The position numbers and the translations under genes are program-made. DNA of 36,219 bases from Candidatus Auribacterota bacterium (lineage in GTDB: Bacteria > Auribacterota > Tritonobacteria > UBA1439), in assembly GCA_026392035.1 (NCBI GenBank), contig JAPLCX010000117.1:1-36219 (forward strand). The letters are read 5' to 3'. Of the stretch, positions 1 through 36,219 are shown piece by piece; position 1 is the stretch's first letter; each line of letters starts with the position of its first letter. The notes under the pieces were generated by a model. The model had not been told where the DNA came from, did not search any database, and saw nothing but the letters and a program-made list of their open reading frames with translations.

Positions 1-386
1 AAATGATGTTCGCCACGGATTTTCACGGATAACCACACGGATGGCCGCAGATGAAGCTTTCTTTTCATCTGTGAATATCCGTCATAATCCGTCCCGCTTA
101 GCGGGATCCGTGGCCCCCCTCTATAAGTGACCCCTTACCGCCGTTACCTAATACCTCAGTTACGGGGGCAGTAATCCACTCTAAGCAGTGTTTTCATCCA
201 CGGATTGACACGGATTTACACGGATAGCCTGTTTAAAAATCCGTGCTCGTCCGTGAAATCAGTGGATAATCGTTTACATTGTTTCCCCCCTATAGCTGAG
301 GGATTACGCCGTTACGTATTCAGGATTGGAGGTCTTTGTGCTACAATCGCCGTGAGGTGGTGGAAAAGTTTCAAGAGGCAATTACC
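1..386. repeat. Noncoding region with CACGGAT-type short repeats
   Basis: No gene is supported here. CACGGAT recurs in clusters at about 13-45 and 197-229, and CCGTTAC motifs occur near 138 and 312. The motif TTACGCCGTTAC seen near 304 recurs near 6863, so this is a dispersed intergenic repeat family. A TTG-started extension of the next gene from 336 is possible but less likely than the ATG at 387. Confidence 0.6.
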
Positions 387-1334
387 ATGGCAAAAAAAGG
401 AAGAATGGTTTTTGGTCCGGTCCCCTCGCGCAGGTTGGGTTTTTCTCTTGGTGTGGACCTGGTTCCTTTTAAAACCTGCCCCCTGGACTGTGTTTACTGC
501 CAGCTCGGCCGGACGACCGACAGGACGCTGCAGAGGAGAACGTACGTTTCCCCCGGGGAGATCATCAGGCAGATCAGGGCTGCGCTGAAGAGGGGCGGCA
601 GGATCGACTGGATCACCCTCTCGGGATCAGGGGAGCCCACGCTGCATTCGGAGATCGGGAAGATAATCCGGACGATAAAAATAATGACCGACATCCCCGT
701 CGCGGTCCTCACGAGCGGCGCCCTCCTCCATAATGCTTCGGTCAGGAACGCCCTGCGCGCCGCAGACTTGGTGATCCCCGATCTCGACGCCGGCTCAGCG
801 GGGGTATTCCGCACGGTCAACAGGCCCCACCGCTCCCTCACCTTCAAGAAGGTGGTGTCGGGCATCAAGGATTTTGTTTCTCATTTTCCCGGCAGGGTAT
901 GGCTGGAGGTGGTGCTCGTGAAGGACGTCAACGATTCACCGGCAGAGCTCAGGAGGATAAGCGCGCTCGCGGCAAAGATACGGCCGGCGCGCGTGCAGCT
1001 GAATACCGTCGTCCGTCCCCCGGGGGAGGTGTGGGTGCGACCGCTCTCCCCCCGTGAAATGCAGCGGGCGCGCGCTTTCATGGCAAAGTGCCTTCGGGTA
1101 ATCCCCATTGATGTCATCGCGCAATCCGCGGGCGTTGGGGTTCGCAGCCTCGCCGAGGATATCGAAGAGAGAATCCTCTCCTGGCTCCAGCGGCGGCCCG
1201 CAACCGCACGCGATCTTGCCAGGGGAACGGGTGCCCGCATGAGCGATATCACGAGGCGCATCACGCACCTCGTTGAAACTGGCAGGGTGAGAAAGACGAC
1301 CTTCAGGGAAGCAATCTATTACATTGCGCTGTGA
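387..1334 (+). CDS. Radical SAM protein, COG0731-like
   Basis: This 315-aa protein carries the radical SAM cluster motif CPLDCVYCQLG near its N-terminus, which binds the 4Fe-4S cluster that cleaves S-adenosylmethionine. It is followed by LSGSGEPTL, the usual GGEP-like SAM-binding segment. The front half resembles the COG0731 Fe-S oxidoreductase group (wybutosine-synthesis-like enzymes). The last 70 residues look like a winged helix (ATARDLARGTG...ITRRITHLVETGRV), so nucleic-acid binding is plausible. The ATG at 387 was chosen because AGAGG lies 8 nt upstream. An in-frame TTG at 336 would add 17 residues outside the conserved domain. The substrate is not known. Confidence 0.85.
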   Translation: MAKKGRMVFGPVPSRRLGFSLGVDLVPFKTCPLDCVYCQLGRTTDRTLQRRTYVSPGEIIRQIRAALKRGGRIDWITLSGSGEPTLHSEIGKIIRTIKIMTDIPVAVLTSGALLHNASVRNALRAADLVIPDLDAGSAGVFRTVNRPHRSLTFKKVVSGIKDFVSHFPGRVWLEVVLVKDVNDSPAELRRISALAAKIRPARVQLNTVVRPPGEVWVRPLSPREMQRARAFMAKCLRVIPIDVIAQSAGVGVRSLAEDIEERILSWLQRRPATARDLARGTGARMSDITRRITHLVETGRVRKTTFREAIYYIAL

Positions 1335-1350
1335 GATGCACGCGGCGACG

Positions 1351-2043
1351 TCACTGCAGCGCTTTCTCAAACGATGCGAACGCCTCGATAACGCCCCGCT
1401 CATCCTTCGCCCTGCAGAGCGCAACCCTCATTTTAAGATTCCTGAGGAGCTTCGTGAGCCGGGCCAGTAGCTGCAGGTGCAGATCGAGTTTGGGCGTGCA
1501 GAGCAACACTACTACATGGGTGAGTTTCCCATCGATCGACTCAAAGTCTATGCCGTGCCACGAGAGGCCCAGCACGAGGCGGGGCTTCTTGATGATGCCC
1601 GTCAGCGGCTCTCGCGGGTGCGGGATGGCAACACCGTCCGCGAGGGCGGTACTGCACATGCGCTCTCTCTCAATGACCGCATTTCGAATCATCTTCTTAT
1701 ATTTACGGTTCACGCCGCCATGCTCGATCAAGAGCTCGATAAGCTCATCAATCACCGCCAATTTGTTCCTGCCGACAATCCTTCTTGTGATGCATTTCGG
1801 GTCGAGCAGCGGATGGATCGCGATGGAATGCTCACTATAGTCTCTCTCCAATGTATTCAATTGGTTGATGTCAAAATCTTTCACGCCGCGATGGAGCCAA
1901 TCCCTGATCTCCGCGGTCTTGACGAGCAATCTTCCGTCCTTGTCCCTCTGGGCATATCCCTTTTCGACAATGAGCTTGATCGCCCGCGCGCTCATGTTGA
2001 GGAACTTGGCGGCCTCTTCCAGCGTCATAAACTCACCAGGCAT
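1351..2043 (-). CDS. HTH (excisionase-type) plus PTS EIIA domain protein
   Basis: This 230-aa protein starts at ATG 2043 with AAGGAG upstream. Residues 6-55 form an excisionase/MerR-like helix-turn-helix (MTLEEAAKFLNMSARAIK, then RDWLHRG). The C-terminal 150 residues are a fructose/nitrogen-type PTS EIIA domain with the phospho-accepting histidine in GVAIPHPR. The pairing suggests a regulator whose state depends on phosphorylation of the EIIA histidine by HPr-like partners. No HPr, EI or transporter subunit lies in the window, so a regulatory rather than transport role is inferred. It converges with the radical SAM gene, with a 16-bp gap. Confidence 0.85.
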   Translation of the reverse strand: MPGEFMTLEEAAKFLNMSARAIKLIVEKGYAQRDKDGRLLVKTAEIRDWLHRGVKDFDINQLNTLERDYSEHSIAIHPLLDPKCITRRIVGRNKLAVIDELIELLIEHGGVNRKYKKMIRNAVIERERMCSTALADGVAIPHPREPLTGIIKKPRLVLGLSWHGIDFESIDGKLTHVVVLLCTPKLDLHLQLLARLTKLLRNLKMRVALCRAKDERGVIEAFASFEKALQ

Positions 2044-2101
2044 AGCAACTCCTTGTAATGACAAATACCAAAGCACAAATGACAAAGCGCCAAGGTAGTT
2101 T

Positions 2102-2126
2102 TGTCATTTGAATTTTGTCATTTGTC
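2102..2126. repeat. 25-bp dispersed repeat, copy 1
   Basis: This segment contains TGTCATTTG twice and is identical over 25 bp to 34957-34981. Each copy sits at the 3' end of a minus-strand gene (2118 and 34991). Confidence 0.75.
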
Positions 2127-2483
2127 TTTATCCTCTCGTACCTCAATCCACGTCACCGTGGGGGGGTGCGCTCTTCCCGAGGGGCGGCAATCAGTCTCGA
2201 TTTTCATGCCGGCGCGCAGCTCGCCGATGCGTAATGGGCGCGCGCCACAGAATATCAGCGTGGCGGCATCATCGATGTGAAAGGTGTCGATCGATCCGGA
2301 TTCGTTTTCAACCTTGAGGATCCGTCTCTCTCGATCGATCGAAAGAATCGTCCCCAGGGACGTCCCTCCCGCACCTGGTCCGCCTCGCGCCGTGCCCGAG
2401 CCGAGAACTAACGCGGGGAGGACGAGGCACAAGACCGCACTCATCTCTATGGGGAAGCGCCGGGTGTGCGGGGGCACCCTCAT
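2118..2483 (-). CDS. Small exported protein of unknown function
   Basis: This 121-aa protein starts at ATG 2483, overlapping the TGA of the upstream DksA-like gene by ATGA, so the two are translationally coupled. It has a signal peptide: basic MRVPPHTRRFPIEM, hydrophobic SAVLCLVLPALVLG, then a likely cleavage near GTARG. The mature part is a small beta-rich domain (GTILSIDRERRILKVENE, later RIGELRAGMKIE). That pattern resembles small OB- or SH3-like periplasmic domains of the DUF5666 type, but the family assignment is only a guess. A periplasmic or exported location is the firm part. Confidence 0.65.
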   Translation of the reverse strand: MRVPPHTRRFPIEMSAVLCLVLPALVLGSGTARGGPGAGGTSLGTILSIDRERRILKVENESGSIDTFHIDDAATLIFCGARPLRIGELRAGMKIETDCRPSGRAHPPTVTWIEVREDKDK

Positions 2484-2857
2484 GACGGGTTCTTTTCCTG
2501 ATGCTCCTTGCACTGCAGGCATAATCTCGCATAGGGAACTGCATCGAGGCGGGCCTCATCTATTGGATGAGCGCACTGCTCGCAACAACCGTACTCACCG
2601 CTCTCTATTTTCTCAAGCGCTGCGTTTATGTCATTGAGTACGTTCTGCTCGCGCGATGCGAGGGTGAGCGTAAGGTCGCGATCATACGAATCACTCGCCG
2701 AGTCAGCAAGGTGGATGGCGTAGCCCGAGAGATCGCCTGATTTCTCCTTGAGCGACTGGCTCAGCGCCCCTTTCTGCAGCGCGTTGACTTCGCTCAGAAT
2801 TTGTTCCTGGAGCGAGAGTAATTTCTGCTTCATCTCGTTGGGCTTCTGCGTATCCAT
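2480..2857 (-). CDS. DksA/TraR family zinc-finger protein
   Basis: This 125-aa protein starts at ATG 2857, chosen because GGGAG lies 8 nt upstream; a TTG further up (2872) would overlap that site. It has an N-terminal coiled-coil-like helix (MKQKLLSLQEQILSEVNALQ) and ends in a C4 zinc finger, CCEQC...CLQC, of the DksA/TraR type. Family members bind the RNA polymerase secondary channel and adjust promoter response to ppGpp; some homologues are general transcription regulators of unproven role. The acidic coiled-coil tip region reads DSASDSYDRD. It forms a two-gene operon with the exported protein through an ATGA overlap. Confidence 0.88.
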   Translation of the reverse strand: MDTQKPNEMKQKLLSLQEQILSEVNALQKGALSQSLKEKSGDLSGYAIHLADSASDSYDRDLTLTLASREQNVLNDINAALEKIESGEYGCCEQCAHPIDEARLDAVPYARLCLQCKEHQEKNPS

Positions 2858-2984
2858 AATCGGCACTCCCAAGGTCTTGCCCGAGAATCGCCCCTCTTGC
2901 GGAACGCGCGACTCTCATGCGTATGGTAGCAGCTCTTCCGGCAGAGGGCAAACATTTTTTCCAGATTTTTTCCAGATTTTCTTC

Positions 2985-3012
2985 TTGAACTTATCTCGTC
3001 GCAGAATATAAT
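2985..3012 (+). promoter_or_regulatory. Candidate sigma70-type promoter
   Basis: TTGAAC at 2985-2990 and a perfect TATAAT at 3007-3012 are separated by 16 bp. They lie about 30 bp upstream of the ATG at 3043 in the spacer between divergent genes, so they most likely drive the ATP-grasp ligase gene. Confidence 0.55.
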
Positions 3013-3042
3013 AGACCTGTAAGCGGCCTGAGGGGTTGAGCG

Positions 3043-4065
3043 ATGTCTTCAAAACGGGCGAGGCGGGTTGCGGTTATCTACAATGTGTTTCACCCTCGTG
3101 ATCCGCGCCAGGAACATGAGGATGACGCATCGGAGAGCATCCTCACCGATGTCCTGCGCGTTCGGGATATCCTCGCGAAGCGGGGCGATCATGCCTTCTG
3201 CATCCCCCTCATCCGCAGCGCGGGGAATTTTTTCAAAAGGCTCATCGCTTCACGACCAGATCTGGTATTCAACCTGTGCGAGGGAGCAATGGGCGACAGC
3301 CAGCATGAGATGAATGTCTGTTCCCTCCTCGAGTTGAGCGGGATACCCTATACCGGTTGCGGCCCGCTCACCCTGGGCATCGCCCTTGATAAAGCGCTCA
3401 CCAAGAAGCTCCTCATCGCGGAGCGCATCCCCACCCCATCCTATTTTGTATGTGACGGGAGCGTCCCCCGCACGCTGCCGCGGGGAATGCGTTATCCCTT
3501 GTTCGTCAAACCCCTCAGGGAGGACGCGAGCCTCGGAATATCCCGAAGCGCCTTCGTGACAAGCAGGGCAAGGCTCATGGAGCGATGCCGGTTCATCGTC
3601 ACGCGGTACCGCCAGCCCGCCCTGGTCGAAGCGTATGTCGAAGGGCGAGAGCTCAATGTCTCAATCATCGGCAACAGGAGACCGGTCGTCCTGCCCATCT
3701 CCGAAATTGACATGAGCCGGATACCTGAGGGGAGGCCGCGCGTGTGCGACTATCGCGCGAAGTGGGTCCCCGAGAGTGAAGAGTATGTCACCACCGTGCC
3801 GCTGTGCCCGGCCCGCCTGGCGCGCGCGACGGAGAGGATGGTAAAAGAAACGGCGCTCGCCTGCTATCGCATCCTATCCTGCCGCGGTTATGCCAGGGTG
3901 GATATCCGTCTGAGCCGGACGAATGTGCCCTTTGTACTTGAGGTCAACCCGAATCCATGCATCGGGCTTGACGCGGGGGTCGTGCGCTCCGCGGCAGCCG
4001 CCGGCATCCCGTACTCTGATTTTATCTGCAGAATTGCCGACCTCGCCCTCCGGGGCGATTGGTAG
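3043..4065 (+). CDS. D-alanine-D-alanine ligase family ATP-grasp enzyme
   Basis: This 340-aa protein shows the D-Ala-D-Ala ligase fold motifs in order: IPYTGCGPLTLGIALDKALT (residues ~101-120), the ATP-binding LFVKPLREDASLGIS (~150), LVEAYVEGRELNV (~195) and the metal-binding C-terminal RVDIRL...FVLEVNPNPCIG (~290). Ddl enzymes ligate two D-alanines for peptidoglycan. Sequence outside the motifs is divergent, so a related peptide or amino-acid ligase is possible, and no mur genes are nearby. GAGGGG lies just upstream of the ATG and a promoter is visible at 2985-3012. Confidence 0.85.
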   Translation: MSSKRARRVAVIYNVFHPRDPRQEHEDDASESILTDVLRVRDILAKRGDHAFCIPLIRSAGNFFKRLIASRPDLVFNLCEGAMGDSQHEMNVCSLLELSGIPYTGCGPLTLGIALDKALTKKLLIAERIPTPSYFVCDGSVPRTLPRGMRYPLFVKPLREDASLGISRSAFVTSRARLMERCRFIVTRYRQPALVEAYVEGRELNVSIIGNRRPVVLPISEIDMSRIPEGRPRVCDYRAKWVPESEEYVTTVPLCPARLARATERMVKETALACYRILSCRGYARVDIRLSRTNVPFVLEVNPNPCIGLDAGVVRSAAAAGIPYSDFICRIADLALRGDW

Positions 4066-4200
4066 TGCGCCGCCCCTTTCGAACGGATAGAATTTGCATT
4101 CTCTTTTTTTCGCCGTGATGATATATTTACCGTGAAGGTCAGCTCATCGCTCATCGCGTGGGAGCGCGGTGAATCTTCCTGTTCATGCTGGGCCGCATCC

Positions 4201-5472
4201 ATGAAGCTCATTGTTCACCCATCAACACTGCGTGGCGAGGTACGGATTCCGGGTTCCAAATCACACACCATCAGGGCGGTGGTGATCGCCACCCTGGCAG
4301 CAGGGCGCTCGAGGATTATCAAACCTCTGGATTCAGCCGATACGAGATCTGCCATCGGGATGAGCCGCGCGTTCGGCGCAAATGTAGAAACAGGCGAGGA
4401 CTGGTTCATTTCAGGCACCGCGGGCGCTCCCTCGGTGCCTGAAGACGTGATTGATGTGGGCAACTCCGGGACGGCGTTGAGGTTGGGAATGGGGGTCGCG
4501 GCGCTGTGCCCCGGCTACACGGTTTTTACCGGTGACCACCAGATCAGGCGCCGCCCCGTCCACGCGCTCATCGAGGCATACCGATTGCTGGGGGCGGAGG
4601 GATTCACCACCCGTCCGAACGGATGCGCGCCGGCCGTGATACGCGGCAGGATGGAGGGCGGGCGAACGGAAATCAGGGCGGTCACCTCGCAGTTCCTCTC
4701 TAGCCTCCTCATCTCGACTCCCCTCGCCGAGAAGAACTCTGAGATCAGGGTACTGCAGCTGAACGAGGTCCCTTACGTGGAGATGACGCTCTCCTGGCTG
4801 GATTCACAGCGCATCACCTACGAGCGCAAGGCGTGGGACCGTTTCTACCTGAAGGGGGGCCAGAGATACTCCGCATTCGATCGCCGCATCCCCGGGGACT
4901 TCTCCTCGGCAACGTTCTTCCTCTGCGCGGCGGCAGTCACGGGTGGCGAACTTGTCCTGCGCGGTCTGGACATGGGTGACGTCCAGGGAGACAAGGCAGT
5001 GGTAGGCATGCTGAAAGAGATGGGGGCCGAGATCGAGATCATGGCCGACGGCGTGAGGGTGAAGGGCGGTGACCTGAGGGGTGCCGAGTTCGACCTCAAC
5101 AGCACGCCGGATGCGCTCCCCGCGCTGGCGGCAATTGCCTGCTTCGCCGCTGGTGAAACAAAGCTGCGGAACGTGCCACAGGCCCGTCTCAAGGAGACAG
5201 ACCGGATCGCGGTAATGGCGCAGGAGCTGAGGAGGATGGGGGGAGACGTGGAAGAGCGCGCGGACGGCCTGATCATCAGGGGGAAGCGGCTGAACGGCGC
5301 GCTGGTGTCCGGCCACCACGACCACCGCGTGGTGATGGCGCTGGCAGTCGCGGGCCTCGCGGCGGGCGGAGAAACCGTTATAAACACTGCCGAAGCGACG
5401 GGCGTCACCTTTCCCGATTTCACGGAACTGATGCGGCGGTGCGGGGCACGGATGGAACTCGTGAACGAGTAA
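4201..5472 (+). CDS. aroA: 3-phosphoshikimate 1-carboxyvinyltransferase (EPSP synthase)
   Basis: This 423-aa enzyme of the shikimate pathway transfers the enolpyruvyl group from phosphoenolpyruvate to shikimate-3-phosphate. Visible family motifs are IPGSKSHTIRAV near the N-terminus (phosphate and substrate binding), GNSGTALRLGMG, PGDFSSATFFL, RLKETDRIAVMAQELR and HDHRVVMALAVAGLA. The length matches the family. The start was placed at ATG 4201 because the homologous region begins there; an upstream in-frame GTG at 4132 would add a nonconserved 23 residues. It is the first of three aro genes on the same strand. Confidence 0.95.
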   Translation: MKLIVHPSTLRGEVRIPGSKSHTIRAVVIATLAAGRSRIIKPLDSADTRSAIGMSRAFGANVETGEDWFISGTAGAPSVPEDVIDVGNSGTALRLGMGVAALCPGYTVFTGDHQIRRRPVHALIEAYRLLGAEGFTTRPNGCAPAVIRGRMEGGRTEIRAVTSQFLSSLLISTPLAEKNSEIRVLQLNEVPYVEMTLSWLDSQRITYERKAWDRFYLKGGQRYSAFDRRIPGDFSSATFFLCAAAVTGGELVLRGLDMGDVQGDKAVVGMLKEMGAEIEIMADGVRVKGGDLRGAEFDLNSTPDALPALAAIACFAAGETKLRNVPQARLKETDRIAVMAQELRRMGGDVEERADGLIIRGKRLNGALVSGHHDHRVVMALAVAGLAAGGETVINTAEATGVTFPDFTELMRRCGARMELVNE

Positions 5473-5660
5473 ATCCCAAATCCAAAATCCCAAATCCCAA
5501 TAGCTAATCAATGTTTATTATTTGGGATTTGGAGTTTGCCCCTCATGGGTTCTCGTCCACGCCCCTCCGGGGTCCTTGTCCCGAGGCCCCGTCGGGGTCG
5601 AGGGAAGACCCCTTTCGGGGTCGAGGGAGGATTTGGGATTTCGCAAAGGAGGTTCTGCGT
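5473..5660. repeat. aroA-aroC spacer with AAATCCC repeats and hairpins
   Basis: AAATCCC-type repeats (about 5472-5501) face GGGATTTGG-type copies (5521-5533 and 5631-5640); the same family recurs near 23795-23822. GGGGTCGAGGGA occurs at 5594-5605 and 5617-5628, and GACCCC TTTC GGGGTC (5607-5622) can fold into a hairpin. No gene is present. Confidence 0.6.
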
Positions 5661-6776
5661 ATGCTCGGCAATACGTTCGGTCGCGTATTCAGGATCACCA
5701 CGTGCGGTGAGTCATACGGGGGCGGCCTCGCCGTCATTGTGGATGGTGTCCCGGCAGGGATAAAACTCACCAACAGCATGATCCAAGAGGAGCTCGACAA
5801 GCGGAAGCCCGGCCAGAGCGACCTCGACTCACCGCGCAAGGAGACCGACATCGCCGAGGTTTTCGCGGGGCTTGGCCAGGAAGGGCTGACCACCGGCGCG
5901 CCGGTGGGGATCATCGTGCGCAATGTTGACAGGCAACCGGAGCACGTCGAGCAGTACCGCTCGGTGAAGCACCTCTTCAGGCCGGGCCATGCCGAGTACA
6001 CCTTTTTCGTGAAGTACGGGGAGCACTACGACTGGTGCGGGGCGGGGCGCGCGAGCGGGCGGGAGACTGTCGGGAGGGTCGCGGGAGGGGCGGTAGCGAA
6101 GCAGATTTTGCTGCGCGAGAATATCGAGGTGCTTGCCTACGTCAAGGAGAGCTGCGGCATCAGCGCGCGGGACATGAGCTTCGAGGAGATCAAGAAGAAC
6201 TATCGCGCGAATCCGCTCAACTGCCCGGACTGTGCAGCCGCGGAACAAATGATCGCGAAGATTCTTGAAATCAAGCGCGCGGGTGATACCTGCGGCGGCG
6301 TGGTTGAAATCATTGCCCGCGGGGTTCCCGCAGGCCTGGGCGAGCCGGTATTCGACAAGCTCTCCGCCACGATCGCTCACGGACTCATGAGCATCGGAGC
6401 GGTAAAAGGCGTGGAGATCGGCGCCGGCTTCGCCGTGGCGGGGATGCGAGGATCTGAGTGCAACGATCCGCCCTATATAGAGAAGGGCAGGGTGCGATTC
6501 CGGACGAATAATGCAGGCGGCTTCATGGGAGGGATCACTAATGGCGAGGATCTCATCATCCGGATGGCGGTGAAGCCGACGCCGACAATTTCGATGGAAC
6601 AGGACTCCATAGACAAGCGCGTGATGGAACCAGCCAGGCTCGCCGCGATCACCCGACGCGACGCCACGATCTGCCCGCGAATCTACCCCGTCGCCGAAGC
6701 AATGGTCCGCATCGCCATCCTGGACGCCCTGTACCTGTGGCGGGCGTGGCAGGGAGTGCAGAACATAAAGAAGTAG
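5661..6776 (+). CDS. aroC: Chorismate synthase
   Basis: This 371-aa enzyme catalyses the last shikimate-pathway step, EPSP to chorismate, using reduced FMN. Family motifs visible are FRITTCGESYGGGLAVIVDG at the N-terminus, RPGHAEYTFFVKYG, GAGRASGRETVGRVAGGA, and near the C-terminus AGGFMGGITNGE and KPTPTISMEQ. The ATG at 5661 is preceded by AAAGGAGG. One oddity is that the usual GESHG signature reads GESYG, replacing a histidine known to aid flavin/substrate protonation, while the second conserved histidine in RPGHAE is kept. Function is otherwise expected to be normal. Confidence 0.94.
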   Translation: MLGNTFGRVFRITTCGESYGGGLAVIVDGVPAGIKLTNSMIQEELDKRKPGQSDLDSPRKETDIAEVFAGLGQEGLTTGAPVGIIVRNVDRQPEHVEQYRSVKHLFRPGHAEYTFFVKYGEHYDWCGAGRASGRETVGRVAGGAVAKQILLRENIEVLAYVKESCGISARDMSFEEIKKNYRANPLNCPDCAAAEQMIAKILEIKRAGDTCGGVVEIIARGVPAGLGEPVFDKLSATIAHGLMSIGAVKGVEIGAGFAVAGMRGSECNDPPYIEKGRVRFRTNNAGGFMGGITNGEDLIIRMAVKPTPTISMEQDSIDKRVMEPARLAAITRRDATICPRIYPVAEAMVRIAILDALYLWRAWQGVQNIKK

Positions 6777-6796
6777 CGCACCCCCTTCAGGGTGCG
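6777..6796 (+). terminator. Hairpin directly after aroC
   Basis: CGCACCC and GGGTGCG form a 7-bp perfect stem with a 6-nt loop immediately after the aroC stop codon. No U-tract follows, so it is either a weak terminator or an mRNA-stabilising stem rather than a clear rho-independent terminator. Confidence 0.45.
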
Positions 6797-6924
6797 AAAG
6801 ATCGTGGGGCGTGTGGGCGTAGGGGGTGATGGCGCATAGAGTTAAGATACTTTCTTTGTGGTTACGCCGTTACACCGATACGCCTCACGCCGATACGGCT
6901 GAGAGCCCGAGTCCTGATCCCCAC

Positions 6925-7779
6925 ATGAAAGAGTATGCCGTCATAGGGTGGCCCCTCGGCCACTCCATGTCACCGGTGATTCACAATGCATCATTCGAAG
7001 CCCTCGGCCTCCCCTGCCGGTTTACGGCGCAGCCGGTGTCACCCGCCTGCTTTGACCAGTTCATGAAATCCGTCCCCTCTGCGCCGTTCAAAGGGCTGGC
7101 GGTCACGATCCCCTACAAAACCGAGGTCATCAAGTACTGTACGGTGCGTGCGGGGGAGGTGGAGACAATTGGCGCGGCGAACACTGTCTCTATCACCGGC
7201 GGAGGTGTCCTGATGGCCGATAACACAGATGCGTCCGCGGTGGGCCGCACACTGAGAGATGCCGGTGTCTCTCCCCGGGGCAGGCGGGTCATCGTGCTTG
7301 GAGCGGGGGGCGCCGCACGCGCGGCGTGCGCACAGGTGCTCCGCGAGGGGGCTGCCTCACTGACGATCGCTAACAGGACGCTCTCCAGGGCGGAGGCTCT
7401 CAGGAGGGATCTGCTCAACGCGTTTCCTTCAGCTCGCGAGGTGGCGGCCATCACTCTCCCGGGCGAGGCGCTCGCCCATGCATTGAGGTCAGCTCATATC
7501 CTCATCAACACCACCTCGGTGGGGATGCACCCCGCGGCGGAAGAGAGCCCTCTCCCGACCGAACTGCTCACGCGCGACATGGTGGTCATGGACGCGGTCT
7601 ATAACCCTGTTGAGACGCGCCTGATCAGAGAGGCGAGGGCGATCGGCGCCGGGACGATCACGGGCACGGACATGCTCATCTACCAGGCGGCTGAGCAGGA
7701 ACGGATCTGGCTGGGGGTGGATGCGCCGCTCCCGGCGATGCGGGAGGCGCTGCTCAGAGAACTCGGGAGAGGCGCGTGA
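6925..7779 (+). CDS. aroE: Shikimate 5-dehydrogenase
   Basis: This 284-aa enzyme reduces 3-dehydroshikimate to shikimate with NADPH. It shows the substrate pocket GWPLGHSMSPVIHNASFEAL at its N-terminus, the catalytic lysine in LAVTIPYKTE, NTDASAVGRTL, the dinucleotide-binding VIVLGAGGAARAACAQVL and the NADP-type NRTLSRAEAL. The C-terminal GTDMLIYQAAEQ is also typical. The start at ATG 6925 gives the family length; an upstream in-frame ATG at 6826 would add 33 nonconserved residues. The gene converges with the minus-strand phosphoribosyltransferase gene and overlaps its 3' end by 26 bp. Confidence 0.94.
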   Translation: MKEYAVIGWPLGHSMSPVIHNASFEALGLPCRFTAQPVSPACFDQFMKSVPSAPFKGLAVTIPYKTEVIKYCTVRAGEVETIGAANTVSITGGGVLMADNTDASAVGRTLRDAGVSPRGRRVIVLGAGGAARAACAQVLREGAASLTIANRTLSRAEALRRDLLNAFPSAREVAAITLPGEALAHALRSAHILINTTSVGMHPAAEESPLPTELLTRDMVVMDAVYNPVETRLIREARAIGAGTITGTDMLIYQAAEQERIWLGVDAPLPAMREALLRELGRGA

Positions 7780-8866
7780 GCCGGCTGTCGCAGAGGTTAA
7801 TGAGCGCCTGGGGAGTCCCCGCTTTCTTCCTGAACGCCGCGCTCCATCTCCTCCGGTATGCCGCGTGGAGCTTTTTCAGGAATGCCTCGCTCACCCCTTG
7901 CCACTGCTTTGACTTGACCGCTTTGAACTCCTCGAAGGGCTGACGGTATTCATCCTCCGGCCAGCGCTCGTGCAGGGCATCCTCGAGCGTCCAGCCTGTC
8001 TCAGCCAGGTGCCTGAGCTCCCTCCAGTACGCCTCCAACTTTCTCAGGTAATCCTCGATGTCGTAGGCCCGCGTCCCGGCGTCGTAGATGACGCAGCGCT
8101 CGAGCGGATAGTAGGTCGATTCGTACTGCGACAGTTCGAACTCCGGCGCGAGGAGGCACCGGCTCCGCATGAGATCGGTCCCCTGGATTTTTATCTTCAC
8201 CGCGGTCTTGGAGTCGGCGAGGTGGAACTTGCCCTCGAGGTACACGGCGCAGGTCCGCTCGTACCGCGGGAAGAGCTGGCGCAGCATCGCGTGGTACTGC
8301 CTGAGGAGCTTCTCGAGCTTGTGGCAGCCGATGGTGAAAAAGAATACCTGGCGGATGGGCGTCCCGCTGTTCTTGGCCAGGTTCACGATGATGTCCATGC
8401 CATTGCTGATCGTGATCCCGGTGGCGATGACGTCAGCGAAGAAGAGCGTGCCGTCGGGGGGAATGAGAATCTTGCGGTACTGGTTGTCCTTGATGAACCA
8501 CCGCCCGTATTTGTCCTTCTCGCGCTGCGACGTGATGAAGGAGGACGAGTGGATATTGAAGCCGTACGCCCGCGCGAGCGCGCGCCGCATGCCGAAGTTG
8601 AGGCTGCCCCGGAGGAAGTGGACGACCCCGATTGAGCGAGGATCAAGCCTGCGTATCGCTGAGGCCGGCGGGAAATTGACGAGGATCGAGGCGATCGCGG
8701 ACTCGAGAAGGTCGGTATACCTGACACCCATGATCTCCGGCCGGTTGCAGACCTCCCGGCTCTCGGGGGTTGAGGCAATGTAGCGCACCAGGCTGTCGCC
8801 GTACTCACCCTTGAGCTCGTAGATGACTGCTCGCTTGTTCTTCTTGAGGAGCTTGAGGTATTCCAC
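7754..8866 (-). CDS. Phosphoribosyltransferase-like protein
   Basis: This 370-aa protein contains a PRPP-loop-like segment, FFADVIATGITISNG (residues ~147-161), resembling the VDDVITTGGT signature of type I phosphoribosyltransferases but with one acidic residue replaced by alanine. The preceding IGVVHFLRGSLNFGMRRALA resembles the substrate/PP loop. The C-terminal 160 residues match no domain I recognise (rich in W, Y and R, with ETGWTLEDALHERW). It lies 15 bp downstream of a nucleotidyltransferase-like gene on the same strand, so the two probably act together. The substrate is unknown. Confidence 0.6.
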   Translation of the reverse strand: MEYLKLLKKNKRAVIYELKGEYGDSLVRYIASTPESREVCNRPEIMGVRYTDLLESAIASILVNFPPASAIRRLDPRSIGVVHFLRGSLNFGMRRALARAYGFNIHSSSFITSQREKDKYGRWFIKDNQYRKILIPPDGTLFFADVIATGITISNGMDIIVNLAKNSGTPIRQVFFFTIGCHKLEKLLRQYHAMLRQLFPRYERTCAVYLEGKFHLADSKTAVKIKIQGTDLMRSRCLLAPEFELSQYESTYYPLERCVIYDAGTRAYDIEDYLRKLEAYWRELRHLAETGWTLEDALHERWPEDEYRQPFEEFKAVKSKQWQGVSEAFLKKLHAAYRRRWSAAFRKKAGTPQALINLCDSRLTRLSRVL

Positions 8867-8881
8867 GCACTGTCCCCCGGC

Positions 8882-9895
8882 TTACGCCAGCGTCTCTATC
8901 TCTCGCGGCAGCGTCACGAGGAGGGCGTCCCGCTCATCGCGGGCCCTGGTAATCCTCACCAGGCGGCTCCTGACCCGCAGTCGGTAGCCACCGAAATACT
9001 CCCCGCGCTGCGACCCGTCATAGATGACCACATCGATCGGCTCGCGACGCTGCCGGCCATCCAGGGTGACGTGGTCGAGCGTGAGGATGGCGGGGAGGTA
9101 GCCGGTGTGGCGGTCATTGACGACCACTCCGCTCGCTGAAACCGATTCCTTGATGACCTCCATGCGAAAATCTTTGAGGGGTATCTCATCGCGGCGCGCG
9201 TACTTGAAAAATGGACAGATGACCGTGCCGAGGTGCTTGAATCGAAGGGGCCAGGTTTTGCCGAGCTCGACACACTCTCGATCCGGGCTTTCCCTCTTGA
9301 GCTGCCTGATGCGCTTGATGATCTCGAAGTTCTCCTGTACGCTCCCGAAGAAGATGACGTCCACATCCTCCTCGGGCTCTTTATAGTAACCGTACGAGAG
9401 CGATCCGTTGCACCCCACCCGTTCCCTCGGCACGCACAGGAGCTCCTCGAGAGAGCTGACGACCTCCGCGATCCGTGGCGTGGATTCCATGAGGAGACGG
9501 AGGGATCTTTTGCCGTCAAAGTAACCCCTCATCTCGCTGAGGAGGAAATGACTGAAGTGGTCCGCATAGGGGGGGCGTGGCGGTCGCGTGGCGAGCTCGG
9601 GGAGCAGCTCGACCTGGCGGCGCACCTGCTCCTTGTAGGAAACAATCACCAGTTTCCCGCCTTCATAGCGCCGGTGGGTCCAGTTAAAATTTTTTCCGTA
9701 AATGATTATATGACCATCGGGATCGGGATATTTGATCAGGCAACCGAAGAGCCCCCCCGGAGGGTGGGCATATCCCTCGCTGTACACAAGGCCGCCCTTC
9801 CTGTGCAGGAAATACATGGCGTCCGAAGGCCCGTCGGCGAGCTTCTCCACAGGGAGAAGGTACTTCTGTACTGTTTTTTCAAAAAGATCATTCAT
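8882..9895 (-). CDS. Pol-beta-type nucleotidyltransferase-like protein
   Basis: This 337-aa protein was started at ATG 9895, with GGAG upstream. At residues ~169-187 it has GSLSYGYYKEPEEDVDVIF, the GSxxxG...DxD pattern of minimal nucleotidyltransferases that hold two metal-binding aspartates. A third acidic residue could be in EPIDVVIYD near the C-terminus. The N-terminal third (MNDLFEKTVQKYLLP, then KYPDPDGHIIIYG) is not recognised. The gene is first in an operon with the phosphoribosyltransferase-like gene. The role could be nucleotide or tRNA modification, but nothing in the sequence fixes this. Confidence 0.6.
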   Translation of the reverse strand: MNDLFEKTVQKYLLPVEKLADGPSDAMYFLHRKGGLVYSEGYAHPPGGLFGCLIKYPDPDGHIIIYGKNFNWTHRRYEGGKLVIVSYKEQVRRQVELLPELATRPPRPPYADHFSHFLLSEMRGYFDGKRSLRLLMESTPRIAEVVSSLEELLCVPRERVGCNGSLSYGYYKEPEEDVDVIFFGSVQENFEIIKRIRQLKRESPDRECVELGKTWPLRFKHLGTVICPFFKYARRDEIPLKDFRMEVIKESVSASGVVVNDRHTGYLPAILTLDHVTLDGRQRREPIDVVIYDGSQRGEYFGGYRLRVRSRLVRITRARDERDALLVTLPREIETLA

Positions 9896-10071
9896 CGCGC
9901 GTTCTTTCGTTTCTCCGCCGGCGACTCGCGTGCGCACTATGCCTGCAAAGGATAGCACAGATTGCCCTCGTCCGGCAACATTCGAATGAGGAAGGGCTTT
10001 TCCAAACAGGAACACAAGATGAGCTGTAACATCCTGGAATGCACGATGTAATAACGCTGCCGCCGCGGAGA

Positions 10072-10764
10072 TCACTCCTCCTGCGCCGGCGGAGGGGTAT
10101 GGGTCATCTGGGCGATGTTCATGCCGACGAGCCTCGCGATGAGGATCGCGACGAAGAGTTGCCCGGAAATTGCTTCCATATACGAGAGCGTCTGGGAAAG
10201 CGCGGTCTGCGGGCCGATATCGCCATAGCCCAATGTCGTCAGCGTGGTGAAGCTGAAATAAAGGAGCTCGGAAAAAGAGCCTCCCCATTGCGGCATGACC
10301 CTCCCGAAGGAAGTGGGGTCAAGGTCTTCCGCAATCGCGTAGATGAGCGCCCAGAAAATGCCAAGGAGGAGATAACCGCTTATCGCTGCGTATATCTTGT
10401 CGCCGGTGACCCTGCAGCCGGTGAAGATGCTCTTCAAGAGCACATAAATTACCAATGTGAAAAATGCGACATAGGCACCCATGAGCGAATACTTGACCGC
10501 GCTCCATGCTGCGGGTGACAGGTTTGTCATCAACGGCAAGAGCGGTCCGCATAATCCTGCGCCCAGCCCGAGGATGACGCCTACCCAGAAAATGCGGCGC
10601 GATGAGGCGAGGATCTTGAGTGCCCCAAGGATGACGAGGAGTAAGAGCAGCGAGAGAAAGAAGCGGCCCCGCTCATCATTTCTGAGGAAAGGGACCATGA
10701 TGAGGATCATGATAATGGCGAGCATGAGCGTCACGTAGAGGTGCCGGTGATATTTCAGGGTCAT
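10072..10764 (-). CDS. Two-pore-domain-type K+ channel protein
   Basis: This 230-aa membrane protein has several hydrophobic segments (about residues 9-25, 36-52, 58-80, 88-110, 126-145, 195-215) and a clear potassium selectivity filter, TTLTTLGYGD, at about residues 173-182 between the last two. That is the pore signature of the Ion_trans_2 family. The preceding helix GGSFSELLYFSF is the pore helix. There is no cytoplasmic RCK or cyclic-nucleotide domain, so gating is not apparent. The start at ATG 10764 excludes an unlikely 24-residue extension. It lies 25 bp downstream of the lipoprotein gene on the same strand. Confidence 0.85.
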   Translation of the reverse strand: MTLKYHRHLYVTLMLAIIMILIMVPFLRNDERGRFFLSLLLLLVILGALKILASSRRIFWVGVILGLGAGLCGPLLPLMTNLSPAAWSAVKYSLMGAYVAFFTLVIYVLLKSIFTGCRVTGDKIYAAISGYLLLGIFWALIYAIAEDLDPTSFGRVMPQWGGSFSELLYFSFTTLTTLGYGDIGPQTALSQTLSYMEAISGQLFVAILIARLVGMNIAQMTHTPPPAQEE

Positions 10765-10789
10765 TGATGAGTGATCCTCCAGGCGAGTG

Positions 10790-11791
10790 CTACTCTTTCC
10801 GGATGCGGAAATCCGTATGGGCGATCCTCCCGCCATTCATAAAATAGGTGGCCCGATAACTCCCAGGGCCACCCTTCGCAACGAGCGCGGCGATATTCTC
10901 CTTGAACGCGTGAATGTCGCTCGCCTCTTCCCACGTGTAGCGCTCTTCGGAGATGGTCGCGCCCGTGTCCACCTTGTCTATCTTCACGAGGATCTCTTTC
11001 CCCGCAAATTCTCTGTCGAGCTCGATGACGACGTAGAGCGCATCATCCCGGGGGGTGAACGCGGAGCGAATATCCACGGCGTGATCGATGAACGCGCCGC
11101 AGACAACGAGACTGCCCCGCGGCACCCTGGCCCGCTGCTGGTGCGGGATGAGGCCGAGCAGAAGTTTCCTTGCGGCGCTATCCGCGGCCTGGTCCAGGAC
11201 CTCCGCCTCGCCCCGGGCAGGGGGAGCGCCATAGGAAGAGGAGGTGCCGACCCTCGAGTCGGACCAGATGACCCTCCCCGTGGAAGCGTCGATAAGCCTG
11301 ATGCTCGCCTCGACCACGGCATCTATTTTATACCAGTCAACGGGCATCTGGTCATAATAGGCTGGGTGTGGAGATTCACCATAATCGAATGGCTCCCCGT
11401 AGAAACGCACCTCATGAAAGCGGTCGCTCTTGTAGTTCAGAACAGTGCCGATGAGGAGCGCGTCAGCCCCTGTTGACCGGCCGAGCTCCATTGCGACGGC
11501 AGGATTCATATCGCCCGCGGGGGGTGAATAGTTCTTTGGGGTATCGGCCTTGAGCGTGCCCCCCGGGGCTATCTTATAGGGGCCCCTCTGGAGGAGCAGG
11601 GCGGTGAGCTTCTCCGACACGACCTGCCCTGCGCCAGGGCATCCTGATCGATTCTCAAACGGTAATACGGCGATGGTGTGAACTTTCTGAGAATCGAACC
11701 GCGGCCTGATGGTAACCCAGACATTGGGCCCGGCACAGCCGACGAGCAACGCCGCAACCGCAGCGCTCATGGAGACGCGCACGCTCAACAT
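10790..11791 (-). CDS. CsgG/DUF799-like outer-membrane lipoprotein
   Basis: This 333-aa protein starts at ATG 11791 with a lipoprotein signal, SMSAAVAALLVGC, whose LVGC lipobox would be cleaved and lipidated at the cysteine near residue 18. The mature part begins with a TolB/CsgG-like strand, TIAVLPFENRSG, followed by VVSEKLTALLLQRG, GADALLIGTVLNY and IRLIDASTGRVIWSDSR. That order resembles CsgG or GNA1162 (DUF799) lipoproteins. The C-terminal 100 residues form a second beta-rich domain (GSLVVCGAFIDH...FMNGGRIAHTDFRIRKE) that I do not recognise. A role in envelope assembly is inferred only from family resemblance. Confidence 0.75.
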   Translation of the reverse strand: MLSVRVSMSAAVAALLVGCAGPNVWVTIRPRFDSQKVHTIAVLPFENRSGCPGAGQVVSEKLTALLLQRGPYKIAPGGTLKADTPKNYSPPAGDMNPAVAMELGRSTGADALLIGTVLNYKSDRFHEVRFYGEPFDYGESPHPAYYDQMPVDWYKIDAVVEASIRLIDASTGRVIWSDSRVGTSSSYGAPPARGEAEVLDQAADSAARKLLLGLIPHQQRARVPRGSLVVCGAFIDHAVDIRSAFTPRDDALYVVIELDREFAGKEILVKIDKVDTGATISEERYTWEEASDIHAFKENIAALVAKGGPGSYRATYFMNGGRIAHTDFRIRKE

Positions 11792-11975
11792 GTTCCCCGC
11801 TCCATTCCACTCCATGCTCTGGATTATACACCGGGGGTGCAGTTTTTCAAACATTTTCTCAGGAGAGCGGGGCCCGGAAAAGGTTGCGGGCGCCTGCACA
11901 CTATGGTAGAGTACCGAGGACGTCGCGAGAAAAGGGTTGTCGGCAGCAGATCGGCAAATCTGAAACACGGGTGCC

Positions 11976-12434
11976 ATGGGCTACTCACCGCACATACCCG
12001 AGCACGGCAGCGGGGACATTGATACCGTCAACTCCCAGGGCCAGGCGGTCCCGTCACCGGATGCTGAGATGCAGCTCGTTCCCACCCCTGAGAGGAAGAG
12101 CGGCTGCGTCATCTACATTAACAGCGGCGCAATCGGGGGCGGCGATCATCCCCACGCCCGCAGTCTCATGCACGGCTTCCTCTACACCCTCACCGAGATC
12201 GCCCCGCAGCCGAAGGCAATCATCCTTGTCGGTTCGGCGGTGAGGCTGGCGCAACCGGGCTCCGCCGCCATGGAGAGTCTGTCGATCATGCAGGAGCAGG
12301 GCGTCCAGATTCTTGTCGCTGAGAAATCCCTCAGGGAGATCGAAGGCGAGGCCGGCATTACAGTGGGGAAACCGGTGACGATGCACGCGATCCTCAACGC
12401 GCTCCTCCAGGCTGAGAAGGTAATAAGCCTCTGA
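11976..12434 (+). CDS. DsrE/YedF-like protein
   Basis: This 152-aa protein has a C-terminal DsrE-type fold resembling the second domain of the selenium-metabolism protein YedF: VIYINSGAIGGGDH, LMHGFLYTLTEIAP, KAIILVGSAVRLA, LSIMQEQGVQILVAE, and a final NALLQAEKVISL. YedF-like proteins usually carry a cysteine-bearing CGTC-like segment at the point where this protein reads VAEKSLREIEG, so the expected cysteine is missing. The N-terminal 40 residues look disordered. Sulfur or selenium relay is therefore doubtful. The gene is divergent from the lipoprotein gene and converges with the small membrane gene (8-bp gap). Confidence 0.65.
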   Translation: MGYSPHIPEHGSGDIDTVNSQGQAVPSPDAEMQLVPTPERKSGCVIYINSGAIGGGDHPHARSLMHGFLYTLTEIAPQPKAIILVGSAVRLAQPGSAAMESLSIMQEQGVQILVAEKSLREIEGEAGITVGKPVTMHAILNALLQAEKVISL

Positions 12435-12441
12435 GCGGCCA

Positions 12442-12768
12442 CTACATGGAGAGCCAGTCGAACCAGCCGAGGTCAAAAAGCTCGCTGTAGGTCGCCAGGC
12501 CGAGGAGCGCCACGTAGATGAGGATACCGGCGAGGGAGAGCGGCGCACTGTGCTTCCGGCAAAATGCGAGAATCGATTTCTCTTTGAGGAAGCAAACTGC
12601 TATGAGCGCGAAACCGACGGCGGCGCCGAGTGGCACACGTCCCCTCATAGAGGGAATGACAGTCGCCGCCCAGGCACCGGCCAGAGTGAACACCATGACC
12701 AAGAGGAGGCGCAGGGCCACGCTCAGGATTGTATCGATACGGCCGCGAGGCCACGGTGTGGTATTCAT
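12442..12768 (-). CDS. Small three-TM membrane protein
   Basis: This 108-aa protein has three hydrophobic stretches, SVALRLLLVMVFTLAGAWAA, LGAAVGFALIAVCFL and LAGILIYVALLGLATY. It is the third gene of a minus-strand cluster with an EF-Tu domain-II-like protein and a zinc-ribbon protein, starting 5 bp after the preceding stop. No family is recognised and no clear ribosome binding site is seen, so translational coupling is likely. Confidence 0.6.
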   Translation of the reverse strand: MNTTPWPRGRIDTILSVALRLLLVMVFTLAGAWAATVIPSMRGRVPLGAAVGFALIAVCFLKEKSILAFCRKHSAPLSLAGILIYVALLGLATYSELFDLGWFDWLSM

Positions 12769-12773
12769 TCAGT

Positions 12774-13076
12774 TCACGCCTGAGCGGGTGCGGCGGCTTC
12801 TGCCTTTTTCTTTTCCCCTTCCTGCTTTATCCCGAACTCCTTCCAGCACCTCTTCGTGCAGTAATATCCGCCGTTCCGATAGTACCATTTGACGCGGCTC
12901 AGCGCTTTGCCGCACTGCTCGCACTTGTCGGGTTTCTCCTTCTTCGGAGCAGGCGCGTTTTTCTGTGCGCCCTCTTTCTTCGACGCCTCGCCCCCCGCGG
13001 CCTCCGGGGGCTTCACCTCCCCCGCTGTGCCTTTTCCCCTCTCCGCTCCCGCCTCCTTCTTTATTTCATCTGTCAT
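12774..13076 (-). CDS. Small C4 zinc-binding protein with charged tails
   Basis: This 100-aa protein has a treble-clef-like cysteine set, CEQCGKALSRVKWYY followed by YCTKRCWKEFG (C-x2-C...C-x3-C), flanked by long low-complexity K/E/A/P tails. The core resembles TRASH/MYM-type metal-binding fingers, but no function can be assigned. Its ATG overlaps the stop of the upstream gene by ATGA, so it is translationally coupled to the EF-Tu domain-II-like protein. Confidence 0.65.
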   Translation of the reverse strand: MTDEIKKEAGAERGKGTAGEVKPPEAAGGEASKKEGAQKNAPAPKKEKPDKCEQCGKALSRVKWYYRNGGYYCTKRCWKEFGIKQEGEKKKAEAAAPAQA

Positions 13077-13348
13077 AAGCTCGCCGTTCCTCCATCCTGG
13101 ACAATCTTATACACCTTGTCGTGAGGCCGCACCATCTCTGCAACCCTGATACCAATGGAATCGCCTGCCTTGGCCTCGGTGATGCCCTGGTGCTCAACCT
13201 GCATTGATTCAATATTCTCCTGGCAGTCCGTGGTGTGGCCGACAATCCGGATGCGATCACCGACGCTGAGCGGGCCGCTCAGCTCAATGGCCGCAACCTG
13301 GATATGACCGAAATAGTGCGTGACCCTTCCAATCTCGATCTCTGGCAT
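13073..13348 (-). CDS. Standalone EF-Tu domain-II-like protein
   Basis: This 91-aa protein starts at ATG 13348 with a strong AGGAGGTGAG ribosome binding site. Its sequence (IGRVTHYFGHIQVAAIEL, LSVGDRIRIVGHT, ESMQVEHQGITEAKAGD, IGIRVAEMVRPHDKVYKI) matches the beta-barrel domain II of translational GTPases, without any GTPase domain. Such free-standing proteins are annotated as translation elongation factor-like. They could bind aminoacyl-tRNA ends or act as a general scaffold; the role is unknown. It is first of a three-gene operon divergent from the PflX-like radical SAM gene, with about 278 bp between starts. Confidence 0.78.
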   Translation of the reverse strand: MPEIEIGRVTHYFGHIQVAAIELSGPLSVGDRIRIVGHTTDCQENIESMQVEHQGITEAKAGDSIGIRVAEMVRPHDKVYKIVQDGGTASL

Positions 13349-13626
13349 TGTTCTCACCTCCTCGAAGTTACTAACCCGCTGCCAAGAACACTTCAGAAAC
13401 CATTCCCCGTACCGGCATGGTTCAACTCAATTCCAGCGATGCCTTCATTGTACGGCAGGGGCCGGTTCCGCGCAATAGGGAACTTCGCCATTTCGAGTGG
13501 CGACTTGGATTCCTCTATCCCGGAGCGCTTCCCTCATATAGAATATAGGCGGCGCCGCGCTCGATGGGCAGCGATCCCCCTTTTGAGCGTGTGAGCACTG
13601 AGCGCGGCACGTTCTATACCATACAC

Positions 13627-14553
13627 ATGAAACAACCCACGCATCACGAGGAGCTTCCCGCCTCCTACCATCGCCTGCATGAGAACGGCGAGCTTGCACG
13701 ACGCGCCGCTTCGGCGCTCCGAATTCTCTCCCGCTGCGCGCTCTGCCCCCGGGGATGCGGCGTGAACCGCTTGAAGAACGAGACAGGGGAGTGCCGCATC
13801 GGCCTCCGTGCCGTGGTCTCCAGCGTTGGCCCTCACTTCGGCGAGGAGCCGCCGCTCGTCGGTATGCACGGCTCCGGCACCATTTTCTTTTCGGGCTGCA
13901 ACCTTCACTGCGTCTTCTGCCAGAACTTCGAGATCAGCCAGTCAGCGCTCGGCGAAACAGTGAGTCCGGAGCGCCTCGCCTCGCTCATGCTCGCCATGCA
14001 AAACTACGGCTGCCACAACCTCAACCTTGTCTCTCCCACCCACGTCGCCGCGCAGATCCTGGAAGCCCTTATGCTCGCCGTTGAGGGCGGGCTGCGGCTA
14101 CCCATCGTCTATAACTCAGGCGGCTATGATTCTCCAGAAATTCTGAAGCTCCTCGACGGCGTGGTGGATATCTATATGCCGGACGCGAAATATGGGAGCG
14201 ATGCTGAGGGGGAAACATACTCGCACGCATCCGGGTACTGGGACTGGAATCGCACCGCCCTCAGGGAAATGCACCGACAGGTAGGTGTGCTTGAAATTGA
14301 TCGGCGCGGAATCGCCCGACGTGGCCTGCTCATCAGACACCTGGTGCTGCCAAACAACCTCGCCCGCTCCGAGAATATGCTCCGCTTCATCGCCGAGGAG
14401 CTGTCGCCCGATTCTTACGTGAACATCATGGACCAGTACCGCCCCTGCCACCGCGCAGACTCATTCTCCGAGCTGGGGCGCGTGGTCAGGCCCGATGAGT
14501 TCGCGCGCGTGCTCGCCCATGCCCGCTCGCTTGGCCTGCACCGGGGATTTTAA
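13627..14553 (+). CDS. PflX-like radical SAM protein (COG1313)
   Basis: This 308-aa protein has an N-terminal cysteine pair region, CALCPRGCGVNRL, then the radical SAM motif in FFSGCNLHCVFCQNFEIS (cluster cysteines in CxxxCxxC spacing). It resembles the uncharacterised pyruvate-formate-lyase-activating-enzyme-like PflX group, whose target is not established. Other conserved-looking segments are LVSPTHVAAQILEAL, VYNSGGYDS, VDIYMPDAKYG and RHLVLPNNL. The start at ATG 13627 omits 21 nonconserved residues of the longer frame. Its 3' end overlaps the convergent helicase gene by 93 bp. Confidence 0.83.
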   Translation: MKQPTHHEELPASYHRLHENGELARRAASALRILSRCALCPRGCGVNRLKNETGECRIGLRAVVSSVGPHFGEEPPLVGMHGSGTIFFSGCNLHCVFCQNFEISQSALGETVSPERLASLMLAMQNYGCHNLNLVSPTHVAAQILEALMLAVEGGLRLPIVYNSGGYDSPEILKLLDGVVDIYMPDAKYGSDAEGETYSHASGYWDWNRTALREMHRQVGVLEIDRRGIARRGLLIRHLVLPNNLARSENMLRFIAEELSPDSYVNIMDQYRPCHRADSFSELGRVVRPDEFARVLAHARSLGLHRGF

Positions 14554-17100
14554 TTCTCTCGCCGATCTCACGCCCGCAAAAAATTTCTCCATCTCCGCGA
14601 GCGCTCCCCGCGCGTCGAGGCTGCAGATGGAGGCGGGGGGGAGCGATTCCAGGAAGAGTTTTCCATACCTCCTGGTGTGGACACGGGAGTCGAGGATGAG
14701 CACCGCGCCGACATCCTCCCGGTGCCGTATCAGTCTTCCAAAGCCCTGCCTGAACTTGATCACCGCCTGAGGGACGCTGTACTCCAGGAACGGATCCCCC
14801 CCCGCGAGCTCGATCGCCTCCATGCGGGCCTGCTGGATGGGCTCGTCCGGAACGCGGAACGGCAGGCGCGTGAGGATCACGCACTGCAGCGCCTCTCCCC
14901 TCACGTCAACGCCCTCCCAGAAGCTGTCCGTGCCGAAAAGGACGGATCCCTCCTCCCTCCGGAAGCGGTTGAGCAGCGCAGTGCGATTTTCGCTCCCCTG
15001 CTTGAGCACCGTGAGCCCCTCCTCCTCGAGCTGGTGCTCCAGCCTGGCGTGCAGCCTTTCGAGAAGCCTGTAGGAGGTGAAAAGCACGAGCGCGTTCCCG
15101 CGGCTGATCGCCACCGCCTGCCTTACCACCTCCGCCAGCATATCCTCATAGCCCTCGCTCCCCGGTTCTGCGATCCCCCGTGGCGAGGCCACGAATGCCT
15201 GCGTCCTGTAGTTGAACGGGGATGGGAGGATGCAGCAGTCTATCTTCCCCCTCTCCGCTTCCTTGAGCCCCACACGGGAACGAAAATAGTCGAACGTGCC
15301 TCCAACGGTGAGTGTCGCTGAGGTCATGATCACCGTGCCGAAACGCTCGTAAATAGCCTCGCGCATCCCCTGCGAGACATCCAGGGGAGCGGCGCAGAAG
15401 CTCAGGCGCTCCCACGTGCCCCTCCCCTTGAGCTCCAGCCAGCGGCAGACGCCGTCGCCCCCCTCCATGAAAAAAGTGAGGCACTCAAGGTGCTGCGTGA
15501 GGCGCTGCCGCATCGCGCCTATTTCCACCAGGGCTGACTCGATCATTTTCTTCCGGTGATCCGTGAGCGTGCCGAGCAGTTTGATGAGCTCCCCGAGTTT
15601 CCCCGAGAACGATCCGATGGCACCCAGCAGTTCCTTGAGGACGGGGCAGAGCGCCCCCTGCCAGAAGGGCGATGCGGCGACATCCGGCGTAATCCTGAGG
15701 CTGTGGGCATTTTCTCCTTCCTCCTCGCCGCACACCTTTTTTAATTCGGGAGTGATCCGTTCCATGGCCGCAGCGATCTTTTTCTCCACGGTGAACCGCT
15801 CGGGGGCTATGGTCTCGGTGATCAACTCGAGCGCGTCTGATATCCGTTCCTGGTCCTCATCGTGGATCTTCGTCCTCAGCTTCGCGCAGAGGAATGGGAG
15901 CAGCCCCCTGGCGGTCTCCCTCGTGCTCTGGAGGCGGCGCAGTACCCTGAGCAGGCCGTACTTTGAAATCTGGAACCCGAGGTACTCCGTGGCGACATCC
16001 TCGATGTGCTGGGCCTCGTCGATGATAATCCTCTGGAACCTGGGGAGCACCGCAGGCCGATCGTAGCTCTCCGTGCGGCTGCGCACCGCAAGGTCTGCCA
16101 TGAGCAGGTGGTGGTTCACCACGAGGACGTGGGCGCTTGAGGACTCCCTCCTGGCCCTGTAGAAAAAGCATTTCGCGTAATAGGGGCAGTGCAGGCGCGT
16201 GCACTGATCCGCCTCGGCGCAGACACGCTCCCAGTTCTCCCTGCGCGGGATGAAGCTCAGATCAGAGAGGCTCCCGTCTTTTGTTTTTTCAGACCAGTGA
16301 ATGATTTCGCCAATCTCCTCCTGCCCATCGAGTTCCACAAGGAGCCTGCCCTCTTCGCGCGCGGCGGCGAGCTTCCTCAGGCAGAGGTAGTTGCTCCTCC
16401 CCTTCACCAGCACCGCCTTGCAGTGCAAGCCCTTCAGCCGCTGGAGGAGCGGCAGGTCCCTCCCGATGAGCTGTTCTTGGAGATTGATCGTGTTCGTTGA
16501 TATCACCACCCTCTCCCCGTTGAGGACGCTCCATGAGATCGCCGGGACGAGGTAGGCGAGCGACTTGCCCGTCCCCGTACCCGCCTCGATCAGGGCGAGC
16601 CGGTCCTCGTTGAATGCTCTTGTCACACTCGCCATCATCGTCTGCTGCTCTTCCCGGTACTCGTAATCGTTCAGGGCCTTGCTGACGGGGCCTCCGGGGC
16701 GGATATACGAGGCGAGCCGCTCGAGATCGAGGGGCGCCAGCTTCTCCTTTTGAGAAGGCTGGACGACGGGATATATTCGCTCGACGGCGTTATCAACGAT
16801 GTAAAACCCCGCCCCGAGGTTCCCCAATTCAGATGCCACCGCGAGGTCGGCTTTGGAGGGATAGATCACCCCATCGGGATGGTTATGGATGACCACGTCG
16901 CCCAGGGAAACGCTTCTCGTAATGGCGGGGACGCTCTCCTCGTCACCCCTCGCGAGCACGGAGACACTTTTCACGATGAGCTTATCGTCCGTTTTGCCGA
17001 GGAAAAACACCTCGTTCCCATCAGCAGCCTGTATGGACGATCTCATCTCGCCGGTCGCTGAATGGGTGATATATTCCGCGAGTTCGATTGGCTTCTTCAT
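14461..17100 (-). CDS. JAMM-domain fused to DinG/XPD-family helicase
   Basis: This 879-aa protein is a fusion. Residues ~1-115 form a RadC/JAMM-like metallopeptidase-type domain with an upstream glutamate (NEVFFLGK) and the metal-binding VIHNHPDGVIYPSKADLA (HxH...S..D). From ~135 onward it is a DinG/Rad3-type superfamily-2 helicase: Walker A EAGTGTGKS, four cysteines around CAEADQC...HCPYYAKC (probable 4Fe-4S cluster), DEAQH in motif II, SATLTVGGT, and LFGTDSFWEGVDVRGE with QGFGRLIRH in the C-terminal motor. DinG enzymes unwind 5'-3' and clear R-loops or stalled forks. What the JAMM domain adds is unknown. The start at ATG 17100 lacks a strong ribosome binding site. Confidence 0.85.
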   Translation of the reverse strand: MKKPIELAEYITHSATGEMRSSIQAADGNEVFFLGKTDDKLIVKSVSVLARGDEESVPAITRSVSLGDVVIHNHPDGVIYPSKADLAVASELGNLGAGFYIVDNAVERIYPVVQPSQKEKLAPLDLERLASYIRPGGPVSKALNDYEYREEQQTMMASVTRAFNEDRLALIEAGTGTGKSLAYLVPAISWSVLNGERVVISTNTINLQEQLIGRDLPLLQRLKGLHCKAVLVKGRSNYLCLRKLAAAREEGRLLVELDGQEEIGEIIHWSEKTKDGSLSDLSFIPRRENWERVCAEADQCTRLHCPYYAKCFFYRARRESSSAHVLVVNHHLLMADLAVRSRTESYDRPAVLPRFQRIIIDEAQHIEDVATEYLGFQISKYGLLRVLRRLQSTRETARGLLPFLCAKLRTKIHDEDQERISDALELITETIAPERFTVEKKIAAAMERITPELKKVCGEEEGENAHSLRITPDVAASPFWQGALCPVLKELLGAIGSFSGKLGELIKLLGTLTDHRKKMIESALVEIGAMRQRLTQHLECLTFFMEGGDGVCRWLELKGRGTWERLSFCAAPLDVSQGMREAIYERFGTVIMTSATLTVGGTFDYFRSRVGLKEAERGKIDCCILPSPFNYRTQAFVASPRGIAEPGSEGYEDMLAEVVRQAVAISRGNALVLFTSYRLLERLHARLEHQLEEEGLTVLKQGSENRTALLNRFRREEGSVLFGTDSFWEGVDVRGEALQCVILTRLPFRVPDEPIQQARMEAIELAGGDPFLEYSVPQAVIKFRQGFGRLIRHREDVGAVLILDSRVHTRRYGKLFLESLPPASICSLDARGALAEMEKFFAGVRSARELKSPVQAKRAGMGEHARELIGPDHAPQLGE

Positions 17101-17488
17101 CTGGAATAAATTATAACACAATGCCTGCGATCGGTCGCCCGCATCGGCAGTCTGGAGTTGCACCACTTTTGCTGATACACATCCAATGTTCTACCACAGA
17201 GGACACAGCGCGGCCTTTGCCCACAACCAATTTTTACCGCTGAACCTGCCTGCCGGCTGGCAGGGACACTGGATTTACCGAACACGACATTCTACGGTAA
17301 AGAAAGTTACGAATACCTCCGTGAGCACCGTGGTGAAAACGTTATGACTGTTTTCTGTACGTGCCAGTTCTTGTTTTTCATATCGTGCTGATGATCAGGA
17401 TATTCCAAATTCGTACTGTAATTTTTGGGGGAATATCCAGCATCGGGAGTGGGCTGCGCACAGACCATCAGCGTGGCGGGTCCGCACG
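17101..17488. other. Noncoding spacer with short repeats
   Basis: No coding potential is supported in this 388-bp stretch. It holds CCTGCC GGCT GGCAGG (near 17254), related to the CCTGCCGGCAGG palindrome near 19264. CCACAGAGGACACAG (from ~17192) and CCTCCGTGAGCACCGTGGTG (from ~17316) look like dispersed intergenic repeats. Confidence 0.5.
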
Positions 17489-17707
17489 TCAGTAGAAGAG
17501 CCGCATTTGTGGAAAGAAATCGGGGAACTGCTTCTGCAGGATTGCCTTGGCGACGGTGTAGCTTCGCTGGTGATTCTTCAGGCTGAGGTGGTAGGTGCTT
17601 TTCATCTGCTTTATAGTAAGGAATATCGCTGTCTGGAACATCCCCTTGCGAAGCTCGGTTCTGATCTCTTCTTCAGTCTCGGGCGAAAACGTAAGTTTCA
17701 GTTCCAT
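17489..17707 (-). CDS. Small protein of unknown function
   Basis: This 72-aa gene starts at ATG 17707 preceded by AGGAGA at 10-nt spacing, which supports translation. The product is soluble with no recognisable domain; the N-terminus MELKLTFSPETEEEIRTEL looks helical and the C-terminal half is basic (NHQRSYTVAKAILQKQF). It stands alone between noncoding stretches. Confidence 0.5.
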   Translation of the reverse strand: MELKLTFSPETEEEIRTELRKGMFQTAIFLTIKQMKSTYHLSLKNHQRSYTVAKAILQKQFPDFFPQMRLFY

Positions 17708-17840
17708 ACGCCACGCATCTCCTACACATAATATACACTATTGTTCAGCAGAATGCAATACTTATGTCATTATTCCAAAAGAAAAGATTATGAGGCAAAA
17801 CATGCGAACCTTACCCAAATTCCCACAATATGTCCACAGG

Positions 17841-17902
17841 CGACACTTAATTGTTGGCTTTTTGCGAGAATCTCCCCGTAGCCGACACTTAAGTATCGGC
17901 TA
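17841..17902. promoter_or_regulatory. Paired CGACACTTAA sites, one a near-perfect 24-bp palindrome
   Basis: CGACACTTAA occurs at 17841-17850 and 17883-17892, 42 bp apart (about four helical turns). The second lies in a 24-bp palindrome at 17879-17902 (TAGCCGA...TCGGCTA) with one mismatched pair. No T-tract follows, so an operator fits better than a terminator. The rest of 17708-18145 is AT-rich and shows no gene. Confidence 0.35.
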
Positions 17903-18145
17903 TGATGTAATGGAAATACAAATATCAAATAAGTGGGTGGTATATATGTATATTGGGCCTAAAATGACCTATCACTCCCATATTAGCCGTAATATTGAGC
18001 ATATTATGGTATATATGTTATTACTTATTGGTTGTATACATATCGTATTCGACCTTTTCAACCAGCGGATGATCATGCCAGGCCAAAAAACCTTTGACAG
18101 GACCGAAGGCAATTCTGCAGAATATGCAGGAACTGGTTTTGACAT

Positions 18146-19186
18146 ATGACGGATACCATCGGCCAGAGACAGCTTGCCGCCATCGTTTTTACCGATGTGG
18201 CGGGATTCAGCTCAAAAACTGAGGCTGACGAGGAAAAAACTCTTCGCCGAGTCAAAGAAGATCTCAAGCTTCTCACCTCCCTCTCTGCGGCTCACAACGG
18301 CAAGGTTGTCAAGACTACAGGCGACGGTTTGCTCATCTCATTCGGTTCAGCGATCGATGCCGTATCCTTTGCCCTCGAGACCCAGGGAAAGATTTCTGCC
18401 CGGAATAAAACCCTTTCAGCCGTCGAGCGCCTTGAGCACAGGATGGGCATCCACCTCGGCGATATCTTCATCTCGGAATCCGATGCAATGGGGGATGGTG
18501 TCAACATCGCGGCACGTCTTCAGTCAGAGGCGGAACCGGGCGGGATCTGCATTTCTCAAACCGTCTATGACGTGGTAAAGAATAAGCTCGCAATCAGGGC
18601 GGTTGCGATCGGGCCCCGGGAACTCAAGAATATCCGTGAGGCCATCTATGCATACCGCATCGTGCTCGATGCGGAGAGCACTCTCGCGCGCCAGGCTTCG
18701 CCCGCTGCACGGGCTCACGGACGCCCGCGAAGGTTTTCTCCGTCTCTGGTTGTCACCGTGGTGCTGTGCGCGCTGGCCTTATTCATTGTGATCCCCGGCC
18801 GTCACCGACGCCTCGCGACAACGCCTCCGCAGGCGCCTCCAGCGAGCTCTGCTGCCCTCAGGGCATCCTTGCCTGAAGAGCCACGCCTCGCCCGCATCGC
18901 CTGGGTGAAACAACGATTGGTTCAGCGCGGTCCCGAAAACCCGCTCGCCATAATGGCTCCGAGGAGGACAGGCGAGAGGTTCGGCGGAAGGGAGCTCACC
19001 GTTTGGATGGAGGGAGAGGATGTTCTGATAAAATCGGGTGGCGAGATAATACAGCGCCGGCTCGAACAGCTCGCGCCAAGAATGCTCGCCGCGATCGCCG
19101 TGGGCATCGCCAGGGAAGATCGAGCCGGAACACGGATGAAACCGCCCGCTCCGGCCATGCGCCCGGCTCCACCGCGCAATCAATAG
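18146..19186 (+). CDS. Class III adenylate/guanylate cyclase with C-terminal membrane anchor
   Basis: This 346-aa protein has a class III cyclase catalytic domain at residues ~10-170: metal-binding aspartates in FTDVAGFS (D17) and TGDG (D60), a lysine in KTTGDG suited to adenine recognition, and the transition-state pair N120/R124 in GDGVNIAARL. All catalytic positions I can place are present, so an active cyclase, probably making cAMP, is expected. A single TM segment follows (about 201-218), then a proline-rich linker and a ~100-residue soluble tail of unknown role. It has AGGAA upstream of ATG 18146. Confidence 0.85.
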   Translation: MTDTIGQRQLAAIVFTDVAGFSSKTEADEEKTLRRVKEDLKLLTSLSAAHNGKVVKTTGDGLLISFGSAIDAVSFALETQGKISARNKTLSAVERLEHRMGIHLGDIFISESDAMGDGVNIAARLQSEAEPGGICISQTVYDVVKNKLAIRAVAIGPRELKNIREAIYAYRIVLDAESTLARQASPAARAHGRPRRFSPSLVVTVVLCALALFIVIPGRHRRLATTPPQAPPASSAALRASLPEEPRLARIAWVKQRLVQRGPENPLAIMAPRRTGERFGGRELTVWMEGEDVLIKSGGEIIQRRLEQLAPRMLAAIAVGIAREDRAGTRMKPPAPAMRPAPPRNQ

Positions 19187-19516
19187 TCATATCTGCTCAA
19201 TATACTCCAACATAAACACGCAGAGCCAAACGCAGTTAGCTATTGCGAAACAGTACGCGCGCACCTGCCGGCAGGAAGGGATGCATACAGACAGGACTAC
19301 GGTTGGAAGTTTATAATTGAAGATATACCGCAACATAATTTCCGGCTCTCTTGCATTTTGTGTGGGTGCCTGCCTCTATTATACAGGAGGGAATATGTAA
19401 AGGATGTCATTGCGGGTCCCGAAAGCTTTCGGGACGTGGCAATCCCACTCAGATATGCCGGTTTAATGCGAGACTGCTTCGCAATGACAACCGCAAAAAA
19501 TAGGGGAACTTCCGAC
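19187..19516. other. Noncoding spacer containing an 85-bp inverted-repeat element
   Basis: Nothing coding is supported. Besides the element at 19405-19489, the stretch carries a CCTGCCGGCAGG palindrome (near 19264). The start of the downstream GyrI-like gene was set after the element at ATG 19517. Confidence 0.5.
19405..19489. mobile_element. 85-bp MITE/REP-like element
   Basis: Perfect 10-bp terminal inverted repeats, TGTCATTGCG (19405-19414) and CGCAATGACA (19480-19489), bracket the element. Inside is a perfect 20-bp palindrome at 19416-19435 (GTCCCGAAAG and its complement). It has no coding capacity, so it would be non-autonomous. Confidence 0.6.
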
Positions 19517-20137
19517 ATGAAAAAAATTGACCTCAAGAAAGAACTCAAACAGCTCTACAACCCGCCCCGCGAATCACCTGTCATCGTGGATGTGCCCTCG
19601 ATGAATTTCATAATGATTGACGGCGCGGGTGACCCGAACAAAGCAAAGGAGTTTGTGGATGCCATTCAGATGCTTTATGCGGTTTCTTATACGCTGAAAT
19701 TCATGATTAAAAAGGCTGACCCCTCAAAAGACTACGTCGTCATGCCTCTGGAGGGGCTCTGGTGGGCTGACGACATGGCTGCCTTCAGCACCGGGGGAAA
19801 CAGGGACTCATGGAAGTGGACGCTGATGATCGCCCAGCCGGCGCACGTGACGCGAGAGCTCTTCGATAAGGCATGTGAGCAGGTCAAAAAGAAGAAGAAC
19901 CTGCCCGGCCTCTCAAAGATCAGGTTCGAAAATTTCCATGAGGGCATGTCGGCACAGATCATGCACATCGGCCCCTACTCGGCAGAAGGCCCTACTGTGG
20001 AGAAGCTCCATGCCTTCGTCAAAGAGAAAGGGTATTCACTTCGCGGCAAGCACCGCGAGATATACCTGAGCGACCCCCGCAGATCATCCCCTGATAAGAT
20101 GAAGACCATCATCCGCCAGCCGATGGAACAGCATTAA
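19517..20137 (+). CDS. GyrI-like small-molecule-binding domain protein
   Basis: This 206-aa protein resembles the GyrI-like/AraC effector-binding fold (COG4832 type): PVIVDVPSMNFIMIDGAGDP at the start, AVSYTLKFMIKK, MPLEGLWWADD, and C-terminal IMHIGPYSAEGPTVEKLHAF with GKHREIYLSDPRR. There is no DNA-binding domain, so it is probably a free-standing ligand-binding or hydrolase-like protein. GGGGA lies 9 nt upstream of the ATG. A terminator-like hairpin lies about 105 bp downstream. Confidence 0.85.
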   Translation: MKKIDLKKELKQLYNPPRESPVIVDVPSMNFIMIDGAGDPNKAKEFVDAIQMLYAVSYTLKFMIKKADPSKDYVVMPLEGLWWADDMAAFSTGGNRDSWKWTLMIAQPAHVTRELFDKACEQVKKKKNLPGLSKIRFENFHEGMSAQIMHIGPYSAEGPTVEKLHAFVKEKGYSLRGKHREIYLSDPRRSSPDKMKTIIRQPMEQH

Positions 20138-20241
20138 AAATAGCTTTGATGTCTAAAGAAAAATAGAGTAGAATCCAAGCAACGATACTTCAGAGGATAA
20201 TACTCTATGTATCTGGTATATAATGCCGATAGAGAAACATG

Positions 20242-20266
20242 CCGGGACTCATCTCCCGGTTTTTTT
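20242..20266 (+). terminator. Rho-independent terminator
   Basis: CCGGGA (20242-20247), a 6-nt loop and TCCCGG (20254-20259) are followed by a run of seven T (20260-20266). It lies in the spacer after the GyrI-like gene and would end its transcript. The rest of 20138-20419 shows no convincing gene. Confidence 0.7.
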
Positions 20267-20419
20267 ATTGATGTTTTGTACGTGAGTTTTTCGGGCTCAA
20301 GAACCAGGCGCAATATGTGACCCGTTGGAAGAATATACGAGCGCCCTTCTAACGTCACAATCCGTGACTTTGCAACATATCCGATAATTGCTGAAGTGTG
20401 TGAGCCTTGGAGGTCGGTA

Positions 20420-20704
20420 ATGTCAGAAGAGATAACACTATCTGAGTCGGAGTTGCGGATGCGGATTGAGGAGCTCGCCTTGCTGCTCCTTTATCTGGCG
20501 CATTGGGTGGAGGATGAAAAGCTTATACCGGGAGGCATTCACCGCGCCTGGAAAACAGTTCCGTTCGACGCATTGGACGCCCTGACTGATAAGGGCTACC
20601 TCGTCCGCGTGAAGAGGCCGAGCGCGAGCAAATCGGTTGTCCTGACCGACGAAGGTCTCGCCAGGGCAAGGGAATTGGAGAAGAAATACCTGAGCAAGTT
20701 TTAA
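20420..20704 (+). CDS. DUF6429-like small winged-helix-type protein
   Basis: This 94-aa protein starts at ATG 20420 with TGGAGG upstream. The sequence (ELRMRIEELALLLLYLAHWVED, WKTVPFDALDALTDKGYLV, SVVLTDEGLARARELEKKYL) looks like a small winged helix and resembles DUF6429; the assignment is from memory and not certain. Its last 36 codons recur as an isolated fragment at 21697-21804, with the 3' flank identical. Confidence 0.65.
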   Translation: MSEEITLSESELRMRIEELALLLLYLAHWVEDEKLIPGGIHRAWKTVPFDALDALTDKGYLVRVKRPSASKSVVLTDEGLARARELEKKYLSKF

Positions 20705-20797
20705 GGTGCCGATTTGCCATCTTGAAGCACGGCCAGCACTCCTCGATTCAGAATGGCTGGTATCACAAAATGTGATACCACACAGGAAATATATCGG
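20657..20797. repeat. 141-bp direct repeat, copy 1
   Basis: This segment is identical, base for base, to 21757-21897 (offset 1100). It covers the last 15 codons of the DUF6429-like gene plus 93 bp downstream, including the palindrome GGTATCACA AAA TGTGATACC at 20759-20779. Similarity continues upstream at a lower level. Confidence 0.92.
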
Positions 20798-20860
20798 AAA
20801 CCCCGCCGCCGGATCGGGTTTGGCGTGGGGGAACGCCGGTCGCGGTACAAAGTGTATTCT
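20797..20860 (+). pseudogene. 3'-end fragment of an ORF6N gene
   Basis: The frame reads KPRRRIGFGVGERRSRYK, nearly the same as the tail of the ORF6N protein ending at 23753 (KPKRRIGFGLGERRARYK). It is joined directly to the 141-bp repeat, so the body of the gene is missing. Confidence 0.65.
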
Positions 20861-20864
20861 TATC

Positions 20865-20888
20865 CCCTCTCCCCCTCGCGGGAGAGGG
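20865..20888. repeat. 9-bp-stem hairpin, REP-like
   Basis: CCCTCTCCC and GGGAGAGGG form a perfect stem around a 6-nt loop. A similar CTCTCCCC/GGGGAGAG hairpin lies at the end of the window (36193-36219). Confidence 0.6.
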
Positions 20889-20939
20889 CCGGACGTGAGG
20901 GGTGCTTTATCCACTGTAATTGTTGTCATCGGAATTGGA

Positions 20940-21427
20940 GGCTTACACGCAGTTTCCGAGTGCGAAAACCGCCTCTAAGACCATTTTAAGGGCAATAAAA
21001 TGACGGAACATTCACCAGTGGAGAAAGATATCGTGGTCCGACCCCGGAGCCCAAAAACTCAAATTTTCACCGGTTTTGCCGGCTGTTTTTACCGAGCATG
21101 GTGCGATCATGGCGGCTACGGTGTTGAACAGTCGGCGAGCTGTTGAAATGAACTCAAGAAGAGACTGATGAATCGCGTCATTTAAGGTCACAATTTGTGA
21201 CCTTAGAGAGTGACCGAAATATCTATTCGCGGAAGGGCGGCATGGCAAGTACCGAAGGTAGAAATGAGAAGAGTGGACAGCTAGCTGACGTTCGAGTCTT
21301 TGGTGCACGCCATTCAAGTTGCCCATGCTCATTTTGCCGCCCAGGCGGTGCGAGCCGTGAATATCGGCCTGACGCTCCACAACTGGTTGATCGGCTGTTA
21401 GATCCTACCTGCTGTGAAGAAGGTTAA
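20940..21427 (+). pseudogene. Scrambled ORF6N and DUF1016 5' fragments
   Basis: Several broken pieces follow one another. The stretch 20940-21050 matches 23878-23985 and contains an ATG at 21000 opening MTEHSPVEKDIVVRP. At ~21083-21168 the frame reads FTEHGAIMAATVLNS, an ORF6N core motif. At 21182-21230 it reads LRSQFVTLESD, another ORF6N motif that normally precedes the former, so the order is inverted. At 21285-21401 the frame reads AAQAVRAVNIGLTLHNWLIG before a TAG, which matches the N-terminal domain of DUF1016/YhcG nucleases. None can yield a full product. Confidence 0.6.
21183..21205. repeat. Perfect 23-bp palindrome in ORF6N debris
   Basis: TAAGGTCACAA and TTGTGACCTTA flank a single T. 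The related GGTCACAAATTGTGACC lies inside the ORF6N gene near 23393, coding for the IRSQIVT motif. The palindrome is therefore partly explained by conserved coding sequence. Confidence 0.6.
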
Positions 21428-21487
21428 GATTCGGGGGGACAGCGTCCCCGAAATTATACATTCAACTGGTTCCGTAAAAGTGAAATT

Positions 21488-21712
21488 GTGGCAGGAGACA
21501 ATTCCCCCGTCGGCATTCTTCTATGTACACGTAAGAATCATGCCCTTGTCGAGTACGCGCTGGCGGGTATGGACAACCGGTTATTTGTGAAGAAGTACCA
21601 GCTTGAATTGCCGAGCAAAGACGACATCCGGCTATTTCTGGAGGAGCAGATGAAAAAAGTCCCTCCCTCAAAGCCCCGCCGCCGTATCGGGATAAAAACC
21701 TCGTCCATGTAA
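21488..21712 (+). pseudogene. 3' fragment of a DUF1016/YhcG nuclease gene
   Basis: The 74 codons read GDNSPVGILLCTRKNHALVE, then YALAGMDNRLFVKKYQLELP, which is the end of the PDDEXK nuclease domain of DUF1016/YhcG proteins. The middle of the gene is missing; its N-terminal piece is at 21285-21401. The tail again reads KPRRRIG. It runs into the DUF6429 fragment in another frame. Confidence 0.75.
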
Positions 21713-21804
21713 GGAGTCCCAGCGCTAGAGAGTCGGTTGTTTTGATCGACGAGAGCCTCGCCAGGGCAAGGGAATTGGAGAAGAAATACCTGAGCAAGTT
21801 TTAA
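21697..21804 (+). pseudogene. 3' fragment of a DUF6429-like gene
   Basis: The frame reads NLVHVRSPSARESVVL, then LARARELEKKYLSKF and a stop, matching the last 36 codons of the gene at 20420-20704. The first half has diverged, while the second half lies inside the 141-bp identical block, which suggests recent duplication or gene conversion of the 3' end only. Confidence 0.85.
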
Positions 21805-21897
21805 GGTGCCGATTTGCCATCTTGAAGCACGGCCAGCACTCCTCGATTCAGAATGGCTGGTATCACAAAATGTGATACCACACAGGAAATATATCGG
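21757..21897. repeat. 141-bp direct repeat, copy 2
   Basis: Identical to 20657-20797. After it, 21898-22087 shows no gene; TATAAT occurs at 21939-21944 but without a good -35 box. Confidence 0.92.
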
Positions 21898-22087
21898 CTG
21901 AAGCGTATACTCCGTGGCTTCTCACGACTATATTTCGCTATAATCATGGTCGTTATAGATACATCCTGCTACAATATGGAGCGGTTTCGGCGAGAACGAT
22001 AGTTGTTTGTTGAAGATATTGAGTGCCGCTGAGTATAAACCGGGCTACAATGAAACAAGTCTTGATATCGGTGTGAGGAAAGCGTAA

Positions 22088-22121
22088 ACTGTCAGAAATA
22101 TGTATACTATTTTCTGACAGT
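22088..22121. promoter_or_regulatory. Inverted-repeat operator of the AbiE-type antitoxin gene
   Basis: ACTGTCAGAAA (22088-22098) and TTTCTGACAGT (22111-22121) are perfect 11-bp arms around a 12-bp spacer that contains TATACT (22103-22108), a plausible -10 box. It ends 8 bp before the ATG at 22130. AbiEi antitoxins are known to repress their own promoters by binding inverted repeats, so this is the likely operator. Confidence 0.7.
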
Positions 22122-22129
22122 TATATTTT

Positions 22130-22756
22130 ATGAAAGATAACTATTTCCTTGCAAGAAAGGTAGTTAGGCGAATAAGCCGCGCTAAAGAGGGTGCGCTGTT
22201 TTCCGCAAGCGATTTCCTTGATTTGGGCAGCCGTGCGGCGGTGGATCAGGTTTTTTCACGGCTCGTGCATCGTGGTCAGTTACATCGGATCGGCCGTGGA
22301 TTATACGCTGTGCCACGCATCAGTCGGCTGACCGGTAGTGTGATGACTGCGGCGCCGGATGCTGTAGCGCGAACCTTGGCGCGAAAGTTGGACATGAGGA
22401 TTTTACCATCAGGTGCGTACACCGCCAATCTACTAGGACTCTCGACGCAGGTTCCAGCTAAGATCATTTACCTAACCGATGGTCGCGCTAGGACGGTCCG
22501 GATAGGACCGCAGACAATCATATTCCGTCATGGATCGCCAAAAACCATGGCGGTTACTGGACGAGTTGCGCCTTTGGTATTTCAGGCTCTGCGGTATCTC
22601 GGTCGTAGGGGGGTATCACAGGATGAGATAATGCGTCTTCGGCGGCTACTCAAGAAAAATGACAAGCAGGAGCTTCTTCGGAACCTTCTTCATGCGCCGG
22701 GATGGATGAGATCCGTTTTGCTTCAGATTGCCAGTGAATTGCCCCGAGGTGAATGA
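22130..22756 (+). CDS. AbiEi-type antitoxin/regulator (DUF6088-like)
   Basis: This 208-aa protein resembles the DUF6088 group of type IV AbiEi-like antitoxins: an N-terminal winged helix (LFSASDFLDLGSRAAVDQVF, then LVHRGQLHRIGRGLYAVPR) and a C-terminal domain with YTANLLGLSTQVPAKIIYLT. These proteins repress their operon and counter the AbiEii nucleotidyltransferase toxin. It overlaps the toxin gene by ATGA (22753-22756), as usual for this pair. No clear ribosome binding site is seen; a near-leaderless mRNA from the TATACT box is possible. Confidence 0.8.
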   Translation: MKDNYFLARKVVRRISRAKEGALFSASDFLDLGSRAAVDQVFSRLVHRGQLHRIGRGLYAVPRISRLTGSVMTAAPDAVARTLARKLDMRILPSGAYTANLLGLSTQVPAKIIYLTDGRARTVRIGPQTIIFRHGSPKTMAVTGRVAPLVFQALRYLGRRGVSQDEIMRLRRLLKKNDKQELLRNLLHAPGWMRSVLLQIASELPRGE

Positions 22757-23076
22757 TGGACCAGATTGCCAAATCCCCGGTGGATGAACGCGCGCGTCTC
22801 TTTCAAGAAGCGGCTGACCTTCGCCCCAGGATTCCGTCTTTTGTAATGGAGAAGGATTTCTGGGTCTGTTGGACAATTAAGCGCATCTTCACATCGGTTG
22901 ACATCCCGCTTCATTTGATCTTCAAGGGGGGCACAAGTCTTTCAAAGGTTTTTCATGTCATCGACCGTTTCTCCGAAGATGTGGATCTCTCCTTTGACCG
23001 TCGGGAGCTTGGATTCGATATCGGGTGCGACCACGAATTGACCCTGACCCCGAATCCACTAGTCAATCCCTGTTAA
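22753..23076 (+). pseudogene. Truncated AbiEii nucleotidyltransferase toxin
   Basis: The 107 codons carry the AbiEii/AbiGii signature FKGGTSLSK (residues ~57-65) and RFSEDVDLSFDR (~72-83), the nucleotidyltransferase GS and DxD motifs. Family members are about 250-300 residues; here homology ends near residue 90 and the frame stops at 107. The C-terminal half is missing, so the toxin is probably inactive. The sequence after the stop (LLKIRIELAHYRFNPAPQM in another frame) is not recognised. Confidence 0.8.
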
Positions 23077-23204
23077 AAATTAGGATCGAACTGGCTCACT
23101 ACCGATTTAACCCCGCGCCGCAGATGGGATACTAACATCCATTTTGCATGGGTGATCAGTAGTGTTGCGGAGATACAAGGGTTGTCGGATAATATGCGCA
23201 GAGT

Positions 23205-23753
23205 TTGGGCAAACGGGATCGTAAAATCGATTTCACCCCTGCCCGCATGTATGACGTAACTACGAAAGCATTGAATCAGGCTGTCAAACGCAATGAAGAG
23301 AAATTTCCTTCGGATTTCATGTTTCAACTTACTCTGCAAGAGGTTACGGGATTAAAATCGCGAGCAGTTAGTAACGTTGAATCAGATATCCGGTCACAAA
23401 TTGTGACCGCATCGGCAAAGAGAAATATTCGATATCCGCCCTACGCATTCACAGAACATGGCGCAATAATGGCGGCGACGGTGCTCAATAGCCCGCTGGC
23501 GGTGCAAATGAGTGTATTGGTGGTCAGGGCATTTGTAAAAATGCGGGAGACCCTGGCCGCAACTGAGACAATGGCAAGAAGGCTAGCCGAAATAGAGAAA
23601 ACATTGCTTTCTCATGATGGTGCGTTGCGCGATCTGTACTATAAAATCCGCCCCCTGCTGCTTCCGCCTCCAGAGAAGCCCAAACGCCGGATCGGGTTTG
23701 GCTTGGGGGAACGCCGGGCGCGGTATAAGTTGAGAGTGCGGAGAAGCAAATAG
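23205..23753 (+). CDS. ORF6N (KilA-N-like) domain protein, N-terminus altered
   Basis: This frame of up to 182 aa carries the ORF6N domain of phage and toxin-associated DNA-binding proteins: MYDVTTKALNQAVKRNEEKF, FPSDFMFQLT, DIRSQIVTA and YAFTEHGAIMAATVLNS, then a coiled-coil and a basic tail KPKRRIGFGLGERRARYK. The usual start of the domain (an IRGQKVMLD-like strand) is replaced by unrelated residues after a TTG start; the ATG at 23247 is an alternative start. The domain is therefore 5'-truncated and function is doubtful. It sits just upstream of the cas operon. Confidence 0.6.
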   Translation: MGKRDRKIDFTPARMYDVTTKALNQAVKRNEEKFPSDFMFQLTLQEVTGLKSRAVSNVESDIRSQIVTASAKRNIRYPPYAFTEHGAIMAATVLNSPLAVQMSVLVVRAFVKMRETLAATETMARRLAEIEKTLLSHDGALRDLYYKIRPLLLPPPEKPKRRIGFGLGERRARYKLRVRRSK

Positions 23754-23793
23754 CAATCTCTACTTCTCAATTTCTCTTTTTTACACAATAGTT

Positions 23794-23824
23794 TGGGATT
23801 TGGGGTTTGGGATTTGGGATTTAG
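23794..23824. repeat. GGGATTTGG-type simple repeats
   Basis: TTTGGGATTTGGGGTTTGGG and neighbours repeat the heptad-like unit also seen in the aroA-aroC spacer (5472-5533 and 5631-5640). Confidence 0.6.
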
Positions 23825-23937
23825 CTGCGGCTGGAGGCCGCACAAGGTATCTATTGTCTTGCGCCAGCAGAATTCGAGGCTTGCACGCGATTTTCGGGGG
23901 CAAAAATCGCTTCTAAGGCCGTTTTTGAGACCCTGAA

Positions 23938-24006
23938 ATGACAGAAGAAAATCCTCCATCAGAGCGAAATATCGTTGTCCGACCCGGCCGCATAGGTTTG
24001 AAATGA
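23938..24006 (+). CDS. Possible 22-codon leader ORF coupled to cas3
   Basis: ATG 23938 opens MTEENPPSERNIVVRPGR and ends at TGA 24004-24006, overlapping the cas3 ATG by ATGA. The first codons and the 60 bp before them match 20940-21035, where the frame reads MTEHSPVEKDIVVRP, so it derives from the 5' end of a repeated gene, possibly an ORF6N gene. cas3 has no ribosome binding site of its own, so translational coupling is possible. It has no clear SD itself. Confidence 0.35.
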   Translation: MTEENPPSERNIVVRPGRIGLK

Positions 24007-26681
24007 TAGAATATTTTTGGGCGAAGACGGGAGAAGATGGAAATGCATACCATCCCTTAATACTGCACATGCTTGATGTCGCTGCCTGCGCTGATGTTAT
24101 AATGGAGCGGGAGCCGGAAACTACCCGTCAACGTATGGCGGCAATCATGGGACTTCCATGGGAATATGCTCGTCTGTGGCTTCTATTACTTATTGCCAGT
24201 CACGATTTGGGTAAGGCATGTCCTGGTTTTCAGCTTAAATGGGTGAATTCAAGGAGGGTGCTTGAAAAGGCAGGATTTCGGCTTCCGCGATTACCCGACA
24301 CCTCTATAAACCATGCCTTTGTCAGTCAGGCAGCCCTTGATCATTTGTTGTGCGAAATGGGGTGGAAGGAGGGTATTGCCGCTCTTTGTGCCGATGCGGT
24401 TGGATGTCATCACGGCATCCGCGCTACACCATCGGTACTTGAGGGACTTTCCGGCAATCGAAATGGTGTTGATGAGCAGCATTGGAAGTCATCATGGGAG
24501 GAACTTTTCAAAACTCTTCAAAATATCTTTGTAGTAGGCAAGCCTCCTGTAAAGAGCAACCTTTCCGGTCCTGATTTTATGCTTCTTTCCGGCCTTGCCA
24601 GTTTCGCCGACTGGATCGGTTCCAACAAAGAGTGGTTCCCGTTTGGTACTATAGCGGATTGTGGCGATCTCGACATATGGTTTCAGCGACGGCGAGAAAA
24701 GGCTAAAATAGCTCTTGATGCCATTGGCTGGAACAATCGGAGGCCACTTCTTAATGTGTATCAGACCTTTGCCGATGCATTCCCGAAATGTTCGCCTCCA
24801 CGCCCGCTACAAAAAACGGTGGCAATGGCGGTTGCTGCAACACCGTCGCCTTGCGTACTTCTCGTTGAAGCCCCGATGGGCGAAGGGAAAACCGAAGCGG
24901 CATTCTATGCGCATTTGGAACTGCAACGGCGCTTCGGCCATCGGGGAATGTATATGGCTTTGCCTACAAAGGCAACGGGCAATGCGATGTTCACCCGTAC
25001 ACTTACCTTTCTTCGCTCCTTTGCGGGTAGTCGGACTCTAGACTTACAGTTGCTCCATGGAGCAGCCAAACTCAACGACACATTTCAGAAGGTTTGTCTG
25101 GGGCAGATACATGATGACGAAGATGGAGGAACTGTACGAGCGGGAGAGTGGTTCACCCACAAGAAACGGGCACTTCTGTCAGAATACGGAGTTGGGACCA
25201 TCGACCAAGCATTGCTTACCATATTGCCGGTGCGGCACTATTTTGTACGGCTTTGGGGGCTTGCCAATCGGATAGTTATCTTCGATGAAATACACGCCTA
25301 TGATGCCTATACGGGGACACTTCTGTTCCATCTCATACGCTGGCTGCGTGCCCTCGGTTCCAGCGTGGTGCTGCTTTCCGCTACTCTCCCACCTGAATTT
25401 CGGCGGCGATTGGCAGCTGCGTTGGGTGCAAAACTTCCGGAGCAAGAAGCTGCCTATCCTCGATTGACGATATTTACTGACGGTGATTGTAAACAGGTAA
25501 AATTCGCTGCCGACCGTAGCAGATGGCGCGAGCTGGTGATTGAACCACTTGGAGCGGCTCTGCCGGCAATTCATTCCTGTCTGATTGAAAAACTGCCTGC
25601 TTGCGGGTTTGTTGGTGTTATTGTTAATACGGTACAGCGCGCACAGGAGCTATATAAACTCTTCGGTGATGGCGAAATGATAGTAACAGAGGGCGTCATT
25701 ATCGGCAAACGGCTTACTGATAGAACCGAGATTTACCTTTTCCATGCTCGTTATCCGGCGCAGGAGCGGCAGAAACGGGAGGATGCTGCGCGTGCCCTAT
25801 TTGGCAAAAATGAAGACCAGAATGGTAAAATCAAAGACCGAAATGGACGGTCTATTCTCATCGCCACACAGGTTGTCGAACAAAGCCTCGACCTCGACTT
25901 TGATTTGCTCATCACCGACCTTGCGCCAATAGACCTTATCTTGCAGCGAGCAGGGCGGCTCTGGCGGCACCAACGGAAGAATCGGCATGTCCCTCATCCG
26001 GTTCTCTGTGTTGCCGGACTTATCGGAAATTTGCCCGGTTCCTTTGGTGATCCGCTCTGGTGGAGTGCAATTTACCGGGAGGACATTTTACTACGCACCT
26101 GGGAAGTCCTCAAAAAGCATAAGCAAATTGTTCTTCCTGATGAAATAGACCGGCTTGTTGAAGATGTCTATGAAGGGGTTGCCATGCCCACTGATGAGGA
26201 AGTTCTGAAGCGGCTTGAAAAAGCCGAGGTTGAAAGCGATGGGGAATATTACGCACACCAGACTATGGCGCATCAGGCAATTATCGGACTGCCCGATGAT
26301 GGCAGCTGGAAAGATACGAGCCGGTTCTATCTCTATGATGAGGATGAACCAGGTGTGCATCGCATTTTAAAAGCCCAGACCCGTCTCGGTGAGGATTCGC
26401 TGACGGTAATCCCGTTCTTTCCCTTAGATAATCTTGATGCTACTGTCACACCTGACTTTGCAATGGCAAAAGAATGGTTTATGCGTGCGGTTTCACTTGC
26501 GCGCAAAGATGTTGTGATGCGGTTGCGGAGCAAGGGTATTCCCGATGGATGGAAGAAAATCTCTCTGCTGCGAAACTGCTACCCGATGTTTTTTGATAAC
26601 GCCGGGAATTGGATTGAAGACGATAATGTGAAATTAGACAAAGAACTTGGAATAGTTTACACACACAAGGAAGCGCAATGA
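24003..26681 (+). CDS. cas3: Cas3 nuclease-helicase, type I-E
   Basis: This 892-aa protein is the effector that Cascade recruits to unwind and degrade target DNA. The N-terminal HD nuclease shows HPLILHMLDVAA (H17) and ASHDLGKACPGF (H67-D68). The superfamily-2 helicase has Walker A EAPMGEGKTEAA (~289-300), FDEIHAYD (~426, a DExH box), a SATLPPEFRRR motif, and TQVVEQSLDLDFDLLITDLA with LQRAGRLWRH near 647. All core motifs are intact. Its stop overlaps the cse1 start by ATGA, and it heads an eight-gene operon. Base composition is AT-richer than the left half of the window, which suggests transfer. Confidence 0.96.
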   Translation: MIEYFWAKTGEDGNAYHPLILHMLDVAACADVIMEREPETTRQRMAAIMGLPWEYARLWLLLLIASHDLGKACPGFQLKWVNSRRVLEKAGFRLPRLPDTSINHAFVSQAALDHLLCEMGWKEGIAALCADAVGCHHGIRATPSVLEGLSGNRNGVDEQHWKSSWEELFKTLQNIFVVGKPPVKSNLSGPDFMLLSGLASFADWIGSNKEWFPFGTIADCGDLDIWFQRRREKAKIALDAIGWNNRRPLLNVYQTFADAFPKCSPPRPLQKTVAMAVAATPSPCVLLVEAPMGEGKTEAAFYAHLELQRRFGHRGMYMALPTKATGNAMFTRTLTFLRSFAGSRTLDLQLLHGAAKLNDTFQKVCLGQIHDDEDGGTVRAGEWFTHKKRALLSEYGVGTIDQALLTILPVRHYFVRLWGLANRIVIFDEIHAYDAYTGTLLFHLIRWLRALGSSVVLLSATLPPEFRRRLAAALGAKLPEQEAAYPRLTIFTDGDCKQVKFAADRSRWRELVIEPLGAALPAIHSCLIEKLPACGFVGVIVNTVQRAQELYKLFGDGEMIVTEGVIIGKRLTDRTEIYLFHARYPAQERQKREDAARALFGKNEDQNGKIKDRNGRSILIATQVVEQSLDLDFDLLITDLAPIDLILQRAGRLWRHQRKNRHVPHPVLCVAGLIGNLPGSFGDPLWWSAIYREDILLRTWEVLKKHKQIVLPDEIDRLVEDVYEGVAMPTDEEVLKRLEKAEVESDGEYYAHQTMAHQAIIGLPDDGSWKDTSRFYLYDEDEPGVHRILKAQTRLGEDSLTVIPFFPLDNLDATVTPDFAMAKEWFMRAVSLARKDVVMRLRSKGIPDGWKKISLLRNCYPMFFDNAGNWIEDDNVKLDKELGIVYTHKEAQ

Positions 26682-28210
26682 GTCGATACAATTTAATCGA
26701 TGAACCGTGGATCCCCGTGCTTGATTTAAAAGGGAATCGGAAGCCACTTGGTATTCGCGATACACTGATTAATGCAGATAGTCTTGCTTGTATCGAAGAC
26801 CCGTCTCCACTGGTCACTGCAGCACTCCATCGCTTTTTACTTGCAGTGCTGTATCGCGCACTGCAAGGGCCTTGTGATATTGATGAGGCGAAGAAACTTT
26901 TCCGTGAGGGATTACCAAAGAAGAAGATCCGAGCGTATCTGGAGAAGTGGAAGGAGCGGTTTTATCTGTTTGATAAGCATTATCCGTTTGGACAGAATCG
27001 GAATGTTCCAGAAGATGAAGTTGAGCCATGGACAAAATTAACCGCGGAGTTTAACTCGACAAGCAGCAAAGTGCTATTTGATCATACGGATACAACCAAT
27101 TTGTTTTCGGCGCCATATGATTCTATCGCGCGGTGGATAGTTTCAACGATGAACTTTTCTGTTCGTGGAGGTAGAGGTTATAATCCCTCCCCATCTTCTG
27201 ACGGTTTAATTGTCTTACCTATCGGGAGCACATTGTTTGAAACATTACTTTTTTGTCTAACACCTTATTCAAATAGGGATGTTGCTAATTCCGATTCTGC
27301 ACCGTGGGAAAGAAAATCTCATCCTCTCAGTTTTTTTAAGGGAAAGCCTGAAAGGGCGTCACTTGGTTATGCAGATCGTTATACTTGGCAATCCCGAGCA
27401 ATAAGGCTTCTCATGGAGCCCAATGGCGGAGTCAAAAAGGTCGCATTTATTCCCGGTGTTCGTCACATTGAAAATAGCGATACAGAATCGATGGTGCCGT
27501 TGAAGTTGGTTAAAGATAAAGGACTACGTTTTGTTCAACTTGAAGAGAAAGGGATATGGCGGGATTTTGACTCATTATTGCCCAACGGTACGGGAAGGGC
27601 ACCAAAAGTAATAGATAATATGCTTATACTTTGCGGTCGGAATCGCGCTAGTCTTGCAAAGTCAATTCAAGTTATCGGTCAAAGTTTCAGCAATGCAAAA
27701 ATCGAATTCTGGCGCATGGAAAAGTTCGCTCTCTCTGGACAGATGGTAGCAAACGCGGAATTCTGTAACGATATTCGTATGTTGTTAATAATTGCCGAGA
27801 CTACCTCGGAAATACTCAATAATGCCTGCAAGGAAATGGGTAAAAATATAATAGCGCATGGTGAAAGAATATTGGAACCTGACAAATGGAAAGCGGGGAA
27901 ACTGTTCCCCGGTGATGTGATGAAATATGTAAACAGTATTGGTGCAGTCCCTCAGTACTGGTCAACTCTCGAAGCAAAATTTCATGAAGTGCTTCGCGGC
28001 TATACGCTTGATAAGAATCCGGATGATATTCACCATGACTGGCTCGTTGCAGTGCGTAACGCTCTATCCGACGCCTGGAAATTGCATCAACGTTCTATCG
28101 CGGGCAATGACGCCTGGGGAATACGCGCGCTGGTGAAAGCTGAAAGTATCATTGGAAAAAAGATAGCAGAACTTAATACAAACATCCAATCACTCAAGGA
28201 GGTGCCATGA
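26678..28210 (+). CDS. cse1: Cascade large subunit Cse1 (CasA/Cas8e)
   Basis: This 510-aa protein begins RYNLIDEPWIPVLDLKG, the diagnostic N-terminus of Cse1. In type I-E systems this subunit recognises the PAM, helps open the target duplex and recruits Cas3. Length is typical (about 500). The middle segment GGRGYNPSPSSDGLIVLP fits the loop region of the family. It overlaps cas3 by 4 bp upstream and cse2 by 4 bp downstream, so the three are translationally coupled. Confidence 0.95.
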   Translation: MSRYNLIDEPWIPVLDLKGNRKPLGIRDTLINADSLACIEDPSPLVTAALHRFLLAVLYRALQGPCDIDEAKKLFREGLPKKKIRAYLEKWKERFYLFDKHYPFGQNRNVPEDEVEPWTKLTAEFNSTSSKVLFDHTDTTNLFSAPYDSIARWIVSTMNFSVRGGRGYNPSPSSDGLIVLPIGSTLFETLLFCLTPYSNRDVANSDSAPWERKSHPLSFFKGKPERASLGYADRYTWQSRAIRLLMEPNGGVKKVAFIPGVRHIENSDTESMVPLKLVKDKGLRFVQLEEKGIWRDFDSLLPNGTGRAPKVIDNMLILCGRNRASLAKSIQVIGQSFSNAKIEFWRMEKFALSGQMVANAEFCNDIRMLLIIAETTSEILNNACKEMGKNIIAHGERILEPDKWKAGKLFPGDVMKYVNSIGAVPQYWSTLEAKFHEVLRGYTLDKNPDDIHHDWLVAVRNALSDAWKLHQRSIAGNDAWGIRALVKAESIIGKKIAELNTNIQSLKEVP

Positions 28211-28674
28211 GCACAATTATTGAGTCATTGGAGGATATGGCGAAAAAGGAGTCAAAAGTACGGGCTGTGCTCAAACGCAGCCTTTCTTTCGACCCAGGCA
28301 CCTATCCTCCTGCTTTTCCCTATGTTGAACCGCGACTATCCAGCGATGACAACAATTGGAAACGGATAGTCTATTACCTTGTCGCCGGATTGTGGGCTCG
28401 GCACTGGCGGGGATCTAATGGGCTAGGTCAATATCTTCCCGATGCCTGCAGAACGCTCTATGTCAAGAATGACAAATCGGCGAGCATCGAAAAACGTTTT
28501 ATTACCCTGCTCGATGCTGATGATGGTCAGCTTGCATATCGTTTGCGGCAGATGCTTGCCCTGCTTAAAGATTATCCGATTGACTTCGATGGCCTGCTGA
28601 AGGATTTGTTTTCGTGGAATCATCCGGACAAATTCGTTCAGATTCGCTGGGCAAGAGGCTTTTATGGAACTTGA
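28207..28674 (+). CDS. cse2: Cascade small subunit Cse2 (CasB)
   Basis: This 155-aa helical protein occupies the position of the Cascade small subunit, two copies of which line the belly of the complex and stabilise the displaced strand. Family-like segments are YVEPRLSSDDNNWKRIVYYL, VAGLWARHWRG and KRFITLLDADDGQLAYRLRQ. It starts within the cse1 stop (ATGA). A 50-bp gap with AAAGGAGA follows before cas7e. Confidence 0.92.
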   Translation: MSTIIESLEDMAKKESKVRAVLKRSLSFDPGTYPPAFPYVEPRLSSDDNNWKRIVYYLVAGLWARHWRGSNGLGQYLPDACRTLYVKNDKSASIEKRFITLLDADDGQLAYRLRQMLALLKDYPIDFDGLLKDLFSWNHPDKFVQIRWARGFYGT

Positions 28675-28724
28675 TCCACAATAGACAATGAACCTGAAAC
28701 TATCAAAACAAAGGAGAATCACAA

Positions 28725-29873
28725 ATGAAAACCTTGATTGAAATCCATGTTCTGCAGAACTTTGCCCCGAGCAACCTCAACCGTGATGATACCGGAGCTC
28801 CCAAAGATGCTTTCTTTGGAGGGCGTCGTCGTGCGCGCATCTCAAGCCAGTGTATTAAGCGTGCAGTGCGGGAGTATTTCAAGAGACAGAATGGCAATTG
28901 GTTTGCTAGCCGCACTAAACGCCTTGTTGATGATCTCAAAACAAAACTTGAGAAGAAGCTTGCCAGCACGAAAGGATATTCAGATGAGAACTTGATCAAG
29001 GCTATTGAAGCAGCCATCAATTGCATTGGCATAGGCGATAAAAAGGTCAAAGTTGAGAAGGATAAAAAGACAGGTCAAATGAAAACGGACGTCCTTCTGT
29101 TTCTGAGCACCAAAGAAATTGATGCTCTTGCTTCTGTTGTAGAGAAGTCATATAAAGAGCTGCTTAAAGACAAGATTCCTTCTGAGGTTTCAGACAAAGT
29201 AGCGGATTCGCTTGCAGGGAAGGAGAATAAGTCCCGGCTGACATTGGATATAGCACTCTTTGGAAGAATGCTGGCGGTGATGCCCGAGAAGAATCAGAAC
29301 GCCGCTTGCCAAGTTGCTCACGCCATATCGACCCATGCTGTGGAACGGGAATTTGACTTTTATACTGCCGTGGATGATCTTAAGCCTGAAGACATTGCAG
29401 GTGCAGATATGATGGGTACTGTTGAGTTCAATTCCGCCTGCTTCTACCGTTATGCCGTGGTTGACTACAAGAAATTGGTCGATAACCTGCCAAACGATAA
29501 CGAACTTGCTCTCACGGGGCTCCGCGCTTTCCTTGAAGGTTTTGTGGTTGCCGAGCCCGCGGGCAAACAGAATACCTTTGCTGCTCATAACCCGCCGGAG
29601 TTTGTTCTTGTATCGGTGAGGAAGGATGGATTCCCTCGCAATCTCGCTAATGCTTTCGAAGTACCTGTCCGGGTGAAGGGTGAAGAGTCATTGACGCGCA
29701 AATCTGTAAAAATGCTTGCAGATAAGGCAAAGGAGCTTTCTTCGGTCTACGGTGATGAGGGAAAGTCCTTTTGCATTGATCTCATTGATTCTGGTGCAGA
29801 AATTGGCACAAAAAAATCATCGCTTCAAGAACTTCTGAATGAAGTTATTGCCGAAGTCAGACGGGAGGGATAA
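28725..29873 (+). CDS. cas7e: Cascade backbone subunit Cas7e (Cse4/CasC)
   Basis: This 382-aa RAMP protein forms the six-copy backbone that holds the crRNA spacer. The start EIHVLQNFAPSNLNRDDTGA and GGRRRARISSQCIKRAVR are strongly diagnostic of type I-E Cas7. Further on are DIALFGRMLA, AISTHAVEREFDFYTAVDD and GTVEFNSACFYRYAVVDY. An internal insertion rich in K and D (about residues 60-115) makes it slightly longer than the E. coli protein. AAAGGAGA precedes the ATG. Confidence 0.95.
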   Translation: MKTLIEIHVLQNFAPSNLNRDDTGAPKDAFFGGRRRARISSQCIKRAVREYFKRQNGNWFASRTKRLVDDLKTKLEKKLASTKGYSDENLIKAIEAAINCIGIGDKKVKVEKDKKTGQMKTDVLLFLSTKEIDALASVVEKSYKELLKDKIPSEVSDKVADSLAGKENKSRLTLDIALFGRMLAVMPEKNQNAACQVAHAISTHAVEREFDFYTAVDDLKPEDIAGADMMGTVEFNSACFYRYAVVDYKKLVDNLPNDNELALTGLRAFLEGFVVAEPAGKQNTFAAHNPPEFVLVSVRKDGFPRNLANAFEVPVRVKGEESLTRKSVKMLADKAKELSSVYGDEGKSFCIDLIDSGAEIGTKKSSLQELLNEVIAEVRREG

Positions 29874-29875
29874 CG

Positions 29876-30559
29876 ATGTCTACTTTACTTTTGCGTCTGA
29901 TGGGACCCATGCAATCATGGGGAACGACCAGTCGATTTGATCAGCGCGATACCGGTAAGGAGCCGAGCAAGTCGGGCGTCATTGGTCTGCTCGCTGCTGC
30001 AATGGGCATAGACCGGGCCGATTGGGAAAAGCTGGAGCCATTGATCCAACTGAAGATGGGGGTGCGTCATGATCGCCCTGGGGTTTTACGAAAGGATTAT
30101 CAGACCGCCGGTTGTTCCGATTCGGATACAATAATCAAGGCTGACGGCTCTCCATCGAAAGATGGGGTGGTGTCTGAAAGGTACTATCTCGCCGATGCTG
30201 CTTTTCTTGTTGGCTTGGAGGGCGATGATCGTAAGATTCTTGAACAGGCGCACAACAAACTTCGCAATCCTCAGTGGGTTTTGGGGCTGGGGCGAAAATC
30301 GTATCTGCCCGCTGAGCCAGTTTACCTGAAGGACGGCCTGTGCGATGTGTCGTTAAAGGAAGCTCTTTTTTCTTATCCGTGGCTTGGACGAGGAACTGCA
30401 CCGCAAACGATTCTTTACTCTTTTGAATCGCCTGATGGCTCCGGCCGCATGGTAATGGATCAATCCTTGTCGTCGTTTGCCGAACGCCGCTTCGGTTCAC
30501 GTTTTGTTGTTTCTGAATGGCTACCTATTACAACGGAGGTTGCCTATGTACCTGCATAG
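29876..30559 (+). CDS. cas5e: Cascade subunit Cas5e (CasD)
   Basis: This 227-aa protein caps the 5' handle of the crRNA. Its opening LLLRLMGPMQSWGTTSRFDQ and KEPSKSGVIGLLAAAMGI are typical of Cas5e, as is the following LKMGVRHDRPGVLRKDYQT. It begins 2 bp after cas7e and its 3' end overlaps the start of cas6e by 14 bp. Confidence 0.94.
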   Translation: MSTLLLRLMGPMQSWGTTSRFDQRDTGKEPSKSGVIGLLAAAMGIDRADWEKLEPLIQLKMGVRHDRPGVLRKDYQTAGCSDSDTIIKADGSPSKDGVVSERYYLADAAFLVGLEGDDRKILEQAHNKLRNPQWVLGLGRKSYLPAEPVYLKDGLCDVSLKEALFSYPWLGRGTAPQTILYSFESPDGSGRMVMDQSLSSFAERRFGSRFVVSEWLPITTEVAYVPA

Positions 30560-31178
30560 AATCCATCTTGATTTGCGATGCACGGATGCTCGGCGAGATG
30601 TGGCTGATCCCTATGAAATGCACTCTACGCTCTGCCGGGCTTTTTCGACACCGGAAGCGAAGTGCGCCCCAGGTGCCTTTCTCTGGCGGCTTGAACCGGA
30701 ATTAAGCTCTGATGGTATGCCAAAGATAATTGTTCAGAGTCGGAAGATCCCGGAATGGTCGAGAATCAATCTGCCTGAATGGTTTGGAGAGCAGCCGAGC
30801 CCGCCTCTTGATCTTGCGCAAAAGCTTGCATTTAATGACATAAAAAACGGGAGCCAATTCCGGTATCGGGTGCGCGCTAATCCATCAGTTCGACGTAATG
30901 GGAAACGGATAGGTCTCTTCGATGCAACAACACAGATTGCCTGGTTCCAACAGCAAGGTAAAAAGAACGGATTCAAGCCATTAAGTATCCATCGAAGTGA
31001 GGAAAGGATGCTTACTGGCAAAATTCGTAGTGGTAATCCAATTCGGGTGTTTTCGGTACTATATGATGGTATTTTGGAGGTCACAAATACGCAACTATTC
31101 AACAAAGTTGTTAGTAGCGGTATCGGTCATGCAAAGGCCATGGGGCTGGGACTTCTGTCAGTGATACCGATAAAATAA
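30546..31178 (+). CDS. cas6e: crRNA endonuclease Cas6e (Cse3/CasE)
   Basis: This 210-aa enzyme cuts the pre-crRNA within each repeat hairpin and stays bound to the 3' stem. The ATG at 30546 follows GGAGG and lies inside the end of cas5e. Residues Y23 and H26 in DPYEMHS coincide with the catalytic tyrosine and histidine described for the T. thermophilus homologue. The C-terminal glycine-rich loop IGHAKAMGLGLLSV is typical. The target would be the CCCCAC/GTGGGG stem of the array repeats. Confidence 0.94.
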   Translation: MYLHRIHLDLRCTDARRDVADPYEMHSTLCRAFSTPEAKCAPGAFLWRLEPELSSDGMPKIIVQSRKIPEWSRINLPEWFGEQPSPPLDLAQKLAFNDIKNGSQFRYRVRANPSVRRNGKRIGLFDATTQIAWFQQQGKKNGFKPLSIHRSEERMLTGKIRSGNPIRVFSVLYDGILEVTNTQLFNKVVSSGIGHAKAMGLGLLSVIPIK

Positions 31179-31255
31179 GTTTCACTCTGTAAAGGCGTTC
31201 GGAAATTCATCATAGCCGATGTTTCCGGAGCGTTGTCGTTTTCGTGGTCTTGTTA

Positions 31256-31284
31256 TTGACAAAAGAGATAGAAAAACCTAAGGT
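31256..31284 (+). promoter_or_regulatory. Weak candidate promoter for cas1-cas2
   Basis: TTGACA at 31256-31261 followed 17 bp later by TAAGGT (31279-31284) lies in the 147-bp gap between cas6e and cas1, the largest gap in the cas cluster. The -35 box is perfect but the -10 box is poor, so separate transcription of the adaptation genes is only a possibility. Confidence 0.3.
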
Positions 31285-31325
31285 TTATTGGAAGAACAAG
31301 CGGGAATAATGAGACAGAGAAGGAA

Positions 31326-32580
<1,255 letters not shown>

Positions 32581-32662
32581 TTTGGTTAAGCTATTTAAAG
32601 GCTACGGAACAGATTTAAAGCTAAAAAGTGATTTTAGAGGTATCTAAGGCAGGATTTAAAGT
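32581..32662 (+). promoter_or_regulatory. CRISPR leader
   Basis: This 82-bp AT-rich stretch lies between the cas2 stop and the first repeat, the expected leader position for type I-E. ATTTAAAG occurs three times, with TTTAAAG at 32594-32600, 32614-32620 and 32655-32661 (spacings 20 and 41 bp, about two and four helical turns). The degenerate last repeat at the far end supports this orientation. Confidence 0.8.
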
Positions 32663-34160
32663 GTGTTCCCCACACGCGTGGGGATGAACCGGGCAGCGGA
32701 GGATTCAGAGCGTCCCCTTTAATGTGTTCCCCACACGCGTGGGGATGAACCGGGTGTGTGTAGTAGGATCCGGAGAGGCAAACAGTGTTCCCCACACGCG
32801 TGGGGATGAACCGTATCTCAGCTATGAACTCCCCGGATAGATTGAGTGTTCCCCACACGCGTGGGGATGAACCGTTATCGCTCATGACATAACCCGTATC
32901 AATAGGGTGTTCCCCACACGCGTGGGGATGAACCGGCGCGGTATTGTGGGCGGCGTGGCGATGAGTAGTGTTCCCCACACGCGTGGGGATGAACCGGAGA
33001 GATTTTCTAACGGTTGCGCCGAGTGGGAGTGTTCCCCACACGCGTGGGGATGAACCGATGGCGGGAATGGGAAATGGTTTATTCAGAGCGTGTTCCCCAC
33101 ACGCGTGGGGATGAACCGCGCTGAAGTACAGTTTTGGCTGGGACACCCTGGTGTTCCCCACACGCGTGGGGATGAACCGATATACGCCCAGTGGCAGAAT
33201 GCATGCGCCGAGTGTTCCCCACACGCGTGGGGATGAACCGTATTCGATGCGTTCCAGCACATTGCTCGACCAGTGTTCCCCACACGCGTGGGGATGAACC
33301 GATCAAACTAACACCGGAGACGTGGACACCAGAGTGTTCCCCACACGCGTGGGGATGAACCGATGAGTTTATCCTGAGGAACCCAGAGAATTGCGTGTTC
33401 CCCACACGCGTGGGGATGAACCGTAGCGCAGGGGGATCCCGAGGTCTGAGACGTAGTGTTCCCCACACGCGTGGGGATGAACCGGTGGGGACACGCCCCG
33501 ACCGCACAATGGAGTGGTGTTCCCCACACGCGTGGGGATGAACCGAATAACGAAATACGCGGTGCGTATCGAGGGATGTGTTCCCCACACGCGTGGGGAT
33601 GAACCGTTACACCCAAAGATAAATATCCTTTAAAACAGGTGTTCCCCACACGCGTGGGGATGAACCGGAGGTATGTCATGGGCAGACCGAGGAATGAGAG
33701 TGTTCCCCACACGCGTGGGGATGAACCGCGGATCATCTTCGGCTCGTTGGTGTAGTTGCGGTGTTCCCCACACGCGTGGGGATGAACCGTTTATCGAGTG
33801 AGATTTAAAGGTTGCTGAGCCGTGTTCCCCACACGCGTGGGGATGAACCGGTGAATTTTACGGGCCGTTGGTAAAATGGAGAGTGTTCCCCACACGCGTG
33901 GGGATGAACCGTATCCCACGTCGGAGTAGCAGTCGGTGTCGGAGTGTTCCCCACACGCGTGGGGATGAACCGATCACCAGGTCGGGCAGGTACGGGACGA
34001 TACTGTGTTCCCCACACGCGTGGGGATGAACCGTATCTGTTCTACCTCTTTAGTATTGATTGGTAGTGTTCCCCACACGCGTGGGGATGAACCGGCGATC
34101 ATATGGGTGAGCGACAGGGATATGACGTGTTCCCCACACGCGTGGGGAGGGGATGAACCG
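32663..34160 (+). CRISPR. Type I-E CRISPR array, 25 repeats and 24 spacers
   Basis: Twenty-five repeats begin at 32663 and every 61 bp up to 34127. The 29-bp repeat starts GTGTTCCCC and ends GTGGGGATGAACCG, with a CCCCAC/GTGGGG stem around the loop ACGC, the classic type I-E form. By eye the first 24 repeats are identical. All 24 spacers are exactly 32 bp. The last repeat (34127-34160) carries an extra GGGGA, giving 34 bp. The long set of intact repeats beside intact cas1-cas2 suggests recent activity. Confidence 0.98.
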
Positions 34161-34177
34161 GTATAAAGGAGGACCGC

Positions 34178-34408
34178 ATGGCGCGCATAGTCATAGCGAC
34201 TCTGCTGACGAGCATGGTCATCCTATGTCTCGTCTGGTGGCCGTCGATGCAAATGGATAAGCCGACAGACAAGAATCGGCACGAGCCGGAAGCATCAGCG
34301 TGGTCAGAAATCCGCGAGACGACCACATGGCTCATAGGCACGGTTAACGGTGTGATGCTTATAGCCGCGGCTTTCAAGAGGCGGCGCGACAGGAGAAGGA
34401 AGAGATGA
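34178..34408 (+). CDS. Phage-like two-TM small protein (holin-like)
   Basis: This 76-aa gene lies just after the last array repeat. It has a strong AAAGGAGG 5 nt before ATG 34178. The product has a hydrophobic N-terminus (IVIATLLTSMVILCLVWW), a polar middle, a second hydrophobic stretch (TWLIGTVNGVMLIAAAF) and a strongly basic end (KRRRDRRRKR). That layout resembles small phage holin-like membrane proteins, but no family is certain. It overlaps the following lipoprotein ORF by ATGA. Confidence 0.5.
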   Translation: MARIVIATLLTSMVILCLVWWPSMQMDKPTDKNRHEPEASAWSEIRETTTWLIGTVNGVMLIAAAFKRRRDRRRKR

Positions 34409-34518
34409 AGATGGCGATGGCTGTCATCGCAGTGCAGCTCGTAGCCGGCTGCGTGGCTGTCCCGAAAGGCAACAAGGGAATGTTTCCCACACGCGTGGGT
34501 GTCACATTGCGCAACTAG
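34405..34518 (+). CDS. Short lipoprotein ORF fused to a CRISPR-repeat remnant
   Basis: This 37-aa ORF (too short for routine gene calling) begins MKMAMAVIAVQLVAGCVAV, a lipoprotein signal with lipobox VAGC and predicted lipidation at C16. It is coupled by ATGA to the preceding two-TM gene, an arrangement seen for phage lysis or spanin lipoproteins. From about residue 26 the sequence (FPTRVGV) is encoded by the partial CRISPR repeat at 34480-34499 and its shared 3' flank. The native gene is therefore probably truncated and the current C-terminus accidental. Confidence 0.5.
   Translation: MKMAMAVIAVQLVAGCVAVPKGNKGMFPTRVGVTLRN
34480..34499 (+). CRISPR. Orphan partial type I-E repeat
   Basis: Twenty bases match the first part of the array repeat (starting with A instead of G, one C-to-T change), then switch to TGTCACATTGCG. 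The same junction occurs at 35528-35547. It lies 319 bp after the last array repeat and is not in register with the 61-bp period. Confidence 0.85.
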
Positions 34519-34556
34519 GCACATAAAGGAATAACCTCGATGTAAAAAGACACAAG
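34480..34556. repeat. 77-bp repeat (partial CRISPR repeat + Bro-N 5' region), copy 1
   Basis: It matches 35528-35604 with one mismatch (34485), and 34486-34556 is identical. It contains the partial CRISPR repeat, AAAGGA, and ATG immediately followed by TAA. Confidence 0.9.
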
Positions 34557-34743
34557 AATCGCGATATTTAGAGGAAGGGAAATAAGAAATACGCTGTACC
34601 GGAATGAATGGTGGTTTTCAGTTATTGATGTTTGCGGTGTTCTCACGGAAAGTTTTGATCCCGGTGCGTATTGGAGAAAACTTAAGCAGAGGTTGGCAGA
34701 TGAAGGAAGCGAGGAAAAATCAGGGCCAGACCTCTACTATTGA
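34540..34743 (+). pseudogene. Bro-N/DinD-like gene fragment 1
   Basis: After AAAGGA and ATG 34540 the second codon is TAA. The frame then continues open: KDTRIAIFRGREIR, YRNEWWFSVIDVCGVLTES and DPGAYWRKLKQRLADEGSEE, the N-terminal Bro-N domain found in phage antirepressors and DinD-like proteins. It ends after 66 codons in a REP-like repeat (GGGCCAGACCTCTACTAT at 34723-34740). The premature stop and truncation mark it as a pseudogene, unless the stop is bypassed. Confidence 0.75.
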
Positions 34744-34990
34744 CTAAGAATTCTTTTGTAGCATCCCCGTGCGTACATGTGCAATTCTAGCGCATGGGCA
34801 AGCAGGTGGCAAGATAGGAATCCTGCGGTAAAATTTCAAATGCGCGCGCGCCGAAATGCTTTGAAAGGATTATTTAGGTCCGAGCCTGAAGGCTCGGCTA
34901 CAGTTCAATTTGTTCTCCGAAGGCACTGAGCTTGCCGAAGTGTCAGGAATATACGATGTCATTTGAATTTTGTCATTTGTCATTCATTAG
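34744..34990. other. Noncoding spacer with a hairpin
   Basis: No gene is seen. CCGAGCC TGAA GGCTCGG at 34880-34897 forms a 7-bp hairpin. The 25-bp repeat shared with 2102-2126 occurs at 34957-34981. Confidence 0.5.
34957..34981. repeat. 25-bp dispersed repeat, copy 2
   Basis: Identical to 2102-2126. It lies just beyond the stop codon of the maf remnant. Confidence 0.75.
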
Positions 34991-35302
34991 TTATATCTCT
35001 ATCCCCGTGCGCTTGAGCAGCCGTGCCAGAGTGGCAAGTGGCAACCCCACGACGTTGTAGAAGCACCCCTCGATGCGTTCGATGAATATGGCTCCCATCC
35101 CCTGGATATCGAAGCTCCCTGCCTTGTCCAGCGGGGATACCCGCTTGAAGTAGTTCGTAATCTGCGCGTCGGTCGGGGGGCGCATGTACACCTTCGTCTT
35201 CTCGCATGCGCGATACGTCTTCCCTCTGTTCACATCAATGACCGCGAGCCCCGTATAGACCCACTGGGGTTTGCGCGAGAGCAGCCTGAGCGTCCTGCGC
35301 GA
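34991..35302 (-). pseudogene. maf: 5'-truncated Maf-like nucleotide pyrophosphatase gene
   Basis: The frame ends at TAA 34991 and reads back through VYTGLAVIDVNRGKT, KVYMRPPTDAQI, SPLDKAGSFDIQGMGAIFIE and NVVGLPLATLARLL, the C-terminal half of Maf/YhdE house-cleaning pyrophosphatases. About 100 codons remain; family proteins have about 190. The N-terminal half, with the SxSPRR start motif, is missing: the frame meets TAA just upstream and then a REP-like repeat and a partial CRISPR repeat. The strand change and flanking direct repeats suggest insertion or rearrangement of a chromosomal fragment. Confidence 0.85.
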
Positions 35303-35315
35303 TTAGAAAACATTC

Positions 35316-35333
35316 GGGTCAGACCTTTACTAT
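35316..35333 (+). repeat. REP-like direct repeat bordering the maf fragment, copy 2
   Basis: GGGTCAGACCTTTACTAT matches 34723-34740 with two C/T differences in 18 bp. The two copies flank the maf remnant in the same orientation. Confidence 0.75.
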
Positions 35334-35339
35334 ACACTA

Positions 35340-35354
35340 CGTGGGGATGAACCG
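35340..35354 (+). CRISPR. Orphan 3' part of a type I-E repeat
   Basis: CGTGGGGATGAACCG equals the last 15 bases of the array repeat. The nine bases that follow equal the start of the array spacer at 33546-33577, making a 24-bp exact match to 33531-33554. The next 112 bp before the complete repeat at 35467 are GC-rich and of unknown origin. Confidence 0.85.
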
Positions 35355-35466
35355 AATAACGAAGGGGCAAGGCCGAAGAGCAATAAGCGTGACAGGCCGG
35401 GGCTCGGGCAGGGGATGAGCGGAGCTGGGCCGCCGCGAAGTGGCGGACCGGCGGGAGCAAGACATG

Positions 35467-35547
35467 ATGTTCCCCACACGCGTGGGGATGAACCGTCGTC
35501 CTTGAACGCGATGACCTTTGCAGCAACATGTTCCCCACACGCGTGGG
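35467..35547 (+). CRISPR. Remnant mini-array: one repeat, one spacer, one partial repeat
   Basis: A full 29-bp repeat (35467-35495, first base A instead of G) is followed by a 32-bp spacer (35496-35527) and a partial repeat (35528-35547) that keeps the 61-bp period before diverging. It is a leftover of an array in the same orientation as the main one, about 1.3 kb past its end. Confidence 0.92.
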
Positions 35548-35604
35548 TGTCACATTGCGCAACTAGGCACATAAAGGAATAACCTCGATGTAAAAAGACA
35601 CAAG
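35528..35604. repeat. 77-bp repeat (partial CRISPR repeat + Bro-N 5' region), copy 2
   Basis: This is the second copy of the block at 34480-34556 (offset 1048). Downstream the two Bro-N bodies are only moderately similar, so identity is concentrated in this noncoding block. Confidence 0.9.
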
Positions 35605-35987
35605 GGTCGCGATATTCAAAGGCAGGAAAATCAGGAGCGTTACACCAAAACGAATGGTGGTTCGTGATCAATGATGTTATTGAATCGTTGACTGATTCCA
35701 ATGATCCCGCGCAATACTTCAAACGGCTAAAACAGAGGGATGAGGAACTTGCGGATCTTATCGACAAAGGGGGGGTACAATTTGTACCACCCCTTATGCT
35801 TGAGGTGGAAACTACAGGCGGCAAACAAAAAATGTTTTGTTGGAATACGGAGGGCATATTTCGACTTATTCAGTCAATCCCATCACCTAAAGCCGAGCCA
35901 TTCAAACGCTGGTTGGCCAGGGTGGGGTATGAAGTCGCTCCCCGCGCGGGAGCGTGGATTGAAACCCCATGTAGGGATGCGGCGTAA
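35588..35987 (+). pseudogene. Bro-N/DinD-like gene fragment 2
   Basis: ATG 35588 is again followed at once by TAA. The frame KDTRVAIFKGRKIR shifts near 35637-35641 and continues as LHQNEWWFVINDVIESLTDS, QYFKRLKQRDEELADL and NTEGIFRLIQSIPSPKAEPF before RWLARVGYE. This matches Bro-N/DinD-type phage or damage-induced proteins. Homology ends exactly where a type I-C-style CRISPR repeat begins (35934). The rest of the frame (VAPRAGAWIET) is a translation of that repeat. Nonsense codon, frameshift and truncation make it a pseudogene. Confidence 0.8.
35934..35965 (+). CRISPR. Solitary type I-C-like CRISPR repeat
   Basis: A 32-nt unit starting GTCGCTCCCC and ending GGATTGAAAC has the length, the CGCTCCC/GGGAGCG stem and the ATTGAAAC end of type I-C repeats. 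No second copy occurs in the remaining 254 bp and no type I-C cas gene is in the window. It is unrelated in sequence to the type I-E repeats. Confidence 0.85.
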
Positions 35988-35994
35988 CTGTCGT

Positions 35995-36181
35995 GGGGAC
36001 ATTTTAGGAAAGTGCTGGCTGTTAATTACTATAGTGTTGCACATGAGTGGATGCGAATTTTTTGACGTCTGAGCGATCATAAAAAATTCCTTCGCAACTG
36101 GGGCACTTCGCAACTGGGGCAACCGGGGCATGTCCAGCCAAAATAGAAATGTCCCCTTCTTACCAAATTAGAAATGTCCCC
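35995..36181. mobile_element. 187-bp element with GGGGACATTT ends (IS/MITE remnant)
   Basis: GGGGACATTT at 35995-36004 is the inverted complement of AAATGTCCCC at 36172-36181. A second copy of the right end (CCAAAATAGAAATGTCCCC, 36138-36156) precedes the last one (36163-36181). A 16-bp tandem duplication CTTCGCAACTGGGGCA lies at 36090-36121. No transposase is present. Confidence 0.45.
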
Positions 36182-36192
36182 ATGACTGTTCC

Positions 36193-36219
36193 CTCTCCCC
36201 CCAATGTCTGGGGGGAGAG
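36193..36219. repeat. 11-bp-stem hairpin at the window end
   Basis: CTCTCCCCCCA and TGGGGGGAGAG form a perfect stem around ATGTC, similar in composition to the hairpin at 20865-20888. The window ends here, so it may extend. Confidence 0.55.

What the first reader, a model, noticed from the sequence alone, without database searches (positions are those of the whole stretch)
35934..35965. Lone type I-C repeat inside a phage Bro-N gene in a type I-E host
A well-formed 32-nt type I-C-style repeat begins exactly where Bro-N homology ends. There is no array and no type I-C cas gene here. Phage-borne solitary repeats that act as RNA anti-CRISPRs (Racr) are established. A lone repeat next to antirepressor-like phage DNA fits that pattern, but it could equally be the last relic of a lost I-C array.
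Basis: partly seen in the sequence, partly recalled or inferred. Interest (0 to 1): 0.7.

Follow-up and report, generated by a model that had tools for sequence, protein, structure and literature searches.

The report
Relic of a lost CRISPR locus
A single type I-C CRISPR repeat fused to a broken Bro-N gene is most likely the stump of a decayed bacterial CRISPR immune locus rather than a phage anti-CRISPR RNA; the surprise is that this Bro-N gene family turns up repeatedly inside CRISPR gene clusters, and that such clusters break exactly at a repeat's first base.

Summary
A perfect, lone 32-nt type I-C repeat lies at 35934-35965 (+), directly on the last codon of Bro-N homology (...RWLARVGYE|GTCGCTCC...). 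No I-C array is visible, and the genome has neither Csd1 nor a Cas7c above cut-off. A second lone I-C repeat, with a compensatory stem change, sits on another contig.

The Racr (phage RNA anti-CRISPR) reading is not supported. The Bro-N piece is a frameshifted, 3'-truncated member of PADLOC candidate-defence family PDC-S13. Full-length relatives sit inside bacterial cas operons: type I-C between cas7 and cas4 or cas4 and cas1, and type I-E between cas6 and cas1. They lie on the array's strand, and one I-C case is in the window's own phylum. Eight viral Bro-N relatives carry no repeat. No promoter-like site lies upstream.

A deltaproteobacterial genome gives two parallel relics: the same Bro-N family cut at the same codon by a type I-E repeat, and cas1e cut exactly at a type I-E repeat beside an intact Bro-N.

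Best explanation (0.8): a decayed I-C locus in which a deletion joined Bro-N to the first base of a repeat, and the array collapsed to one unit. Recurrent breakpoints at a repeat's first base are the mildly novel element. Interest 0.35.

The parts
35934..35965 (+). lone perfect type I-C CRISPR repeat
   Evidence: the identical repeat forms arrays in most of 54 bacterial contig stretches
35597..35933 (+). Bro-N (PDC-S13 family) pseudogene piece: 5' part in another frame, 3' two thirds missing, ends at the repeat's first base
35528..35590 (+). degenerate terminal type I-E repeat and trailer directly before the Bro-N piece (also at 34480-34540)
   Evidence: (families D1, D2)
34540..34720 (+). second, diverged Bro-N fragment behind the same type I-E trailer
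24003..34160 (+). resident type I-E locus: cas3, cas8e, cse2, cas7, cas5, cas6, cas1, cas2 and array
   Evidence: ORFs; repeats; these proteins match I-E cas genes of G137
36131..36219 (+). repeated element at the contig end (at least 5 other near-identical copies in the genome)

Best explanation
This is the stump of an eroded type I-C CRISPR-Cas locus. SHOWN: full-length relatives of this Bro-N gene (PDC-S13) sit inside or next to I-C and I-E cas operons, on the array's strand, with cas4-cas1 or cas1-cas2 between Bro-N and the array. In the window, Bro-N is cut at codon ~109 and joined directly to the first base of one intact I-C repeat, on the same strand. INFERRED: a deletion removed the 3' part of Bro-N, the adaptation genes, the leader and the spacers, with its right end at the leader-repeat (or spacer-repeat) boundary. 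Recombination between repeats can collapse an array to one unit. The stump now lies behind the resident I-E array, in a region broken up by element remnants. It has no present immune or anti-immune function. Why the breakpoint falls on the repeat's first base is not shown; that is where Cas1-Cas2 nicks during spacer integration.
For: Bro-N within I-C operons: L050, L060, L056 and G020 of the window's own phylum; near an I-C operon in G129 and inside a complete I-E operon in G137. In G122 and G124 it is the genome's only Bro-N. L050, L060 and G129 use exactly the window's repeat. Parallel relics in G117: cas1e cut at ...GAACCCGGAAC|GTGTTCCCCGC beside an intact Bro-N, and Bro-N cut at ...KVGY by an I-E repeat with an identical lone I-C repeat 450 nt on. 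G117 and the window genome lack Csd1. The Bro-N piece is frameshifted. A same-family genome has three I-C repeats at a contig end.
Against: No I-C cas gene fragment remains near the repeat; left of Bro-N is an I-E array tail, not cas7c. The repeat is perfect although its neighbour gene has decayed. The genome's other lone I-C repeat differs by a compensatory pair, so the two may have different sources. The right flank cannot be read beyond 254 bp because the contig ends. Only three junctions of this type were seen.
Confidence: 0.8

Rival explanations
1. A Racr: a phage- or prophage-borne solitary repeat expressed as a decoy RNA that titrates type I-C Cas proteins.
For: Solitary I-C repeats are common in viral contigs: about 30 distinct sites here, two with the exact window sequence. 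A type I-C Racr has been tested (PMC10651486).
Against: No phage gene family is found beside the repeat. The Bro-N piece is a bacterial candidate-defence pseudogene. 25 of 30 viral solitary repeats have no long open frame running into them; the window repeat has 118 codons. No promoter-like site on the + strand. The host has no I-C system to inhibit. Eight viral Bro-N relatives carry no repeat.
Confidence: 0.06
2. Recombination between a self-derived spacer and the Bro-N gene: an array that had acquired a spacer from Bro-N recombined with the gene, leaving Bro-N joined to the repeat that followed the spacer.
For: It explains junctions exactly at a repeat's first base and a cut in the most conserved Bro-N stretch in two lineages.
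Against: The I-C motif TTC lies 30 nt before the window repeat, whereas 964 I-C spacers from the fetched loci are almost all 32-37 nt. None of those spacers matches Bro-N.
Confidence: 0.06
3. Assembly chimera: the metagenome assembler joined a Bro-N contig to a CRISPR repeat shared with another organism.
For: The genome is a fragmented assembly of 122 contigs, and the repeat lies 254 bp from a contig end.
Against: The 254 bp after the repeat end in an element found at several other places in the same genome. Independent genomes show the same kind of junction.
Confidence: 0.08

Closest known systems
Type I-C CRISPR repeat or array (Desulfobulbaceae, Syntrophaceae, Nitrospirae and others)
   Same: Identical 32-nt repeat sequence and stem; the C119 variant equals the first repeat of the L056 Desulfobulbaceae array.
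   Different: One unit only, with no leader, spacer or I-C cas gene.
Racr / solitary repeat unit (Camara-Wilpert et al. 2023, PMC10651486)
   Same: A lone full repeat without array neighbours.
   Different: Inside a bacterial pseudogene rather than intergenic on a mobile element; no promoter; no matching host system.
PDC-S13 (PADLOC candidate defence family; Bro-N / DinD-like)
   Same: The Bro-N piece matches at E=2.5e-28; full-length relatives in cas operons or beside arrays at 1e-95 to 1e-121.
   Different: Here frameshifted and cut at about residue 109 of 275.
G117 decayed CRISPR loci (Deltaproteobacteria bacterium RBG_16_49_23, contigs C27 and C109)
   Same: Bro-N or the adjacent cas1e cut at or within 1-3 nt of a CRISPR repeat's first base; one carries the identical lone I-C repeat.
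   Different: The cuts are made by type I-E repeats, and an intact Bro-N is kept at C27.

Membership tests
Racr / SRU | solitary full-length repeat, no second repeat within 100 bp | tested here: met
Racr / SRU | outside predicted genes (SRUFinder masks ORFs, PMC10651486) | tested here: not met
   It lies within an open frame running through Bro-N into the repeat; Bro-N is a pseudogene, so a gene caller might or might not mask it.
Racr / SRU | carried by a virus, provirus or plasmid | tested here: not met
   The neighbours are a chromosomal I-E locus and a decayed region. The only phage-like piece (34160-34480) matches no Pfam or PHROGs family.
Racr / SRU | host has a CRISPR-Cas system of the same subtype (83% of the SRUs matched the host's subtype, PMC10651486) | tested here: not met
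   No Csd1, no I-C Cas7; type I-E only
Racr / SRU | promoter within 250 bp upstream (the paper's criterion for picking candidates to test) | tested here: not met
   No + strand promoter-like site in 35300-36219; simple sigma-70 consensus only
Racr / SRU | RNA expressed and inhibits Cas | not testable with these tools
   needs RNA data and an assay
Type I-C CRISPR-Cas locus (relic) | repeat identical to that of bona fide I-C arrays next to I-C cas genes | tested here: met
Type I-C CRISPR-Cas locus (relic) | neighbouring gene occurs in I-C operons, same strand and order | tested here: met
Type I-C CRISPR-Cas locus (relic) | recognisable I-C cas gene remnant at the site | tested here: not met
   tblastn of Cas1, Cas4, Cas7 and Cas8 of I-C finds nothing in the window
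PDC-S13 | profile match of the Bro-N piece | tested here: met
   E=2.5e-28, residues 30-113 of 286

The most novel reading that the evidence does not exclude
CRISPR-Cas loci may decay by a specific route: Cas1-Cas2 cutting at the leader-repeat boundary starts deletions that run back into the adaptation genes (or the Bro-N/PDC-S13 gene upstream of them) and leave a gene stump fused to the first base of a repeat. The linked Bro-N/PDC-S13 gene would then be a regular accessory of I-C and I-E operons rather than a bystander.
Probability: 0.2. Interest if true: 0.6.

Novelty: new member of a known kind. Interest (0 to 1): 0.35.

Why it matters
It removes a tempting but unsupported anti-CRISPR call: a lone repeat can be the last trace of a CRISPR locus, and its context (intragenic, in a pseudogene, no matching host system) helps to tell the two apart. 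It also ties a candidate defence gene (Bro-N/PDC-S13) to cas operons of two subtypes. Finally it offers a testable idea about how CRISPR loci die, through deletions ending at a repeat's first base, where the integrase nicks.

Tried and rejected
Viral scan for a Bro-N/repeat junction: one hit (L039), a YqaJ-type gene (identified by eye) without a repeat. tblastn of the Bro-N/repeat fusion against phages and plasmids: matches stop at the end of Bro-N, none continues into the repeat. Self-spacer origin: motif spacing and spacer search negative. Assembly hub between phage and array (viral repeats preceded by TTC at spacer length): only a weak peak (4 of 44 at 34 nt), not pursued. Shared flanks between the two lone repeats in the genome: none. 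Literature on Bro-N in cas operons: none found apart from ICP1, where a Bro-N/KilAC gene lies next to gp88, which replaces the phage CRISPR-Cas system, and in one isolate is found beside the CRISPR-Cas system (PMC8263062). The name PDC-S13 is in no held paper.

Full report
OBSERVATION. The 32-nt sequence at 35934-35965 (+) is a perfect type I-C repeat; no shuffle of the window gives a match even with 3 mismatches, and it folds as the usual 7-bp stem. It is alone in the window and lies 254 bp from the contig end. The last 89 bases of the contig are a repeated element with several near-identical copies elsewhere in the genome, which explains the contig break and shows that the right flank belongs to this genome. 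The genome holds one more I-C repeat, also alone, at C119:2987-3018 (-). It differs by a compensatory stem pair (G-C to A-T) and equals the first repeat of a Desulfobulbaceae I-C array. No Csd1 is found in this genome or in its five same-family relatives. The only Cas7-like match is below cut-off and is the resident I-E Cas7. A same-family genome has three I-C repeats at a contig end.

THE BRO-N PIECE. Bro-N homology ends on the codon before the repeat (...EPFKRWLARVGYE|GTCGCTCC), at residue 109 of a 275-residue relative, and the N-terminal part lies in another frame. It is therefore a pseudogene cut at its 3' side. Its best family is PADLOC PDC-S13, a candidate defence gene (window piece E=2.5e-28; full-length relatives 1e-95 to 1e-121). 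The best PHROGs match has unknown function; anti-repressor families match weakly. A second, diverged Bro-N fragment lies at 34540-34720. Both follow the same degenerate terminal type I-E repeat and trailer.

WHERE BRO-N AND I-C REPEATS MEET ELSEWHERE. I fetched bacterial contigs with the exact repeat, or the C119 variant, and asked which encode this Bro-N. Full-length genes sit inside I-C operons in a Syntrophaceae bacterium (cas8-cas7-BroN-cas4-cas1-array), a Deltaproteobacterium (cas7-BroN-cas4-cas1-array) and a Desulfobulbaceae bacterium (cas4-BroN-cas1-array), always on the array's strand. In two of these genomes it is the only Bro-N gene. A degenerate copy sits between cas7 and cas4 of an I-C operon in G020, a genome of the window's own phylum. 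Searching by Bro-N alone, without reference to repeats, gave 11 further loci: one inside an I-C operon (G020), one between cas6 and cas1 of a complete I-E operon (G137), one 1.7 kb upstream of I-C cas3-cas8 (G129). Three of 11 is far above a rough 0.7% expectation (P about 5e-5; 1e-3 at an expectation of 2%). These expectations are my estimate of the share of a genome near cas operons, so the P values are rough.

PARALLEL RELICS. Deltaproteobacterium RBG_16_49_23 (G117) lacks Csd1 and shows the same decay twice. At C27, Bro-N is intact and followed by the first ~57 residues of cas1e, cut exactly at an I-E repeat: ATGCTGGAACCCGGAAC|GTGTTCCCCGCACACGCGGGGATGAATC against intact ATGCTGGAACCCGGCACGCGAGTT in G137. 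The G137 operon shows what was there: BroN-cas1-cas2-leader-array. At C109, Bro-N is cut at ...RWLAKVGY by a degenerate I-E repeat, and an I-C repeat identical to the window's stands alone about 450 nt on. In the window the cut is at ...RWLARVGYE by the I-C repeat. In all three the stump and the repeat are on the same strand, as an internal deletion of gene-to-array would leave them.

HOW IT MOST LIKELY AROSE. Shown: order, strand and junctions as above. Inferred: a deletion took the 3' part of Bro-N, the adaptation genes and the leader, and repeat-to-repeat recombination removed the spacers. Junctions on the first base of a repeat (two exact, one within 1-3 nt) are few but notable: a random endpoint would usually leave part of a spacer. 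The first base of the first repeat is where Cas1-Cas2 nicks during integration (established knowledge), so an aborted integration event is a possible cause, not shown here. An origin by recombination with a self-derived spacer is less likely, because the TTC motif is 30 nt from the repeat, outside the 32-37 nt seen in nearly all of 964 spacers, and no spacer matched Bro-N.

WHY NOT A RACR. Solitary I-C repeats are indeed common in viral contigs, and a type I-C Racr has been tested (PMC10651486). But 25 of 30 distinct viral sites have fewer than 80 open codons running into them, against 118 here. There is no + strand promoter-like site, no phage family nearby, no I-C target in the host, and none of eight viral Bro-N relatives carries a repeat. 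Phage and plasmid records with similar Bro-N stop matching before the repeat.

NOVELTY. A CRISPR relic is a known kind of thing. I found no paper on this Bro-N family in bacterial cas operons; the library is partial. The recurrent position of Bro-N and the exact cuts at repeat starts are the parts worth following.

LIMITS. Metagenome-assembled contigs, no reads, no RNA data, the contig ends 254 bp past the repeat, and there are only three junctions of this type, found after the fact. Cas gene calls in related loci rest on tblastn with one or two reference operons, plus Pfam for L050.

Noticed in passing
34160-34480: A 320-bp stretch with a 76-codon membrane-protein-like frame and the start of another sits exactly between two type I-E repeats, like a giant spacer; it matches no Pfam or PHROGs family.
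   Followed up: partly
L004 (G000:C119) 2987-3018: A second lone I-C repeat, with a compensatory stem change, about 100 bp upstream of a DUF6263 gene and next to a truncated N-6 DNA methylase; origin unexplained.
   Followed up: partly
L050, L056, L060, L170, L192: Bro-N/PDC-S13 genes inside I-C and I-E cas operons; other passenger genes (RhuM-like, four-helix-bundle type, identified by eye) sit at the same gene boundaries.
   Followed up: partly
L098 and L099 (IMGVR_UViG_3300031673_000079): One 50-kb viral contig carries at least three separate solitary I-C repeats, two behind a shared upstream sequence (GGTGATATCTTCA.TATCTGCG): good multi-copy Racr candidates.
   Followed up: no
L040 (IMGVR_UViG_3300036766_001779) 13103-13134: A viral contig with the exact window repeat, in which a phage frame (Spo11/TopoVI-like by eye) runs into the repeat much as Bro-N does here.
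   Followed up: no
L078 3352-3383 (Synergistota L-13 complete chromosome), L062, L069: Lone copies of the exact I-C repeat in genomes without Csd1; in L062 and L069 they lie just upstream of a gene start.
   Followed up: partly
34990-35310: 3' end of a maf-like gene (identified by eye) cut off beside an element end; together with similar motifs at 34720 and 35310 this marks a heavily rearranged region.
   Followed up: no
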